Of a DNA stretch of 64,000 bases, positions 1-64,000 are shown piece after piece. The position numbers and the translations under genes are program-made. How positions within the stretch are numbered: the first letter of the stretch is position 1; every line of letters starts with the position of its first letter. Under the pieces are notes generated by a model. It did not search any database. It was not told the origin of the DNA and worked only from the letters and a program-made list of their open reading frames with translations. The DNA comes from Natrinema salifodinae. GTDB taxonomy: Archaea > Halobacteriota > Halobacteria > Halobacteriales > Natrialbaceae. The stretch covers positions 699,491 through 763,490 of the forward strand of contig NZ_FOIS01000003.1 in the NCBI RefSeq assembly GCF_900110455.1. Direction: 5' to 3'.

Positions 1-303
1 CGGCTCGGTCGACGCGGTCGCCTCGCGGATCGAGTCGCCGGCGAAAACCACCGTAGTGCGGAACGATTACTCGCGTCTCGCGCACTCGAATTGGCTCGGG
101 AATCCGCTTCAGGTGCCCATCGGGACGGAGGTTTTATATCGATGGGCAATGTGATCGGTTCTCTCGTCACGACCGACTATCGGCCTCGAGCGCGCTCACA
201 ACCGCCTCGATCGGACCGGGGATAGCCTCGATCGATCCTGGTAATAGACGATTTGCGCGACCGAAACGGATCCCGTCGCGCCGCCGACGGGTCGGAAGAC
301 TTG
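1..303. other. Left-edge region, possible coding fragment of unclear strand
   Basis: Bases 2 to 154 are open in one plus-strand frame and bases 1 to 66 are open in the mirror minus-strand frame. Both readings share the same GC-rich third positions, so base composition cannot tell which strand codes. The minus reading would start at a GTG ending at base 51 and run off the left edge. The plus reading would be the last 50 codons of a gene. I recognise neither product. A TATA-like stretch lies at 131-141. From about 155 to 303 I see no gene. Confidence 0.3.
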
Positions 304-342
304 TGACTCGGTTCCGAGTCAACATAGCGGAAGGGTTATGCC
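304..342 (+). promoter_or_regulatory. Palindrome and TATA-like box before the TraB-like gene
   Basis: Bases 304-311 (TGACTCGG) and 314-321 form a perfect 8-bp inverted repeat with a 2-base centre. A TATA-like stretch (GGTTATG) follows at about 334-340, some 30 bases before the ATG at 369. The spacing suits a leaderless haloarchaeal promoter with an operator or activator site just upstream. The binding protein is unknown. Confidence 0.45.
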
Positions 343-368
343 GTTAGTCGCGTATTACCACTCGATCG

Positions 369-1220
369 ATGGCCGAGTCCCCGCCCTTCGCTGACTCGTT
401 CGATGACCCCCGTATCACTCGCCAGTTCTGCCGCCGACTTCCGAACCCGGCCGGCGATCTGATCCTCCTTGGCGTCGTCCACGACCACCCCGCCAGCGTC
501 GCGCGCGTCGAACGCGTCCTCGACCGCATCGACCCGGACGCCCTCGCGCTCGAACTTCCGACCGCCGCCGTCCCGCTGTACCGGGCCTACGCTCGCGACG
601 GCGACGCGGGCGACGCGCCGCCGCGGTTCGGCGGCGAGATGAGCGCCGCAATCCGCGCCGCTTCCGACGCCGACATCGTCGGCATCGACGCCCCGAACTG
701 GTCGTTCTGCCGTCGGCTCGTGACCCGACTGATCGGCGATCGCGTCTCACCCGCGACGGCCAGGCGCGTCCTCTCGGGCCTCGGCGGGGCAACCCGCGAA
801 GCCCTGACCTGCCGCGTGGCCGCGACCTTGACCCACGCGACCTCGATGACCGTCGCCTGCGACGACCCGATCGAGTACGACTGCGACCCCGCCGATCCGC
901 CGACGCGCCAGGCGGCCCACGAGCGGTCCCACGTCGCCGGCGTGCAGGCGCTGCTCGGCAGCGTCGGTACGGACGATAGCGCCCTGGCCTACCGGGACGA
1001 GACGCGCGAGCGGTGTATGATCGATCGCCTCGAGGCGCTTCGATCGGAGCCGGGCGACGTCGTCGCGGTCGTCGGTATCGACCACTTAGAGCGGCTCGCG
1101 ACGGGTCTCTCGGAATCGAAAGCGAACCCGGACGCGGAAGCGGAACCTGTCGTGGAAACGGACGCGGAAGCGGAACCGGATGCAGAAGCGAAAACGGACG
1201 TGGATGCGGAAGCGGCGTAA
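369..1220 (+). CDS. TraB/PrgY-like domain protein
   Basis: This is a 283-residue protein. The N-terminal part contains LLGVVHDHPASV followed by a helix and ALALELP, which resembles the opening of the TraB/PrgY/GumN fold (a strand with a conserved His, then an acidic strand end). A late VVAVVGIDHLERL segment fits the closing strand of that fold. The last 35 residues are a degenerate Asp-Ala-Glu repeat encoded by repeated GACGCGGAAGCGGAA-type units and are probably disordered. No membrane segment is evident, unlike longer archaeal TraB proteins. The family's biochemical role is unsettled (peptide pheromone shutdown in enterococci), so no substrate is proposed. The start is the ATG that follows the promoter at a leaderless distance. 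Confidence 0.7.
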   Translation: MAESPPFADSFDDPRITRQFCRRLPNPAGDLILLGVVHDHPASVARVERVLDRIDPDALALELPTAAVPLYRAYARDGDAGDAPPRFGGEMSAAIRAASDADIVGIDAPNWSFCRRLVTRLIGDRVSPATARRVLSGLGGATREALTCRVAATLTHATSMTVACDDPIEYDCDPADPPTRQAAHERSHVAGVQALLGSVGTDDSALAYRDETRERCMIDRLEALRSEPGDVVAVVGIDHLERLATGLSESKANPDAEAEPVVETDAEAEPDAEAKTDVDAEAA

Positions 1221-1288
1221 GACCGATTTTTCGGCGATAGCGGAGAACAAGATCCGGCATCGCCAGTATCGGAGGCGCTATTGTGCCG

Positions 1289-1603
1289 TCAGCGGCGAGC
1301 GGGCGGTTCGATCAGGATCTCGCCGTCGCCCCTGATCCGCACGTAGTGATCGTTGACGACGAACGAGAGCGTGCCGCCGCTACGGGGTGTGCCGTCGTGG
1401 CGCGGCCGAAAGAGCGCGTCCAGCGCCTCGGGATCGACGGTGTCGTACAGCGAGACGCGGCTATCTGTCACGTCGACGCCCATACAGTCGGCCAGCGCGT
1501 GGATCACGGTCGTACTGAGCGCGGCCGGTCCGTCGGGATCGTGAGCGGCGCGATACAGGGGTGGAGAGCGAGACTGCGAAGCGCGGGGCGGGTGTCCGTT
1601 CAT
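1289..1603 (-). CDS. HalOD1 output-domain protein
   Basis: This small protein of 104 residues matches the halobacterial output domain HalOD1. It has a helix with VIHALADCMGVD, then SLYDTVDPEALDALF, then a strand pair ending SFVVNDHYVRIRGDGEILIE. HalOD1 domains occur alone or at the C-terminus of haloarchaeal response regulators and are thought to give the output of two-component signalling, although the mechanism is not established. No receiver domain lies next to it, so it is a stand-alone copy. The N-terminal 20 residues are low complexity and the true start could be slightly inside. Confidence 0.8.
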   Translation of the reverse strand: MNGHPPRASQSRSPPLYRAAHDPDGPAALSTTVIHALADCMGVDVTDSRVSLYDTVDPEALDALFRPRHDGTPRSGGTLSFVVNDHYVRIRGDGEILIEPPARR

Positions 1604-1838
1604 AGCTGTTCGTCTCCTCTCACTCTCTGTTTGAAGACCAAAAACGTAATCGTTGGTTACCGGTCGATCCGTCGGATCGAGCGACTATACCGACGAAATC
1701 GGCGAAAGTCGTCTCGACGCGGACGGAACGCGACGTCGTCGGTCAGCCGCGCGGCCGTATCACCGACGCTGACCCGCGCCGGAACCCTCTCCGTGTGTCG
1801 ATGTCTGCGGAGAGCCGTCTTGCGCGTTCACGCGCCCG

Positions 1839-2174
1839 TCACCGCCGTAGCGTCGAGATACAGTTCCAACAGTACGTAAACGTCTGGTCGGCCTCGTTTC
1901 GCACGCCGCAGTGGGGACATCGCATCGTCTCCCCATCGAACTCCAGGTCGTGATCGTCGTCCGCCTCCGCCTGGTCGGCGTCGCCGAGGTCGTCGGACGC
2001 GCGGGGATAGCGGTCGGGGCCAGGCGACGACTGAATGCCGGCGCGGTTGGGATCGGCGAGCGACGGCGCGCGCTCTCCGTCCTCGTCGCGCCGGGCGTAC
2101 AGGTAGTACAGTAACAGATGAAGGAGCGCGAACAGCGCCACGTACCCGATGAGCCAGCCCCAGAGCTCCATCAC
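1839..2174 (-). CDS. Membrane-anchored zinc-ribbon protein
   Basis: The protein has 111 residues. One N-terminal membrane segment (residues 4-27, LWGWLIGYVALFALLHLLLYYLYA) is followed by an acidic linker and a C-terminal zinc ribbon with CPHC near residue 85 and CWNC near residue 103. This is a widespread haloarchaeal architecture of unknown function (I recall it as DUF7577-like). The ribbon should face the cytoplasm if the N-terminus is outside. Its neighbours give no functional hint. Confidence 0.75.
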   Translation of the reverse strand: MMELWGWLIGYVALFALLHLLLYYLYARRDEDGERAPSLADPNRAGIQSSPGPDRYPRASDDLGDADQAEADDDHDLEFDGETMRCPHCGVRNEADQTFTYCWNCISTLRR

Positions 2175-2275
2175 CGTGTGATACGTTCTCGAACCACTTG
2201 GATATTCCCCGACTTACGTCGCGGTGACAATCAGGGAGGGGAACGTGTCCGATACCCGTCAGCGGCGAGCGGGAG

Positions 2276-3175
2276 TCAGCGGGGCGGCTGGAGGTCGCGA
2301 CCGAATTCGTCGAAGACGTCGAGATCGTCGGGCAGATCGTACTTGATGTGGCGCTCTTCCTGACGGTTGATACCCGCCTCCTCGATCGGTGTGGCGACGT
2401 CCTCCCAGCCGGGCTTGATCTTGACGCTTTTGGCGGGCATACCGACCGCGATGTGGTGGGCCGGGATGTCGTGCTGGACGACGCCGCGGGCCCCGACGAT
2501 GGAGTTCTCGCCGACCTTGTTGCCCGCCTGAACCATCGAATCGTAGGTGAGGCGGACGTCGTCCTCGACGGTCGTGTGGTAGTTTCGGACCTCGGTCTGG
2601 TCGACGACGTCGTGGTCGTGGCTGTAGACGTGGACGCCGTCGGAGATCGAAACGCGGTCGCCGATGGTGAGTTTCCCGCGGTCGTCGAGGTGGACATCGT
2701 CGTGGACGACGGTGTTGTCCCCGATCGTGATGTTGTGGCCGTAGGTGAAGGAGATCCCCTTGAAGAAGCGGCAATTGTCACCGCACTCCTCGAAGAGGTG
2801 ATCGGCGAGCATCCGGCGGAATCGGAGCGCGAACTCGACGTTGTCCGCGATCGGCAGGCTGTCGAACTGCCGCCAGAGCCACTGGAGGTGCTTCGAGCGG
2901 CGGAACCGCTCTTCGTCCTTCTCGGCGTAGTACTCGCTTTCGAGGGTCGTGTTACAGGGGTCGTAGCTCTGCAGGCGGACGCGCTCGGCCGTCGAGACCG
3001 AGTCCCCGTTCTGCCAGCGCTCGTAAGCTTCACGGTCGCCCGAGAGGTCGATCAGGACGTCCTCGACGACCGAACAGGTGTCCTCGTCGCTCGAGAGGCG
3101 TCGATCGACCTCGTCGATGAACTCGCGCATTCCCGCCTCCGCCTCGTCGGGGAGCGAGACGTACCGCTTTGTCAT
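2276..3175 (-). CDS. Left-handed beta-helix acyltransferase
   Basis: The protein has 299 residues. After an N-terminal helical region of about 120 residues, hexapeptide repeats run through ISFTYGHNITIGDNTVVHDDVHLDDRGKLTIGD, the fold of LacA/NodL/WbbJ-type acetyltransferases. The usual active-site His falls in the HVYSHDHDVV stretch. The family moves an acyl group, usually acetyl, from CoA to a sugar or similar acceptor. The long N-terminal extension is typical of a haloarchaeal subgroup with no known acceptor. The gene stands alone on the minus strand, so the substrate cannot be inferred from context. Confidence 0.85.
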   Translation of the reverse strand: MTKRYVSLPDEAEAGMREFIDEVDRRLSSDEDTCSVVEDVLIDLSGDREAYERWQNGDSVSTAERVRLQSYDPCNTTLESEYYAEKDEERFRRSKHLQWLWRQFDSLPIADNVEFALRFRRMLADHLFEECGDNCRFFKGISFTYGHNITIGDNTVVHDDVHLDDRGKLTIGDRVSISDGVHVYSHDHDVVDQTEVRNYHTTVEDDVRLTYDSMVQAGNKVGENSIVGARGVVQHDIPAHHIAVGMPAKSVKIKPGWEDVATPIEEAGINRQEERHIKYDLPDDLDVFDEFGRDLQPPR

Positions 3176-3361
3176 ACCCGGTGCATACTGCCCCGGACCT
3201 GATAGTGGTTCTGCTATGGGCTCGACTACAAATTGGACGGTTTACCGGTGAATAATCGTCATTCCGACCGCATCTACTACCGGTGTATACGCTAGAAGAC
3301 ACACATCTCAGCAATAAATCCGTGAATGTGAACCCGATGACCGCTTCGCCGGGCTACGCTG

Positions 3362-3720
3362 TTACCAATCGATCGAAATTTCGATGTTGTCGCCGCTGGT
3401 ATTGTTCGACGGGAACTCGTAACATTCGACCTCGTAAACTGCTTTTTCTCCGCTGTCGAGTTGGCCGTCGAATTGGACGCCGTCGTCGTCGACTTCGAAG
3501 TAGACGATCTCGCCCTCGCGGTGCCCGATGGAGGTGCTACTACAGTCCCTCGTTCGACGTAGAACTCGACTTTATCCAGCATGTTACCGGTGTTTTCGAT
3601 GGTAAGCATGTAGTCGTTATTTGCTGCGGCAGTTCCCGATGCACCGAGAATACCCGCGCCGGCTAGAGTCGTTACTGCACCTTTCTTCAGGACGGAACGT
3701 CGATTCAATCGTTTCGACAT
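3362..3720 (-). pseudogene. Tat-secreted small protein, frameshifted
   Basis: The first 55 or so codons give a clean twin-arginine signal (NRRSVLKKG, a hydrophobic stretch, then AAA) and a short mature start ending VEFYVERG. The reading frame is then lost. Adding one base to the G run read from 3548-3546 restores a sensible product that continues with EGEIVYFEVDDDGVQF and ends NIEISIDW at a TAA at 3364-3362. The run is CCC on the plus strand where CCCC would keep the frame. This is either a recent 1-base deletion or a sequencing error. The product would be an exported beta-rich protein of unknown role. The AT-rich upstream DNA suggests acquired material. Confidence 0.75.
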
Positions 3721-4023
3721 TGCATACAGATAGTTGACAGTAATAAATGTAGTACTGGTAGATAAAGAATAATTTTCCCCGATAGTAATCTATATGTATG
3801 AGATATTACCAAAACTATTGACCGCGTAGTTGCAGAAACGACACGGGGAAATCGATCCGCGTTCGAATCCGTCGAACGATTCAGTCTTGTCCCACGTGAG
3901 ACGTGAAATGAATCGATCTCAAATCGGTAGCAGGGAGACGTCGAACCATCTCAAGCGACGTTTCCAAGAGCCGAACTCCGTCCGAGGAGAGAGTTGCCCG
4001 TGACCTGCCGTTATCGAGAGTTC
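3721..4023. other. AT-rich intergenic region
   Basis: This 303-base stretch has no gene I can support. Bases 3721-3840 are much richer in A and T than the surroundings and include a TATA-like TTTATTA, read on the minus strand at 3741-3747, correctly spaced for the secreted-protein gene starting at 3720. The rest is ordinary intergenic sequence. A GTTCGAATCC at about 3866 looks like a tRNA T-loop but has no pairing arms. Confidence 0.5.
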
Positions 4024-4233
4024 TCATTCGTCGCTGGCGTGCCACTTGACGAGAATCAACGCCGGAAGCGACAGGGCACCGATCAAAAGGAGCCCGGCAA
4101 CCACGATCGTTCCCGTCGTCACTCGATGCGGGCTGACCTCGAGTTTGGTCGCGGCAAGCGGCAGAAGCACAACCATGGCGAGTACGACGCCGAGAAGCGC
4201 CCGGCTAGTGGTCGTGCGATAGACGCTATCCAT
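4024..4233 (-). CDS. Small two-segment membrane protein
   Basis: The 69-residue protein has two clear hydrophobic segments (about residues 12-30 and 42-62) joined by a short polar turn, KLEVSPHRVTTG, and ends in a charged tail. The layout suggests a small membrane protein with both ends on the same side. I do not recognise a family. It lies convergent to the gene at 3720 and divergent from the aldo/keto reductase. Confidence 0.55.
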   Translation of the reverse strand: MDSVYRTTTSRALLGVVLAMVVLLPLAATKLEVSPHRVTTGTIVVAGLLLIGALSLPALILVKWHASDE

Positions 4234-4384
4234 ATTCAGTATCCGTAGCGCCTGCCCAAGAACGATTCGACTCCTCCCGTCGGTACCGCCGATGCAGTGA
4301 CTCCTCGTCCAGCACCGAACCCGTTCGCATCAACCGACCGGGCGTTCCGTTCACCATAAGTTCCCCCGCTACGAAGGGCCGCGT

Positions 4385-5536
4385 ATGCAATACAGCGAAC
4401 TGGGCGACTCGGGAGTCGAGGTCAGCGAGGTCGGCTTCGGCGCCTGGACAGTCGGAACCGACTGGTGGGGGGACCGCTCCGAGGAGGACGCGATCGAGAT
4501 GCTCCAGTACGCCGTCGACCAGGGTATCACCTACTTCGACACGGGCGACGTCTACGGCCACGGCCGCAGCGAGGAACTGGTCGGCCAGGCGCTGTCCGAA
4601 GTCCGCGACGAGGTCACGATCGCGACCAAGGTCGGCTACGACTTCTACAACAACCCGCAGGCCGGCCACGGCGAACTCCCCAAGGAGATGGAGCCGGCGT
4701 ACCTCCGCGAGGCCGTCGAGGAGAGCCTCGATCGGCTCGGCGTGGACTCCGTCGACGTCCTTCAGCTTCACAACGCCGACGTCGAAGAGATCACGCCGGA
4801 CGTCCTCGAACTGCTGGACGAACTCGAGGAGGAGGGGAAGATCGACGCCCGCGGCGTCGCGCTCGGGCCGTCCATCGGCTGGCTCGCCGAGGGCGACTTC
4901 GCGATCGAGGAGGAGTTCGACTCCGTCCAGCTCGTCTGGAATATGCTCGAACAGGAGGTCGGCAACCACTTCCTCGAGACGATCGAAGAGACGGGCTCCG
5001 CGACGAGCCTGATCCCCCGCGTCCCCCACTCCTCGGGGATCCTCAACGAGCAGGTCACGCCCGACACCGAACTCGGCGAGGGCGATCACCGCGGCTTCCG
5101 CCCCGACGAGTGGTACGAGACCGGCTGGGAGAAACTCGAAAAGCTGCGCTTCCTCGAGCGCGCGGAGCCACGGTCCGCGGACGGTTCGAGCGGGCTGCGA
5201 GGCGATGAGACCGCCTCGAACGAGACGGCAACGCCGTCTCGCGGCCCGCGAGAGCGCGACGGCGAGCGCACGATGGGCCAGGCGTCGATCGCCTGGTTGC
5301 TTTCTCACGAGCCGGTCGCGACCGTCACCCCAACCTTCCGGACGAAAGACGACATCGACGAGTGGGCGGCCGCCAGCGACGTGCCGAAGCTCTCCGCGGA
5401 GGAGCTGGCCCGCGTCGAGGAACTCTACGAGGACGACTTCGGCATCGACCGCGACGACGGGATGGACTCGCTGCGTACGTCCGTCGACGGCGAGGACATC
5501 GAGGCGGCGGGCCTGGACAAGCTCGCAGCCGACTGA
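4385..5536 (+). CDS. Aldo/keto reductase with a 36-residue insertion
   Basis: The 383-residue protein is an NADPH-type aldo/keto reductase barrel. The catalytic set is visible as D52, Y57, K82 and H129 (FDTGDVYGHG, ATKVGY, LQLHNAD). The C-terminal cofactor region (QASIAWLL, VTPTFRTKDDIDEW) is also present. The enzyme should reduce an aldehyde or ketone, and the substrate is unknown. Residues 260-295 come from a 108-bp insertion that keeps the frame. Removing it joins FLER directly to TMGQ, the usual family sequence. The insertion sits on the surface just before the cofactor-binding segment, so the enzyme may still work. Confidence 0.92.
   Translation: MQYSELGDSGVEVSEVGFGAWTVGTDWWGDRSEEDAIEMLQYAVDQGITYFDTGDVYGHGRSEELVGQALSEVRDEVTIATKVGYDFYNNPQAGHGELPKEMEPAYLREAVEESLDRLGVDSVDVLQLHNADVEEITPDVLELLDELEEEGKIDARGVALGPSIGWLAEGDFAIEEEFDSVQLVWNMLEQEVGNHFLETIEETGSATSLIPRVPHSSGILNEQVTPDTELGEGDHRGFRPDEWYETGWEKLEKLRFLERAEPRSADGSSGLRGDETASNETATPSRGPRERDGERTMGQASIAWLLSHEPVATVTPTFRTKDDIDEWAAASDVPKLSAEELARVEELYEDDFGIDRDDGMDSLRTSVDGEDIEAAGLDKLAAD
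5162..5269. mobile_element. 108-bp palindromic in-frame insertion element
   Basis: The same 7-base sequence CGAGCGC ends at 5161 and at 5269, so the segment between is flanked by a direct repeat like a target-site duplication. The element is packed with dyads: CGCGGA/TCCGCG at 5161-5179, a 9-bp stem at 5221-5241 (arm CGAGACGGC, loop AAC) and an 8-bp stem at 5237-5253 (arm TCTCGCGG). Its length is exactly 36 codons and contains no stop, so the host gene stays open. The picture resembles palindromic elements that insert inside Rickettsia genes. No other copy was seen in the window. Confidence 0.7.
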
Positions 5537-5633
5537 TCGGCGCGGACGGCCGACCGGCTGATCGGCGATTGCGTTCCGGTTCGGGTTCAGATTCGAGCCC
5601 AGACTCGGTTCGAGGGGGAGCCGATACCGCGGG

Positions 5634-5903
5634 CTACTCGTCCGGAGACTCCGTAAACCGGAACTCGAGTTCCAGCATGCCGTCCGTTTTCACGTTCACG
5701 CCGCCGAACTTCTCCGAGAGTTGATCGCGTGCTCCCGAACTCGGTTCGACGGTGACCGAGACGCTGTTGCTGTTGGCGTTGTACGAGATGTTGCCGACCG
5801 CGACATCGAACTCGAAGAGGTCCGGAATCTCCTCCCGGAGGCGTGATCGCACGTCGTCGACCTCCGACCGCACGTCGGCCATCTCGTCGTGAAGGGAACT
5901 CAT
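5634..5903 (-). CDS. Small coiled-coil-like haloarchaeal protein
   Basis: The 89-residue protein begins with a charged heptad-like helix (MSSLHDEMADVRSEVDDVRS) and continues with a beta-rich half (VGNISYNANSNSVSVTVEPSSG). I chose the ATG at 5903 over the upstream TTG at 5930 because it begins the helix and gives better codon use. No family is recognised with confidence. The helix suggests it forms dimers or binds a partner. Confidence 0.6.
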   Translation of the reverse strand: MSSLHDEMADVRSEVDDVRSRLREEIPDLFEFDVAVGNISYNANSNSVSVTVEPSSGARDQLSEKFGGVNVKTDGMLELEFRFTESPDE

Positions 5904-6005
5904 TGCCGTGGTAATGCTAGCACCCACCAAACCTTAACGATTTATCCGGCATCTCACGGCCCGTAGCGACCCTCGATCGGCCCGAAGAGGACATCGGGAG
6001 CGGTC

Positions 6006-6255
6006 TCAGGCCGGCATCCGGAGCGCGTACCGGATCGCGAGCAGCCCCAAGAGGAAGGGGACGCCACGTAGAGCACCACGAGCAGGAACGGCACCGCGAG
6101 CGCGAACGCGAACCCGACGGCGATCACCAGCATCGGTCGGCTGTCGTTACGGCGGTAGCCGCGGTAGGCCTGGTAGGCGATGAACGGACCGAGCAGCGCG
6201 CCCCGGCCGTCGGTCGTCTGGACGAACGTCGCGACCGGGCCGAGTCGGCGAGACG
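6006..6255 (-). pseudogene. Degenerate small membrane protein (DUF7521-like)
   Basis: The minus strand encodes GPFIAYQAYRGYRRNDSRPM followed by a hydrophobic stretch, a hallmark of small haloarchaeal membrane proteins that I recall as DUF7521. The frame breaks near 6065. The next frame continues VPFLLGLLAIRYALRMPA and stops at 6008-6006. No start codon with good context is seen upstream, where the sequence merges into the region before the transporter gene. I read this as a decaying gene with at least one frameshift and a lost N-terminus. Confidence 0.6.
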
Positions 6256-6347
6256 GCGCGAAACCGACGGAGCACCGGAGATCGGACTCGACAATCGAAC
6301 ACGGAAGTCACAGTATTGATTACCGATACCTACCGACGACGAGAGAG

Positions 6348-7337
6348 ATGCGTTGGCAATCCACCCTCGAGCGGATCGGTGCGGTCACGAGCAAGTACTT
6401 CGTCATCTGGGTGCTGATCATCGCCCCCGTAGCGCTGTACTCGCCGGGGACGTTCACCCCCATCGCGGACTACATCACGCCGCTGCTGGGGATCATCATG
6501 CTCGGGATGGGACTGACGTTGACTCCCGATGACTTCCGTCGGATCGTCGAGCGCCCGCGGGACGTATTCGTCGGCGCGATGAGCCAGTGGCTCCTGATGC
6601 CGGCGTTCGCATACCTCCTCGTCGCCGTGCTCGGCCTTCCGACGGAGATCGGACTCGGCCTGCTCCTCGTCGGCGCGGCGCCTGGCGGCACCGCCTCGAA
6701 CGTGATGACCTACCTCGGGCGCGGCGACGTCGCGCTGTCGGTGACGATCACCACGGTAACGACGATCGCCGCGCCGCTCGTGATGCCCGCCTGGGTCGTC
6801 GCGCTGGCGGGCGAATCGCTCTCGGTCGGGTTCGCCGATCTGGCCGAGTCGATCGTCCAGGTCGTCCTACTTCCGGTCGTCGGCGGTCTAGTCCTGCGCT
6901 ATCTGCTCGATCGGTACGCGCCGCTCGTCGCGCAGGTCGGCCTGTCGATCTTCCCCGCGGTCAGCGTGGTCGCCATCGTCGCCATCGTCGCGGCCGTCGT
7001 GGGACTCAACGTCGGGACGATCCTCGGCGCCGGCGTGCTCGTCTTCCTCGCCGTGATCCTCCACAACGGCCTCGGTCTGGGGGCGGGCTACGCCGTCGGC
7101 CACGCGACCGGAATGCCCGAGGGCCGAGCGCGAGCGTGTGCGTTCGAGGTTGGCCTCCAGAACAGCGGCCTGGCGGCGACGCTCGCCACGCTGCACTTCA
7201 GCCCCAGCGCCGCATTGATTCCGGCGCTGTTCAGCGTCTGGCACAACGTCTCCGGGCCGGCGCTGGCGACGCTGTTCACGCAACTCGACGACGAGGATTC
7301 GGTCGCGGAGGAGCCGACGGCCGTCGCCTCTGATTAA
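6348..7337 (+). CDS. BASS-family (bile acid:sodium symporter) transporter
   Basis: The 329-residue protein has about ten membrane segments and the family signatures GLTLTPDDFRRIVERPRDVFVG near the start and GAAPGGTASNVMTYLGRGDVALS in the crossover region. Late in the protein, ACAFEVGLQNSGLAATLA matches the second conserved crossover, which contains the sodium-binding residues. BASS proteins import organic acids or sterol-like anions with sodium, and archaeal substrates are often unknown (pantoate and pyruvate are candidates). The ATG at 6348 begins just before the first segment. An upstream in-frame extension is low-quality sequence. Confidence 0.9.
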   Translation: MRWQSTLERIGAVTSKYFVIWVLIIAPVALYSPGTFTPIADYITPLLGIIMLGMGLTLTPDDFRRIVERPRDVFVGAMSQWLLMPAFAYLLVAVLGLPTEIGLGLLLVGAAPGGTASNVMTYLGRGDVALSVTITTVTTIAAPLVMPAWVVALAGESLSVGFADLAESIVQVVLLPVVGGLVLRYLLDRYAPLVAQVGLSIFPAVSVVAIVAIVAAVVGLNVGTILGAGVLVFLAVILHNGLGLGAGYAVGHATGMPEGRARACAFEVGLQNSGLAATLATLHFSPSAALIPALFSVWHNVSGPALATLFTQLDDEDSVAEEPTAVASD

Positions 7338-7469
7338 TCGCGGTTTCGTCAGCGCTGCCGTCGGTCGGAGATCGGTAACCAGCTATTAACTGACCACGCA
7401 ACGTCCTTCGATTCCAGGCAGTGTTCGTGGGATAGGCTTTTACGCCGCGTCGGTGTGCGATCGTGCAGC

Positions 7470-7937
7470 ATGAACGACGTCACCTACGTCCCGAAGGCGT
7501 GCGCCTACATCACCCGCGGGACGGACGAGCTGTTGGTCTTCGAGGGGCCCGGTCACGATGGGCTCCAGATCCCGAAAGGAACGCTCGAGCCGGGCGAGTC
7601 CCCGCGGACGGCGCTGTTCCGGGAGATCCGCGAGGAGAGCGGGCTCGGAACGCTGAACGCGACGCGCCATCTCGCGACCGACGTCTGGACCCGTCGCGAG
7701 CACCCGCCGAAGCGGTACGTCCGCCACTTCTTCCACGCGACGGTTCACGAACCCCGCGATCGGTGGACCCACACCGTCACCGACGGCGGCCAGGAACACG
7801 GCGCCGAGTTCGACTTCTGGTGGGTCCATCCGGCGACTACCGACCGGGCGTTCGCGCTCGATCTCGACGATTACGTTGACCTGCTGCCGTCCGTCAGCGG
7901 GCCCGGAGACGGGGACGTCGCGAGCGTGACGGACTGA
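7470..7937 (+). CDS. Nudix hydrolase
   Basis: This 155-residue protein has a complete Nudix box: G37, E43, and R51-E52-I-R-E55-E56-S-G58 (GTLEPGESPRTALFREIREE). The box binds magnesium and hydrolyses a nucleoside diphosphate linked to another group. Cleaning of damaged nucleotides or breakdown of diphosphate metabolites are both possible. The N-terminal VPKACAYITRG strand and the late FDFWWVHP strand complete the fold. A TATA-like GCTTTTACG at 7437-7445 is set correctly for a leaderless start at the chosen ATG. Confidence 0.9.
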   Translation: MNDVTYVPKACAYITRGTDELLVFEGPGHDGLQIPKGTLEPGESPRTALFREIREESGLGTLNATRHLATDVWTRREHPPKRYVRHFFHATVHEPRDRWTHTVTDGGQEHGAEFDFWWVHPATTDRAFALDLDDYVDLLPSVSGPGDGDVASVTD

Positions 7938-8088
7938 GTCACCCGCCCACCCGCCCACCCGTTCCGCGTCCGCCGCTCGTCACCCGTCAGTCGTCTGGTA
8001 GCCGCCGGTCCGAGCCGCCGACACGCCCGACGGCGACGCCGCGCCCGCCGGCCACAAGAGCTATGTCGATTTCGGCGTGTTCCCGGGT

Positions 8089-8361
8089 ATGTCCCTCCAT
8101 CGGCGGACCTATCTCAGCGTCACGGCCGAGGCGCTCCATCCGGGTACGACCGTTCGCTACTACTATCGCACCGGCAGTTCGCTCGCTACCGTCGTCGAAC
8201 GGACCGACCGCATCGTCACCTTCGTCGGCGAAGACTGCGACGGGAAGTTCACGCACGGCCAGATCGACCGTCTGTTCGCCGACGATCGACTGGAGATCGT
8301 CCTCGACGACGAGCTTCACATCCCGGCGGATCGGACGGATCGAGCGGATCAGGCGGAGTGA
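8089..8361 (+). CDS. Small haloarchaeal protein of unknown function
   Basis: The 90-residue protein is beta-rich and acidic (TYLSVTAEALHPGTTVRYYY, ERTDRIVTFVGED) with a charged C-terminal tail. Codon third positions are strongly GC, as in its neighbours, which supports a real gene. I chose the ATG before SLHRRTYL because the upstream part is not conserved-looking. No motif suggests a function. Confidence 0.6.
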   Translation: MSLHRRTYLSVTAEALHPGTTVRYYYRTGSSLATVVERTDRIVTFVGEDCDGKFTHGQIDRLFADDRLEIVLDDELHIPADRTDRADQAE

Positions 8362-8626
8362 GGATCGGCGACGGCGGATTTCTCTGACCGCGGATCCGAT
8401 TCGTCCGTCCGACGCTGGCCGCTTTCCCACCGCGCCGGAAGCTCCCGCTTCGATGCAATTCTTTGTTGTCGGCCAGAGTTCGTCGATAGCAAGCCACACG
8501 GTCTTTCCTCCCGACAGTGAAGGAGCCACGTGATCCTCACCGGACGGGCCGAGAACGCGACGAGCGAGCGGCGACGACGGGAGCGGGCTAACCGGTCAGC
8601 CGCGCAACGACCGACGGGGGATCGAA

Positions 8627-9628
8627 ATGAGTGACGAGGACGGAACTGAGAACGGAACCGGGGAGGGCACGGGCGAGGAACTCCGCGAATCGATCGATCG
8701 AGCCGCGTCGGGCGCGCCCGCGGCCGGCTGGGCCATCCGCGATCGCTTTTCGGCGGACGAGATCTTCGAGCGGGTCCTCGCGAGCGCCGCCGAAGAGATC
8801 GCCATCGGCAAACAGCGGCTGTTTTTCAGCGGCCTGGCCGCGGGATTCGCGATCGTCCTCACGTTCCTCGGCCACGCGGTCGGTGTGGCGACGTTCCCCG
8901 ACAATCAGTTCCTCAGCGCAATCCTGTATCCGGTCGGCTTCATCTACATCATCCTGGGGAACTACCAACTGTACACGGAGGAGACGCTACCGCCGGTCGC
9001 CCTGGTGTTGGCCAGGCTCGCCAGCCTGCCGCTGCTGTTTCGCGTCTGGGGGATCGTCGTGATCGGTAACGTGATCGGCGCGGGCCTGGGCGCGTACCTC
9101 CTCGCGCACGGTGAGGTGCTCTCGCCGGCCGCGATGGCGGCGGGAGCCGAGTTCGCCGCCGTCGGACTCGAGCACGGCTGGTGGACCGTGTTCAATAGGG
9201 CCCTCTTCGCGGGCTGGCTGGTCGCCGGCGTCGTGTGGCTCAACCACGCGGCCCGCGATACGGTCTCGCGACTGCTCCTGATCTACGTCATCTTCTACAT
9301 GATCGCCGCGGCGGATCTCTACCACGTGATCACGGCAGCGTGCGAGGTGTTCTACTACCTGTTCGTCACCGACGGCTCGGTGACCGTCGTCTACGAGTTC
9401 TGGCTTCCGGTATTCCTCGGAAACACAATCGGCGGCGTGTTCCTCGTCACGCTGGTGAATTACGCGCAGATCGAACAGCAGCGCTTCCCCGGCATTCGGG
9501 TGCTCGACGCGCGGGAACTGCTCTTCAGTTGGCGCGGCGGCAAGGTAAGAGCGCCGTCGCCAGGCCTGCAGTCCGACGATGGGGAATCCGAGTCGAGAGC
9601 GGAACTTCGGGAGGACCGCGACGAGTGA
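8627..9628 (+). CDS. Formate/nitrite transporter (FNT) family channel
   Basis: The 333-residue protein has six membrane segments in the FNT pattern. The family start is AAEEIAIGKQRLFFSGLAAGF. Half-helix breaks appear as FLSAILYPVGFIYIILGNYQLYTEE and in the fourth to fifth segments with WGIVVIGNVIGAG. The FNT family forms pentameric channels for formate, nitrite, hydrosulfide or similar monovalent anions. An acidic 40-residue head and an acidic tail are haloarchaeal additions. No formate or nitrite enzyme is nearby, so the substrate is left open. Confidence 0.88.
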   Translation: MSDEDGTENGTGEGTGEELRESIDRAASGAPAAGWAIRDRFSADEIFERVLASAAEEIAIGKQRLFFSGLAAGFAIVLTFLGHAVGVATFPDNQFLSAILYPVGFIYIILGNYQLYTEETLPPVALVLARLASLPLLFRVWGIVVIGNVIGAGLGAYLLAHGEVLSPAAMAAGAEFAAVGLEHGWWTVFNRALFAGWLVAGVVWLNHAARDTVSRLLLIYVIFYMIAAADLYHVITAACEVFYYLFVTDGSVTVVYEFWLPVFLGNTIGGVFLVTLVNYAQIEQQRFPGIRVLDARELLFSWRGGKVRAPSPGLQSDDGESESRAELREDRDE

Positions 9629-9696
9629 CGGGCCGCGCTCTCGAGCCCTCCTGAGCCGCCGCGCCGCCGCGGCGACGAACCCGCGGCCCGCCGACC

Positions 9697-11151
9697 TCAC
9701 TTCGAGAGCGCGCGCTCGACGGCTTCCGCCACGGACGTCGCCTTCTCGGCCAGGCTCGCCGAGACCAGGCCGTCGTCGACCGCCGCGTCCAGTTCGTCGG
9801 CGTCGACGATCTCGACGGTCCCGTCGGCCCCGCGAATCACGTCGACGTAGAGATCGACGTACCGGATCGTTTCGGGGAACAGTTCGACGGGCGTACAGAC
9901 GTTGACGTAGGTGCCCTTCGCGGTCCCGTCGGCGGCCTTGTATGTCGTCGGGTACCACCAGCGTCCCTCGCGGAACTTCGTCACGGCGACGTCGCCCTCC
10001 TCCTTCGAGACGCCGAGTGCGTCGTAGGTGCCGCCGCCGCGCATCGAGCGCTCGAGCGTCAGCGCCCCCTCGGGGTCCCAGTCGGTCACCTCGCCGCGGC
10101 CGAGCGAGATGCGACGGCCGTCGGGTTTGCCGTGGCCGATTTCGAGGCGGTCGCCCCGGACGGGGCCGAACTGTCGGGCGACGGCGGCGAAGGGAAACCG
10201 GTCGTCGTCGCCGGACTCGTCGCCGCCTATCGCACCGGCTCCGGTCGACTCGCAGATCGCCTCTGCGAAGTCGACCGCCGCGCTCGCGGCCCGATCGGCG
10301 GCCTTCGTCCGGTGGTGGCCCGGCATCGTCGTCTCGACGCGCCGCCGGTAGTCGTCTAAGGCAAACCTGGACTCGCGGCCGAACCAGCACCAGGCCGTCG
10401 TCCGCGGCGCGGCGTGGAGACCGGGCTCGCCCGGTTCGTCCGGCGCGTCCGCCAGCGCATCCTCGAGCGCGCGGACGCGGTCAACGGCGCGTTCGAGCGC
10501 GGTTCCCATCGCCTCGAGATTCGCGTCGGCGGCCGCTTGCTGCCAGCGCAGCCCCCAGCCCTCGGGGACGTCGACCGAGAGCAGGTCGGTCATGCCGACG
10601 AGTTCGTCCGCGCGCTCGCCGCGCAGCGCCGCGGAAACGCCGCTGCGGTCCCTCGAGAGCGTACAGAGCCCGTCCTCGACCGCGAGGGTCGGCGCCACGA
10701 GCGGGCGGTCGTCGTCCCACGGCGGCGCGGGCTCGCGGACCTGGACCCGATAGCGGTTCCCGGCGTCAACGTAGCCGTCGACGTCGTCGTATTTGAGGTA
10801 GCCGCGCCGGCCGTCGCCGAGGTCGACGACGGCGCCGCTCCCGCCGCCGGCCTCGATCACCGCCGCGTCGAAGACCGCCCCGCGGGGCGCGTCGGCCTCC
10901 CACCGGAAGGTATCGATCGCCAGGCCGGCGAGTTCGTCAGCGACCGTCTCGACCGCGTCCGGCTCGCCCGAGATCTCGACGGCCTGGCGGTCGCGGGTCG
11001 TCTCGAGGGACGCGTCCGCCGGTTCGGTCTCGAAGGATCGGTCGAAGCGCTCCCGGATCGGTTCGGAGGCCTGGACGACCTCGACGCCGGCCTCGCTCAG
11101 GAGCCGCGTGAGCGCCGTGGTGTAGATGCCGCGGACGCGAGCCGTCGTCAT
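9697..11151 (-). CDS. RNase FAU-1-type ribonuclease
   Basis: The 484-residue protein matches the archaeal FAU-1 family (ribonuclease E/G-like). An N-terminal S1-like region with RGYLKYDDVDGYVDAGNRYRVQV is followed by a central nuclease-associated part (GLRWQQAAADANLEAM, MPGHHRTKAADRA). The C-terminal DUF402 domain carries the sequence GEVTDWDPEGALTLERSMRGGG and ends VYV-type strands (YVDLYVDVI). FAU-1 binds and trims AU-rich RNA and has been linked to 5S rRNA processing in archaea. The length is normal and the gene stands alone on the minus strand. Confidence 0.85.
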   Translation of the reverse strand: MTTARVRGIYTTALTRLLSEAGVEVVQASEPIRERFDRSFETEPADASLETTRDRQAVEISGEPDAVETVADELAGLAIDTFRWEADAPRGAVFDAAVIEAGGGSGAVVDLGDGRRGYLKYDDVDGYVDAGNRYRVQVREPAPPWDDDRPLVAPTLAVEDGLCTLSRDRSGVSAALRGERADELVGMTDLLSVDVPEGWGLRWQQAAADANLEAMGTALERAVDRVRALEDALADAPDEPGEPGLHAAPRTTAWCWFGRESRFALDDYRRRVETTMPGHHRTKAADRAASAAVDFAEAICESTGAGAIGGDESGDDDRFPFAAVARQFGPVRGDRLEIGHGKPDGRRISLGRGEVTDWDPEGALTLERSMRGGGTYDALGVSKEEGDVAVTKFREGRWWYPTTYKAADGTAKGTYVNVCTPVELFPETIRYVDLYVDVIRGADGTVEIVDADELDAAVDDGLVSASLAEKATSVAEAVERALSK

Positions 11152-11263
11152 CGCTGCCCCTCCGAAGCCGCCGGTGCTACCTCCGTTTCTGCGGACGGCT
11201 GTCCGTCGATTCCGCGTCGCGAACCGCGCGCGAGCGATTCGGGCTGTGCGCCGAACACGGCGA

Positions 11264-11689
11264 TCACCGTAGTTGCTCGCGGTCGGCGGCGAACCGCACC
11301 CGGTCGTTGATCGTCGGCCCGAGCGTCAGTTCGACGTAGTCAACGTCGGCCCACGTCTGATGAGCTTCCGAGTCCTCGGACTTGGAAACGCCGTCGAGAA
11401 TGCGCCCGTCCTCGACGTAGACGCCCCAGGTGTCGAACCGGAGCCACCCGCGCATCTCGTCGGCGTGGGTCGTGATGTCGGCGTAGTCGACCGCGTGTTC
11501 CGGGTAGTCGGAACTCGAGTGCGCCATGTCCATGTCCGAGTAGACGGTGTCGTGCTCGTCGAAGAACGCCTCGAGCGCCGCTGCGTCCGTCTCGACGGCC
11601 TCGACGACCGCCTCGGAGGCGTCCTGGATGTCCTCCGTCTCGAGGCCGACGTCGCGAAGCGCCTGCTGGGTTCGCTGGTCGAAATGCAT
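11264..11689 (-). CDS. Conserved haloarchaeal protein (DUF7532-like)
   Basis: The 141-residue protein starts MHFDQRTQQALRDVGLETEDI and ends with beta-rich sequence (WADVDYVELTLGPTINDRVRFA). I recall this as a widespread haloarchaeal family, possibly DUF7532, with no known role. The ATG at 11689 fits the family start, and the upstream open sequence is low complexity. It lies 112 bases downstream of the FAU-1 gene start and runs in the same direction, upstream of it, so the two could share a transcript. Confidence 0.7.
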   Translation of the reverse strand: MHFDQRTQQALRDVGLETEDIQDASEAVVEAVETDAAALEAFFDEHDTVYSDMDMAHSSSDYPEHAVDYADITTHADEMRGWLRFDTWGVYVEDGRILDGVSKSEDSEAHQTWADVDYVELTLGPTINDRVRFAADREQLR

Positions 11690-11944
11690 ACGCGCCGGTT
11701 GGGCCGGCAGGCCTTTGATGATTCCGAGTCCGAGCGGCCGATCGCGGCCGATTGCGGCCGATCGAAACGGGGATCCGGTCGGTCTCGCGTTTGCGGCCAC
11801 CGGCATCCGCCGATCAGCGGGCCACCGCTATCGCACGACCAGGCGAGGTGGTGCGCTGTCAGGACGGCCCCGGTCGAGTGAGAGAGTCACATCCGTACAG
11901 TCTCTCCGGCGGAGATTTTGATTCCATAAATAATCGTCCCGAAC

Positions 11945-12050
11945 GATATCGATAGCGATACGATATCCATATACTCAATCTAAAGTCATACTTAGTCTCT
12001 GAATGTTTCGACATCGGTGATTTTATCGTTCAAGTATTTAGACAGAGACT
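11945..12050 (+). promoter_or_regulatory. Operator-like inverted repeat and promoter of the symporter gene
   Basis: GATATCG at 11945-11951 is repeated in reverse as CGATATC at 11961-11967 with a 9-base spacer, a perfect 7-9-7 dyad. A TATA-like TTTTATC at 12021-12027 lies 24-30 bases before the ATG at 12051, which fits a leaderless start. The region from 11930 on is AT-rich. The dyad would suit a dimeric regulator binding upstream of the promoter. The rest of the 361-base gap (11690-11944) shows nothing further. Confidence 0.55.
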
Positions 12051-13358
12051 ATGGCGAGATCTGTCCGCCAATTCTACGATCGCTATCGGTCCGTGCCGAT
12101 CATCTATCGGATCGGCGTCGCGTTCGTTCTCGGCTCGGTCCTCGGCCTGGCCGTTGGCGAGCCGGCGACGCGGCTCGAACCGCTCGGTGACCTTTTCGTG
12201 CGGCTGCTCCAGATGATCGTGATCCCGATCATCATCTTCACCCTGCTCATGGGGGCCAAACGGCTCTCACCCTCGAGTCTCGGGAAGATCGGCGGCCAGG
12301 TCGTGGCGCTCTATCTGGTCACGACCGCGATCGCGATCGGCGTCGGGTTGTTCGTCGCGAATCTGATCAACCCCGGGTCCGGGCTCGAGGTTGCCGACGC
12401 GAGCGTCGAGACCAGAGAGGCGCCCGACATCGTCGAGGTCTTCATGGACATCGTTCCGACGAACCCGATCGGTGCGATGGCCGACGGCGAGGTCCTCCCG
12501 ACGATTTTCTTCACCATCGCGTTCGGGCTCGCGCTGGCCTACCTACAGGACGAGTACGACGTCGGCACCACCGTCCACGAGGGCGTCGAGACCGCGTTCG
12601 AACTCGCCGAAACCGGCGCGGAGGCGATGTTCAAGATCGTCTGGGGCGTCATGGAGTACGGCGTGATCGGCGTGTTCGCCCTGATGGCGACGACGTTCGG
12701 GGACGCGGGCGTCGACGCGATCGCGCCGTTCGCCAAACTCATCGGCGCGCTCACCCTCGCGGTCGTCCTCCACGTCGGATTCACGTACCTCCTGATCATC
12801 CAGTGGGGGCTGCTCCGAGAGTCGCCGATGGACTTCCTGCGTGGCGCCAAGGAAGCGATCGTGACCGCCCTCTCGATCCGGTCGAGCAGCGGCACGCTAC
12901 CGGTGACGATGAACGACGCCGACGAGAACTTCGGCGTCGACGAGGAGGTCTACAGCTTCTCGCTGCCGCTGGGCGCGACGATCAACATGGACGGGACGGC
13001 GATGTACCAGGGCGTCGCGGCGATCTTCGCCGCCAACATGGTCGGACAGACGCTAACTATCGGCGAGCAACTGACGGTCATCACGACGGCCCTCCTCGCG
13101 AGCGTCGGGACCGCCGGCGTCCCCGGGAGCGGCCTGATCATGCTGACCATGATCCTCACCCAGCTCGGCCTCCCGCTCGAGGTCGTCGGAATGGTAGCGG
13201 GCGTCGACCCGATCCTCGACCGCCTGCGGACGATGAACAACGTGACCGGCGACCTCGCGGTCACGACGCTCGTCGCCGACTGGAACGACAAGATCGACCG
13301 CACGAGCACCATCTGGACGGAGACGGACGCGACGAGTCCGGTCGCGGGCGACGACTGA
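12051..13358 (+). CDS. Dicarboxylate/amino acid:cation symporter (DAACS)
   Basis: The 435-residue protein is a GltP/DctA-type sodium- or proton-coupled importer of glutamate, aspartate or C4-dicarboxylates. Seen features: SIRSSSGTLPVTM (serine-rich hairpin loop HP1), LPLGATINMDGTAMYQG (the NMDGT cation and substrate motif) and ASVGTAGVPGSGLIML (hairpin HP2). Eight membrane segments and the two re-entrant loops have normal spacing. A 7-9-7 dyad lies upstream. The downstream PrsW-like gene runs the same way, 81 bases later, but is probably separately transcribed. Confidence 0.94.
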   Translation: MARSVRQFYDRYRSVPIIYRIGVAFVLGSVLGLAVGEPATRLEPLGDLFVRLLQMIVIPIIIFTLLMGAKRLSPSSLGKIGGQVVALYLVTTAIAIGVGLFVANLINPGSGLEVADASVETREAPDIVEVFMDIVPTNPIGAMADGEVLPTIFFTIAFGLALAYLQDEYDVGTTVHEGVETAFELAETGAEAMFKIVWGVMEYGVIGVFALMATTFGDAGVDAIAPFAKLIGALTLAVVLHVGFTYLLIIQWGLLRESPMDFLRGAKEAIVTALSIRSSSGTLPVTMNDADENFGVDEEVYSFSLPLGATINMDGTAMYQGVAAIFAANMVGQTLTIGEQLTVITTALLASVGTAGVPGSGLIMLTMILTQLGLPLEVVGMVAGVDPILDRLRTMNNVTGDLAVTTLVADWNDKIDRTSTIWTETDATSPVAGDD

Positions 13359-13439
13359 AGGCGCCCGTCGACTGCCGAACGGCGGCAGACCGTGTCCGAT
13401 TGCCGAACCTATACCCAGATGGCAGTTGTACGCACGCCT

Positions 13440-14462
13440 ATGCAACGCAGGCGAGACCCGGTCGAACGCGCCGAGGAGCGGTCCGGCGACGGGTCGACCG
13501 ACCTCTACGACGTCGCAAGGTGGGAGCCGCGCTCGATCGTCGATCTGTTCGCGTACACGCTCTACAACGCGGTCAGCTACGGCTTTCGGGCACTCGTCCT
13601 ACTGGTCGCGATCGCGATCACCCTGGCGCTGCTCGTCTCCCCCGCCGCGATCGTCATCGAGGACCCGTTCGTCGGCATCTTCTTCGCGCTCTCGGTCGTC
13701 CCTGCGGGGCTGCTCGCGGCCTACATCTGGTACGCCGATATCACGACGAGCGAACCGCTGCGGCTGCTCGTCGCGACGTTCCTGCTGGCGGTGCTGTTCG
13801 CGACGTTCGCGGCCGTCATCAACTCACTGGGCCGATCGATGCTCGGCGTCGGCGCCGTCGGGAGCGTCGTCTTCTTCTACCTGGTCGTCGGCCCTGTCGA
13901 AGAGACGGTGAAACTGCTGGCCGTCCAGGTCTTCGCCTACCGGAGCGAGAGCTTCAACGCCGTCATCGACGGCGCGGTCTACGGGGCCGTCGCCGGCCTC
14001 GGCTTCGCCGCGATCGAGAACGCGATCTACATCGGCCGGGTCGTCGGCGAGGCCGAACCCGAGGCCAGCGTGCTCGTCACCGCCGGCGGGATCGCGACGG
14101 TTCGGGCCCTGGCCGGCCCCGGCCACGTCATCTACTCCGCGATCGCCGGCTACTACCTCGGCCTGGCGAAGTTCAACCGCGACAACGCCGGCCCGATCGT
14201 CCTCAAGGGGCTGCTCGTCGCCGCGTTCGTCCACGGAACGTACAACGTGACCGTTGGAATCGTCCCCGAACTCGTCACGCAGGTGTTCCCGGTCGGCTTC
14301 GGCCTGGCGTTCGTCGGCTACGTGATCGTCTACGACCTGGCGATCGGCTACTACCTCTACCGAAAGATTTCCCGCTACCGCCGCGCGTACCGTGCGGTCA
14401 GGGACGACGCAGATGCCGTCAGGGGGTCGGAGCTGACCGAGTTCGAACCGCCACAGCGCTGA
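13440..14462 (+). CDS. PrsW-like membrane protease
   Basis: The 340-residue protein has about eight membrane segments and the four conserved PrsW motifs: EETVK (residues near 160), GFAAIENAIY, then TVRALAGPGHVIYSAIAGYYLG, and HGTYN. These Glu and His residues form the metalloprotease-like site of the family that cleaves the RsiW anti-sigma factor in Bacillus. Archaea lack sigma factors, so the substrate must be another membrane protein. The ATG at 13440 is preferred to one at 13392 because the intervening residues are not typical. Confidence 0.85.
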   Translation: MQRRRDPVERAEERSGDGSTDLYDVARWEPRSIVDLFAYTLYNAVSYGFRALVLLVAIAITLALLVSPAAIVIEDPFVGIFFALSVVPAGLLAAYIWYADITTSEPLRLLVATFLLAVLFATFAAVINSLGRSMLGVGAVGSVVFFYLVVGPVEETVKLLAVQVFAYRSESFNAVIDGAVYGAVAGLGFAAIENAIYIGRVVGEAEPEASVLVTAGGIATVRALAGPGHVIYSAIAGYYLGLAKFNRDNAGPIVLKGLLVAAFVHGTYNVTVGIVPELVTQVFPVGFGLAFVGYVIVYDLAIGYYLYRKISRYRRAYRAVRDDADAVRGSELTEFEPPQR

Positions 14463-14616
14463 GCCGCCGATTGGGGCCGTAACGATCGTGGTCTCGAGGT
14501 CGTGGTCAAACTCCGGGGCCGCGTTCGCGCCCCTGAATCGGGCATAGCGGCGGTCTCACGGACGGCCACGAAACGATGGGCCGGCGGGTAGTAACGGCGA
14601 CCGCGACTCGGAGGCG

Positions 14617-15222
14617 TCACTCGAACCTCACTTCGAGCAGCCGCTCGACGTACTTCGAAAGAACGTCGACTTCGAGGTGGACCGAGTCGCCCGGTTCCTT
14701 CTCGGAGAGCGTCGTCAGCTCGTAGGTTGTCGGGATAATCGCGACGGTCACGTGCCCGTTTTCGGCGTCGAGATCCGCGACGGTGAGGCTGATCCCGTCG
14801 AGCGTGATCGATCCCTTCTCGACGACGTACCGGTCGTAGCCCGCGGGCAGTTCGAACTCGAAGAACCAGTCCTCGTCGACGGACTCGACGTTCGTAATCG
14901 TCGCGACCGCGTCGACGTGGCCCTGCACGACGTGGCCGTCGAACCGGCCGTCGGCCGGCATCGCCCGTTCGAGGTTGACCGCGTCGCCCTCGGCGAGGTC
15001 GCCCAGGTAGGTCCGCTCGACGGTCTCGGTCGCTAGGAAGACCTCGAACCACTCGCCTGCGGCGAACGCCTCGACGGTGAGGCAGGCGCCGCTGACGCTG
15101 ATACTCTGGCCGTGCTCGAGCCCCGTCGCGACCTCGTCGGCCCCGATGCGCAGCCGGAGGCCGTCGTCGGTCCGCTCCCGGGCGACGATCTCGCCGGTCT
15201 CCTCGACGATTCCCGTGAACAT
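14617..15222 (-). CDS. ribE: Riboflavin synthase, alpha subunit type
   Basis: The 201-residue protein begins MFTGIVEETGEI and consists of two lumazine-binding barrels of about 95 residues each. The first holds HGQSISVSGACLTVE, the second GSITLDGISLTVADL. The enzyme joins two 6,7-dimethyl-8-ribityllumazine molecules to give riboflavin, the last step of the pathway. Many archaea use an unrelated riboflavin synthase, but haloarchaea carry this bacterial type. No other riboflavin gene is next to it. Confidence 0.95.
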   Translation of the reverse strand: MFTGIVEETGEIVARERTDDGLRLRIGADEVATGLEHGQSISVSGACLTVEAFAAGEWFEVFLATETVERTYLGDLAEGDAVNLERAMPADGRFDGHVVQGHVDAVATITNVESVDEDWFFEFELPAGYDRYVVEKGSITLDGISLTVADLDAENGHVTVAIIPTTYELTTLSEKEPGDSVHLEVDVLSKYVERLLEVRFE

Positions 15223-15363
15223 ACTCCGAGATACCAGTCGACGGGTAAAGGCGTTCTGAATCCGGTATGCGTTCCAATTCCGTGAAATAGCGGCGACGCT
15301 CGCGCCGAGTTGCGTCGCGATCGGTCGTCGCGCTTTTGCCGGTTCCCCTGCTACGCCACCCTA

Positions 15364-15624
15364 ATGGCCGGTATCATCGACACGATCAAACTCGCGGGCA
15401 CCCTCGTGCTCGCCCTGCCCGCCGCGCTCGCGGGCCTCGAACTCCTCCTCGTCCGCGGACAGCCGACCGTCGGTGCGGGCCTCATCGGCCTGGCGGTCGG
15501 GCTCGTGGTCGTCCAGCACTGGCTGACGCTGCCGACGGACGTCCCGGAACTCCTGGCCAAGCGCGTTCTGGGCGCGGTCGTGAAAGAGCCGGAGCCGGAC
15601 TCCGAGCCCGAGGACGAGCGGTAG
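15364..15624 (+). CDS. Small two-segment membrane protein (DUF7533-like)
   Basis: The 86-residue protein starts MAGIIDTIKLAGTLVLALPA, has two hydrophobic segments (residues 8-30 and 36-54) and ends with a charged tail rich in Pro, Glu and Asp. It resembles a small haloarchaeal family that I recall as DUF7533. The function is unknown. The ATG at 15364 begins directly before the amphipathic start of the first segment. Confidence 0.7.
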   Translation: MAGIIDTIKLAGTLVLALPAALAGLELLLVRGQPTVGAGLIGLAVGLVVVQHWLTLPTDVPELLAKRVLGAVVKEPEPDSEPEDER

Positions 15625-15743
15625 GACAGCACCCGCCGTTTCGCAGGTGGAGGTCGGTCCGTCCGCCGAGTCCGAACCGACGCGACGAACGCGAGCCGGC
15701 GACCGGCACAACGCATTCCCGGCGTCGGCACCTACTCGCCGAT

Positions 15744-15923
15744 ATGGGAACCGCGTGCACCTACTGCGGCAGCGACGTCGAGCGACACGATCCCGTCTCC
15801 GTGACCGAGGGCGACGACGACAGCGCCGACCGGGCGGGCCGGTTCTGCAACTACGCCTGCCTGGCGGCGTACATCGAGGACGAGGGCCTGGCTACCGGCG
15901 CGGTCTGCGAGTGGACGCCGTGA
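15744..15923 (+). CDS. Small zinc-finger protein
   Basis: This 59-residue protein holds CTYC at residues 5-8 and CNYACLAAYI in the second half, a treble-clef or TRASH-like pair of cysteine knuckles (FCNYACLAAYIE). Similar tiny haloarchaeal zinc proteins bind nucleic acids or partners. It is highly acidic between the knuckles. No strong functional context is seen. Confidence 0.7.
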   Translation: MGTACTYCGSDVERHDPVSVTEGDDDSADRAGRFCNYACLAAYIEDEGLATGAVCEWTP

Positions 15924-16038
15924 GGACGCGGGCAGCGGGTCGCCCGGTTCCCCGATCCGTTCGATCGGCTCGGGCCACCGCGATGGACCCGCAGACCGGT
16001 GGTGGCTATTTATCCGTCGGGACTGTCGGATAGCGCCG

Positions 16039-17133
16039 ATGATCGACGGCGACTCAGTGTTTCACTCCGTCCGTGACCGCGTCCGGACGTCGAGGCGGAT
16101 CGACCGATCGAGCGAGAACCGCGTCAAGCGGTGGCTCCTGTTCGACGGGAGCCGCGAGCGGGTCGCGACCGCGCTGCTCGCCGCCGTCTTCGCCACGTTG
16201 CTCGTTCTGGGCGGGATCTGGCCGATCGAGTATCAAGAACTCTTGAGCAAGACGACGATGGTCCAGACGGTGTTCAACACGTTGCTGTCCGGCACCATTC
16301 TGCTGGTCTCGATCGTCGTCTCCATCGCCGCCGTCGGCATCTCGCAGGAACTCACCTCGCTGGGCGACCAGTCCGAGCGCGTCGACACGGTGATCGACTT
16401 CCAGAGCGGGATCGAAGAGCGCGACATCGTCGACGTGAGCCCGGCCAGGCCGGGCCAGTTCACCGCCGTCGTCCTCCGGTGGATCAAGGAGCGAGCGACC
16501 GAACTCCAGCGCATCGACGGCGACGCCGGGCGGGAGTACCGCAACGAGGTCGACCGCCTCCAGGCTGACATCCAGGCGAACACGGAGGAGGTGCTGACGA
16601 CCCTCTCGCGGGTCCCGAACGGCTCGACGGACGAGCTGCTCACCGGATTGAACTACGACTCCTCGTGGCAGCTCTACCAGGCGCGGCGCATCCTCACGGA
16701 GTACGGCGAGCAGCTTACCGCGGCCGAGCGACGGGTCATCGAGGACATCATGGATACGCTACGGAAGCTCATGGTCTGCCGGGAGTACTTCAAGACGCTG
16801 TACTACAAGCTCGAGCTTTCTGACCTCTCGATGACGCTGCTGACCGTCTCGCTCCCGGCGATCGTCTTCATCACGTACGTGCTGCTCGCGCTCGATTCCG
16901 GACTGTTCCCGGACGCCACCGTCCTCGGCTACACGCCCCTGACCGTCTTCATCAGTCTGGCGTACACCATCGCGCTCGCGCCCTACGCCGTCCTGACGTC
17001 GTACGTCCTCCGGGCCGCGACCGTAACGAAGCGGACGCCGGAAGAGGGGCCGTTCGTGCTCGACGCGGCGCGCGAGACGCGCTACGACGCGGGAACGGAG
17101 ACGAAAACGAGTGCGAGCGGGGACGACGACTAA
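16039..17133 (+). CDS. Conserved membrane protein, four segments
   Basis: The 364-residue protein has two membrane segments near residues 40-60 and 75-100 (TALLAAVFATLLVLGGIWP, LLSGTILLVSIVVSIAAVG), a soluble helical middle of about 150 residues, and two more segments near 265-320. The middle part is charged and could form a coiled bundle. It resembles uncharacterised haloarchaeal membrane proteins. Cytoplasmic placement of the helical middle is inferred. The gene stands alone; its 3' end is 2 bases from the end of the M24-like gene on the other strand. Confidence 0.7.
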   Translation: MIDGDSVFHSVRDRVRTSRRIDRSSENRVKRWLLFDGSRERVATALLAAVFATLLVLGGIWPIEYQELLSKTTMVQTVFNTLLSGTILLVSIVVSIAAVGISQELTSLGDQSERVDTVIDFQSGIEERDIVDVSPARPGQFTAVVLRWIKERATELQRIDGDAGREYRNEVDRLQADIQANTEEVLTTLSRVPNGSTDELLTGLNYDSSWQLYQARRILTEYGEQLTAAERRVIEDIMDTLRKLMVCREYFKTLYYKLELSDLSMTLLTVSLPAIVFITYVLLALDSGLFPDATVLGYTPLTVFISLAYTIALAPYAVLTSYVLRAATVTKRTPEEGPFVLDAARETRYDAGTETKTSASGDDD

Positions 17134-17135
17134 CG

Positions 17136-18404
17136 CTACCGCTTCCGCGAGTCTTCGAGCAGCGCCGCCGGGGAAAGCGAGTGCGATGGGGCCGCGAACC
17201 GGGCCGGTCGCTCGCCCTCCTCGTTGACCGCCACGATATCGGCGATCCGGAGCCGGTGGTCGTCGTCGACCCGCGCGGAGACGTCGAGTCGAACCACGGT
17301 TCCGGGACCGACGGACTCGCCGCCGTCGACGGGCCGTTCGCGGGGTTCGAGGCCGACGCCGGAGACGCTGGCCTCGATCTCGTCGCGATCGTCGAGGCCG
17401 AACGAGCGCACCTCCGCCTCGAGGTCGGCCTCGACGGCCGCGACCGACTCCGGTCCGGCGGTCAGCATCGACCGCGCCGAGCGAAACGACTGGGTGACGG
17501 CGACGTGGACCCGCCGCTCCCGACCGCCGTCGCTGTCGACGACGAGCGTCCGGACGAGCCCGCCGTAGTAGCCGGCCAGTCCCCGCGGCGCGGTTTCGAC
17601 GACGATCGGGTCGCCCGGCCGGAGCGGGTCGTCGACCTCGCCGGCGGACGGGAGCCCGGGGTTGACGGCGGTGTTCCCGTCCGGGAAGGCACCCGCGCCG
17701 ACGATCGCCTGGTCGATGGCGGTCCGTAGTCGAGCGGGCGTCAAGAATTCGGATTCAGGTCCGGATCCGAGGCCAGTCTCGCCGCCGTCGGCGGCCGCCT
17801 CATCGTCGGCGACCGCGAGCCGCCCGTCGACGACCGCCGCGTTGGCCAGCAGCGACGCCGCGCGTCGAATCCCGGCGCTCGCCGCTCGCTGTGCGGTCGC
17901 GATCTGATCGCGTTCGCCAGGCGTCTTCCGTGCCCGTGCACGCTCGAGGACGGCCGTCGAGGCCAGATCGAACCCGGCCCGCTCGAGATAGAGCGCGGCG
18001 TCGTGGGGAATCCGGGCGGGTGACAGGACCGGTCCCTCGAGCCCGCGATCGGCGAGCTCGGATGCGAGTCGCGCTGCGGGATGATCGCCGGTCTCGTCCC
18101 GTTCTGTTGCGCGGACGAGCCACTCCTCGGCGACGCCATCGTACGCAACGGCGGTGACCCCGCTCGAGGGCTGCGGGGACCGCCGAGTGACGTACCGAAG
18201 CCCTGGATCGCGTTCGGTGCCGACGTGAACGAACGCCGCCGCGTCGCGCTCTGCGAGTGTCGATCGAACGGTCTCGGTCGCGTGGTGGCGTCGCTCGCTC
18301 GCGAAATCGGCAGCGTCATCGGCGATGTCACTACCGGACTCTAACCGACGGTCGTCCTCGCGGACGCCGGTGCCGTCGCTATCGCCGTCAGTCCCACCGG
18401 TCAC
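17136..18404 (-). CDS. M24-like 'pita-bread' protein lacking metal ligands
   Basis: The 422-residue protein has the two-domain layout of Xaa-Pro peptidases (M24B): an N-terminal creatinase-like half and a C-terminal pita-bread half. The five metal-binding residues are replaced. The first Asp is E270, the second is G282 (in GGLVRT), the His is S348 (in SGVGLEPRERP), the Glu of the EPG strand is absent (TVVRLDVS), and the last Glu is A388 (LRIAD). It is therefore probably a non-catalytic binding protein. Its ATG overlaps the stop of the UvrD-type helicase gene by 4 bases, so the two are likely translated together. Confidence 0.8.
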   Translation of the reverse strand: MTGGTDGDSDGTGVREDDRRLESGSDIADDAADFASERRHHATETVRSTLAERDAAAFVHVGTERDPGLRYVTRRSPQPSSGVTAVAYDGVAEEWLVRATERDETGDHPAARLASELADRGLEGPVLSPARIPHDAALYLERAGFDLASTAVLERARARKTPGERDQIATAQRAASAGIRRAASLLANAAVVDGRLAVADDEAAADGGETGLGSGPESEFLTPARLRTAIDQAIVGAGAFPDGNTAVNPGLPSAGEVDDPLRPGDPIVVETAPRGLAGYYGGLVRTLVVDSDGGRERRVHVAVTQSFRSARSMLTAGPESVAAVEADLEAEVRSFGLDDRDEIEASVSGVGLEPRERPVDGGESVGPGTVVRLDVSARVDDDHRLRIADIVAVNEEGERPARFAAPSHSLSPAALLEDSRKR

Positions 18405-20281
18405 GGCGCTTCGGCTTCGACCTCGTCTTCCGCCGTGGCAGCGTCCGATTCGCTCGGCTCCTGGGCCTGCTCGATCAGCTCTTCGAGGGTCGAATCGGTC
18501 AGTTGGTCGTGGAGCAGGACGTCGATCGGCAGCGTCGGCGCGCCGTCGACCAGATTCTCCAGCAGGACCAGGCGTTCGCGGGCCCGGGACATGCCGACGT
18601 AGAAGACGCGGCGCTCGTTGTCGGTGAGGACGGGGACCGGCGAGGTGGTCTTGGTGAACTCCTCGCAGCCGGGCACGTCGGTCGGGTCGTCGACGGTGGC
18701 GACCATCTGTTCGACGACCTTCTCGGTGAGGTCGGTACCGACGAAGACGTGGTCGGCCTCGCGACCCTTCGCGGAGTGGATCGTGCCGAGGCGGACGCGG
18801 TCGGTGTCCATCCCCTGATACTCGCCGATCGCGAAGTACGACCGGATACTCTTCTTCTGGAAGTTCGTGACCTTACGGACCATGTCGGCCGCCGAGGCGG
18901 GACCGGGCATGAACGGTGCGTGGTCCTCGATGACCTCGGCGGGGATCATGAGTTGTTCGAGGTCGTCGATGCCGGCCTCCTCCTGACGGTCGTCGATCTC
19001 GTCGAAAAGGTCGTCGCGCTCGTTGGTGCCGAACGCCGATTCCTGAAGCATGTCGGCGAGTCGGCGGGCCTGCAGCCCGGTGACGTCATCGCCGCGGTCG
19101 ATAGCTTCGACCGCGCGGACGTACTGAGTCAGCCGATCGGTCCACATCCGCTGGTCGGTCAGCGAGGTGAAGGGGACCCCCTCGGTGATGAACTCGTCGA
19201 TGAACTGGAACATCTGGTAGCGCGCCCGGAACAGCACCATGATGGTGCCGTCGCCCCCGACGAGCGTGCGCCGAACCATCCGGACCAGGTCCAGCATCGA
19301 CGCGTTCGTGCGCGCCTCGACGGCACCGCCTTCCTTGCGCGGCTTGAGGTCCTTGTCCTGGCGCTTCTCGATGTGGCGGATCTCCTGGTTGACCGCGTTG
19401 AGGACGTTCGACGGCAGGCGATAGGAGTTCGGCAGAATGACGTCATCGTCGACCTCTTCCTCGAGCAGGAGGGCGGGATCGGCGCCCTGCCAGGAGTAGA
19501 CGACCTGGTCGTCGTCGCCGGCGATCAGGACCTGCTCCATGTGGGGTTTCCACTCGTCGTAGACGTCGTACTGGAGCGTGGTAATGTCCTGAAACTCGTC
19601 GATCACCAGGTAGTCGACGCTAGGAAGCAGGGAGCGCTGTTTGACCCGTTCGAGCATATCGGCGAAGCCGATCTTGCCCTCCTCGCCCTTGTAGGAGCGC
19701 CAGGCGCGGATCGCTTCGGGGACGTCGATCCGGTCGTCGTCGCTGGGCCAGGTCGGCGTGTACTTGTTACCTTCCTGGGCGTTGGGGTCGATCTCGGGGG
19801 GCAGGCGGACTTCCTCCTCGTCCCACTGGAAGGGGACGTCGTACCAGTCGGAGACGTCGCGGCTGGTCCGCTGGAGCCACTGGCTCGTCGCGATGACCTT
19901 GTTTCCGATCGTCGTCGACCGGGCGGTACGACGGCCGGCGCCGCTGTACTCGTCCTCGTACTCGAGGCCGTACTCCTCGCAGAACTCCTCCTTGTCGGAC
20001 TCGCCGATGACATCGCTGCGGGAGAGGTCGAGCAGTTCGTAGGCCTTGGCGTGCATAGTACAGACGTTCCCCTGCAGCGCCCGTGGGCTCTCGCCGAGCC
20101 GCTCGGCGAGTCGTTCGCGAACCTCCTGAGCTGCAGCGCGCGTGTACGAGACGACGAGAATATCTCGGAACGTAACGCCGTCCTGTTCGAGGATCTCTTC
20201 GACGTGGTCGAGAAGCGCGGTCGTTTTCCCGCTTCCCGGACCGCCGAACAGGCGGGTAACCGTCGTATCCGTTGTAGCCAT
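18401..20281 (-). CDS. UvrD/Rep-type DNA helicase (superfamily 1)
   Basis: The 626-residue protein has the SF1 motifs in order: Walker A GGPGSGKTTALL, Ia YTRAAAQE, II VIDEFQDITTLQYDVYDEW, III AGDDDQVVYSWQGAD, V TIHSAKGREADHVFV and VI YVGMSRARERLVL. This class unwinds DNA 3' to 5' using ATP in repair or replication restart. I chose the ATG at 20281, before ATTDTTV, over a start at 20302 because it sits about 27 bases after a TATA-like ACTTATGGG. The C-terminus is acidic (EAEAP). The next gene overlaps it by 4 bases. Confidence 0.93.
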   Translation of the reverse strand: MATTDTTVTRLFGGPGSGKTTALLDHVEEILEQDGVTFRDILVVSYTRAAAQEVRERLAERLGESPRALQGNVCTMHAKAYELLDLSRSDVIGESDKEEFCEEYGLEYEDEYSGAGRRTARSTTIGNKVIATSQWLQRTSRDVSDWYDVPFQWDEEEVRLPPEIDPNAQEGNKYTPTWPSDDDRIDVPEAIRAWRSYKGEEGKIGFADMLERVKQRSLLPSVDYLVIDEFQDITTLQYDVYDEWKPHMEQVLIAGDDDQVVYSWQGADPALLLEEEVDDDVILPNSYRLPSNVLNAVNQEIRHIEKRQDKDLKPRKEGGAVEARTNASMLDLVRMVRRTLVGGDGTIMVLFRARYQMFQFIDEFITEGVPFTSLTDQRMWTDRLTQYVRAVEAIDRGDDVTGLQARRLADMLQESAFGTNERDDLFDEIDDRQEEAGIDDLEQLMIPAEVIEDHAPFMPGPASAADMVRKVTNFQKKSIRSYFAIGEYQGMDTDRVRLGTIHSAKGREADHVFVGTDLTEKVVEQMVATVDDPTDVPGCEEFTKTTSPVPVLTDNERRVFYVGMSRARERLVLLENLVDGAPTLPIDVLLHDQLTDSTLEELIEQAQEPSESDAATAEDEVEAEAP

Positions 20282-20304
20282 TGTAGCTGTACAGGGTCGC
20301 AATA

Positions 20305-20330
20305 CCCATAAGTCACGTGGGTTTTCGGCG
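20305..20330 (-). promoter_or_regulatory. Promoter of the helicase and M24-like operon
   Basis: Read on the minus strand, CCGAAAACCC (BRE-like) is followed by ACTTATGGG centred near 20310, about 28 bases before the ATG at 20281. The spacing supports a leaderless transcript for the helicase gene. Confidence 0.5.
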
Positions 20331-20410
20331 ACAACAGCCCGTAACGAACCGGCGCGAGATCGGATGCAAGCTCGGACTCGACTCGAACTCAGGCTCGATC
20401 GACGACGACG

Positions 20411-20569
20411 CTACGGATCGCGGGGGGAACGGGCCTCTCGCACGTCGGCACCGTCGCGAATCCTGTCCTGACAGTCCGGACAAACGCGCGGATCGTCGAC
20501 GTCACGCGGGGTGAACACCCGAGCGTACGCGTCCGTGACGAACGCGCCGCAGTTCTGGCATTCCGGCAT
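20411..20569 (-). CDS. Small zinc-finger protein (DUF7563-like)
   Basis: The 52-residue protein starts MPECQNCGAFVTDAYARVF and has a second knuckle VCPDCQDRI. The two Cys pairs (C4/C7 and the later CPDC) should bind one zinc. It belongs to a set of tiny haloarchaeal zinc proteins (I recall DUF7563). It was too short to be obvious from a longer open frame, and the ATG at 20569 was chosen because it begins the first knuckle. The function is unknown. Confidence 0.75.
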   Translation of the reverse strand: MPECQNCGAFVTDAYARVFTPRDVDDPRVCPDCQDRIRDGADVREARSPRDP

Positions 20570-20712
20570 AGTGATTCTCGAATAACCTATCGTCAGTAAC
20601 TGGTTATAATTGTGTCGGATACGGCATGATAAAAACGGCGTCGGTAGGGTAACGGTGCGAGACGGCGTCTGCACGCCGAGACGGCGAAGAGGAAACGGGA
20701 CGGTGCGGGGGA

Positions 20713-20898
20713 TTACGCGGCCGGCTCCCACCCACAGACGCTGCAGGAGTTGGCGGACGTGTCGTGGAGTCCGCCGCATTCGGGACATTGCTTCTTGTTA
20801 TACTCCTGCTCCCACCCGACTGGTTCTACCGTGTGACCGCGATCCGCGAGGAATTGATCGATGACGTCGTCACCGGCATCGTTGGGTGAGGTTGCCAT
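20713..20898 (-). CDS. HVO_0416-like small zinc-finger protein
   Basis: The 61-residue protein has DQFLADRGHTVEPVGWEQEYNKKQCPECGGLHDTSANSCSVCGW, with Cys pairs CPEC and CSVC forming a zinc ribbon. It matches a haloarchaeal family I know from HVO_0416 of Haloferax volcanii. Members are called zinc-finger proteins and their roles are only partly known. A TATA-like CCGTTTAAGAC on the minus strand at about 20922 is spaced for a leaderless start at the ATG ending at 20898. Confidence 0.8.
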   Translation of the reverse strand: MATSPNDAGDDVIDQFLADRGHTVEPVGWEQEYNKKQCPECGGLHDTSANSCSVCGWEPAA

Positions 20899-21041
20899 AA
20901 TAGTGTGAATGGTTACCACAGTCTTAAACGGTTCGGTTACCGAAGGTCCTGCCACATTCAGCGTCGAGTGAATCCCGTCCCGGGTGCTCACCGTCAGGAC
21001 TGACCCGCGGACTTTTCTCGCTCTCTCGCCAACGTCACCGT

Positions 21042-21878
21042 ATGAGCGACCTGCGCCTCGACGCGACCCAACTCGACCGCTACTCGCGACACGTCATCAT
21101 GGACGAGATCGGCCCCGAGGGCCAGCAACGCCTCCTCGAGAGCTCCGTATTAGTCGTCGGTGCGGGCGGCCTTGGCTCGCCGGCGATCCAGTACCTCGCC
21201 GCCGCCGGCGTCGGCCGCCTGGGCGTCGTCGACGACGACGTCGTCGAGCGCTCGAACCTGCAGCGCCAGATCGTCCACGGCGACGACGACGTCGGCCGGC
21301 CGAAAGTCGAGAGCGCGGCTGACTACGTCGCGGCCCTAAACCCCGACATCGACGTCGAGACCCACGAGACCCGCGTCACCGCCGACAACGTCGCCGACCT
21401 CGTCGCGGGCTACGACGTGATCCTCGACGCCAGCGACAACTTCGCCACCAGGTACCTGCTCAACGACCACTGTGTCCTCACGGAGACGCCGCTGTCCCAC
21501 GGCGCGATCTACCGGTTCGAGGGTCAGGTCACGACCTTCACGAACGAGCGCAGTGGGGACGACGACCCGCCGTGTTACCGGTGTATCTTCCCTGAAGCGC
21601 CCGAGCCGGGGACCGTTCCCGACTGCGCCACGACGGGCGTGCTCGGGGTCCTCCCCGGAACGGTGGGCTGCATTCAGGCTACGGAGGTCGTCAAGTACCT
21701 GCTCGGGAAGGGCGAACTGCTCGAGGGCCGCCTACTGATGTACGACGCGATGGACATGAGCTTCGAGGAGGTCCCGATGCAGTCGAACCCGGCGTGCCCG
21801 GTCTGCGGAGACAACCCGGAGATCGAATCAGTCTCGGACGTGGCCTACGAGGGAACCTGCGAGATTTCGGCCGACTGA
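21042..21878 (+). CDS. ubaA: E1-like SAMP-activating enzyme
   Basis: The 278-residue protein is a ThiF/MoeB/UbaA-type adenylyltransferase. Seen are GAGGLGSP (40-46, ATP binding), DDDVVERSNLQRQ, two zinc-binding Cys pairs (C178/C181 and C252/C255) and the catalytic Cys at 195 in PDCATTG. In haloarchaea a single enzyme of this type, UbaA, activates ubiquitin-like SAMP proteins for protein tagging, tRNA thiolation and molybdopterin synthesis. It stands as a single gene, divergent from the small zinc-finger genes. Confidence 0.93.
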   Translation: MSDLRLDATQLDRYSRHVIMDEIGPEGQQRLLESSVLVVGAGGLGSPAIQYLAAAGVGRLGVVDDDVVERSNLQRQIVHGDDDVGRPKVESAADYVAALNPDIDVETHETRVTADNVADLVAGYDVILDASDNFATRYLLNDHCVLTETPLSHGAIYRFEGQVTTFTNERSGDDDPPCYRCIFPEAPEPGTVPDCATTGVLGVLPGTVGCIQATEVVKYLLGKGELLEGRLLMYDAMDMSFEEVPMQSNPACPVCGDNPEIESVSDVAYEGTCEISAD

Positions 21879-21892
21879 CCGTCGACCCGTTC

Positions 21893-22858
21893 TCAGGAGA
21901 GCGCGAGGTCGGAGCCGACGAGCTCACCGACGTCGAGCGCACCGCGGAGCGCGAGACACGAGACGAACGCGGTCGTTCCGAGTTTTCCGCCCGCACCGGC
22001 GAAGGCCGGCGAGACCGCGAGGTAGACGACACCGCAGAGGAGCCCCGCAGCCGCGATCCGTTCCGTCGTTTCGAGCCGATCCGTTCCCGACATCCCGACG
22101 AACGAGGCACAGAAGGCGACCGCGGCCAGGGTCGATCCGAGCTCCGGGACGAGCGGCGGGAACGCGACGCCGGCGACGACTCCCACGACCGCAGAGGCGA
22201 CGACCGCACTCGTCTCGCCGTGCGTCCGGAGGAGCACGGTCGCGACCGCGGCGATGACCGCGACCGGAACGATCACGGGCGCGAGGCGCCAGGCGAGCGC
22301 GCTCCCGGCGGCGTAGTCGACGCCGGTCAGCGCCACCGTCGTGACGCAGCCAAAGAGGGCGAGCGTTCCGTACTTCCCGCCGAACCCGCCGAACGACTCC
22401 GTCGTCGCGACGAACGCCAGGCCGGCGACGAGGCCCGCCAGGCCGACCTGGTCGACCGACGCGAACACCGCCGGCGAGGTCATCCCGACGAACGTCCCGC
22501 AGTAGGCCGGCCCGTCGATCCGGGGTAAGCCGACGCCGACGATCAGGCCGACGAGTGCGGCTGCGAGCACCGGCCCGAGGCCGGCGTGAACGCTGAGGTC
22601 GTAGGTAACGACGGCCGCGGCCGCGACCGCGAGGGCATCGACGGCGTCGGATCGATCGAACCCGACCGCGTCGAAGCCCGTGATCGAGAGGCGTCGCCGT
22701 TCCGTCGCGGCGACGACGGTCACGGCGAGGGCGATGCCGAGCTGGATACCGGCGACGCCGGTCGGAAGTTCGGGCGGCGCGCGAACGGTAGCGAGGAGCA
22801 GGGCGGCGGGCGTCACCAGCAACGCAACGTATCCGGCGAACTGAATCGGACCGTACAC
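21893..22858 (-). CDS. Membrane protein made of two tandem repeats
   Basis: The 321-residue protein has about ten membrane segments. Its two halves repeat with an exact offset of 130 residues: C120 with C250, FVGM at 123 with FVGM at 253, GGK at 160 with GGK at 290, and C171 with C301. Each copy reads Cys-x2-FVGM, about 30 residues, then GxGGKxGT, then Cys. The conserved Gly-Lys and Cys pattern inside membrane segments suggests a pore or a bound small molecule. I do not recognise a named family. It lies tail-to-tail with ubaA, 14 bases apart. Confidence 0.75.
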   Translation of the reverse strand: MYGPIQFAGYVALLVTPAALLLATVRAPPELPTGVAGIQLGIALAVTVVAATERRRLSITGFDAVGFDRSDAVDALAVAAAAVVTYDLSVHAGLGPVLAAALVGLIVGVGLPRIDGPAYCGTFVGMTSPAVFASVDQVGLAGLVAGLAFVATTESFGGFGGKYGTLALFGCVTTVALTGVDYAAGSALAWRLAPVIVPVAVIAAVATVLLRTHGETSAVVASAVVGVVAGVAFPPLVPELGSTLAAVAFCASFVGMSGTDRLETTERIAAAGLLCGVVYLAVSPAFAGAGGKLGTTAFVSCLALRGALDVGELVGSDLALS

Positions 22859-22972
22859 ACCCGCAGTCTCCCGAGGGGAACGGAGAGGGTTACGATTCGA
22901 GAATTACCGGACGGCTATCTGGTCGCGGCGACCGGCGACGACGGGACGGCGAAAACGGCCCACGAAACGCCG

Positions 22973-23758
22973 TTAACTCCGCAGCAGGCCGCCGTCGATC
23001 GGCACCTCGGCCCCGTTGACGAAGCTCGCGCGCGGACTCGAGAGGAAGGCGACGACCTCGCCGAGCTCCTCGGGCTCGCCGAGGCGGTCCATCGGAATGT
23101 CGCTCGCCATCTCGGCGAAGCCCGCCTCGTAGTCGTCGTAGGTGCCGCGCTCGATTCCGGCCTCGATGAGCTCCTCGATTCTGGCCGTCTCGATCGTCCC
23201 CGGGAGGACCGCGTTGGCCCGGATCTCGGGCGCGAACTCCCGCGAGACGGTCTTGACGAGGCCGATCACGCCCCGACGGACCGAGTTCGAGAGCAGGAGG
23301 CCGTCGGCGACCTCCCGGACCGTCCGCGAGGTGATGCAGGTGATCGTCCCGTACTCCGAATCGAGCAGGTGGTCGTAGGCCGACTCGATCGTCCAGACGA
23401 CGCTCATCACTAGCAGGTCGTAGGCCTGGTACCAGTCCTGCTCGTCGGTCTCGAGGAAGGTGGTGCTCGGCGGGCCGCCCGAGGAGGTGACCAGGTGATC
23501 GAGCCCGCCGAAGGCGTCGACGGTCTCGCTGACGAGGTGGGAGACGGCGTCGGGATCCGTGAGGTCCGTCTGGACGGCGAGCACGTCTCCCTCCGCCGTC
23601 TCTTCGAGCTCCTCGCGGGCCGTTTCGAGCCGCTCCTCATCGCGACCGCAGATCGTGACGTTCGCGCCCTCCGCGGCGAGCGCCTGCGCGCTCGCAAAGC
23701 CCAGACCGCTCGAGGAGGCGGTCACCAGTGCGCTGTTGCCGTCGAGGTCGAAGTCCAT
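22973..23758 (-). CDS. SDR-fold protein of the BKR-like type without the usual tetrad
   Basis: The 261-residue protein has a Rossmann fold with the cofactor motif ASSSGLGFA (14-22), near the standard TGxxxGIG. The catalytic Tyr and Lys are replaced: in LLLSNSVRRGVIGL, S157 stands where Tyr is expected and R161 where Lys is. S144 remains. This matches the CDD class cd05344 (BKR-like SDR-like), described as lacking the usual catalytic tetrad. The PGTIETARIEEL loop and terminal VPIDGGL are conserved. It may act by an unusual mechanism or only bind cofactor. Confidence 0.88.
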   Translation of the reverse strand: MDFDLDGNSALVTASSSGLGFASAQALAAEGANVTICGRDEERLETAREELEETAEGDVLAVQTDLTDPDAVSHLVSETVDAFGGLDHLVTSSGGPPSTTFLETDEQDWYQAYDLLVMSVVWTIESAYDHLLDSEYGTITCITSRTVREVADGLLLSNSVRRGVIGLVKTVSREFAPEIRANAVLPGTIETARIEELIEAGIERGTYDDYEAGFAEMASDIPMDRLGEPEELGEVVAFLSSPRASFVNGAEVPIDGGLLRS

Positions 23759-23855
23759 ACGCGACCCGACGGCGGCGGTCTACAAATGTCTCGGGAAGTC
23801 GGCAGTCGGCAGATCTCGCTGTCGAAGATCGCCCCGGCGACGTCGACGCGACGGG

Positions 23856-24332
23856 TCACCGACCGGCGGCGGAGTTGTCCTGATGGCGAACGCGAACCAT
23901 CCCCTCGGAGGTGACCCCGACGATCAGCGGCGTCGACACCTGGCGGCCGGTGACGGCCGGCCCCGCGGCGTCGCTGACGACCTTCATCAGGTCCGGCGCG
24001 GTGTGGTCGACCTTGACCCCGGCCTCGTCGCAGGCCTCGTAGACCAGTTGGGGCACGTCGTAGAGGTCGGTCCCCTCGGGAACGCGGACCCGGACCGGCG
24101 CGCGGAGCGCCTCCGCGAAGGCAACCGTCTCGCGGGCCTTCTCGACGTTCTCGCGGGCGCTGGACTCGATCGAGGAGACGTTCGCCCGCGAGGTGCCCAG
24201 CTCGTCGGCGATGTCGGCCTGGGAGACGCCGCGTTCGCGCAGCGCGAGCACCTGCGCCTGGCGGTGGGTCAAGACGCTGGTCTCGGGGTCGAAGCCGATC
24301 TCCGCGAGGAGGTCGTCGGTGTCGTCGATCAC
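23856..24332 (-). CDS. Tfx-family DNA-binding regulator
   Basis: The 158-residue protein has an N-terminal helix-turn-helix (LTHRQAQVLALRERGVSQADIADELGTSRANVSSIE) close to the Tfx protein of Methanothermobacter, then VRVPEGTDLYDVPQLVYEACDEAGVKV, the conserved Tfx C-terminal half. Tfx binds downstream of a promoter to control molybdenum-enzyme genes in methanogens. The target here is unknown. I chose GTG at 24332 because VIDDTDDLLAEIGFD matches the typical start of the family, and the upstream sequence has no matching extension. Confidence 0.85.
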   Translation of the reverse strand: MIDDTDDLLAEIGFDPETSVLTHRQAQVLALRERGVSQADIADELGTSRANVSSIESSARENVEKARETVAFAEALRAPVRVRVPEGTDLYDVPQLVYEACDEAGVKVDHTAPDLMKVVSDAAGPAVTGRQVSTPLIVGVTSEGMVRVRHQDNSAAGR

Positions 24333-24610
24333 GGTGCTTCCCTCCCCTGCGTGCCGGCGGCTCGCGCGGTCATACCGGTAGCTAGCCAGCGGCGGGATCA
24401 AAGCTTCCACGGTCCGGGTGTGGTCTCGGGCACCGCAGCCGCGCGAGTTCGGTCGTCGCTGGGTAGCAGCGGCCGATCGGTCGACCGGTCGATCGGAATC
24501 GCGATCGATGCCGCTGCTGGGCGTCTACGGGTGCACGGTCAGAAGAGAACGAAATGGTCGCGGTCAGCATCGAGGTCGGAACTGCGCCGCATCGGATGGA
24601 CGCGACGGAC

Positions 24611-24979
24611 TTAGTCGGCCGACTGCCCGGACGCGACGGGCTCGTCTTCGGCGGGCGTCGACACGCCGGTCACGGTCTCGTGCGCTTGCCGGAGCAGCGA
24701 GACGGCGAACCGAGCGACGTTCGCAGGACCGTCGTGTGGTCCGGGCGAGCGGTAACAGACGATCAGCGACCACATCGTCGCGACGCCGAACGAGCCAAGC
24801 GCCGAGAACGACATGCCCATGGTCGCGTACGTCGCCGCGTAGATCGCACCGATGGTCATCGAGGGGACGCTCGAACCCAGCGGGATCCGCGCCGTCACGT
24901 CGCGGACGGTGGGTGCGAGGAAGACGATCGAGAGGACGCTCCCGGCCAGGAAGACAAGGTCTTGCCACATCATACTCAT
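24611..24979 (-). CDS. Conserved haloarchaeal membrane protein
   Basis: The protein has 122 residues with hydrophobic segments at about residues 5-24 and 40-75 (FLAGSVLSIVFLAPTVRDVTA, GAIYAATYATMGMSFSALGS) and a polar tail. I recall close relatives in other haloarchaea that begin at MMWQDLVFLAG. The start was placed at the ATG at 24979; 24973 is also possible. An upstream open stretch to 25063 lacks that conservation. The function is unknown. Confidence 0.65.
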   Translation of the reverse strand: MSMMWQDLVFLAGSVLSIVFLAPTVRDVTARIPLGSSVPSMTIGAIYAATYATMGMSFSALGSFGVATMWSLIVCYRSPGPHDGPANVARFAVSLLRQAHETVTGVSTPAEDEPVASGQSAD

Positions 24980-25101
24980 TCCTAACTCGGGGACGAGTAA
25001 ATACTTCTCGGTATTAGATCCGAGCGTCGGCTCGGCTAAAAATACGGTATCCGTGAGAGACACCGCATATTAACAGTTCGGTGTACGAGCGGAGAATCCG
25101 C

Positions 25102-26094
25102 TTAGAACGCTAACTCCCACCGCTCAGCCTCGGTCGCAGCGAGGTCGTCGGCGACGCCGTCGGCCAGGCGATACTCGGTTTCCTCGCGGACGACCGCGCC
25201 CGCCTGTTCGAGGTGGTCCAGGTGGGCGTCGACCTCGCCCGGGCCGTGGAGGACGTGAATCCCCTCGAGGTCGCCGAACAACTCGGCGCTGACCGTCCAG
25301 GTGTCACAGGGGCCGCGCCGGTCGAGGGCATCGAGGACGCGCCAGGCGCGCTCCTCGTGATGGTCGATGATGTGCTGTGCGCGGCCCGCGGGGTCGTCGA
25401 TCGGGTCGCGGTGGCCCGGCCAGGCGCGGGCGTAGTCGGCCTCGACGATCCGCCGGAGTGCGCGGAGGTACTTCTCCAGCGGGTGCTCGACCCGGACGTC
25501 CGCCCCGCCGACGTTGGGCGTGTAGACGGGCAACAGCGCATCGCCGGAGAAGACTTCGCGACCGTCCTCGAGGTCTGCCTCGAACATGCAGAGACCGGCC
25601 GCGTGCCCGGAGGCGTGGACGACTTCGAGTTCGGTCCCGTTGACCGAGAACGCGTCCCCGTCCGCGAACGTCGTGACGGTCGGCGTCTCGTCGGTCGTCC
25701 CGGCGCCCGCGATGCGGTCACGGAGCACCTCCCGTTTCGGCTCGGGCATCCCCCACTTCTCGAAGTACCGCTCCTGTCGGTCGCGCATCGCCGACCAGGC
25801 GTCCTCGTCGCCCTCGACCAGCGCGGCGTCGTCGCGGTGGACGCACACCTCGGCGCCGCTTTCGGCCTGAATCTCGCCGGCCAGGCCGCAGTGGTCGTGG
25901 TGCCAGTGCGTGAGGAAGACGCGATCGATATCGGCGAACTCGAGCCCGCGGTCGGCCAGCGCCGCGACGAGTTGCTCGCGGGTCGTCGTCGTCCAGTCGC
26001 CGGTGTCGATCAGTGCCGTCTCGGGGCCGTCGGCGAAGAGGTAGGCGTTGTTGTCGCCTTCGAACGCCGAGTTCGATAACGAAAGTCGTTCCAT
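25102..26094 (-). CDS. Metallo-beta-lactamase fold hydrolase
   Basis: The 330-residue protein has the zinc-binding motif THWHHDHCG (H63, H65, D67, H68), then HASGHAAG, SGDALLP and PGHRDPI, the full set of ligands for two metals. It follows the glyoxalase II/RNase Z-like layout. The C-terminal 80 residues (HIIDHHEERAWRVLDALDRRG, HLDHLEQAGAVV) form a winged-helix-like cap seen in similar hydrolases that cleave thioesters such as acyl-CoA or acyl-glutathione-like compounds. The actual substrate is not known. Confidence 0.88.
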   Translation of the reverse strand: MERLSLSNSAFEGDNNAYLFADGPETALIDTGDWTTTTREQLVAALADRGLEFADIDRVFLTHWHHDHCGLAGEIQAESGAEVCVHRDDAALVEGDEDAWSAMRDRQERYFEKWGMPEPKREVLRDRIAGAGTTDETPTVTTFADGDAFSVNGTELEVVHASGHAAGLCMFEADLEDGREVFSGDALLPVYTPNVGGADVRVEHPLEKYLRALRRIVEADYARAWPGHRDPIDDPAGRAQHIIDHHEERAWRVLDALDRRGPCDTWTVSAELFGDLEGIHVLHGPGEVDAHLDHLEQAGAVVREETEYRLADGVADDLAATEAERWELAF

Positions 26095-26175
26095 GCGCTC
26101 ACATCACAGAGCGCCCGAAAAAGCGTTGTGCGAAGCGGTCCGTCGCAAGCGCCGTCGACTGTCCACTCGAGGCCG

Positions 26176-26643
26176 TTAGGAGCCCCAGAAGTTCTCGCGG
26201 CTGCCGAGCCGTTCCCGGGCCGGTTTGCCGTCGTCCGCCTCATCATCCGCGGCGTCCTCGACCGCGTCGCGTTCGTCGTCTGCCTCATCGTCCGCGGCGT
26301 CCTCGTCGTCCATCGGGAGCAATTCGAGTTCCTCCGCGCGTGCGTGATTGCTGTGAACCTGGGTGATCTCGACGCGCGCTCTGGCCTCCGGGAGGATGCC
26401 GTCGACCATAACGATGAACCCGTCCTCGGTTCGGCCGACCCCGGCACCGCTCTCGTGCATATCGACGACGTCGATGACGACCTCCTCGCCCGCCTTGACC
26501 GGTTGCGTCTTGAGGTCTTCGATGGGTTGGTTGTAGTGGTTACACCACTCCTTGCCACCCCGGTCGCCGTAGTGTTGACACCCCATTCCCGAGATCCGCT
26601 CCGAGAAACTCGGGCAGTCGTCGGCGAGTGGACAGTCTGCCAT
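26176..26643 (-). CDS. TRAM-domain protein with N-terminal cysteine cluster
   Basis: The 155-residue protein has an N-terminal motif with C4, C10, C22 and C34 that could bind zinc or a metal cluster, then a TRAM domain (about residues 45-105, EEVVIDVVDMHESGAGVGRTEDGFIVMVDG). TRAM domains bind RNA and in archaea act as RNA chaperones or as tails of tRNA-modifying enzymes. The C-terminal 45 residues are an acidic low-complexity tail with a repeated DAADDEADD unit. The position upstream of etfB on the opposite strand suggests no operon link. Confidence 0.8.
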   Translation of the reverse strand: MADCPLADDCPSFSERISGMGCQHYGDRGGKEWCNHYNQPIEDLKTQPVKAGEEVVIDVVDMHESGAGVGRTEDGFIVMVDGILPEARARVEITQVHSNHARAEELELLPMDDEDAADDEADDERDAVEDAADDEADDGKPARERLGSRENFWGS

Positions 26644-26811
26644 GAGCAGTACTACCAGCGGCGGCGTTAAACCGTTTCCGTCTTGCAGATCGGCCGCCGT
26701 TTCTCACGAAACGGTGGTAGCTGTAGAGCGGCAAAACGACAGCAGAGATAATAACAGGTACACATTCGCGAAGATATGTTAACCAAACGGCTACTGCATG
26801 AGGTGCGGTTT

Positions 26812-26826
26812 CGAAAAGGTTTACGG
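26812..26826 (+). promoter_or_regulatory. Promoter of etfB
   Basis: A BRE-like CGAAAA at 26812-26817 leads into GGTTTACGG, whose TATA-like core is 26820-26825. The core lies about 25 bases before the ATG at 26847. The layout matches a leaderless promoter for the etfBA transcript. Confidence 0.55.
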
Positions 26827-26846
26827 TATGGACGTAGCAGTGATAG

Positions 26847-27641
26847 ATGATGAAAATTCTCGTTACGGTCAAAGAGGTGGCAACCGTCGAAGACGAGTTC
26901 GAGATCGAGGGGACCGCGATCGCCGATCAGTACCTCGGCGCCGACTTGAACGAGTGGGACGACTACGCCATCGAGGAGGCCGTCCAGCTCCAGGAAGCCG
27001 GGATCGCCGACGAGGTCGTGACGGTCACCATCGGTCCGGAGGACTGCGAGCAGACCATCCGCCAGGCGCTCGCGAAAGGCGCCGACCGCGCCGTCCGCGT
27101 CTGGGACGATGCCCTCGCGGACGTCGACCTGCTCGACGTCGGCGCGAAGACCGAGATTCTCAGCGCCGTCGTCGAGGAAGAGGACCCCGACCTCGTGTTG
27201 ACCGGCGTCCAGGCCGGCGACGACAGCTTCGGCGCGACCGGCGTCTCCCTGGCCGAGGAGGTCGGCTACCAGTGGGGCGCCGTCGTCAACCACCTCGACC
27301 ACGAGTTCGACGACGACGTCGCCTCGGTGCGGCGCGAACTCGAGGGCGGCGTCGAGGAGCTCACCGACGTCGAGCTTCCCGCCGTCCTGACCATCCAGAC
27401 GGGGATCAACGAGCCCCGCTACGCCAGCCTGCGAGGCATCCGTCAGGCCCAGCGCAAGGAACTGGACGTTCAGCGCCTGGCCGACCTCGGCGTCGACGAG
27501 AGCGCCGCGGACTCCGCCCTCAAGCTGACGGACATGTACGAGCCTGAAAGCGAAAGCGACGTCACGACCTGGGAGGGCAGCTCGGAGGAGACGGCCGGCC
27601 AGTTGGCTGCCCTGCTTCGCGACAAGGGGGTGGCACAATGA
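26847..27641 (+). CDS. etfB: Electron transfer flavoprotein, beta subunit
   Basis: The 264-residue protein starts MMKILVTVKEVATVEDEF and carries the ETF-beta core. This includes NEWDDYAIEEAVQLQE, the nucleotide-binding VLTGVQAGDDSFGATG and the AVLTIQTGINEPRYASLR signature. ETF carries electrons from acyl-CoA and amine dehydrogenases to a membrane quinone oxidoreductase. The alpha subunit gene follows with a 4-base overlap. No ETF:quinone oxidoreductase or ferredoxin gene lies beside the pair here, so the partner must be elsewhere. Confidence 0.94.
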   Translation: MMKILVTVKEVATVEDEFEIEGTAIADQYLGADLNEWDDYAIEEAVQLQEAGIADEVVTVTIGPEDCEQTIRQALAKGADRAVRVWDDALADVDLLDVGAKTEILSAVVEEEDPDLVLTGVQAGDDSFGATGVSLAEEVGYQWGAVVNHLDHEFDDDVASVRRELEGGVEELTDVELPAVLTIQTGINEPRYASLRGIRQAQRKELDVQRLADLGVDESAADSALKLTDMYEPESESDVTTWEGSSEETAGQLAALLRDKGVAQ

Positions 27642-28594
27642 CGGACGTTCTGGCGGTTGCCGACCACCGCCGTGGCGAACTGCGCGACGTCAGCTACGAG
27701 CTCATCACCGCAGGACGGAAACTCGCCGACGAGACCGGCGGCGACCTCCACCTGACGGTCATCAGCGGCACCGTCGACAAGTTCGCGGAGAAACTCAACC
27801 GCGAGGGGGTCGACGTCGTCCACACCGTCGACCACGGCGAGGAGTTCAACCACGACGTCTACACGCAGTCGATCACTCAACTCTACGACGCGGTCGCGCC
27901 CCAGTACGTCCTGACGCCCAACAGCGTCAACGGCCTCGACTACGCGCCCGCGGTCGCCAACGAACTCGACCTGCCGATCGTCACCGACACGATCGCCCTC
28001 GACACCGACGGCGAAACCCTGACCGCCACCCGCGAGATGTACGGCGGCAAGGTCGAGACCACCACCGAACTCGACGGCGACGCCGTCGTCACCATCCGCG
28101 GCGCCGAATGGCCCGCCGCGGAGGGCACCGGCGACGCCGCCATCGAGACGTTCGACGCCGAGATCGACGAGGACGCGCTCGGCTCCACCGTCACCGGCTT
28201 CGAGGAAGTCGCCGGCGGCGACGTCGACATCAGCGAGGCCGAGCTGCTGGTCTCGATCGGCCGCGGCATCGAAGAAGAGGAGAACCTCGATCTGATCCGG
28301 GACCTGGTCGACACGCTCGACGCGACGCTGTCGTCCTCGCGCCCGATCGTCGACAACGGCTGGCTACCCAAGAACCGGCAGGTCGGCCAGTCCGGGAAGG
28401 TCGTCACGCCGGACGTCTACATCGCGATCGGCATCTCCGGAGCCGTCCAGCACGTCGCCGGGATGAAGGGCTCGGACACGATCATTGCGATCAACACCGA
28501 CCCCAACGCGCCGATCATGGACATCGCCGACTACGCGATCGTCGACGACCTCTTCGACGTCGTTCCGGCCCTCATCGAGGAGTTCGAAGGCTAA
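27638..28594 (+). CDS. etfA: Electron transfer flavoprotein, alpha subunit
   Basis: The 318-residue protein has the ETF-alpha N-terminal domain and the FAD-binding C-terminal domain: [40 protein letters not shown] and [25 protein letters not shown] binds at this C-terminal half. The start ATG overlaps the etfB stop as ATGA-type coupling. Together with the acyl-CoA ligase at 50.9 kb it fits fatty-acid oxidation, although the two are not adjacent. Confidence 0.95.
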
Positions 28595-28943
28595 GTAGTC
28601 GTCCCGGACGGTCGTCGCGTTCGCGGCGTTTGCGCTCCGTTTCTCTCAAAGACTGCGACGCGTGCGGCCGACCAGGCGGCCGAACGAGACGCGCCACGTC
28701 GCGATTTCGGTCCCACACCGGACGGGTCGTTGCGATAGACACGAGCGAGACGCCGTTTTATACGCGACTGGGTGCCACCCCTCACCGAGACCCGTCTCTA
28801 TCAACTAATAACCAGTTTTATTATACTACCCTCTCGGAGAGAGGTTCGATATCGTCACCCACGGGGATAACACACAAGTTCGATCCAAATACGGCGTGAG
28901 TGGGCTGAAATCCGCCGTGTCGAACGTTTGCGCCACCAATTGG
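28595..28943. other. Gap after etfA with a short dyad
   Basis: No gene is supported here. A T-rich stretch near 28815-28822 (AGTTTTATTATAC) is followed by a perfect 6-bp inverted repeat, CCTCTC at 28830-28835 and GAGAGG at 28839-28844 with a 3-base loop. The T-rich stretch could end the etfBA transcript and the dyad could be a protein site. The rest shows no structure I can name. Confidence 0.4.
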
Positions 28944-28992
28944 GAATGGTTATTTTCTGACCATTCACGATAACCAGACAGTGAAGTTATAT
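28944..28992 (+). promoter_or_regulatory. Inverted repeat and promoter of the binding-protein/transducer pair
   Basis: GAATGGT at 28944-28950 is repeated in reverse as ACCATTC at 28960-28966 with a 9-base spacer, and a nested GGTTAT/ATAACC pair overlaps it (28948-28953, 28969-28974). The TATA-like GTTATAT at 28986-28992 lies about 25 bases before the ATG at 29015. The dyad sits about 20-40 bases upstream of the TATA box, a typical place for an activator or repressor. It has the same 7-9-7 geometry as the dyad before the DAACS gene, with a different sequence. Confidence 0.6.
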
Positions 28993-29014
28993 GCCACGAG
29001 TGAAATGCGCAGAT

Positions 29015-30283
29015 ATGTCCGTGCAAACGAATCGTCGAAAACTACTGTCCGGTCTCTGCGCCGCCGGTCTCGGCGGCCTCGCCGGCTGTCTCAGTTCGGT
29101 TCCCGGATTCGACTCGACCGACGTCGAGGACGGGAGCGACGTCGGTGGAACCGACCGAACGCTCAGACTCGGCATCATGCAGCCGCTGAGCGGCGACCTC
29201 GAGACGGTCGGAAAACCGATGCGAAACGCCGCTGAGCTGCCCATCAGGCAGGTCGAAGACGACATCCCACTCGATATCGAGTACGAAGTCGCCGACACGG
29301 AGACCTCGCCGTCTGCGGGCGTGCAGGGCGCAGCCGACCTGGTCGCTCAGGACTATCCGATGGTCAACGGCCCGGCGGCATCCGACGTAACGCTGCAGGC
29401 GACCCAGCAGGTGCTCATCCCCTACCGAACCGTCTGCTGTTCGCCCGGCGCGACCTCGCCGACGATCACCTCGCTCAACGACGCCGGCCTGGTCTTCCGA
29501 ACTGCAGTCTCCGACTCGCTGCAGGCGGTCGTGCTGGCCGACCGTGCGGCGAACGACCTCGGCCACGACAGCGCCGCGACCCTCTACGCGAACAACGACT
29601 ACGGCTGGCAGCTGAGCCAGGCGTTCGCGCGCTCGTTCCGGACCGATCACGGCGGGACGGTCTCGTCTCAGGTGCCGCTGGAGGAGGGACAAGGGAGCTA
29701 TCGCGCGGCCATCCGACGGGTCAGGGAAGACGATCCGGAACTGCTCGTCGTGATCGGCTACCCGGAAACCGGGGGCCAGGTGCTCTCCGACCTGGGGGCC
29801 GACGCCGAAGAGGACATCCTCGTCACCGACGGGTTACAGGACGGCGACCTCCACGACGAGGTCGACTACTCGCTCGACGGAATCCGCGGTACCGCACCGC
29901 TCGTCGACGGGCCGGGTACCCAGACGTTCACGGAGCTGTTCAAGGACGAATACGACGCCGAACCCGGCGTCTTTACGCCCCATTCCTACGACGCGAGCGC
30001 CGTCTTACTGCTCGCGAACGCCTACGCCGGGCAGAATGACGGGACCGCCATCAGAAACGCCATGCAGGCGGTCACCACCGGTGACGGCGAGGAGATCACG
30101 CCGGAGACGCTCGCCGAGGGGATCGACCTCGCGGCCCACGGTGACCCCGTCACGTATCAGGGCGCTTCGAGTTCGGTCGGCTTCGACGGGAACGGCGACA
30201 TGGTCGACACGATCTTCGAGTACTGGGAGTTCGACGAACGCGCTGCCGGCGGCACCGCCGAACTCGAACGGGTGACCTCGTAA
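29015..30283 (+). CDS. BasB-like amino-acid-binding lipoprotein
   Basis: The 422-residue protein has a Tat signal (NRRKLLSGLC) and a lipobox ending LAGC with C25 as the lipid-carrying residue. The mature part is a branched-chain amino acid-type periplasmic binding protein (RLGIMQPLSGDLETVGKP, GPAASDVTLQATQ, HSYDASAVLLLANAY). In Halobacterium, BasB of this type hands leucine, isoleucine, valine, methionine or cysteine to the transducer BasT. The next gene begins one base into this stop codon and encodes a transducer, so a matching partnership is likely. No ABC permease genes are near, which fits sensing rather than uptake. Confidence 0.87.
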   Translation: MSVQTNRRKLLSGLCAAGLGGLAGCLSSVPGFDSTDVEDGSDVGGTDRTLRLGIMQPLSGDLETVGKPMRNAAELPIRQVEDDIPLDIEYEVADTETSPSAGVQGAADLVAQDYPMVNGPAASDVTLQATQQVLIPYRTVCCSPGATSPTITSLNDAGLVFRTAVSDSLQAVVLADRAANDLGHDSAATLYANNDYGWQLSQAFARSFRTDHGGTVSSQVPLEEGQGSYRAAIRRVREDDPELLVVIGYPETGGQVLSDLGADAEEDILVTDGLQDGDLHDEVDYSLDGIRGTAPLVDGPGTQTFTELFKDEYDAEPGVFTPHSYDASAVLLLANAYAGQNDGTAIRNAMQAVTTGDGEEITPETLAEGIDLAAHGDPVTYQGASSSVGFDGNGDMVDTIFEYWEFDERAAGGTAELERVTS

Positions 30284-32961
30284 TGGTGTCGCTCGCATCC
30301 CTGGTGCCGTCGTTCGTCAGGCGGCGGTACCTCGTGAAGTTCGTGGTATCGATCCTGGCGGTCGTGCTCGTCATCGGCGCCGTCGGAGCGGTCAGCTACG
30401 CCGATATCGACAACACGGTCCGGACGGACTCGAACGAGCAGCTCGAATCGACCGCCGAAATGCAGGCCGACGCGATCAGCAACTGGGTCGAGACGATGCG
30501 CGTCCAGACCCGGACGGCCTCCGACTCGCCGATTCTTCAGGAGGGCGATCCGCAGGAAGTTCAGGGCCAACTCGTCGAGGAGCAGGCCCGGATGGACGTC
30601 GACGTGCGCGCGATCCACTACGTCGACACCGAGAACGACGAGATCGTCACGAGCACGAACGCCGCCTACCGCGGCGAGTCGTTCGCGGCGCTCGAGGAAC
30701 CGTGGGCCGCCGACGGCTTCGAGGACAACCTCGGACTCGACGAGTCCGTCTGGCACTCCCCGACGTCCTACGAATCGCCGACCCTCGACGACCAGGTGAT
30801 GGCCTTCGCTAGCCCGGTCACCGAACGCGAGGATCGGGCCGTCGTCATCATCGGGACGCTCGAGTACCAGGTCGACCAGCTCCACCAGGAGAACACGTCG
30901 GCTTCGACGGCCATCATCGACAGCGACGGCTCCGCGGTGTTCCAGGCCGAATCGGCGTCGATCGACGCTGCCTCGATCGACGACGAAGCGATGGCGGCCG
31001 CCCTCGGCGGGCGACTGACCCGCATCCAAGACGGCGACGTCGTGCGAGCGTACGTCCCCGTCGGCAACACCCAGTGGGTCGCCGTCACCAGCGTCCCGAC
31101 CGACCAGGCCTACGGCGTCGCGTCCGACGTCGGAACGAACGTCATCGCGATGGTGCTGGCGAGCCTGGTCGCGCTCGGTATCGTCGGCGTCGTCCTCGGT
31201 CGACAGACGGTCGTCCCGCTAGCCAGGCTTCGTGACCGAACGACGAAGATGGAATCAGGGAACCTCGACGTCGATCTCGAAACGGACCGCGTCGACGAGA
31301 TCGGGCGGCTGTACGACGGCTTCGACAGCATGCGCAATTCGCTACGCAACCAGATCGAGGCCGCCGAATCCGCCCGCGAGGAGGCCGAAACAGCCCGCGC
31401 CGAGACCGAGTCGATGAACCGCCACTTGGAGGCTAAAGCCGAGGCGTTCAGCGCCGTGATGGACGACTGCGCCGACGGCGACCTGACCAGGCGGCTCGAC
31501 CCCGAGAGCGAGAGCGAGGCGATGACCGACATCGCCAAGGCATTCAACGAGATGATCGCGGACCTCGAGGAGACGACCGCCGACGTCAAGGCCTTCGCCG
31601 ACGAGGTCGCGGCGGCCAGCGAACAGGTGACCGCGTCCAGCGAAGAGGTCCGCTCGGCCTCCCAGCAGGTTTCCGAGTCGATCCAGGAGATCTCCGACGG
31701 CGCGGATCGCCAGAACCAGAATCTGCAGTCGGTCAACCAGGAGATGAGCGGCCTCTCGACGACGACCGAAGAGATCGCTGCCTCCTCGAACAACGTCGCC
31801 GACATCGCCGAACAAACGGCCGAAACCGGTCGGCTCGGCCGCGAGGCGGCCCAGGGGGCCATCGAGGGGATGCACGAGATCGAATCGGAGTCGACCGAGG
31901 CCGTCGAGGCCATCCAGGAACTCGAGGAGGAAATGGCTCAGATCGACGAACTGGTCGAGTTCATCACCGAGGTCGCCCGCGAGACGAACATGCTCGCGCT
32001 GAACGCGAACATCGAGGCCTCGCGGGGCGGTGACGGCGAGGGCTCCGGCTTCGGCGCCGTCGCGACGCAGGTCAAGGAACTGGCCGCGGACACCAAATCG
32101 ACCGCCGAGGACATCGAACAGCGACTGGAGCGCATCAACGAGCAGACCACCGAGACCGCGACGGAGGTCCAGCGGACCGCCGACCGGATCGCGGCACACG
32201 TCGACTCCGTCGAGAACGCCGCCGAGGCGCTCGACGAGATTGCCGATTACGCCGACCGGACCAACGACGGCGTTCAGGAAATCTCCGCGGCGACCGAAGA
32301 GCAGGCGGCCTCCACCCAGGAGGTCGTCGCGATGGTCTCGTCGGCGACCGAGATCTCCGACTCCACGGCTTCCGAGGCCCAGCGCGTCGCGGCGGCTGCA
32401 GAGGAACAGACCTCCGCCCTCTCGGAAGTGTCCGAGAGCGCAAGTTCGCTCGCCGACCAGGCGGCCCATCTGAGCGAGACGCTCGATCACTTCGAGACCG
32501 ACGAGGTGGCGGACGTGTCGGTCGACGAGTACAGTACCGATTACGAGCGCGAGACCTTCGCGTTCGACGAGACGGACGTCGACGGCGTCGGCGACGTCGA
32601 ACCAGGCGAGCGCGCCGACGACCAGGGTGCGATCGAACCAGGCGACGGGATCACGGACGCGAGCACGACCGGCCCCGGCGCGGACGGTGACGGAGCGATG
32701 GCGGACGTCGACACCGACGTCGAGACCGCCGCCGCTGCCGGTTCGAGCGGCCTGGCTGGCGAGTCGCCGATCGATGCAGCCGACGGCGACGCGATCGAGG
32801 CCGATGCGGCTGCCGACGAGTCGGGCGAAACCGAAGCGATGGCCGACGAAGATTCGGGCTCGGACTCGGAGTCGGAGTCGACTGACGACGAGACGTCCGC
32901 CGGTGACGAGCCGTCGGACGACGAGGGCGAGTTCACGTTCAGCCGGCTCGAAGACGAGTAG
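30283..32961 (+). CDS. BasT-like methyl-accepting chemotaxis transducer
   Basis: The 892-residue protein has a membrane segment near 18-40, an extracellular dCache-like sensor of about 240 residues (DAISNWVETMRVQTRT, VWHSPTSYESPTLDDQVM), a second segment near 284-306, two HAMP regions (about 307-365 and 375-440) and a coiled signalling domain. Its tip reads EVARETNMLALNANIEASRGG. It transmits to CheA. The last 130 residues are acidic, low-complexity linker. The start overlaps the stop of the binding-protein gene by one base. Methylation-type Glu pairs are visible in the cytoplasmic helices. Confidence 0.93.
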   Translation: MVSLASLVPSFVRRRYLVKFVVSILAVVLVIGAVGAVSYADIDNTVRTDSNEQLESTAEMQADAISNWVETMRVQTRTASDSPILQEGDPQEVQGQLVEEQARMDVDVRAIHYVDTENDEIVTSTNAAYRGESFAALEEPWAADGFEDNLGLDESVWHSPTSYESPTLDDQVMAFASPVTEREDRAVVIIGTLEYQVDQLHQENTSASTAIIDSDGSAVFQAESASIDAASIDDEAMAAALGGRLTRIQDGDVVRAYVPVGNTQWVAVTSVPTDQAYGVASDVGTNVIAMVLASLVALGIVGVVLGRQTVVPLARLRDRTTKMESGNLDVDLETDRVDEIGRLYDGFDSMRNSLRNQIEAAESAREEAETARAETESMNRHLEAKAEAFSAVMDDCADGDLTRRLDPESESEAMTDIAKAFNEMIADLEETTADVKAFADEVAAASEQVTASSEEVRSASQQVSESIQEISDGADRQNQNLQSVNQEMSGLSTTTEEIAASSNNVADIAEQTAETGRLGREAAQGAIEGMHEIESESTEAVEAIQELEEEMAQIDELVEFITEVARETNMLALNANIEASRGGDGEGSGFGAVATQVKELAADTKSTAEDIEQRLERINEQTTETATEVQRTADRIAAHVDSVENAAEALDEIADYADRTNDGVQEISAATEEQAASTQEVVAMVSSATEISDSTASEAQRVAAAAEEQTSALSEVSESASSLADQAAHLSETLDHFETDEVADVSVDEYSTDYERETFAFDETDVDGVGDVEPGERADDQGAIEPGDGITDASTTGPGADGDGAMADVDTDVETAAAAGSSGLAGESPIDAADGDAIEADAAADESGETEAMADEDSGSDSESESTDDETSAGDEPSDDEGEFTFSRLEDE

Positions 32962-33029
32962 CCGGACCCCGATCGGCGGCCTTCCGCTAAACCGTCACGT
33001 ACTTTTCACCCCCGTTCTAAGCGCGTGTG

Positions 33030-33872
33030 ATGGAATTGCTGGAGCGCCGACGGGCGCTGATCGAGGAGCGTCTCGTCGAGGTAGTCGAAGGGGTCGAACC
33101 CGAGACGCTCACCGAGGAAGTTCGTCACGTCGCGCTCTCCGGAGGGAAGCGCGTCCGACCGATGGTGACGCTGCTGGCCTGCGAGACGGTCGGCGGCCGG
33201 GCCGAGGACGCCGTCGAATTCGGCGTCGGCATCGAGCTCGTCCACACGGCGTCGCTGGTCGTCGACGACATCATCGATCGCTCGGAGCTGCGCCGCGGGA
33301 CGACCAGCGCCTGGGCCGAGTTCGGCCACGGGCCGGCGATCATCACCAGCGACGGCCTGCTCGGCGAGGCGTTCGCGCTCTTTTCGACCGATCCCGACGC
33401 CACCCGCGTCGTCGCCGACGCGATGGTCGAACTCGGTATCGGCGAGGCGACCGAACTCTCGGCCCAGCCCGCCAACGAGGACGAATACATGACCTTAGCC
33501 CGGCGCAAGACCGGCGCGCTGTTCCGTGCCGCGGCCGAACTCGGCGCAATCGCCGCCGATTCGGACCCCGTCACCGTCGAGGCACTCGGCGAGTACGCCG
33601 AACGGGTCGGCATCGCCTTTCAGATCCGAGACGATGTGTTAGACGCCGTCGCCGACGTCGAGGAACTTGGCAAACCGACCGGCCACGACGCCGCCCTCGA
33701 GCGGCCGTCGGTCGTTCAGGTGACCGACCTCACGCCCTCGGAAGCCAACGATCGCGCCCGCACCGAGGCCGACCGCGCGATCGACGCCCTCGATCGGGTC
33801 GAGATCGCCGATCCCGAGGCCAGAGGCTACTTAGCCGACCTGGCCGAGTTCGTAGTCGAGCGAGAGCGCTAA
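33030..33872 (+). CDS. Trans-polyprenyl diphosphate synthase (GGPP synthase type)
   Basis: The 280-residue protein has both aspartate-rich motifs, DDIID (in SLVVDDIIDRSE) and DDVLD (in FQIRDDVLDAVAD), which bind magnesium-diphosphate. The motif GGKRVRPM is at the usual place. It condenses isopentenyl diphosphate units onto an allylic diphosphate for archaeal lipids or quinone tails. The residues before the first motif that set chain length suggest a product of C20 to C25, but this is not certain. A TATA-like GTACTTTTCAC lies about 27 bases upstream of the ATG. Confidence 0.88.
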   Translation: MELLERRRALIEERLVEVVEGVEPETLTEEVRHVALSGGKRVRPMVTLLACETVGGRAEDAVEFGVGIELVHTASLVVDDIIDRSELRRGTTSAWAEFGHGPAIITSDGLLGEAFALFSTDPDATRVVADAMVELGIGEATELSAQPANEDEYMTLARRKTGALFRAAAELGAIAADSDPVTVEALGEYAERVGIAFQIRDDVLDAVADVEELGKPTGHDAALERPSVVQVTDLTPSEANDRARTEADRAIDALDRVEIADPEARGYLADLAEFVVERER

Positions 33873-33896
33873 CGTCGCGTCACGACCGGTCCGGGG

Positions 33897-35009
33897 TCAG
33901 CTCTCGCCGACCCGAAGCACCGGCTTGATCGTCTCGCCGGTCTCCGAATCCTCGACGGCCTGGTCGATCTCCTCGAAGTCGTAGTAGGTGACGAGTTCGT
34001 CGAAGGGGAACTTCCCCTGTTGGTACAGGTCCACGAGATCCGGAATGAACTCCTGTGGATCCGAATCGCCTTCGACGATGCCGGTGATCGACCGCCCGTT
34101 GAGGATGAGTTCGTTGACGTCGTAGCTCGCCTCGGTACCCAGCGGCGGCGCGCCGACGAGACCCACCGTCCCTCGCTGGGTGAGCGTCTCGACCGCCTGT
34201 TCGGCGACATCTGCGACGCCGGTTGATTCGACGGCGTAATCAGCGCCGCCGTCGGTCAGTCCCCGAACGGTTTCGATCACGTCGTCGACCGAATCGGGAT
34301 CGACCGTCTCGGTCGCACCGAGGTCGGCGGCCCGTTCCAGACGGGACTCCTGCATGTCGACCGCGACGATCTCCGTACAGCCCTTGATATCGGCGGCCAT
34401 GATCGCCGAGAGCCCGACCGAGCCGGCGCCGAAGATCGCGATCGAGGAGCCGGCCTGGGGGTCAAGCGAATTGATGACGGCACCGGCACCGGTTTGGATG
34501 CCACACCCGAGCGGGCCGAGCAGTTCCAGCGGAACGTCGTCCTCAACGGGGACGACGTTCCGTTCGGTCGCGATAGCGTGGGTCGCGAACGACGATTGAC
34601 CGAAGAACCGGCCGCTGAGCCGTTCACCATCCCGCGAGAGCGGGGACGTCCCGTCCTCCGGACGCTGTCCGCTGAAATTGTGCTCGAAGAAGCCCTCGCA
34701 GTAGGCCGGATGACCGTCACGACAGCTGTGACAGCTCTCGTCGTAATCGAAGCTCAGAACCACCCGGTCGCCCGGGTCGACGGCCGTTACGTTCGAGCCG
34801 ACCGATTCAACCACGCCGGACCCTTCGTGGCCCAACACCGCCGGTAGCGGCGTCGGGTACAGCTGATCGCGCACGATCATATCGGTGTGGCAGACGCCGA
34901 CGCCGACGACGCGGACGAGTACTTCGTTTCCTTGTGGGTCCTCGAGGTCGACGGTCTCGATGTCGAAGGAACCGCCCTCCTCGTTGACCACGGCAGCTTC
35001 GATCTCCAT
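33897..35009 (-). CDS. Zinc-dependent alcohol dehydrogenase (aryl-alcohol type)
   Basis: The 370-residue protein is a medium-chain dehydrogenase. The catalytic zinc ligands are the Cys in GVGVCHTD, the His in LGHEGSG and the Cys in GPLGCGIQTGAGA. The structural zinc loop reads DESCHSCRDGHPAYC, so the first of the four usual cysteines is Asp. The cofactor site GAGSVGL is followed by an acidic AVDMQESR, which favours NAD. The overall look is near benzyl/aryl-alcohol dehydrogenases. The ATG at 35009 was chosen because it starts the family's EIEAAVVNE region. Confidence 0.88.
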   Translation of the reverse strand: MEIEAAVVNEEGGSFDIETVDLEDPQGNEVLVRVVGVGVCHTDMIVRDQLYPTPLPAVLGHEGSGVVESVGSNVTAVDPGDRVVLSFDYDESCHSCRDGHPAYCEGFFEHNFSGQRPEDGTSPLSRDGERLSGRFFGQSSFATHAIATERNVVPVEDDVPLELLGPLGCGIQTGAGAVINSLDPQAGSSIAIFGAGSVGLSAIMAADIKGCTEIVAVDMQESRLERAADLGATETVDPDSVDDVIETVRGLTDGGADYAVESTGVADVAEQAVETLTQRGTVGLVGAPPLGTEASYDVNELILNGRSITGIVEGDSDPQEFIPDLVDLYQQGKFPFDELVTYYDFEEIDQAVEDSETGETIKPVLRVGES

Positions 35010-35079
35010 GCGTGTCTTGGTACTGAATACCAAGCAATGAACGTTGTGCACGGACTGGCAACGGGGCCGCAGTCAGGCG

Positions 35080-36201
35080 TCAGGCGCGGTCCGCTTTGCG
35101 CGCGCCGGAGTCACCGGCGTCGTCGGTATCCGAGAAGCGCGACTCCGCGACGGCGAAGGTCAGCGTGCTCACGATCCCGAGCAGCGTGCCCGCCGTCAGG
35201 GCCGCCGCGAAGTACGTGATCTCCACTCGGTCGAGGAAGAACGCGCTCACGGCGTGGAGGACGATCGCGATCGAGAGCACGTAGAACGGCGCGTTGAGGT
35301 AGCGCCACTCCAGCGTGCCGGCGATGTACTCGTCGGTGATCTGGCCGAGACTGGTGGTAACCCCCGCAGCGGCGATCCAGTGGACCGACCCGTTCACGAA
35401 GGCGGCGAGCAGAACCGGGAGTTCGGCGTCGCCGACGGCCGACTCCCGGACCGCCTCGAGCGTGTCGAATCCGTTGACACAGCCCAGCGCGAACAGCGCG
35501 GCCGCGACGACGTACGCCAGCAGCGTCGTCCGACCGGCGTACAGCGACCGACGGGCACGTTCGACCGCCGCGTCGAGTCGGTCGCCCAGTCCCAGGCCCC
35601 GCGAGATGAGATAGAGACCGAGCAGGGCCGACGTCGTCCCCAGAACGAATCCCGGAAGCTCGAGTAGCGTTCCGATCAGCGCGAGCGGATAGATCAACAG
35701 GAGGATTCCCAGCGGAATGAGGAGCGTTCCGCGCGTCTCGGGGTCGTCTAACACCTGCTTGATCGTGTAGTACATCGACTCGAGGTTCTGGGCCTGGCGG
35801 ACGACGACTCGGCGGACGCCGTCGATCGGGACGCGCGAGCGGATGATCGGGATGACGGACTCGTCTTGCGCGCCGTCGGTGACCACGAGTGCGGTGACGT
35901 CTTCGGCGGTGGAGAGGCTCGCGAGAACGGTATCGACCTCGTCGCCGACTTCGCGGTTGGCGCTGACGTCGCCCTGATCGTTGCCGGTGACGACCGCGAC
36001 CTCGACGCTCTCGTCGCGGTCGGCCAGGTCGTCGTAAACGTGCAACCCCTGAAAGATGACGTTGACGTCCGAGTCCTCCGGATCCGCGGTCGCGAGGGCG
36101 ACGGCCGCCTCCTCGACGGGCTCGCGACCGATGACCGGCGTCATAAATCCGGTCTTGCGGCCGAGGTCGTCGTCGAGGTCGACGCACAGAACCAACAGCA
36201 T
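35080..36201 (-). CDS. DUF373 membrane protein
   Basis: The 373-residue protein has a soluble N-terminal half (LLVLCVDLDDDLGRKTGF, VNVIFQGLHVYDDLA) with the Asp-rich VDLDDD motif, and about six membrane segments in the second half. This is the DUF373 family found across archaea, of unknown function. The acidic N-terminal motif resembles a metal or nucleotide site but this is only a guess. Genes on both sides are unrelated. Confidence 0.85.
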   Translation of the reverse strand: MLLVLCVDLDDDLGRKTGFMTPVIGREPVEEAAVALATADPEDSDVNVIFQGLHVYDDLADRDESVEVAVVTGNDQGDVSANREVGDEVDTVLASLSTAEDVTALVVTDGAQDESVIPIIRSRVPIDGVRRVVVRQAQNLESMYYTIKQVLDDPETRGTLLIPLGILLLIYPLALIGTLLELPGFVLGTTSALLGLYLISRGLGLGDRLDAAVERARRSLYAGRTTLLAYVVAAALFALGCVNGFDTLEAVRESAVGDAELPVLLAAFVNGSVHWIAAAGVTTSLGQITDEYIAGTLEWRYLNAPFYVLSIAIVLHAVSAFFLDRVEITYFAAALTAGTLLGIVSTLTFAVAESRFSDTDDAGDSGARKADRA

Positions 36202-36372
36202 CGGGTCGTGGTTGCACGCCGCGGTATTTCCCTCTTCTGGGACGATCTAACCGATCGCACGGAGGGCGGACGTCCCGGCCGCGGCGGTCGATCCGAATAC
36301 CCGTCGCGAAGGCGGCCGGTACTGCGGCTCGGATCCGGTCAGTTTCGCACGGCTTTTGAGGCTCGGACGGCT

Positions 36373-37380
36373 ATGGACCATCGAATGATCTCGAAGGGCT
36401 GTGAGCAGTGCGCGAAAGGCGGCAAAATGGTGCTGTTCGTCTACGGGTATTGCGATCAGCGCGACTGCTTCTACTGCCCACTCGGCGAGAACCGCAAGAA
36501 CGTCACCGACGTGTACGCTAACGAACGGCTCGTCGAGAGCGACGAAGACGTCATCACGGAAGCCACCCGGATGGACGCACTCGGCACCTCGATCACCGGC
36601 GGCGAGCCCCAGGAGGCCCTCGACCGGACCTGCCACTACCTCGAACTCCTGAAAGACGAATTCGGCGAGGACCACCACACTCACCTCTACACCGGCATCA
36701 CAGGCGGTCGGGAGAACATGCGCCGGCTCTCGGAGGCCGGTCTCGACGAGATTCGCTTCCACCCGCCGTACGAGCAGTGGGGTGACCTCCACGGCACCGA
36801 ATGGGAGGACATCCTCTACATCGCTCGCGAAGAAGGCCTCACACCCGCCTTCGAAATCCCCGGTATCCGCGCCGAGGAGGAGTTCCTCGAGTTCTTGGAC
36901 GAGGGCGCCGCCGAGTTCTGCAACGTCAACGAGTTCGAGATGTCCCAAGGCAACTACCGCCGGATGCAGGAACAGGGCTTCGAACTCAAGGACGACCACA
37001 TGAGCGCTGTCGACGGCTCCCGCGAGGATATCCTCGAAGCGATGGGCGACCACGAAAAGGTCTACTTCTGTACGTCCGTCTTCAAGGACGCCGCCCAGCA
37101 CCGCCGCCGCCTGAAACGCATGGCCCGGAACGTCCGCCGCGAGTTCGACGACGTCACCGACGATGGCACCCTCGTCTACGGGAAAACGTACGCCGAGGCC
37201 GAACGCTTCGAGGCGCTCGGCGTCCCCGAGGAGTTCTACACCGTCAAAACGAACCACGTCGAGGTCGCCTGGTGGCTCCTCGAGGAAATGATCGAAGAGG
37301 GCGACCTCGAGGAGGGTGAGATCGTCGAACAGTATCCGACCTACGACGGCCAGGTCGTCGAGCGGACGCCGCTGGCCTGA
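36373..37380 (+). CDS. Radical SAM protein (COG2108 type)
   Basis: The 335-residue protein has a radical SAM cluster motif in YGYCDQRDCFYCPLGENR: C27, C32 and C35, a CX4CX2C spacing instead of the usual CX3CX2C. A second N-terminal pair C10/C13 (KGCEQC) may bind another cluster or zinc. Downstream are the GEP-type motif TSITGGEPQ and HLYTGITGG. The family resembles the pyruvate formate-lyase activating enzyme but its reaction is unknown. A TATA-like GGCTTTTGAGG is about 20-26 bases before the chosen ATG at 36373. MISKGC at 36385 is an alternative start. Confidence 0.85.
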   Translation: MDHRMISKGCEQCAKGGKMVLFVYGYCDQRDCFYCPLGENRKNVTDVYANERLVESDEDVITEATRMDALGTSITGGEPQEALDRTCHYLELLKDEFGEDHHTHLYTGITGGRENMRRLSEAGLDEIRFHPPYEQWGDLHGTEWEDILYIAREEGLTPAFEIPGIRAEEEFLEFLDEGAAEFCNVNEFEMSQGNYRRMQEQGFELKDDHMSAVDGSREDILEAMGDHEKVYFCTSVFKDAAQHRRRLKRMARNVRREFDDVTDDGTLVYGKTYAEAERFEALGVPEEFYTVKTNHVEVAWWLLEEMIEEGDLEEGEIVEQYPTYDGQVVERTPLA

Positions 37381-37463
37381 CTGCGAACGCGAGAACGAGA
37401 CGACGGTTCGTGTCCGTGTCCTTGCGAGGTACGAGCGGCGGCTACGGTGACCAGCCGTCGAAT

Positions 37464-37578
37464 GCAGCATTTCAGGGCTGCGCGGCGCGTACGGACTGGG
37501 CTGTGCGGTATTGGGCACAGTATAACGATCGTTCCGCGGCGGTCAACGCTGCGGAACCGAGCGTCTCGAGCCGAGACG
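37464..37578. other. Four consecutive inverted repeats (possible structured RNA or terminators)
   Basis: In 115 bases of the gap after the radical SAM gene there are four perfect dyads one after another. They are GCAGC/GCTGC (37464-37481), CTGTGC/GCACAG (37501-37520), GTTCCGC/GCGGAAC (37531-37557) and CGTCTCG/CGAGACG (37562-37578). No open frame of good codon use covers the region. It could be a terminator set, a leader for the lipoprotein gene or a small structured RNA. Alternatively, GC-rich sequence may form some stems by chance. Confidence 0.45.
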
Positions 37579-37657
37579 GACCCGTTCATCGCCGAACGAG
37601 CCACTGTCGCTTATCTGGGATGTAATAATGGGACCCCATCGAGAACGGGCGGCTACG

Positions 37658-38425
37658 ATGCAGTTTAGAAAACTCGCTATCGTCGCGGTTGCACTGCTCG
37701 TGGCCCTCTCGGGCTGCAGTGCCCTCGGCGGGTCACAGACGGGTGCGCAGTCGAATGACACGACAGAAGACGACACGGAGGAGCCGGGAACCGAAGATCT
37801 CGGCGATGACGTCGATTCGAACGGCGCTACGGATTCGAATACGGAGAGTACTGGCACGGAGACCGACACGGACGGCGGTGGAGACGGTGGAGACGACACG
37901 GCCGACGCGGAGTGGCATCCGCCCGAGGAACCGAACCGGCCGTTGGAGGATAAGCGCGAAGACCGCATCGAAAGCGTCGAGTTCGTCGACAAAGAGCCCG
38001 CGGAAAACGGCGAGGGCTACTCGAACTTCAACCTCGAAGTCACCGCCAACACAAGCATGGAGAACGTCGATCCGCCGGAACACGGCGACGTGATCGGCGA
38101 ACCGTATTTCTTCGTCAAGATCAACGAGGGAGAGGGCGAGCGAAAGATCGTCGAGCGCACCGGCCAGGTCCAGATGGACGAAAACGGCACGTACAACATC
38201 GACGTTCGACCGGCCGGCATCGAGGAGTTCGGCGAGCGGTCGCTGACCGTCGAGGTCTTCCTGATGGACGAGGACAAAGACTGGGACGACATCTACGACG
38301 CCGTCGGGGAGGATATCCACTTCAATCCGGAGACAGAGTCGGAGACCGAAACTGAGACGGAAACCGAGACGGAGTCAGCGTCGGAGACCGACGACGCCGA
38401 CGAGACGGAATCGAGCGACCAGTAA
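37658..38425 (+). CDS. Acidic surface lipoprotein
   Basis: The 255-residue protein has a lipoprotein signal MQFRKLAIVAVALLVALSGC with the Cys of the lipobox at residue 20. A disordered Thr/Asp/Glu/Gly-rich stretch leads to a folded part of about 130 residues (RIESVEFVDKEPAENGEGYSNF to SLTVEVFLMDEDKDWDDI) that looks beta-rich. The tail is a Glu-Thr repeat. The ATG at 37658 is preferred to one 30 bases earlier because it gives a clean signal peptide. The role is unknown; it is probably a cell-surface adhesin or carrier. Confidence 0.75.
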   Translation: MQFRKLAIVAVALLVALSGCSALGGSQTGAQSNDTTEDDTEEPGTEDLGDDVDSNGATDSNTESTGTETDTDGGGDGGDDTADAEWHPPEEPNRPLEDKREDRIESVEFVDKEPAENGEGYSNFNLEVTANTSMENVDPPEHGDVIGEPYFFVKINEGEGERKIVERTGQVQMDENGTYNIDVRPAGIEEFGERSLTVEVFLMDEDKDWDDIYDAVGEDIHFNPETESETETETETETESASETDDADETESSDQ

Positions 38426-38469
38426 CGCGAGCAACCGGCGATCGACCGCGGTCGCCGTCGACGAGCCGA

Positions 38470-39819
38470 TCAGTCGAGCGCGGTCGGGTCGACTTCCGGC
38501 AGCGTAATCAGATTCTCGCGGCCGATCCGAAGCTTTTCGATCTCTCCGTCCTCGTCCATCTGGGAGAGCAACTGCGAGACTTTGGCGTTCGACCAGCCGG
38601 TCTCCTTGACGATGGAGGCCTGCTTCATTCGTCCGTTGTTTCGTCTGAGCAGCCGAAGGACGCGTTCCTCGTCGCTCAGCAGTTCGGGATCGATCGCGTC
38701 GTCGATATCCTCTTCGAACTCGAGTTCGGTTCCTGACGCGGGTCTGGACCCGGGGCCCTCCGACGTGGACGACGGTACACCCGCATCGGTGATCGACTCG
38801 CCGCCATCGTTTCCGGCAGCTGGGGCGGGCTCAGGTCCGTCCTGAGTACTCCCACGGCCGAACCACTGGGAGAGTCCGAGCGACTCGGCGGCGTCCGCTG
38901 GTACCCGATCGGACGGGATCGGAAGACCGTCGTCGTGGCGTCGCGCGAGGAGGTAGCTGCCGATACCGACGAGGATCGTGAGTCCGATGAAGCCAACGAG
39001 CAACCAGCCACTTCTCGAGAACAGCGGCCTTTCATTGGCGCTTCGGACGATCGTGATCTCGAGGCCTTCTTCACTAAACTCGTGTGGCCCCTCCCAGACG
39101 AGCGCACCGTTTTCGGTTCCCGTCGGCGAATCGACGAACGCGTAGTTAGCCGGCGGTTCGATGACGAAGCGTTGGCCCTCCGTCAGCGTGCTGATTAAGG
39201 GTCCATTATCCGTCTGAAGACCATCACTGACGCGAATTCGATCGCCGTCGACCGTCGCGAAGTTCGTCCACGTAAACGAATAGGAGATGACGCCGACGCG
39301 AACATCACTTTCAGCTTCGCCTTCGATCGAGGCCTGGCGATCAGTCTCGAGCGACTCGATCCGTCCATCGTCCCAGCCGGCGTTCTCGATCGTCATCTCG
39401 CGATCGGTCGATTCGGAAGCGAGCGACGCATACCGTGCGAATAGACTCGGATTCAACGAGGAATCCCGTGTTCCCGAAGCGACCTCGGTGGCGTATTCGT
39501 CGAAGACTTCGGCCTCGGTTTCGTTAGTCACGAGAAACCGGCTTTCGATCGTCCATTCCGCGTCTCCGGTATCCGTGATCCCGATCCGGATTACCTGCCA
39601 GGTGTCGGGCCGTTCCAGCGGTTCGCCGGCTGATTGTGACGAAACCGACGAGACGGAGTGTTGCTGTTCGAGGGCTGGGGCCGGGGCAGAGGGTGACGCT
39701 GAGGGGGACCGCTCGACGGTCGTCGGGGCGTGACTTGACGATGTGGCGGCCACTGCCCCCAGACCGGACGTGGCGAGGAGGATTGTGAGGGCGAGTGTGG
39801 CGGCAGTGGAAATCCGCAT
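38470..39819 (-). CDS. Membrane-bound HTH regulator with extracellular domain (DUF7345/DUF7343-like)
   Basis: The 449-residue protein has a signal peptide, an outside domain of about 250 residues (DTWQVIRIGITDTGDAEWTIESR and VGVISYSFTWTNF), one membrane segment near 262-285, a cytoplasmic linker and a C-terminal winged helix-turn-helix (LLSDEERVLRLLRRNNGRMKQASIVKETGWSNAKVSQLL). This layout suggests a one-protein surface sensor that regulates genes directly. I recall the domains as DUF7345 and DUF7343. It is divergent from the secreted-protein gene at 39980, its most likely target. Confidence 0.8.
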   Translation of the reverse strand: MRISTAATLALTILLATSGLGAVAATSSSHAPTTVERSPSASPSAPAPALEQQHSVSSVSSQSAGEPLERPDTWQVIRIGITDTGDAEWTIESRFLVTNETEAEVFDEYATEVASGTRDSSLNPSLFARYASLASESTDREMTIENAGWDDGRIESLETDRQASIEGEAESDVRVGVISYSFTWTNFATVDGDRIRVSDGLQTDNGPLISTLTEGQRFVIEPPANYAFVDSPTGTENGALVWEGPHEFSEEGLEITIVRSANERPLFSRSGWLLVGFIGLTILVGIGSYLLARRHDDGLPIPSDRVPADAAESLGLSQWFGRGSTQDGPEPAPAAGNDGGESITDAGVPSSTSEGPGSRPASGTELEFEEDIDDAIDPELLSDEERVLRLLRRNNGRMKQASIVKETGWSNAKVSQLLSQMDEDGEIEKLRIGRENLITLPEVDPTALD

Positions 39820-39979
39820 GCGTACCAACGGGTGGTTTCCCGGGGGAAAAAACACTTTCCATCGAAAAATAAACCGTTACCGTCGACTGTGAATCGGCTC
39901 AGTAGTCGTGTTAGCTGCTCGTCTCGTCTCTCATCGGTAGACGACCAGTTTTTGTATCAGGAGCCCGTACGGTGTTCTG
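39820..39979. promoter_or_regulatory. Divergent promoter region of the regulator and the secreted-protein gene
   Basis: The 160-base gap holds two TATA-like sites. One on the minus strand near 39850-39858 (AAGTGTTTTTT) serves the regulator, about 31 bases before its ATG. One on the plus strand at 39949-39957 (GTTTTTGTA) serves the secreted-protein gene, about 27 bases before its ATG at 39980. The sequence between is ordinary apart from a T-rich tract. Confidence 0.5.
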
Positions 39980-41194
39980 ATGAATAACGCGACGCCCGCC
40001 CTCCTCGCGTTCCTTCTCGTCCTCTCGCTGCCCGCGATGCCCGTCGTCGCGGCAAGCCCTGACGGTGGGAACAGCCGCGAATCCGACATGTCCCTGCAGC
40101 GATCTCCGGCGGTACAAACGGCACCGACTGAAATTGAAAATACAACGAACCGCCTCAGACTTACCGGGGACGTTACAAGTGAGTACAAGAGTTACAGCCC
40201 GGACCTTGGAGTCGCCCTCGCCAGTGCCGACGACGAACTTCGGATCGACCAGGAGCAGTACACCATCGTCGACGACGAATTTGAGACTGCGACCACCGAG
40301 GAACGGGAGATCCTTATCCAGACTGCATACGAGCGGCTCATGGACCGGGCCGATACCCTCGAACAACGCGAACGCGAAGCGGTAGCTGACCACGCGTCCG
40401 GTGACCGCTCGACCGACGAATTGCTACAGACGCTCTTGCGGAACCACAATGAGGCGGCAAAGCTCTCCGAGACGCTCGAGGAGTTAGATGCACGCGCTGC
40501 TCACGTGCCGGGTTATTCGCTCACCACGAAACGCGCCGACGAGAAAATTTTCGATGTACACCGGACCCCGGTCCGAAAGAACCTCGAACAGGTATCCGAG
40601 ACTGCAGCCGATGATTCTCACGATGTAGTCGTCTCGACGTCGCAGAACGGGTACAGCCTCTCAATGATGGAGGGAAGTCGGTACATCATCGAGACGACAA
40701 GGTTCGATAACCGAAATAAGACGGCACCCAACCAGTTTGAAGATCGCGAAGCGTACGACCGTACGTTGGAACTGTATCCGTGGACTGACGAGCACGGCAA
40801 TCCGCACTTCCAGGACAACAGCCCCGACCATTATTGGACCGAAATCAGTCACGATCACGGACGACTCGAAGTCTACCTCGACGGTGGCGCCGGAGATATC
40901 TACCGCGAGGTGCAAGAACTCTCTTCGCCCTCGCTTCCTTCGAACGACCACGGACCCTGGTCCAATAACAGTGTGAATATGACTGTAAACAAAACACTGC
41001 CAAACGGACCGATCAAAGTCACCACCACCGATGTAGAAACGGACGAGCCAGAGACGGCAACGATCACGATCGATGGCTTCGAACTCGGCGAAACCGATGA
41101 GGATGGAACGATCTGGGTGAACCGGCCAGTCGGCACGCACGAACTTAAAGCGGAGACGGCGAATGGGACCGTCGAGGCGATAATAACGGAGTAG
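39980..41194 (+). CDS. Secreted protein (DUF7096-like)
   Basis: The 404-residue protein begins with a signal peptide (NNATPALLAFLLVLSLPAMPVVAA) and continues with a charged helical part (EEREILIQTAYERLMDRADTLEQREREAVADHASGDRST) that resembles a haloarchaeal family I recall as DUF7096. It ends in a small beta domain (ETATITIDGFELGETDEDGTIWV) like a carboxypeptidase regulatory or surface repeat. It is more AT-rich than its neighbours. The stop codon is followed by an inverted repeat. Confidence 0.7.
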   Translation: MNNATPALLAFLLVLSLPAMPVVAASPDGGNSRESDMSLQRSPAVQTAPTEIENTTNRLRLTGDVTSEYKSYSPDLGVALASADDELRIDQEQYTIVDDEFETATTEEREILIQTAYERLMDRADTLEQREREAVADHASGDRSTDELLQTLLRNHNEAAKLSETLEELDARAAHVPGYSLTTKRADEKIFDVHRTPVRKNLEQVSETAADDSHDVVVSTSQNGYSLSMMEGSRYIIETTRFDNRNKTAPNQFEDREAYDRTLELYPWTDEHGNPHFQDNSPDHYWTEISHDHGRLEVYLDGGAGDIYREVQELSSPSLPSNDHGPWSNNSVNMTVNKTLPNGPIKVTTTDVETDEPETATITIDGFELGETDEDGTIWVNRPVGTHELKAETANGTVEAIITE

Positions 41195-41213
41195 TTCCGG
41201 GATACCTGGAACT
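41193..41213 (+). terminator. Inverted repeat at the end of the secreted-protein gene
   Basis: AGTTCC at 41193-41198 pairs with GGAACT at 41208-41213 over a 9-base loop. It begins inside the stop codon. A short stem like this could mark the transcript end, or it may be coincidental. Confidence 0.3.
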
Positions 41214-41303
41214 CGATTTCGTGAGCGCCGGCTGTTTGGCTAGTGATTGATCGCTACTGTATCGGGTTGAAGTTTATACGCGGAGACGCGGCCAGAGGGC
41301 CAC

Positions 41304-41807
41304 GTGAACGCAGGGTCGACCCACTGTAGACACCAGCCACGTCTAACTCCGCGCGCCGTCACTCCGACCATCGGCGTCGTTATTCTCCTCGCACTCACCG
41401 TCTGCCTGGCCGCCGTCGTCGCGGTCGGCGTCGGCGCCTGGTCGCTCGACGAACCCGGACCGAGGGCAACCTTTGAACTCGCGGCCGACAGCGATCGGTC
41501 GGCGATCACGATCGACCACGTCGCCGGAGACGACGTCGACGTCGAGACGCTGTCGGTGACGATCGCGATCGACGGAACGACGGTAGCCGAACAGCCGCCA
41601 GTGCCGTTCGTCGGTGCGAAGGGATTCGACGGCGCACCGAAAGGGCCGTTCAACGGCAAAACGGAGTCAAAATGGACTGCGGGAGAGCGGGCCGGCGTGA
41701 CTCTCGCCACGACGAACGAGCCGGACCTGACCGCGGGTGATTCGGTTACCGTCACGCTCGCCGTCGAGGGACGGCGGATTGCCGAACTCGAGACGGTGGC
41801 GACCTGA
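41304..41807 (+). CDS. Type IV pilin-like protein
   Basis: The 167-residue protein starts at a GTG, 27 or so bases after a TATA-like GTTTATACGCG. Its N-terminus contains RAVTPTIGVVILLALTVCLAAVVAVGVGAW, a short basic start then a hydrophobic helix, as in haloarchaeal pilins with a PilD cleavage site just before the helix. The mature part is beta-rich and acidic. It is probably processed by a prepilin peptidase and displayed at the surface. It has no pilus-assembly neighbours. Confidence 0.75.
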   Translation: MNAGSTHCRHQPRLTPRAVTPTIGVVILLALTVCLAAVVAVGVGAWSLDEPGPRATFELAADSDRSAITIDHVAGDDVDVETLSVTIAIDGTTVAEQPPVPFVGAKGFDGAPKGPFNGKTESKWTAGERAGVTLATTNEPDLTAGDSVTVTLAVEGRRIAELETVAT

Positions 41808-41848
41808 CGTGGCGGGCGCTGAGTCGCCAGGCGCACTCGGGTAGCTGC

Positions 41849-42472
41849 TCACTCGGGAGCGCGGCCGATCGTGGTGATCGCGACGTCGGGATTGTACGAC
41901 GGACCCATGAATGCGTGTTTGACGTCCTCGAAGCCGGCGGCCTTGAACATCCGATCGGCCTCGTACTCGTCGTAGAAGAGCATGATCGCGTCGGCCAGAC
42001 GCTGGGTGATCGGGTTGTCGGGGTAGTTCGGGCCGACGACCAGGAACTGGCCGCCCGGTTTCAGGACGCGCCGGATCTCCCGGAGCGCGAGGATCGGATT
42101 CGGCCAATACTCGATCGAGCCCGACGACCAGACGACGTCGAAGGTGTCGGTCGCGAAGGGCAGCCGCTCGGCGTCGCCGCGGTGGAAGTGGACCGGGGGT
42201 GCGCGTTTGCCGAACTTCTCGTAGGCCTGGTCGAGTTGATGTTCGCTCTGGTCGAGCGCGTAGACCTCGTCGACGTGCTCGAGGAGGCCTTCGGTCGCGA
42301 AGCCGGTGCCACAGCCGAGGTCGAGCACCGTCATGTCCTCCTCGAAATCGAGCAGGGAGAGGGCCTCGGTACGCATGTCTTCGGTCCAGATGAACGGATT
42401 GACCCAGTCGTAGACCCGCGAGAGGTACTTGTAGAACAGTCGAGCCCGGGCCTTGTTCTCGAGAACTCCCAT
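41849..42472 (-). CDS. Class I SAM methyltransferase (UbiE/MPBQ-like)
   Basis: The 207-residue protein has the SAM motif TVLDLGCGTGFATEG, post-motif LDQSEHQL, then DAERLPFATDTFDVVWSSG and the RRVLKPGGQFLVVGPNYPDNP strand. The start MGVLENKARARLFYKYLSRVYDWVNPFIW resembles plant and archaeal quinone-ring methyltransferases (MPBQ/MSBQ or UbiE type), so menaquinone methylation is a reasonable guess. The ATG at 42472 was chosen because it begins this conserved start. It is divergent from the ATP synthase operon. Confidence 0.8.
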   Translation of the reverse strand: MGVLENKARARLFYKYLSRVYDWVNPFIWTEDMRTEALSLLDFEEDMTVLDLGCGTGFATEGLLEHVDEVYALDQSEHQLDQAYEKFGKRAPPVHFHRGDAERLPFATDTFDVVWSSGSIEYWPNPILALREIRRVLKPGGQFLVVGPNYPDNPITQRLADAIMLFYDEYEADRMFKAAGFEDVKHAFMGPSYNPDVAITTIGRAPE

Positions 42473-42583
42473 TGGGGATGAGTTTCGGTCCGGCCGGCAT
42501 ATGTCTACTGTTCCGCGCCGTCGGACGAACCGCGGGTAACACTCGATTAGCGGCGGTTCGATGCCGGACGTACTGAGGGACTT

Positions 42584-42600
42584 TCGCAACTACCATATAC
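42584..42600 (+). promoter_or_regulatory. Promoter of the atp operon
   Basis: A CGCAAC-type BRE is followed by ACCATATAC at 42592-42600. The TATA-like core lies about 36 bases before the ATG of atpH, giving a short leader. This is the only promoter I see before the eight ATP synthase genes. Confidence 0.55.
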
Positions 42601-42631
42601 GCGCTCTCGCAAACGTCCGACTGCTTAGAGT

Positions 42632-42964
42632 ATGCCGAGGCCAGAGGTTCTCGAACGAATTAAGTCGGCGGAGGACGAGGCCGACGAGATCGTCGCATTG
42701 GCAGAGAACGACCGCGACGAGCGAATCACCGAGGCCCGGGAACGTGCCGAGGAAATTCGCACGGAAGCGGAACAGGAGGCGCAGGAGTTGAAGGAGCGCC
42801 GCCTGGCGGAAGCGCGCGAGGAGATCGACGCCGAGTGTGAGCGCGTCCTCGAAGAGGGCGAGCAGGAGCGCGAGGAACTCGCCGAGCGCGCCCGGGATCG
42901 GGTCGACGAAGTGACCGACCACGTCGTCGAACTGTTCCAGGAGGACGTCCATGCTCAGACCTGA
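42632..42964 (+). CDS. atpH: A-type ATP synthase subunit H
   Basis: The 110-residue protein is an almost continuous charged helix (RPEVLERIKSAEDEADEIVALAEN, ERAEEIRTEAEQEAQELKERR) as expected for AhaH, which forms a peripheral stalk heterodimer with subunit E. It is the first gene of the operon. Its stop overlaps the atpI start by 14 bases. Confidence 0.92.
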   Translation: MPRPEVLERIKSAEDEADEIVALAENDRDERITEARERAEEIRTEAEQEAQELKERRLAEAREEIDAECERVLEEGEQEREELAERARDRVDEVTDHVVELFQEDVHAQT

Positions 42965-45221
42965 GCGGATGAGCAAGGTCTCGGTGACCGGATCAAAGGG
43001 CATCATGCCCACGGTCATCGAGACGGTCCACGAGCTGAACCTGGTGCACCTCTCGGACTACGACGGCTCCTGGGAGGGCTTCGACAACGGCAACCCCATC
43101 GAGGGCGCCGACCAGGCCTCCGAGAAGTTGGTGACGGTCCGGGCCCTCGAGAGCACCCTGGAACTATCGGCCGACGAGGCCGGGCCGGGGACGCTCGACG
43201 AGGGCTGGGAACAGCGACTCGAGGAGATCCGAACGCGGATCAACGAACTCGACGACCGCCGCGGAGAGGTCAACACCGAACTGCGGGAAGCCGACGAGCG
43301 GATCGACCGCGTCGAGCCCTTCGCGGAACTGGGCATCGACCTCGACCTGCTGTCGGGGTACGAGACGGTCGACGTGGCCGTCGTCGAGGGTCGTGTCGAC
43401 GCGATCGAAGACGCGGTCGCCGCGGCCGACGACATCCGGGCGTTCGAGACGTTCACCGGTGGCGACGTCGTGGCGATCGTCGCCGCACCCGCCGAGGGTG
43501 GCGACGAGAATCCGATCGACGACGCGCTGGTCGGCGTCGACGTCACCCGCCACGAGGTGCCCGACACCGAGCAGAGCCCGGCGGACTACGTCGCTGACCT
43601 CGAGGAGCGAAAGCGCGACCTCGAGTCGCAACTCGAGGACATCGACGCGGAGCTTGCGGAGATCAAGCGGACGGAAGGCGACTTCCTCCTACGGGTCGAA
43701 GAGAAGCTGACGATCGAGGTCCAGCAGGCGGAAGCCCCGCTGCAGTTCGCGACGTCCGAGCACGCGTTCGTCGCGGAGGGCTGGATCCCGACCGAGGAGT
43801 ACGATCGGCTCGTCGCCGACCTGAGTGACGCCGTCGGCGACAGCGTCGAGATCGAAGAACTCGAACGGGCGGACTACGACCGCCACGGCGCCCACGCCCA
43901 CACGGAAGAGGTCCAGAAGGGAACGGCGTCGGCGGCCGACGAGGACGACGAGAGCGCCGCCGAGGCCGACGAGGAACCGCAGAAGGCGGTGACCGACGGC
44001 GGGTCGACGGTCACGATGAACGACGAACCGCCGGTGATCCAGGACAACCCCGGACCGGCCAGGCCGTTCGAGGTGCTGGTCCAGGCGGTCAACCGACCGA
44101 AGTACAGCGAACTGGATCCGACGATCTTCCTGTTCCTAACGTTCCCGGCCTTCTTCGGGTTCATGATCGGAGACGTCGGGTACGGGATCCTGTACGTCGC
44201 GATCGGGTACTACATGTACTCAAGCTTCGACAGCGACGGGATCCGCAGCCTCGGCGGCGTTGCGATCTGGGCAGGCTTGTTCACGATCCTCTTCGGCGCG
44301 CTGTACGGCGAGATATTCGGCCTGCACGTGCTCGGAGAGGTGCTCTGGGAGGACGTCTTCCACATCGAGCTCCTGCCGTTAGCCAAGGGTCTCGAGCCGG
44401 CGGCCGGTGACTTCGCGCTCGGCTGGATGGTCATCAGCGTCCTGGCCGGGATCTTCCACCTGAACATCGGCTACATCCTGGACTTCTACGAGAACCTCAG
44501 CCACGGCGTCAAAGACGCCGTCACGCATAGCGGCTCGTGGCTCCTGCTGCTCAACGGCGTCTGGATCTGGATCTTCTCGGTCCAGGGCTACGATGCCCAG
44601 AACCCCGAGGAGAGCACGAAGCCGGCGTTCCTGTTCGAGACGTTCAGCTCGGAGGGACCGCTGCCGATCGGCTTCGAGGGCTTCCCGGAAATGGGGCTGT
44701 TCACGATTCCGGGAACGGACATGCTCTTCACGCTTCCGCTCCTGATCGCTCTCACCGGACTCGTGCTCCTGATCGCAGGAGACGCAATCGAGGCCGTCGA
44801 GGCGCTGGACGTCGTCGTGAACGTCTTCTCGTACACCCGGATGGCAGCGGTGTTGCTCGCGAAGGCCGGCATGGCCTTCGTGGTCAACCTGCTGTTCTTC
44901 GGCGGGTACGAGGACCCACACGGCAGCTTCCACTTCCTGCGGAGCCACGAGCCGGCCTACGTCGCCGAGCACTACGGCGGCGAAGCCGAGCTCATCTTCA
45001 GCGGCCTGATGCACTCGGGCACCGCCGCCTTCATCGGTGGGATCGCCATCCTCGTACTCGGGCACCTGCTCGTGCTAGCGCTTGGCGTGACAAGCGCCGG
45101 CTTACAGGCTGTGCGCCTCGAGTACGTCGAATTCTTTAACAAGTTTTATGAAGGCGGTGGGGAGAACTACGAACCGTTCGGACACGATCGAACCTACGGT
45201 GAGGACATTCAACAACAATAA
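42951..45221 (+). CDS. atpI: A-type ATP synthase subunit I (a)
   Basis: The 756-residue protein has a large N-terminal soluble domain (residues 1-400) with an acidic linker around residues 315-365 and a C-terminal half with about eight membrane segments. The conserved motif for ion translocation lies in the second half (TRMAAVLLAKAGMAFVVNLLFFGG), including the Arg in YTRMA. It forms the half-channels facing the c ring. The start at 42951 overlaps atpH and an internal ATG at 42969 is a possible alternative. Confidence 0.93.
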   Translation: MLRPERMSKVSVTGSKGIMPTVIETVHELNLVHLSDYDGSWEGFDNGNPIEGADQASEKLVTVRALESTLELSADEAGPGTLDEGWEQRLEEIRTRINELDDRRGEVNTELREADERIDRVEPFAELGIDLDLLSGYETVDVAVVEGRVDAIEDAVAAADDIRAFETFTGGDVVAIVAAPAEGGDENPIDDALVGVDVTRHEVPDTEQSPADYVADLEERKRDLESQLEDIDAELAEIKRTEGDFLLRVEEKLTIEVQQAEAPLQFATSEHAFVAEGWIPTEEYDRLVADLSDAVGDSVEIEELERADYDRHGAHAHTEEVQKGTASAADEDDESAAEADEEPQKAVTDGGSTVTMNDEPPVIQDNPGPARPFEVLVQAVNRPKYSELDPTIFLFLTFPAFFGFMIGDVGYGILYVAIGYYMYSSFDSDGIRSLGGVAIWAGLFTILFGALYGEIFGLHVLGEVLWEDVFHIELLPLAKGLEPAAGDFALGWMVISVLAGIFHLNIGYILDFYENLSHGVKDAVTHSGSWLLLLNGVWIWIFSVQGYDAQNPEESTKPAFLFETFSSEGPLPIGFEGFPEMGLFTIPGTDMLFTLPLLIALTGLVLLIAGDAIEAVEALDVVVNVFSYTRMAAVLLAKAGMAFVVNLLFFGGYEDPHGSFHFLRSHEPAYVAEHYGGEAELIFSGLMHSGTAAFIGGIAILVLGHLLVLALGVTSAGLQAVRLEYVEFFNKFYEGGGENYEPFGHDRTYGEDIQQQ

Positions 45222-45490
45222 TGATTGAAAACGCAGCAGACCTCGCGAACGTCGTACTGCAGCAGAATGGAGAAAGCGCAGCGGCACCGTTCCTCGAAGC
45301 GAATGCGGCTGCAGCGATCGCAGTCGGCCTGGCCGCCCTCGCAGCGGGCTACGCCGAGCGCGGGATCGGCGCGGCCGCAGTCGGCGCGCTCGCTGAGGAC
45401 GACGACCTGTTCGTGCCGGGGCTTATCATGACCGTCCTTCCGGAGACGCTCGTGATCCTGGCGCTGGTCGTCGTCTTCATCGTCGGATAA
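45221..45490 (+). CDS. atpK: A-type ATP synthase subunit K (c ring)
   Basis: The 89-residue protein has two membrane helices (about residues 27-55 and 65-88). The ion-binding Glu lies in the second helix in VLPETLVILALVVV. A short N-terminal extension before the first helix is usual in haloarchaea. The stop of atpI overlaps the start by one base. The usual sodium-binding Gln pattern is not obvious, which favours protons. Confidence 0.92.
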   Translation: MIENAADLANVVLQQNGESAAAPFLEANAAAAIAVGLAALAAGYAERGIGAAAVGALAEDDDLFVPGLIMTVLPETLVILALVVVFIVG

Positions 45491-45511
45491 CCACATCCCC
45501 TTCTCTCACCA

Positions 45512-46093
45512 ATGAGTTTGGACACAGTCGTAGAAGACATTCGAGAAGAGGCCAACGCGCGTGCGGAGGACATCCGCGCCGAGGGCGAAACGCGCGCCGA
45601 GGAGATCGAATCGGCCGCCGAGGCAGATGCCGAGGAGATCGTCACCGAGGCGGAGGCCGAGGTCGAGCGCGAGATCGAGCAGCTTCGCGAGCAGCGCCTC
45701 TCCAGTGCGAAGCTGGAGGCCAAGCAAAAGCGCCTCGAGGCCCGACGTGACGTCCTCGGCGAGGTCCGCGAGGAGGTCGAGGCCGAGCTCGCCGCCCTCG
45801 AGGGCGACTCCCGCGAGGAACTGACGCGGGAGCTACTCGAGGCAGCGAGTTCGGAGTTCGACGAGGGCGACGACGTCAGCGTCTACGGTCGCGCCGACGA
45901 TCAGGCGCTGCTCGAGTCGATCCTCGAGGACTACGACGGCTACGAGTACGCCGGCGAGTACGACTGCCTCGGCGGCGTCGTCGTCGAGAGCGACCAGTCC
46001 CGCGTTCGGGTCAACAACACGTTCGACTCGGTGCTCGAAGACGTGTGGGAAGACAACCTCCAGGAGATCAGCAACCGCCTCTTCGAGCAATGA
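45512..46093 (+). CDS. atpE: A-type ATP synthase subunit E
   Basis: The 193-residue protein has a long N-terminal charged helix (DIREEANARAEDIRAEGETRAEEIESAAEAD) and a compact C-terminal alpha/beta domain (YGRADDQALLESILEDYDGYEY). It pairs with subunit H in the peripheral stalk. The C-terminal end overlaps the atpC start by 4 bases. Confidence 0.93.
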   Translation: MSLDTVVEDIREEANARAEDIRAEGETRAEEIESAAEADAEEIVTEAEAEVEREIEQLREQRLSSAKLEAKQKRLEARRDVLGEVREEVEAELAALEGDSREELTRELLEAASSEFDEGDDVSVYGRADDQALLESILEDYDGYEYAGEYDCLGGVVVESDQSRVRVNNTFDSVLEDVWEDNLQEISNRLFEQ

Positions 46094-47142
46094 GCGCAGG
46101 TGCCTCGAATCCGGAATACGTGAACGCTCGCGTTCGGTCCCGTCGAGCGTCGCTGTTCGCGGACGAAGACTACCGCAAGCTGATCCGGATGGGGCCGAGC
46201 GAGATCGCGCGGTTCATGGAGGAGACGGAGTACGAACGCGAGATCAACGAGCTCGGCACGCGGTTCTCGGGCGTCGACCTCGTCGAACACGCCTTGAACC
46301 GCAATCTCGCCAAGCACTTCGACGATCTGCTCGACTGGTCGGAGGGACGGCTCTACGACCTGATCGCCCGGTACCTCCGGAAGTTCGACGTCTGGAACGT
46401 GAAGACGATCGTCCGTGGGATCTACACCGACACCGATCCTGAAGAGATGCGGACGGACCTCATTCGCGCCGGAGAGCTCGACGACCGGACAATCGATCGC
46501 CTCCTCGAAGTCGATGCGATCGAGGACGCGGTCGAAGTCCTGTCGGGAACGATCTACTACGAGTCCCTCTCTTCGGCCTACGAACAGTTCGAGGAGAGCG
46601 GTGCGCTCGTTCCGCTCGAGAACGCCCTCGACCGGGCGTTCTACGAGCACCTACTGGAGGACCTCGGGGCCCCAGCCGAGGGGCCGGAAGCGAAGTACGT
46701 CGAGTTCCTCGAAGCGGAGATCGACTTCCGGAACGCGCGCAACGCCTTGCGGCTGGCGCGCAGCGGCGCCGACCTCGATCCGGCGACCTACTACATCGAG
46801 GGCGGCGTGCTGTTCGACCAGAACGAACTGAGTCGACTCGTCAACGATTACGACGAGCTCGTCGATCACATCGCCGACAACCGCCGCTACGGTGATCGGC
46901 TCTCGGAGGCGCTCTCTCGGCTGCGCGAAGCTGACAGCCTTATCCAGTTCGAGCACGCACTAGACGCTGCGTTGCTCGAGTACGCGGACACCCTCTCGAG
47001 CATCCATCCGGTGTCCGTTTCGGCCGTGTTGTCGTACATCCTCGCGAAGGAACGCGAGGTCGAGAACATCCGTGCGATCGCGCGAGGTCGCGAGGTCGGA
47101 CTCGACGAGAACGAGATCGAAGAAGAGCTGGTGATCCTATGA
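46090..47142 (+). CDS. atpC: A-type ATP synthase subunit C
   Basis: The 350-residue protein is all-helical with the V-type subunit d/C pattern (LIRMGPSEIARFMEETEYEREI, DLIARYLRKFDVWNVKTIVRGI, SYILAKEREVENIRAIARG). It links the central stalk to the c ring. It starts at the ATG overlapping the stop of atpE and its stop overlaps the atpF start by 4 bases. Confidence 0.93.
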   Translation: MSAGASNPEYVNARVRSRRASLFADEDYRKLIRMGPSEIARFMEETEYEREINELGTRFSGVDLVEHALNRNLAKHFDDLLDWSEGRLYDLIARYLRKFDVWNVKTIVRGIYTDTDPEEMRTDLIRAGELDDRTIDRLLEVDAIEDAVEVLSGTIYYESLSSAYEQFEESGALVPLENALDRAFYEHLLEDLGAPAEGPEAKYVEFLEAEIDFRNARNALRLARSGADLDPATYYIEGGVLFDQNELSRLVNDYDELVDHIADNRRYGDRLSEALSRLREADSLIQFEHALDAALLEYADTLSSIHPVSVSAVLSYILAKEREVENIRAIARGREVGLDENEIEEELVIL

Positions 47143-47471
47143 GCCAGGAAATCGCAGTCGTCGGCAGCCCGGAGTTTACCACCGGTTTCCGCCTCGCGGG
47201 CGTCAGGCGGTTCGAGAACGTCCCGGACGACGAGAAGGACGCGGACTTAGACGACGCGGTCACGGACGTTCTCGAGGACGAAGGCGTCGGGATCGTCGTC
47301 ATGCACGACGACGACCTCGAACACCTGTCGCGCAACGTTCGCCAGGCGGTCGAGACGAGCGTCGAGCCGGTCGTCGTCACCATCGGCAGCGGCACCGGTG
47401 GCGGCGGGCTGCGCGACCAGATCAAACGTGCGATCGGTATCGACCTGATGGACGAGGAAGACAGCGAGTAA
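47139..47471 (+). CDS. atpF: A-type ATP synthase subunit F
   Basis: The 110-residue protein starts [25 protein letters not shown], the typical subunit F opening, with a Rossmann-like part and a C-terminal helix ([14 protein letters not shown]). It sits on the rotor shaft and helps regulate catalysis. It follows atpC with a 4-base overlap and atpA starts 4 bases after its stop. Confidence 0.93.
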
Positions 47472-47475
47472 CACT

Positions 47476-49239
47476 ATGAGCCAGGCAGAAGAAACCCAGA
47501 CCGTCGACGAAGACGGTGTAATCGAAAGCGTGAGCGGTCCCGTCGTGACCGCCACGGACCTCGATGCCCGGATGAACGACGTCGTCTACGTCGGCGACGA
47601 AGGATTGATGGGCGAGGTCATCGAGATCGAAGGGAACCTGACCACCATTCAGGTGTACGAGGAGACGTCCGGCGTCGGCCCGGGTGAGCCCGTCGAGAAC
47701 ACGGGCGAGCCCCTGAGCGTCGACCTCGGACCGGGGATGCTGGACTCCATCTACGACGGCGTCCAGCGTCCGCTCGACGTCCTCGAGGAGAAGATGGGAA
47801 CGGCGTTCCTCGACCGCGGGGTCGACGCCCCCGGAATCGACCTCGAGAAGCAGTGGGAGTTCACGCCCGAAGTCGAGGAAGGTGACGAGGTCGAACCCGG
47901 CGACGTCGTCGGGGTCGTCCCCGAGACGGTCACCATCGATCACAAGGTCATGGTGCCGCCGGACTACGAGGGCGGCGAAGTCACGTCGATCGAGAGCGGC
48001 GAGTTCACGGTCGAGGAGACCGTCGTCGAACTCTCCAGCGGCGAGGAAATCCAGATGCACCAGGAGTGGCCGGTCCGCGAGGCCCGTCCCGCTGGTACCA
48101 AGGAGACGCCGACCGAGCCCCTCGTAACGGGCCAGCGCGTTCAGGACGGCCTGTTCCCGCTCGCGAAGGGCGGGACCGCCGCGATTCCCGGTCCGTTCGG
48201 CTCCGGGAAGACCGTCACTCAGCAGCAACTCGCCAAGTGGTCCGACGCGGACATCGTCGTCTACATCGGCTGTGGTGAGCGTGGCAACGAGATGACCGAG
48301 GTCATCGAGGACTTTCCGGAACTGCCGGACCCGCAGACCGGGAACCCGCTGATGGCCCGGACCTGCCTCATCGCTAACACGTCGAACATGCCCGTCGCGG
48401 CCCGCGAGTCCTGCATTTACACCGGGATCACCATCGCGGAGTACTACCGTGACATGGGCTACGACGTCGCGCTGATGGCCGACTCCACCTCGCGGTGGGC
48501 AGAGGCCATGCGCGAAATCTCCAGCCGACTCGAGGAGATGCCCGGCGAAGAGGGCTACCCCGCGTACCTGGCGGCTGCACTCTCGGAGTTCTACGAGCGT
48601 GCCGGCAAGTTCCAGCTGATCAACGGCGGCGAGGGCTCGATTTCGGTCGTCGGTGCGGTCTCCCCGCCAGGCGGTGACTTCTCCGAGCCCGTCACCCAGA
48701 ACACGCTGCGTATCGTCAAGACGTTCTGGGCGCTGGACGCCGACCTCGCGGAGCGGCGTCACTTCCCGTCGATCAACTGGAACGAGTCCTACTCGCTGTA
48801 CAAGGACCAGCTCGACCCGTGGTGGGAAGGCAACGTCGCCGACGACTGGTCGGACATCCGCCAGTGGGCGGTCGACGTGCTAGACGAGGAAGACGAGCTT
48901 CAGGAGATCGTCCAGCTCGTCGGGAAGGACGCGCTGCCGGAGGACCAGCAGCTGACGCTGGAGGTCGCACGCTACCTGCGTGAGGCCTGGCTCCAGCAGA
49001 ACGCGCTCCACGACGTCGACACCTACTGCGAACCCGAGAAGACCTACCGGATGCTGACGGCGATCAAGACGTTTAACGACGAAGCCTTCGAGGCGCTGGA
49101 AGCCGGCGTCCCGGTCGAAGAGATCACGGACGTCGACGCCGCACCGCGGCTCAACCGGATGGGCACCTCCGAGGAGTGGGAGGAGTTCATCGACGAGATC
49201 GAGAGCGACCTCACGGAACAACTCCGAGCACTGTACTAA
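47476..49239 (+). CDS. atpA: A-type ATP synthase catalytic subunit A
   Basis: The 587-residue protein is the catalytic subunit. The P-loop GPFGSGKT is near residue 240, followed by [10 protein letters not shown] (catalytic Glu) and later [28 protein letters not shown]. The N-terminal beta barrel and the extra non-homologous region of A subunits (about residues 110-190) are present. No intein is inserted at the P-loop, a common insertion site in other archaea. The normal length is 580-590. Confidence 0.97.
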
Positions 49240-49246
49240 CGTAACG

Positions 49247-50665
49247 ATGAAAGAGTACCAGACTATCACGGAAATCAGCGGTCCGCTGGTGTTCGCCGAG
49301 GTCGACGAGCCCGTCGGGTACGACGAGATCGTCGAGATCGAGACGCCACAGGGCGAGACCCTGCGCGGACAGGTGCTGGAATCGAGTCAGGGGATCGTCT
49401 CCATCCAGGTGTTCGAAGGCACGGGCGGCATCGACCGCAACGCCTCCGTTCGCTTCCTGGGCGAGACGATGAAGATGCCCGTCACCGAGGACCTCCTCGG
49501 GCGAGTGCTCGACGGCTCCGGGAACCCGATCGACGGCGGACCGGAGATCGTCCCCGACGAGCGACACGACATCGTCGGCGAAGCAATCAACCCCTTCTCC
49601 CGGGAGTACCCCGAGGAGTTCATCCAGACCGGCGTCTCCGCCATCGACGGCATGAACACGCTGGTCCGGGGCCAGAAGCTCCCGATCTTCTCCGGCTCGG
49701 GACTGCCCCACAACGAACTCGCGCTCCAGATCGCCCGCCAGGCGACCGTCCCCGAAGAAGAGGAAGGCGACGGCGACGGCTCCGAGTTCGCAGTCATCTT
49801 CGGCGCGATGGGGATCACCCAGGAAGAGGCCAACGAGTTCATGGACGACTTCGAGCGCACGGGTGCGCTCGAACGCTCGGTCGTCTTCATGAACCTCGCG
49901 GACGACCCCGCAGTCGAGCGGCAGGTCACCCCGCGGCTCGCCCTGACGACGGCCGAGTACCTGGCCTTCGAGAAGGACTACCACGTGCTGGTCATCCTGA
50001 CGGACATGACCAACTACTGTGAGGCGCTGCGCGAGATCGGCGCCGCACGCGAGGAGGTCCCCGGCCGTCGTGGCTACCCCGGGTACATGTACACCGACCT
50101 GGCGCAGCTCTACGAGCGCGCGGGTCGGATCGAGGGCCAGGACGGGTCGGTCACGCAGATCCCGATCCTGACGATGCCTGGCGACGACGACACGCACCCG
50201 ATCCCGGACCTGACTGGCTACATTACCGAGGGCCAGATCATGATGGACCGGGACCTGAACAGCCAGGGCGTCGAGCCGCCGATCAACGTCCTCCCGAGCC
50301 TCTCGCGGCTGATGGACGACGGGATCGGCGAGGGCCTGACCCGCGAAGACCACGGCGACGTCTCCGACCAGATGTACGCCGCGTACGCGGAGGGTGAGGA
50401 CCTGCGCGACCTCGTGAACATCGTCGGTCGCGAGGCCCTCTCCGAGCGGGACAACAAGTTCCTCGACTTCGCCGACCGCTTCGAGGAAGAGTTCGTCCAG
50501 CAGGGGTACGACACCAACCGCTCGATCGAGGAAACCCTCGAGGTCGGCTGGGACCTCCTCTCGGAACTCCCGAAGGAGGAACTCAACCGCATCGACGAGG
50601 AACTCATCGAGGAACACTACCGCGACGACGAGACGGAAGCGGCCGAAGTCACGGCCGACGACTGA
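49247..50665 (+). CDS. atpB: A-type ATP synthase regulatory subunit B
   Basis: The 472-residue protein is the non-catalytic nucleotide-binding subunit. It has [23 protein letters not shown] in place of a canonical P-loop and [24 protein letters not shown]. It alternates with subunit A in the hexamer. It begins 7 bases after atpA. The normal archaeal operon continues with atpD, but here the next 2.6 kb hold other genes. Confidence 0.97.
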
Positions 50666-50725
50666 TCGGCGCGGTCGATTCGCGGTTTCGGTTCGCAGTT
50701 TTGATTTGCCGATTCGTTTTCTCGA

Positions 50726-50745
50726 CCGTCGTTCGAAAGCGACGG
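50726..50745 (+). terminator. Stem-loop after atpB
   Basis: CCGTCG at 50726-50731 pairs with CGACGG at 50740-50745 over an 8-base loop containing TTCGAA. T-rich stretches (GTTTTG, CGTTTTC) lie just before. A second dyad (TCGCTGCG/CGCAGCGA, 50769-50797) follows. This is a plausible end for the atp transcript. Confidence 0.5.
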
Positions 50746-50914
50746 CTCTCGCGGTTCGTTGCCGGGTATCGCTGCGGTTGGCCTGCGGACGCAGCGAGTG
50801 GTGAGTAACTGCCACTGCCGGTCGGCCTGGCGTCCGCGTGAGCGCGCGAGGAATCGCCCGACGAAAGCGGCAAACCGAAATTATCTTCACTATCGTTAAT
50901 GAAGTACGCCACGT

Positions 50915-52573
50915 ATGCGCAAACCACTGCTCGTGACGGATTTCCTCGACCGGGCGCGGAGACACTACGGCGACGACGAGGCGGTGGTCGCCACGACGGG
51001 GGAGCGGTTCACGTACGACGAACTGGGGGAGCGGGCCGACCGGTTCGCGGCGGCGTTGCAGGAACGGGGGATCGAGAAGGGCGATCGCGTCGCGGTGCTC
51101 GACCCGAACACCCACTACCACCTCGAAGCAGCGTACGGGATCATGCAAATCGGGGCCGTCCACACGCCGCTGAACTACCGGCTCACGCCCGACGACTTCT
51201 CCTACATGCTCGAAGACGCCGGCGTCGATGCGATCTACGCCGACTACGAGTACGCTCACAAGATCGAGCCGATCCGCGACGAGGTGCCGACGGAGACGTT
51301 CATCACGAACGACGTCGAGAGCGTGGACGGCGACTGGGAGAGCTTCGACGAAGTGCTCGAGGACGCGGGCACCGAATACGACCGCCCCGAGATGAGTGAG
51401 GACGAACTCGTCACGATCAACTACACCTCGGGGACGACCGGCGATCCGAAGGGCGTCTGTCGCACCCACCGCAGTGAGACGCTGCACGCGTATCTGGTCT
51501 CCGCCCACCAAGAGATCGGAGACGACGACGTCTACCTCTGGACGCTGCCGATGTTCCACGTCAACGGCTGGGGCCACATTTACGCGATCACTGGCATGGG
51601 CGCGAAACACGTCTGCACCCGCGGCGTCGACGCGGGGGACATCTTCGAGGCCGTCCGCGAGGAGGACGTCTCGTACCTCTGTGGCGCGCCGACGGTGCTG
51701 AACATGCTCATCGACTACTACGAGGAGCGCGCTGCGCCGGAGGGGCAGCCAGGCGAAGGTAGTGGAACCGCCGAAGCGCCCGAAACCATGGGCGCGAACG
51801 ACGTCCGGATCGCGACCGCCGGCTCGGCGCCGCCGGAAGCCACCATCCGGACCGTCGAGGACGAGTTCGGCTGGTACCTCAAGCACGTTTACGGTGCAAC
51901 CGAGACCGGGCCGCTGATCACGACCTCCGACGCGCGCCGGAAGTTCGACGACGACGATGCAGACCGGTTCGCGATCAAGAAACGGCAGGGCCTGGGCTAT
52001 CTCGGCACCGAGATCCGTGTCGTCGACGAGGACGGCAACGACGTCGCCCGCGACGACGCCTCGATCGGCGAGATCGTCGTCCGCGGTAACCAGATCATGG
52101 AGAAGTACTGGAACAAGCCCGAGGAGACCGAGGAGGCGTTCAACGACCGCGTCGAGGGCTACTACCACACGGGCGATCTGGCAACCGTCGACGAGAACGG
52201 GATGATCTCGATTCAGGACCGCAAGAAGGACATCATCATCTCCGGCGGCGAGAACATCTCCTCGATCGAACTCGAGGACGCGCTGTTCGACCACCCCGAA
52301 GTGTCGGACGTGGCGGTCATCCCAGCCCCCAGCGAGGAGTGGGGCGAGACGCCGAAGGCGTTCGTCGTGCCGGCAAGCGGCGATCCGGACGAACCCGGCG
52401 TGACGGCCGACGAACTCGTCGACTTCACGCGGGACAACCTGGCGAGCTACAAGGCCGTCCGGCGGGTCGAGTTCGTCGCGGAACTGCCGACGACCGCCAC
52501 CGGCAAGATCCAGAAGTACGAACTCCGCCAGGCGGAGTGGGACGAGGAAGACCAGATGGTCGGGCAAGGATAG
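50915..52573 (+). CDS. Fatty acyl-CoA ligase (AMP-dependent synthetase)
   Basis: The 552-residue protein has the adenylation motifs YTSGTTGDPKGV, YGATETGP, YYHTGDLATVDENG and the C-terminal lysine motif TTATGKIQKYELR. The substrate pocket sequences resemble haloarchaeal medium/long-chain acyl-CoA ligases (FadD-like). It activates a carboxylic acid with ATP and CoA. It lies between atpB and atpD on the same strand but appears to have its own promoter (CGAAATTATCTTC near 50877). A GEGSG-rich loop at about residues 278-288 is specific to this protein. Confidence 0.9.
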   Translation: MRKPLLVTDFLDRARRHYGDDEAVVATTGERFTYDELGERADRFAAALQERGIEKGDRVAVLDPNTHYHLEAAYGIMQIGAVHTPLNYRLTPDDFSYMLEDAGVDAIYADYEYAHKIEPIRDEVPTETFITNDVESVDGDWESFDEVLEDAGTEYDRPEMSEDELVTINYTSGTTGDPKGVCRTHRSETLHAYLVSAHQEIGDDDVYLWTLPMFHVNGWGHIYAITGMGAKHVCTRGVDAGDIFEAVREEDVSYLCGAPTVLNMLIDYYEERAAPEGQPGEGSGTAEAPETMGANDVRIATAGSAPPEATIRTVEDEFGWYLKHVYGATETGPLITTSDARRKFDDDDADRFAIKKRQGLGYLGTEIRVVDEDGNDVARDDASIGEIVVRGNQIMEKYWNKPEETEEAFNDRVEGYYHTGDLATVDENGMISIQDRKKDIIISGGENISSIELEDALFDHPEVSDVAVIPAPSEEWGETPKAFVVPASGDPDEPGVTADELVDFTRDNLASYKAVRRVEFVAELPTTATGKIQKYELRQAEWDEEDQMVGQG

Positions 52574-52592
52574 TCGCTCGGCGTTGTCGTCG

Positions 52593-52883
52593 CTACTCGG
52601 TCCGCTCGTCTTCGTCGCGAGTCCGCCAGCCGGCGTCTCCGGTATCGGTGCCGTCGCCTGGTCGCCCGCCCCAACCGTCGCACTCGGATTCGAGTGCGGT
52701 GGTATCCTGACCGTCGGGGGACCGCGACCGGGTCGGATCGAGACCACCGCGTTCTTTCGCGATCCGTTCGGCCTCCGCGCGGTCGACGACGGTTGGGTCC
52801 GACGTTTCTCGGCTAATCCCCAGCCAGAGAACGAGCGGGACCGCGATGGCGAACAGCAGGACCAGGCCGACGACGAGAGACAT
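52593..52883 (-). CDS. Small one-segment membrane protein
   Basis: The 96-residue protein has an N-terminal membrane segment (SLVVGLVLLFAIAVPLVLWLG) and a polar, acidic, disordered tail. I do not recognise a family. It is read opposite to its neighbours and shares a TATA-like region (52912-52921) with the zinc-ribbon gene on the other side. Confidence 0.55.
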   Translation of the reverse strand: MSLVVGLVLLFAIAVPLVLWLGISRETSDPTVVDRAEAERIAKERGGLDPTRSRSPDGQDTTALESECDGWGGRPGDGTDTGDAGWRTRDEDERTE

Positions 52884-52911
52884 CCGTGCGGGTATCTGCG
52901 GACGCGTGGCA

Positions 52912-52921
52912 CAAAGGTTTT
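52912..52921. promoter_or_regulatory. TATA region shared by divergent small genes
   Basis: AGGTTTTATCG on the plus strand is set about 27 bases before the ATG at 52946, and its complement CGATAAAACC is about 30 bases before the minus-strand start at 52883. The gap is short enough that both directions could use the same box. Confidence 0.45.
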
Positions 52922-52945
52922 ATCGACTTATACTAATGGGGTGAT

Positions 52946-53149
52946 ATGAAGTCGGACGACCGCGGCTGCCCGAAGTGCGACCACACGGAGACGGAGATCG
53001 ATGAAATCTCGACGACCGGAAGTGGACTCTCGAAGATGTTCGATATCCAGAACAGGAGATTCATGGTCGTGAGCTGCACGAACTGCGGCTACTCGGAGCT
53101 CTACAAGGGCCAATCGTCGGGCGATATGGTCGATCTGTTCCTGGGCTGA
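52946..53149 (+). CDS. Small zinc-ribbon nucleic-acid-binding protein (COG3478/DUF2082-like)
   Basis: The 67-residue protein has GCPKCDHTETEIDEIS and a second pair SCTNCGYSELYKG, a zinc ribbon. The family is small, stand-alone and of unknown role. Its position between the ligase and atpD is likely part of the segment inserted into the atp operon. Confidence 0.8.
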   Translation: MKSDDRGCPKCDHTETEIDEISTTGSGLSKMFDIQNRRFMVVSCTNCGYSELYKGQSSGDMVDLFLG

Positions 53150-53311
53150 GTCGTCCCAGCCGGCCTCACAACGAACTCGGTAGGTCGCACGCGCGAAGCG
53201 CTCGATACGTCACAATGTCTCAGACTTCGAGCCGATAGCCTCTCGCAGCGGCGATACCGGGCAAAGAAACTGTAAACAGTTATCCGACTGGGGACGTAAG
53301 CCACCCACAAG

Positions 53312-54061
53312 ATGGCCAAGGACGTCAAGCCCACCCGCAAGAACTTGATGGCGATCGAGGATCGCATCGAGCTCTCGGAGCGGGGCCACGGGACGCTCGA
53401 GAAGAAACGCGACGGGCTGATCATGGAGTTCATGGACATTCTGGACAAGGCCCAGGACGTCCGTGGCGACCTCGCTGACGACTACGAGGACGCCCAGAAG
53501 AAGATCAACATGGCCCGCGCCATGGAGGGCGACGTCGCGGTCCGCGGTGCCGCGGCGGCGCTGCAGGAACACCCCGAGATCACGACCGAGTCAAAGAACA
53601 TCATGGGCGTGGTCGTCCCGCAGATCGAGTCCTCGCGAGTCTCCAAGAGCCTCGATCAGCGCGGCTACGGGATCATGGGCACCTCCGCCCGCATCGACGA
53701 GGCCGCCGAGGCCTACGAGGACCTACTGGAGAGCATCATCCTCGCCGCCGAGGTCGAGACGGCGATGAAGAAGATGCTCCGCGAGATCGAGACCACCAAG
53801 CGCCGCGTCAACGCCCTCGAATTCAAGCTCCTGCCCGAACTGCGCGACAGCCAGGAGTACATCGAGCAGAAGCTCGAAGAACAGGAACGCGAGGAGACGT
53901 TCCGCCTGAAGAAAATCAAGGACAAGAAGGAAGCCGAGGAGAAGGAAGAAGAGCGGAAAGAAGCCGAGGAAGCCGAGGCGGAAGAAGCCGAGGAGAAACA
54001 GGACGAACTCGAGGACGTACAGCCGGACACCGCCGCGCAGTCCCCCGCGGCCAACCAGTAA
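53312..54061 (+). CDS. atpD: A-type ATP synthase subunit D
   Basis: The 249-residue protein starts [36 protein letters not shown], the typical central-stalk subunit D, then long helices ([19 protein letters not shown]). The C-terminal 45 residues are a Lys/Glu-rich tail that is longer than usual in the family. It lies 2.6 kb from atpB, separated by the ligase and two small genes. A TATA-like GTAAACAGTTATC is about 35 bases upstream, so it is probably transcribed separately. Confidence 0.93.
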
Positions 54062-54100
54062 GCGTCCGTCGCCCCGACGGCCCCGCAACCCTCACTTTCG

Positions 54101-54547
54101 ATGGCCTGTTCCGAGTGCGGTTCCTCGACGATTTCGTTTTCGGTCCCTGAGGAGTACCGCGAGCACGCGCCGTCGGCATCCGAGCTCACGTCGTTCTGTC
54201 CGCGCTGTCTGACGCTCGAACCGGCTACGGACGAGGACGAGGAAGACGGCGCTATCGATACCGCTTCTACCACCGACGCAGATACCGCGACGACCGAACC
54301 GGACTTCACACGCGTCAGCGACGCGTTCCCGACGCGACCCGAGCGGGCGATTCCCCTCGCGCTCGCGCTGGGTCTCTGCTCGTCGCTCGCAACGAACCGG
54401 TCGGCGATCGAGTCGCTTCTTCGGGACGTCGAACGGGCCGGGACGGATCCGCTATTGGTACTCGATCGGCTCGTCGCAGACCCGTCGGTCGAGCCAGCGA
54501 TCGACCTCGACCGCCGACGGCGGCAACTCGAGCAGCTGTTGTACTAA
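54101..54547 (+). CDS. DUF6276-like zinc protein
   Basis: The 148-residue protein has MACSECGSSTISFSVPEEY and FCPRC, a zinc-binding pair, then an acidic linker and a helical half (RAIPLALALGLCSSLATNRSAIESLL). I recall this as DUF6276, a family found next to atpD in haloarchaea. Co-occurrence hints at a role with the ATP synthase, but there is no proof. It follows atpD by 39 bases. Confidence 0.75.
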   Translation: MACSECGSSTISFSVPEEYREHAPSASELTSFCPRCLTLEPATDEDEEDGAIDTASTTDADTATTEPDFTRVSDAFPTRPERAIPLALALGLCSSLATNRSAIESLLRDVERAGTDPLLVLDRLVADPSVEPAIDLDRRRRQLEQLLY

Positions 54548-54637
54548 TCGGGTTACGAGCCGTCGAAACGAGAACATCCGTTTTCGTCCCTCCGACGAGA
54601 CGAACCGAAGACTGCTGTGAGCGACGACCGCGGAGGC

Positions 54638-55033
54638 TTACTTCCCGGTCGGTCGCACGTTGTTGCTGATCGCCTGTTTGACCTGCAGGGCGGCGCTGGC
54701 GGCCAGGCCGCGCGCGACCTCGTCGCGCTCATCGGCGGTGATGACCTCTTCGGCGGCCGCCTCCTCGAGTTCGGGCGTGAAGCCGGCGCTGACGGCGTGG
54801 CCGACCGGCGGGCGGACCGCAACGGTGACCTGCGGGCCGGAGATGCCGCTCGAGACGTCGGCGTCGACGACGTACTCGTCGGGGAGGAACTCGCGCGTCC
54901 GGGCGGCGATCCGCGAGACGTCGCGGTGGAGCAGTCGTTTCTGTGCGCTCGAGAGATCCGGAACGTCCGCCGCGGCACGTTGCCCAGCTCCAGTCTCGCC
55001 CGGTAGCCCTGCGTACGGCGTATTTCCGTTCAT
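54638..55033 (-). CDS. DUF5811-like conserved haloarchaeal protein
   Basis: The 131-residue protein has an acidic start (MNGNTPYAGLPGETGAG) followed by LSSAQKRLLHRDVSRIAARTREFLPDEYVVDADVSSG and VTVAVRPPVGHAVSAGF. It fits the family I recall as DUF5811, widespread in haloarchaea. It has no known role. It lies upstream of, and in the same direction as, nothing it could be clearly linked with; the arginine decarboxylase gene ends 91 bases before its own start on the same strand. Confidence 0.7.
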   Translation of the reverse strand: MNGNTPYAGLPGETGAGQRAAADVPDLSSAQKRLLHRDVSRIAARTREFLPDEYVVDADVSSGISGPQVTVAVRPPVGHAVSAGFTPELEEAAAEEVITADERDEVARGLAASAALQVKQAISNNVRPTGK

Positions 55034-55124
55034 GAGAAGTGTGTGCCCGTAGCAATGGGCCGACCGGTGAAAAGGGTTCGCTTTCGGTCACTCCTCGACT
55101 CCGACCGCGTCGTGAGCAACGGAT

Positions 55125-55604
55125 CTACAGAATCGGATCGCTCTCCCCGTAGACCGCGAGCACGACCGCCGACGTGTACTGGCCCGGATCGGCCTGGTGG
55201 CTCTCGACGGCGACTCCCGGCTCCGTAAACTCCCAGTCCCGGAGGTCCTGGCCCGCGGCCAGGCCTTCTCGGACGCGGCGTTCGACGTCTTCGCGGTCAG
55301 TCTCGCCCGCGGTCTCGTAGAACAGGCCCGGGCCGTCGTCGACGGACTGGTTCCACGCCAGGGCCGCGCTCACGCGCCCCGGTCCGGCGGCGGTGGCGCG
55401 CGCTTCGACGACGGTCAGACGCTCGCCGGCGGGGCCGAGGTCGGGCGCGGTGCCGACAGCTTCGACGGGCGTCTCTGCGGGAATCACGGAGGAGACCGAG
55501 ACCAGATTGTAGTTCTCGATGCCGGCCTCGGCGAGCGCGGCGTCGTAGGAGGCCATCGCCGTGGGCGCCGATGCGGACCCCCAGACGACTCGAATCGTGC
55601 TCAT
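55125..55604 (-). CDS. pdaD: Pyruvoyl-dependent arginine decarboxylase
   Basis: The 159-residue protein is a proenzyme. The chain cuts itself between S38 and S39 in NLVSVSSVIPAE, and S39 becomes the pyruvoyl group. The conserved GLFYETAGE and the central VVEARATAAGPGRVSAALAWN strands match the family. The product agmatine is used for polyamines and for agmatidine in tRNA-Ile2 in archaea. The length is normal (about 155-165). Confidence 0.9.
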   Translation of the reverse strand: MSTIRVVWGSASAPTAMASYDAALAEAGIENYNLVSVSSVIPAETPVEAVGTAPDLGPAGERLTVVEARATAAGPGRVSAALAWNQSVDDGPGLFYETAGETDREDVERRVREGLAAGQDLRDWEFTEPGVAVESHQADPGQYTSAVVLAVYGESDPIL

Positions 55605-55703
55605 ACTCGCCCTTCGGGGATGAGCGGCGTAAGGACTTGCGATCCGAAACCGATCGGGAGACGGGCAAGTGTGAGAGTGAGCGAAACCGGAGAAACCAGT
55701 CCG

Positions 55704-56936
55704 TTACTGGTAAAAGTAGCCTGGCGACGAGACGACGTCGCTGGAGTCGTCGTTCTCGATCTTCTCGAAGGCGTTTACGAAGTCCTGGTGGGAGACCTCG
55801 TCGCGGTCGTTTCGGATCGCGAACATGCCGGCCTCGGTGGCCAGGCTCTCGATGTCGGCGCCGGAGTAGCCGTCGGTCTCGGCCGCCAGGTCGGCGAAGT
55901 CGACACCGTCCGAGACGTTCATACCGCGGGTGTGGATCTCGAGGATCTGCTCGCGGCCCTCCTCGTTGGGTTCGGGGACCTCGATGAGGCGGTCGAACCG
56001 ACCGGGACGGAGGATGGCGCGGTCGAGCATGTCGAAGCGGTTGGTCGCGGCGATAATGCGGATCTCGCCGCGGGCTTCGAAGCCGTCCATCTCCGAGAGG
56101 AGCTGCATCATCGTCCGCTGGACCTCGGCGTCGCCGGAGGTCTTGGACTCGGTGCGTCGGGTCGCGATGGCGTCGATCTCGTCGATGAAGATGATGGCGG
56201 GTTCGCGCTCGCGGGCCATCTCGAAGAGGTCGCGGACGAGCCGGGACCCCTCGCCGATGAACTTGCGGACGAGTTCGGAGCCGGCCATCTTGATGAAGGT
56301 GGCGTCGGTGTGGTTGGCAACGGCCTTCGCCAGCATCGTCTTGCCGGTGCCCGGCGGCCCGTACAGCAGGACGCCGCTCGGGGGCTCGATCCCGACCTCG
56401 TCGAACAGTTCGGGCTCAGCTAGGGGCTGTTCGACGGCCTCGCGGACCTCGCGGACCTGCTCGTCGATGCCGCCGATGTCCTCGTAGCTGACTGCGGGCT
56501 TCTCGGTGATCTCCATCGACTGGGCCCGCGCGTCGGTCTCGGCGTCGAGCACCGTCTGGATCGCGAAGGAGTCGTTGACGGCGACGCGGTCGCCGGCCTC
56601 GACGCGGTCGACCATTCGCGAGGAAACCTCGGTGAGGACCTCCTGGTTGTTGCCGTGTTGCTTGACGACGACTTCCTCGTCGTCGAGGACGTCCTCGACG
56701 GTCGCGATGTACAGCGACGAACTCTTCAGCGACTCGTTTTCGCGTTCGACGCGGTCGACTTTCTCCTGGAGGCGCTGGCGGCGGTCCTCGGCCTCGTCGA
56801 GCTGGTCGGACAGCTGGTCGTTGACGTCGACGAGATCTTCGTAGTGACCGCGGAGCGCCTCGAGCCGCTCGTCGTCGGGAAGATCCGGATCGATATCGCG
56901 GTGAGGTCGGTCGGGAATAGAGGGGCTTCGAGACAT
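55704..56936 (-). CDS. pan: Proteasome-activating nucleotidase (PAN)
   Basis: The 410-residue protein has an N-terminal coiled coil (residues 22-75), an OB-fold ring domain and an AAA+ domain with Walker A GPPGTGKT (193-200), Walker B IIFIDEID and ISRH-type ATNRFDMLDRAILRPGRFDR. The C-terminus ends in FYQ, a hydrophobic-Tyr-X motif that docks into the 20S gate. PAN unfolds proteins for the 20S proteasome. The start at the ATG at 56936 was chosen because the longer frame adds an unconserved stretch. Haloarchaea often have two PAN genes. Confidence 0.95.
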   Translation of the reverse strand: MSRSPSIPDRPHRDIDPDLPDDERLEALRGHYEDLVDVNDQLSDQLDEAEDRRQRLQEKVDRVERENESLKSSSLYIATVEDVLDDEEVVVKQHGNNQEVLTEVSSRMVDRVEAGDRVAVNDSFAIQTVLDAETDARAQSMEITEKPAVSYEDIGGIDEQVREVREAVEQPLAEPELFDEVGIEPPSGVLLYGPPGTGKTMLAKAVANHTDATFIKMAGSELVRKFIGEGSRLVRDLFEMAREREPAIIFIDEIDAIATRRTESKTSGDAEVQRTMMQLLSEMDGFEARGEIRIIAATNRFDMLDRAILRPGRFDRLIEVPEPNEEGREQILEIHTRGMNVSDGVDFADLAAETDGYSGADIESLATEAGMFAIRNDRDEVSHQDFVNAFEKIENDDSSDVVSSPGYFYQ

Positions 56937-57122
56937 CCTGACGTACGCCGATAAGATTTCGACAGTAAATGTGCCTTTGGGTCCCGGAGGGATTTCTGTC
57001 ACGAGCTATCAATGCACGCCCTGCGACTGATGGGGGCGGCCGGATCGGACCGCGAATTTCGCTCGGCTCGCAGACCCGCGGTCGCGCCGAAAAGACGAAT
57101 CGCCAGCCGACGGCCGGGTCGG

Positions 57123-58916
57123 TTAGTCGAGCAGTGACTCGAATTCGTCGAGGCGCTGGCCGTACGTCTCGAGCGCGCGGTCGATGGGAGCCGAGGAACT
57201 CATGTCAACGCCGGCGATCCGCAGCAGTTCGAGGGGGTACTCCCGGGAGCCCCGCCGGAGGAAGTCGAGGTAGTCCTCGGCGGCGGGTTGCCCCCGCTCG
57301 AGCACGTCGTCGACGATCGCCAGGGCGGCGGAGATACCGGTCGCGTACTGGTAGACGTAGAACGCGCGGTAGAAGTGCGGAATGCGCATCCATTCGCGGG
57401 CGATGCGGTCGTCGATCACGGCGGGCTCGTAGTAGTCGGCCTTCAGCCCGCGGTAGAGCTCGTCCAGGCGGTCGGCCGTGAGCGGCTCGCTCTCCTCCTC
57501 GAGGCGGTGGGCCTCGTGCTCGAACTCCGCGAAGAGGGTCTGTCGGTACAGCGTCGAGCGGACGCGTTCGAGGAATTCGTTTAAGACGTGCTTCCGGAAC
57601 TCGGGGTCGTCGACCGTCTCGAGCAAGTGGTGGGTCAGCAACGCCTCGTTGACCGTGCTGGCGACCTCGGCCACGAAGATCTCGTAGCCCGAGTAGACGA
57701 ACGGCTGTTCCTCCGTGGTGAGTTCGGAGTGCATCGAGTGGCCGAGCTCGTGGGCCAGCGTGTACATCGAGGCGATGTCCTGCTGGTAGTTCAGCAGGAT
57801 GAACGGCTGGGTGTCGTAGGTCCCGCCAGAGTAGGCGCCGGACTGTTTCCCCTCGTTCTCGTAGACGTCGACCCAGCGGGAGTCCAGTCCCTCCTGAACC
57901 CGAGACTGGTACTCCTCGCCCAGCGGTGTGAGCGCGTCGACGACGTACTCGGTTGCCCGGTCGTACGCCAGATCGGGGCCCTCGTCGCCGGTCAGCGGCA
58001 TGTAGAGGTCCCACATCTGAAGCTCCTCGACGTCTAACGCCTGTCGTTTGAGTTCGGCGTGGCGGTGGAGGTTGTCGAGGTTGTCGCGGACGGTGTCGAC
58101 GAGGGTATCGTAGACCTCGACGGGGACGTTCGGGCCGTCGAGAGCGGCCTGGCGTGCGGTGTCGTAGTTTCGCGCGCGGGCGGTCTTGACGTCGGCCTTG
58201 ACGCTGTTCTTGTAGGCGGACGCGACGGTGTTCCGGACGGATTCCCACTCGTCGAAGTAGCCCTCGTAGACGCGCCGGCGGAAGTCTCGATCGGGGCGCT
58301 TGAGCAGATTCGTGAAATTGCTCTGGGTGATCTCGACGGCCTCGCCGTCGGGATCCTCGACGGTGGGAAACGCCATGTCCGCGTTCGAGAGCATGTTGTA
58401 GACCTCGCCCGTCGCGCCGGTCACCTCGCTCAGATCCGCAAGCAGCGCCTCGACCTCGGCCGAGCGCGTGTGGGGTTTCATCCGGAGGACGTCGTCGACG
58501 TAGTGGTCGTAGGTCTCCAACTCGGATTCCTCGGCGACCATCTCGTCGAACTCGTCGCGAGTCAACTCCTGGATTTCGGGGTCGATGAAGGAAGCCGCGG
58601 ACTGGGCGTCGGCCGCCAGCGACTGCGCGCGGGCGGTCAGCCCCTGATAGTACTGGTCGGTCGTGTCCTCGTCTCGGCGCATCCGGGCGTAGGCCGTGAC
58701 CGTCGAGACCTCGCGTAGAAGCTCGTCGCGCAGTTCGAGCACTTCGAGGAGGGTCCCGGCGTCGTCGGCAACCCGCCCCTCGTAGGCCTCGAGTTCGTCG
58801 ACGCGCTCGGCGACGGCCTCGTAGGCCGCCTCCCAGTCGTCGTCGGTCGCGTAGATACTCTCGAGATCCCACTTGTACTCGGTGTCTATCTCCGAGCGCT
58901 CGGATACCGAACTCAT
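57123..58916 (-). CDS. pepF: Oligoendopeptidase F (M3B)
   Basis: The 597-residue protein has the thermolysin-like zinc motif HELGHSMHS and the later Glu in YEIFVAEVASTVNEA. N-terminal helical lobes cover the first 300 residues. It cuts peptides of about 7-20 residues and works downstream of proteases such as the proteasome. The start at the ATG at 58916, before SSVSERSEIDTEYKWDLES, is typical. PAN lies 187 bases downstream on the same strand, so the pairing fits successive steps of protein breakdown. Confidence 0.95.
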   Translation of the reverse strand: MSSVSERSEIDTEYKWDLESIYATDDDWEAAYEAVAERVDELEAYEGRVADDAGTLLEVLELRDELLREVSTVTAYARMRRDEDTTDQYYQGLTARAQSLAADAQSAASFIDPEIQELTRDEFDEMVAEESELETYDHYVDDVLRMKPHTRSAEVEALLADLSEVTGATGEVYNMLSNADMAFPTVEDPDGEAVEITQSNFTNLLKRPDRDFRRRVYEGYFDEWESVRNTVASAYKNSVKADVKTARARNYDTARQAALDGPNVPVEVYDTLVDTVRDNLDNLHRHAELKRQALDVEELQMWDLYMPLTGDEGPDLAYDRATEYVVDALTPLGEEYQSRVQEGLDSRWVDVYENEGKQSGAYSGGTYDTQPFILLNYQQDIASMYTLAHELGHSMHSELTTEEQPFVYSGYEIFVAEVASTVNEALLTHHLLETVDDPEFRKHVLNEFLERVRSTLYRQTLFAEFEHEAHRLEEESEPLTADRLDELYRGLKADYYEPAVIDDRIAREWMRIPHFYRAFYVYQYATGISAALAIVDDVLERGQPAAEDYLDFLRRGSREYPLELLRIAGVDMSSSAPIDRALETYGQRLDEFESLLD

Positions 58917-59117
58917 ACTCCGTACGAGGCGATCCCCGGAGGTAAGGCTTGTCTTTGCTCGCATCTCGGGCATCTCGGGCGTATCGAGCCGGCGGTGGCG
59001 AATTCGATTCCGGACGATAGTTCGCAGACGACCGATTTGTATGAATTTATGATCGGTAGTTCGCGGCGGGCACATGACCGCTCGCCGCTTTTACCGATCG
59101 GCGGACTAGCGTCGCCG

Positions 59118-60233
59118 ATGACGGACTCCGACGCCGACGACGTCCTATTCGACTCGGTCGACCTCGGCGACGAACGCCTGGCGAACCGCGTCGGGCTCGC
59201 GCCGATGACGCGAACCAGCGCCGCCGAGGACGGCCGCGCGACGGCCGAGATGGCCCGGTACTACGCGAAGTTCGCCAGCGGCGGCTTCTCCTTCCTCATC
59301 ACCGAGGGCACCTACCCGGACGAGGCGTACAGTCAGGGGTACGACCAGCAGCCCGGCCTCGCGAACGACGACCACGTCGACGCGTGGCGGCGGGTGACCG
59401 ACGCCGTCCACGAGGAAGGCGCGCCGATCGTCGCCCAGTTGATGCACGCCGGCGCGCTCTCCCAGGGGAACCGCTACGCCGACGAGACGGGCGCCCCCTC
59501 GGTCGTCCGACCGAAGGGCGAACAACTCGAGATGTACGGCGGCGAGGGTGAGTTCCCCGAGCCGAAGGCGCTGACGACCGACGAGATCGACGACGCGATC
59601 GACGGGTTCGTCGCCGCCGCCGAGCGCGCGGTCGAGGCGGACTTCGACGGCGTCGAGGTTCACGGCGCGAACGGCTACCTGCTCGACCAGTTCCTCACGA
59701 CGTACACGAATCAGCGCGACGACGAGTACGGCGGCGACGTCGAGAATCGAGTCCGCCTGGCCGCGGAGGTCCTCGAGGCGGTGCAGGCCGCGACGCCCGA
59801 GGACTTCGTCGTCGGGATCAGGATCTCCCAGAGCAAGGTCAACGACCCCGACTACCGCTGGCCCGGCGGCGAGGACGACGCCGAAGTGATCTTCGAGACG
59901 CTCACCGACGCCGGGGCGGACTACCTCCACGTTACCGAGGAGGACGTCACGACGCCCGCGTTCGAATCGGGGCCGACGCTGACGGAACTCGCCGACCGAT
60001 ACGGCGACGCGCCCGTGATCGCCAACGGCGCGCTCGAGGACCCCGACACGGCGCGTGCGACCGTCGCGGCGGGCGCGGACCTGATCACGCTCGCGAAGGG
60101 CGCGCTCGCCAACCCCGACTGGCCACAACGCGTCGCCGAGGGCCGTCCGCTCGACGACTTCGACTTCCAGCGAATCCTCCAGCCGGACGCCAGCATCGAC
60201 GAGACCGAAGTGCCGGAACCCGCGGACGACTGA
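59118..60233 (+). CDS. NADH:flavin oxidoreductase (old yellow enzyme family)
   Basis: The 371-residue protein is a single TIM barrel with FMN. Seen are GLAPMTRTSAAEDGRAT near the start, VAQLMHAG, FDGVEVHGANGYLLDQFLT (the HxxN-type residues), FVVGIRIS and LITLAKGALANPDWP. It should reduce the C=C bond of an enone with NAD(P)H, or a related flavin reaction. It lacks the C-terminal iron-sulfur and NADPH domains of dienoyl-CoA reductases. The start at 59118 was chosen because it begins at the acidic family N-terminus. Confidence 0.92.
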   Translation: MTDSDADDVLFDSVDLGDERLANRVGLAPMTRTSAAEDGRATAEMARYYAKFASGGFSFLITEGTYPDEAYSQGYDQQPGLANDDHVDAWRRVTDAVHEEGAPIVAQLMHAGALSQGNRYADETGAPSVVRPKGEQLEMYGGEGEFPEPKALTTDEIDDAIDGFVAAAERAVEADFDGVEVHGANGYLLDQFLTTYTNQRDDEYGGDVENRVRLAAEVLEAVQAATPEDFVVGIRISQSKVNDPDYRWPGGEDDAEVIFETLTDAGADYLHVTEEDVTTPAFESGPTLTELADRYGDAPVIANGALEDPDTARATVAAGADLITLAKGALANPDWPQRVAEGRPLDDFDFQRILQPDASIDETEVPEPADD

Positions 60234-60312
60234 GCGCGGCACGGACGCCGATTCGACGACTCGCGACCGGTGGCGCCCCGTCTCTTTTCTCGATCGCCCC
60301 GGAAAGGAGCGT

Positions 60313-61725
60313 ATGGAAGACGGTGCTCCGGACCCGGACGTCGCCCTCGAGCGCGCGATCGGCCGCGCCTGGTCCGACGACCGACCCTGGGAGCTGCTGA
60401 CCCGACTGACCGAACTCCCCCACCGGATGGGCGGCTCCGGCGGCGAGCGCCGCGCCGCCGAGATCGTCCGAGAGCGTCTCACGGACGCGGGCCTCGAGAA
60501 CGCCCGAATCGAGTCGTTCCCGATGCAGTACTGGGAGCGGGGGACGACCGAGCTCGCGGTCCTCGAGGGCGAGCCCGAAACGCGACGGGGACGAGACGAG
60601 GGAGCGACGGCCGGCGCCGAGCGAATCGACCGCTTCTTCGACGCGATCGCGCTGCCCTATTCGCCGCCAGGCGACGTCGAAGGACCGCTGGTCGACGTCG
60701 GGTACGGCACGCCCGCCGAAATCGAGGACGCGAACGCAGACCTACAGGGCGCGATCGCCGTCGCGAGCACGACGACACCGCCCGGCCAGCGGTTCGTCCA
60801 CCGGATGGAGAAGTTCGGCCACGCCGTTGCGGCGGGCGCGGATGCGTTCGTCTTCGGCAACCACGTTCCCGGGCAACTGCCGCCGACCGGCGCGCTCCGG
60901 TTCGACGGCGAAGCGGCCGTACCTGGCGTCGGCGTCAGCGCCGAGACCCGCGACTGGCTGACGGAGTACGCCGACCGCAGCGCGCGGGCGAGACTCCGCG
61001 TCGACGCGACGACCCGCGACGGATCGAGTCAAAACGTCTCCGGAACCCTCGGCCCGGACGCGGACGAGGCGGTGCTCGTTCTCGCACACTACGACGCCCA
61101 CGACCTCGCCGAGGGCGCGCTGGACAACGGCTGCGGGATCGCGACCGTCGTCGGCGCGACTGGAATTTTGGCGGCGATCGAAGACGAACTCGAGTGCACG
61201 GTCCGGATCGTCGGCGTCGGCTCCGAGGAGTTGGGGCTCTTGGGCGCCGAGGCGCTGGCTGACGACCTATCCCTCGAATCGATCCGCGCGGTCGTCAACG
61301 TCGACGGCGCGGGGCGGTTCCGGAACCTGCGGGCGCTGTCCCACGGCTCGGACCCGCTCGCGGACCTGGCCGACGACGTGACCGACGCGGTCGGCCAGCC
61401 GGTCGTCCACGTCCCGGAGCCGCACCCGTTTAGCGATCACTGGCCGTTCCTGCGGGCCGGCGTGCCGGCGCTGCAGCTCCACAGCGAGCCGTCCGAGGGC
61501 GGCGAGCGCGGCCGCGGCTGGGGACACACGGCGGCGGACACCCGCGACAAGGTCGATCCCCGCAATCTCCGGGAGCACGCGATTCTGACGGCGCTGCTCG
61601 TCCGTGAACTCGCCGAGCGGGACGTCCCGCGGATCGAAACGGACGACCTCCGCGATCGGCTGCAGGAGCAGGACTACGAACCCGGTATGCGCGCGGCCGA
61701 GATTTGGCCCGACGCCTGGTCGTGA
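60313..61725 (+). CDS. M28 family aminopeptidase
   Basis: The 470-residue protein has an N-terminal region with a PA-like insert (IEDANADLQGAIAVASTT) and the M28 zinc sites: AHYDAHD and LDNGCGIATVV, then the Glu-Glu pair in VGSEELGLLGAEAL, VNVDGAGRF and GWGHTAADT. It removes N-terminal amino acids or cleaves short peptides. It follows the OYE gene by 79 bases on the same strand. Confidence 0.9.
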   Translation: MEDGAPDPDVALERAIGRAWSDDRPWELLTRLTELPHRMGGSGGERRAAEIVRERLTDAGLENARIESFPMQYWERGTTELAVLEGEPETRRGRDEGATAGAERIDRFFDAIALPYSPPGDVEGPLVDVGYGTPAEIEDANADLQGAIAVASTTTPPGQRFVHRMEKFGHAVAAGADAFVFGNHVPGQLPPTGALRFDGEAAVPGVGVSAETRDWLTEYADRSARARLRVDATTRDGSSQNVSGTLGPDADEAVLVLAHYDAHDLAEGALDNGCGIATVVGATGILAAIEDELECTVRIVGVGSEELGLLGAEALADDLSLESIRAVVNVDGAGRFRNLRALSHGSDPLADLADDVTDAVGQPVVHVPEPHPFSDHWPFLRAGVPALQLHSEPSEGGERGRGWGHTAADTRDKVDPRNLREHAILTALLVRELAERDVPRIETDDLRDRLQEQDYEPGMRAAEIWPDAWS

Positions 61726-61742
61726 GCGACGGCCGAGGATCG

Positions 61743-61979
61743 CTACGTCTCCGCGTCGACTGCGGTCCGGACGACGCGGGCCAGGCCCAGCATCGCGACG
61801 AACGTTCCGACGAGCACGAGTACGATGAGCAGGATGACACCTAGCGCGGAGGCGCCGATTTCAGGATGGGTCCGCAGCGCCGCCGTAAGGCGGATACCGA
61901 AGAAGGCCACGAGACCGCCCGCGGCGACCCGAATCGACGCGCGCCAGTAGGCGCCGTACTCTTCCGGCGACAGTTCCAT
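61743..61979 (-). CDS. Small two-segment membrane protein
   Basis: The 78-residue protein starts MELSPEEYGAYWRASIRVAAGG and has two hydrophobic segments (about residues 16-34 and 43-68). I do not recognise a family. It is convergent with the M28 gene, 17 bases apart. Confidence 0.55.
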   Translation of the reverse strand: MELSPEEYGAYWRASIRVAAGGLVAFFGIRLTAALRTHPEIGASALGVILLIVLVLVGTFVAMLGLARVVRTAVDAET

Positions 61980-62073
61980 GCGCCGACGTGTGTGCTCGGC
62001 CGTGAAAAACGCTCGTACACGCTCCGAACCGCGGACTGCGACCCGCGCCGCACGGATCAGGCCGATCCGCTCG

Positions 62074-62946
62074 TCACCGTAGCCCGTCGGCCACCCGGCC
62101 GGCGACCCGCGCGCCCGTCCGCCGGTCGATGCGGCGACGCTCGAAGATCGCTCGCGCCCGCTCGGCCGCTTCCTCGTCGACCTCGAACGTGAGGTCGGGA
62201 TAGGCCACGTCGGTTAGGACCAGCGGCTCCGGCGGCGCGGGGGCGATGCCCTCGTGACCAGGCAGCGGCTCGGACCCGAGCGCGCGGTCGATCTTCTCGC
62301 GGGGCGCGTCCCCGGCGCCGATCGCGCGAGCCAGCGAGACCAGGCGACGGACGAGTTCGCGCGCGAAGCCGCCCGCGCTGACGGTGACGACGAGGTAGTC
62401 GCCGTCGCGGGTCGTTTCGAGCGTCGGCGAGCGCTCGGTGTTGCGGTCGTCCGGCGTCAGGTTGTGGAAGTCGTGCGTACCTGACAGCGCCCGACAGGCC
62501 GCGTGGAAGCGGTCGTCGTCGACGGTCGGCGCGGCGCCGGCTCGGTTCCGATCCGACGCGTCCGACCCTGGATCGGACGAGGCCGCGGGCGGCGCGTACA
62601 GGTGATACGCGTACTCCCGGCGGCTCGCGTGGTGGGTCGCGTGGAATTCGGCCGGCGCGTCTGCGGCCGACCAGGCGCGGACGTCGGCGGGGAGTTCGGC
62701 GTTCAGCGCCCGCGGCGAGAGCCAGTCGGGCGCATCGAAGGCGACTGTTTGAGCGAGCGCCGAGACGCCCGCATCGGTGCGGCCGGCGGCGGCGTAGCCC
62801 GCGGGCTTATCGGCGTCGGGAGCGAGAATCCTGTGGCCGCGAAGGGCGTCGAAAATGGCGTCCTCGACGGTCGGAACGTCGGGCTGGCGCTGGAAGCCGT
62901 GATACTCCGTCCCGTCGTAGGCGATCCGAAACGCGCGGCGTTCCAT
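62074..62946 (-). CDS. truA: tRNA pseudouridine synthase A
   Basis: The 290-residue protein has the TruA motif AGRTDAGVSALAQ, with the catalytic Asp in this motif, the RREYAYHLYAP strand and the FARELVRRLVS helix. It converts uridines 38-40 of tRNA to pseudouridine. An insert of about 25 residues (ASSDPGSDASDRNRAGAAP) around residue 125 is unusual but in a surface loop. Confidence 0.93.
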   Translation of the reverse strand: MERRAFRIAYDGTEYHGFQRQPDVPTVEDAIFDALRGHRILAPDADKPAGYAAAGRTDAGVSALAQTVAFDAPDWLSPRALNAELPADVRAWSAADAPAEFHATHHASRREYAYHLYAPPAASSDPGSDASDRNRAGAAPTVDDDRFHAACRALSGTHDFHNLTPDDRNTERSPTLETTRDGDYLVVTVSAGGFARELVRRLVSLARAIGAGDAPREKIDRALGSEPLPGHEGIAPAPPEPLVLTDVAYPDLTFEVDEEAAERARAIFERRRIDRRTGARVAGRVADGLR

Positions 62947-63083
62947 CGGTTCTCGAGTCGATCCAGCGGGTCGAAGGTGTTAGGGGTATCGACCGCGACT
63001 CGGATCAATCTGGATCGGGGTCGGAACCAGAGCTGAACCCGAGAACGAAACCAGGCGTCGCGCGCCGACCGGAACCGGGTCCC

Positions 63084-63608
63084 TCAGAACTCGTCGCCGG
63101 TATCGAACCGATCGGGGTCGGACTCGTCGAAATCGAACTCGTCGGTCCCGGGCCCGACGCGGTCGGCGTCGCCGTCGATGTCGAACTCGTCGGTCTCGAG
63201 TTCCGACCCGTCGACGCTGACGGCGCCGTCCTCGATCTCGATCGTGACACCCTCGTCGGGATCGCGTCCGGCGAGCAGCCTGGTCGTCGTCGACTCGAGT
63301 TCCTCGTTGACCGACCAGACGAATCGCAGTACTGACTCGAGTTCGGTGCCGACCTCGCGGACGCCGCGCTGAGGCGAGAGCTCGCCAAGGCTCTTGGCGC
63401 CCTCCGGATGGAGGTACTGGATCGGGTGCTCGTTCGGGACTTCCTGCAGGTCGACATCGAACGACCAGAGGTACGGCAGCAGTTGGATGGCGTACCCCTG
63501 GGGTTTCGGTGCGCGCCGGCCGGCGGCGGTCAGGGCGACGTTGATCGCCGTTGACTCCGCGTCGGTGTCGAAGTAGACGCCGGGAACGCCCGGAATCGAG
63601 AGTCGCAT
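63084..63608 (-). CDS. Haloarchaeal protein of unknown function
   Basis: The 174-residue protein starts MRLSIPGVPGVYFDTDAEST and has an alpha/beta N-terminal half (INVALTAAGRRAPKPQGYAIQLLPYLWSFDVDLQEV) and an acidic disordered C-terminal half with Asp/Glu/Phe repeats. I do not recognise a named family. The TATA box (63664-63670 on the plus strand, GTTTTATA) is far enough upstream to allow a short leader. Confidence 0.6.
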   Translation of the reverse strand: MRLSIPGVPGVYFDTDAESTAINVALTAAGRRAPKPQGYAIQLLPYLWSFDVDLQEVPNEHPIQYLHPEGAKSLGELSPQRGVREVGTELESVLRFVWSVNEELESTTTRLLAGRDPDEGVTIEIEDGAVSVDGSELETDEFDIDGDADRVGPGTDEFDFDESDPDRFDTGDEF

Positions 63609-63650
63609 ATTCGAGCGAGGGGGTCAGGGACGGGTGAGTCTACACCCGGC

Positions 63651-63677
63651 AGTGCCAACCCGGTTTTATAGGGCACT
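63651..63677. promoter_or_regulatory. Inverted repeat around a TATA-like box
   Basis: AGTGCC at 63651-63656 pairs with GGCACT at 63672-63677. The 15-base spacer contains the TATA-like GTTTTATA. A protein binding such a dyad would cover the promoter of the gene starting at 63608. Confidence 0.4.
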
Positions 63678-63727
63678 AGCCGCGGTTGCGCCGGGTGACC
63701 CGTCTCCCGCAGCCGGCCCCACCGCCG

Positions 63728-64000
63728 TCAGTTGAAGGTGTCGGCGAACTTGTCCCGCCGGTTGATGTCGAGTTCGCTCACGCTCGAATGGTCCTGACTC
63801 GCGGCGAAGCGGATCGCCGCGGCGACCTCCGAGGGGGCGCTGGCCTCGTCCTCGTCGTAGCGCTTGGCGAAGGTCTCGCCGTCCGGCGTCTCGAACTCGG
63901 TGCGGACCTCGGCCGGATTGACGATCGTGACGCCGACGCCGCCGTCGCCGATCTGGGCCGCCAGGCTCTTGGCGAACCCGCGAACCCACCACTTCGAGGC
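63728..64000 (-). CDS. Short-chain dehydrogenase, C-terminal part (cut by the window edge)
   Basis: The last 91 codons of an SDR are present and the start lies beyond base 64000. The visible start ASKWWVRGFAKSLAAQI is the segment with the catalytic Lys (the Tyr would lie just outside), followed by VTIVNPAEVRTEF and a C-terminal SEVAAAIRFAASQDHSSVSELDINRRD. This looks like a classical SDR with a normal Lys, unlike the one at 23.0-23.8 kb. Confidence 0.85.
   Translation of the reverse strand, partial: ASKWWVRGFAKSLAAQIGDGGVGVTIVNPAEVRTEFETPDGETFAKRYDEDEASAPSEVAAAIRFAASQDHSSVSELDINRRDKFADTFN

Follow-up and report, generated by a model that had tools for sequence, protein, structure and literature searches.

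Palindromic sequences that reside inside coding sequence have so far been a curiosity of Rickettsia and Wolbachia, plus one report from a methanogen. The methanogen repeats reportedly concern a single species and are mostly extragenic, with only a few coding copies. The Rickettsia palindromic elements (RPE) are 105–146 bp long, and at first report less than half of them lay in open reading frames (Ogata et al., 2000, 2002; PMC2229807, PMC10969869). The archaeal case is that of palindromic repeats with coding potential in Methanocaldococcus jannaschii (Suyama et al., 2005, as cited in PMC2229807 and PMC2996958). GTAG/CGTC-tagged REPs are mainly extragenic, GTAG-tagged and RAYT-linked (PMC3733652). 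No description of a coding palindrome in haloarchaea was found in the literature searched, whose scope left out most subscription journals. Here we analyse an insert within an aldo/keto reductase gene of Natrinema salifodinae, located in a stretch of 64,000 nucleotides (the window), and the family to which it leads, which is multi-copy and pan-haloarchaeal, holds one orientation and phase, and has clean empty sites and paired changes in its stems.

The insert in the reductase gene

The host gene and all parts of the insert lie on the plus strand of the window. The host gene (4385–5536) was identified as an aldo/keto reductase from its ORF and from aldo/keto reductase relatives in the PDB, and relatives were present in 59 of the 61 genomes of the relatives search. 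The predicted protein has 383 amino acids including the insert and about 351 without it. A sequence-only reading had placed here an in-frame insert of 108 bp without a stop, bordered by CGAGCGC repeats at 5155–5161 and 5263–5269. Gene, frame and lack of a stop hold, the frame being open through 5155–5269, but the length does not: compared with haloarchaeal orthologues, the net insertion is 96 bp, or 32 codons (5163–5258, with equivalent placements from 5156–5251 onwards). Both CGAGCGC copies are present, 108 bp apart, but they are not the borders, as the right copy falls in conserved host sequence (GERT). The flanking direct repeat is instead GAGCGCG, at 5156–5162 and, 96 bp further 3', at 5252–5258, and in-silico excision at this 7-bp repeat gives exactly FLERDGERTMGQ, as found in most haloarchaeal orthologues. 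Among 80 haloarchaeal reductase loci compared, the empty site reads FLERDGERTMGQ or a near variant and the FLERTMGQ junction is absent from every relative, which corrects the suggestion that excision would fuse FLER to TMGQ as in the usual reductase.

The palindromic element itself was matched at 5159–5257 by covariance model R2 (G000:C3:704649-704747, E 6.9e-6) and at 5160–5255 by model R1 (E 1.8e-8), a match above chance by a model that was trained on other copies, namely five type A reductase copies (defined below) and one copy from another gene. The region also folds better than shuffled sequence, both as DNA (z −2.4; 4 of 200 shuffles equally good) and as RNA (z −3.0; 1 of 200). Hairpin 1 (CGCGGAGC/GGTCCGCG; 5161–5179), whose column pairs covary family-wide, carries one mismatch in the window copy. 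Hairpin 2 (5190–5249) appears in both the fold and the R1 match; its outer stem pairs GCGGGC (5190–5195) with GCCCGC (5244–5249), and its loop is predicted to fold into two extra hairpins, CGAGGCG/CGCCTCG (5198–5218) and CGAGACGGC-AAC-GCCGTCTCG (5221–5241). The latter is the perfect 9-bp stem with a 3-base loop (5221–5229/5233–5241) that had been singled out; several dyads are indeed present. The window copy is an enlarged form of a 54-bp double-hairpin unit, with a hairpin 2 loop of 48 bases vs the usual 3, and the second pair of hairpins may have been gained later, within that loop. An enlarged copy much like it also occurs in Natrialba swarupiae (L037). Two further R1 matches in the window, a weak one on the minus strand in a helicase-like coding motif (20087–20141) and one at 24100, were judged to be chance.

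In the AlphaFold model of the window protein, residues 262–291 have a pLDDT of about 30, a low stretch flanked by one helix that ends at 258 and another that begins at 297, and the insert is accordingly predicted to form a disordered loop between two helices; among PDB sequences, no structure contains the insert peptide. We hold it very highly probable that the window insert belongs to a family of small double-hairpin palindromes that reside in coding genes of haloarchaea.

Distribution, hosts and reading frame

The family consensus is 54 bp long and consists of two tandem hairpins, AGCGCGGAGC-nnn-GCTCCGCGGACnAnTCGAGCGGGC-nnn-GCCCGCGAGAnnAC. Of 41 near genomes, 37 contained R1 matches, with E-values down to 1e-13. 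The class-wide census with R2 (E ≤ 0.001) found a match in 230 of the 292 haloarchaeal genomes sampled, covering 65 of 77 genera, and thus answers in the affirmative whether a haloarchaeal family of such elements exists; copy counts per genome are lower bounds in this census, because scoring was limited to 19 candidates in each genome. When 295 genomes of the phylum were sampled, 42 were positive, all from the window's own order, and none of the approximately 240 genomes that belong to other classes had an R2 match. Of the 16 R2 matches at E ≤ 0.05 in the window's own genome, 15 have the canonical frame with matching codon composition. The census may be biased by a model trained on coding copies. 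IMG/VR, scanned with a strict pattern, gave no match, and a phage collection gave a single weak match, in a mycobacteriophage, which was judged to be chance.

The copies inspected in their surroundings (n = 115) comprise the strongest R1 matches and a further 60 weaker ones. Ninety-eight of them (~85%) are intragenic, in sense orientation and in frame in a single phase, 87 by automatic codon composition of the flanks (the phase being best on both sides) and 11 by inspection. Two are in another frame, and 15 lie outside recognised genes, mostly in two separate groups of intergenic look-alikes. The proposed covariance-model search for copies with other flanks thus found them, in frame, at 63 distinct host sites. 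As read from the flanking peptides, the hosts include TrpA, TrpB (two sites), TrpD, TrpE, CrtI, PurK, PurD, DNA ligase, TopoVI-B, IleS/ValS, argininosuccinate lyase, ribonucleotide reductase, thiolase, PAN and a HerA-like ATPase. Among plasmid CDSs annotated at NCBI, ppc, merA, cobN and an Xaa-Pro peptidase gene carry the element in the same phase, the first base of the consensus being codon position 1, which is a confirmation independent of flank reading; one plasmid copy (L339) lies outside any recognised gene.

The used frame encodes [SR]AExxSADDSSGQxPRE and, alone of the six, combines no stops with 20% Asp+Glu and 2% hydrophobic residues, whereas the other five have 0.5–12% acidic and 8–31% hydrophobic residues. 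An acidic peptide so poor in hydrophobic residues fits survival within acidic halophilic proteins. The element adds a flexible hydrophilic loop to each host protein.

Several further observations concern hosts and relatives of the element. Genes of tryptophan biosynthesis are recurrent hosts (trpA, trpB at two sites, trpD and trpE; L163, 1509–1565 and 2462–2510; L152, L153, L144, L119), and in one genome trpB and trpA each contain a copy. One ORF contains two copies in tandem (L272, ~716–783; SAERGSADNSS followed by SAERSSADSRAAKPRDD). Plasmid-borne merA (mercuric reductase) with the element was seen in Salinirubellus, Salinigranum, Halorussus and Natrinema (L335, L338, L231), and may show transfer together with the host gene. 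Both intergenic groups (L147, L251, L266, L270, L281, L282 and L288; L268, L284, L285 and L286) are double hairpins resembling the element, in which the frame reads CAALRAANSRTAEGRETG and RAARSAAERRAANGRES; they are possibly a non-coding sister family.

Gain, loss and upkeep of copies

At one codon of the reductase, inserts of up to ~120 bp occur in scattered species and most others have none. Type A inserts (AEPRSA..SS..RER) are found in the window, Natrinema salsiterrestre, Halovivax, Halostagnicola and Natronococcus, type B (SASEASGRQGATGGSDRER) in Haloferax elongans and larsenii, Natronorubrum and Halomarina, and type C (ADEGTSSNSRTQSGNDRER) in Haloarchaeobius and others. In a reductase tree computed with the insert columns removed, presence and absence of the insert switch at least 15 times, and on well-supported branches only, the label 'none' is forced to change at least 8 times. 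Near-identical reductases form filled/empty pairs (L009/L117, L093/L118, L040/L047). The CrtI site is empty (KD|GD) in 24 genomes of the same genus, filled by 54 bp (SAERSSADDASGQRPRAH) in the window's genome and in G022, and occupied at the same place by other hairpin sequences in two more distant genomes. TrpB site 1 is filled at 9 loci and empty at most of the remaining loci compared; within Natrinema hispanicum, a contig of CDM_6 (L169) is filled and DSM 18328 (L174) is empty, at ~98% identity in the upstream protein. The other TrpB site lies close to the C terminus and carries an insert in 9. The inserts in CrtI, TrpB and the reductase are all multiples of three and in frame. The suggested comparison with relatives thus finds clean empty sites for all three genes, the reductase insert being missing in most near relatives.

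A further family of coding palindromes (GGCGTCTCCGCGAGCGAMGCGAGCGGAGGCTCGTC..., read GVSASEASGGSSDESDG) occurs in frame in other genes, one of them aconitase-like (L316, L317, L319, L325, L327, L329; around 1501), and shares its core with the type B reductase inserts.

These sites bear on whether the copies might be ancient insertions, immobile since, whose present pattern reflects vertical descent, repeated precise loss and later gene exchange. Similarity is higher between copies that share a site in separate genomes (0.85) than between copies from different genes of a single genome (0.71), and as the latter value does not exceed that found between genomes (0.715), no recent burst is apparent; genome-specific clusters are likewise absent, and the GAGCGCG repeat of the window would permit precise deletion by slippage. 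However, the subfamily found at the reductase codon differs from lineage to lineage, with presence changing as often as given above, and the TrpB and CrtI copies examined mostly have no in-frame flanking repeats that would ease precise loss. We regard this history as possible, though on the unlikely side. Those TrpB site 1 and CrtI copies also show no consistent in-frame flanking duplication, so that the flanking-repeat pattern read from the window does not generalise beyond it, and target duplication was dropped as a general rule.

Intergenic copies are far rarer than predicted from random insertion plus selection, so simple filtering may not be the whole account; to explain the rarity, copies would have to decay faster outside genes or be targeted. 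We think it distinctly unlikely that insertion of a mobile palindrome is directed to translated sequence in one reading frame, or that the palindrome is copied from such sequence. Were it so, the frame-locked residence in genes would reflect the insertion mechanism rather than selection alone, and the family would be a class-wide source of in-frame loop insertions for halophilic enzymes.

The stems are closely kept. Among 52 gap-free copies, 96% of stem cells pair, and both partners have changed in 10 of the 17 pairs (69 cells vs 15.7 in shuffles), a covariation signal that is abolished by sliding the stem partners. Such paired changes, together with the strong predicted RNA fold, are what a functional pair of mRNA hairpins under RNA selection, for instance for translation pausing or RNA stability, would leave. 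Yet among mismatches in the core stems, G-T (G-U in RNA) is not favoured over A-C (6 vs 4), which, small as the numbers are, argues for maintenance of the stems as DNA rather than as sense RNA. Near-identical orthologues do without the element and Rfam has no family above gathering score for it, so RNA selection appears improbable.

An element of the REP/REPIN kind, mobilised by a Y1 transposase of IS200/IS605 type (RAYT), would share the paired hairpins and the lack of a consistent target duplication, and the TAGC start of some copies recalls GTAG-tagged REPs (PMC3733652). The tag is not constant, however, left ends being gtaG, gataG, gagaG and gagcG; REPs are mainly extragenic and the haloarchaeal copies are not (15 of 115 outside recognised genes); and no Y1_Tnp domain is found in G008, with 39 matches, or in G004, G022, G021, G001 and G006, with 17–39 each. 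The link to a Y1 transposase was rejected on account of these match-rich genomes, and we give this origin slightly less credence still than RNA selection.

Less credible still is an ordinary hypervariable surface loop, a low-complexity stretch rich in Ser, Asp, Glu and Arg in GC-rich haloarchaeal proteins that is palindromic by accident and involves no element. The insert does lie in a loop modelled as disordered, and in some reductase orthologues loop length shifts in small steps, with short forms of 9–11 residues. This reading is nevertheless refuted by the copies in many genes and their covariation: a 54-bp sequence and structure recurs at 63 host sites at E-values reaching 1e-13, empty sites are clean at 54 bp, and paired changes in the stems greatly exceed those of shuffles. 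As hairpins within coding sequence, the copies also recall the byps of mitochondria, but the inserts compared in CrtI, TrpB and the reductase are in-frame multiples of three and the frame encodes a halophile-suited peptide. A bypass element skipped by the ribosome would have no need of one fixed frame, and is just as hard to credit.

A possible mechanism and known systems

The best explanation overall, to which we assign a probability of about 85%, is a haloarchaeal family of double-hairpin palindromes that live in coding genes. By the mechanism that we consider the likeliest, copies would enter as DNA via a host or trans-acting activity, and would persist solely where they are translated in frame into an acidic, serine-rich, nearly hydrophobic-free peptide, and solely in surface loops tolerating ~18 extra residues. 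The hairpin arms might stay complementary through hairpin-templated DNA correction in replication or repair, filled and empty alleles could pass between lineages through recombination and plasmids, and some copies would be lost by precise removal. How copies spread and how their stems are kept up is, in this specific form, tentative, and we would put it somewhat short of even odds. The window insert had been taken for a mobile element able to enter coding sequence; a multi-copy in-frame family bears this out, and we infer that the element may be mobile at present.

The frame-locked family sits in conserved enzymes of culturable, genetically tractable haloarchaea, where the non-lethal entry of palindromes into genes becomes testable. 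Through it, haloarchaeal enzymes receive loop insertions that are specific to particular species, and the many natural filled/empty pairs make the cost of an insertion measurable.

The analogy to RPE drawn from the sequence alone is borne out for the in-gene, in-frame habit and fails for unit length and structure. Like the haloarchaeal family, RPE and the Wolbachia coding palindromes are short, palindromic and multi-copy, lie in frame in housekeeping genes, encode a conserved peptide and form several families per lineage. The family shares with RPE in-frame residence in genes of varied function (98 of 115 copies, 63 sites), but its 54-bp unit forms two tandem hairpins rather than a 105–146 bp stem-loop with terminal inverted repeats, ~85% of sampled copies lie in genes, nearly all in one frame, and its range is a whole archaeal class. 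We therefore file it as RPE-like and not as RPE, a separation drawn from published descriptions. The M. jannaschii repeats are likewise archaeal palindromes fused in frame into protein genes; judged by their description, the haloarchaeal family differs in that nearly all copies are coding and that it spans 65 of the 77 genera sampled. REPs are also small hairpin repeats found at times inside genes, whereas our family is not mainly extragenic and has neither a constant GTAG tag nor a RAYT link. MITEs of haloarchaea and other prokaryotes (PMC10969869) are similarly short, non-autonomous repeats, from which the family may differ in target duplication: the window has the GAGCGCG repeat, but TrpB site 1 and CrtI show no consistent in-frame repeat. 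The coding palindromes of Nematomorpha mitochondria (PMC6649704), compared by description, likewise retain inverted repeats inside coding sequence and gain or lose them from one species to another, but are mitochondrial and much longer perfect repeats. By analogy, the Rickettsia and Wolbachia palindromes and the M. jannaschii repeats may work in the same way as the haloarchaeal family (PMC2229807, PMC2996958, PMC10969869, PMC6649704), which differs from them in unit length and structure, in host range and in its near-exclusive residence in coding sequence.
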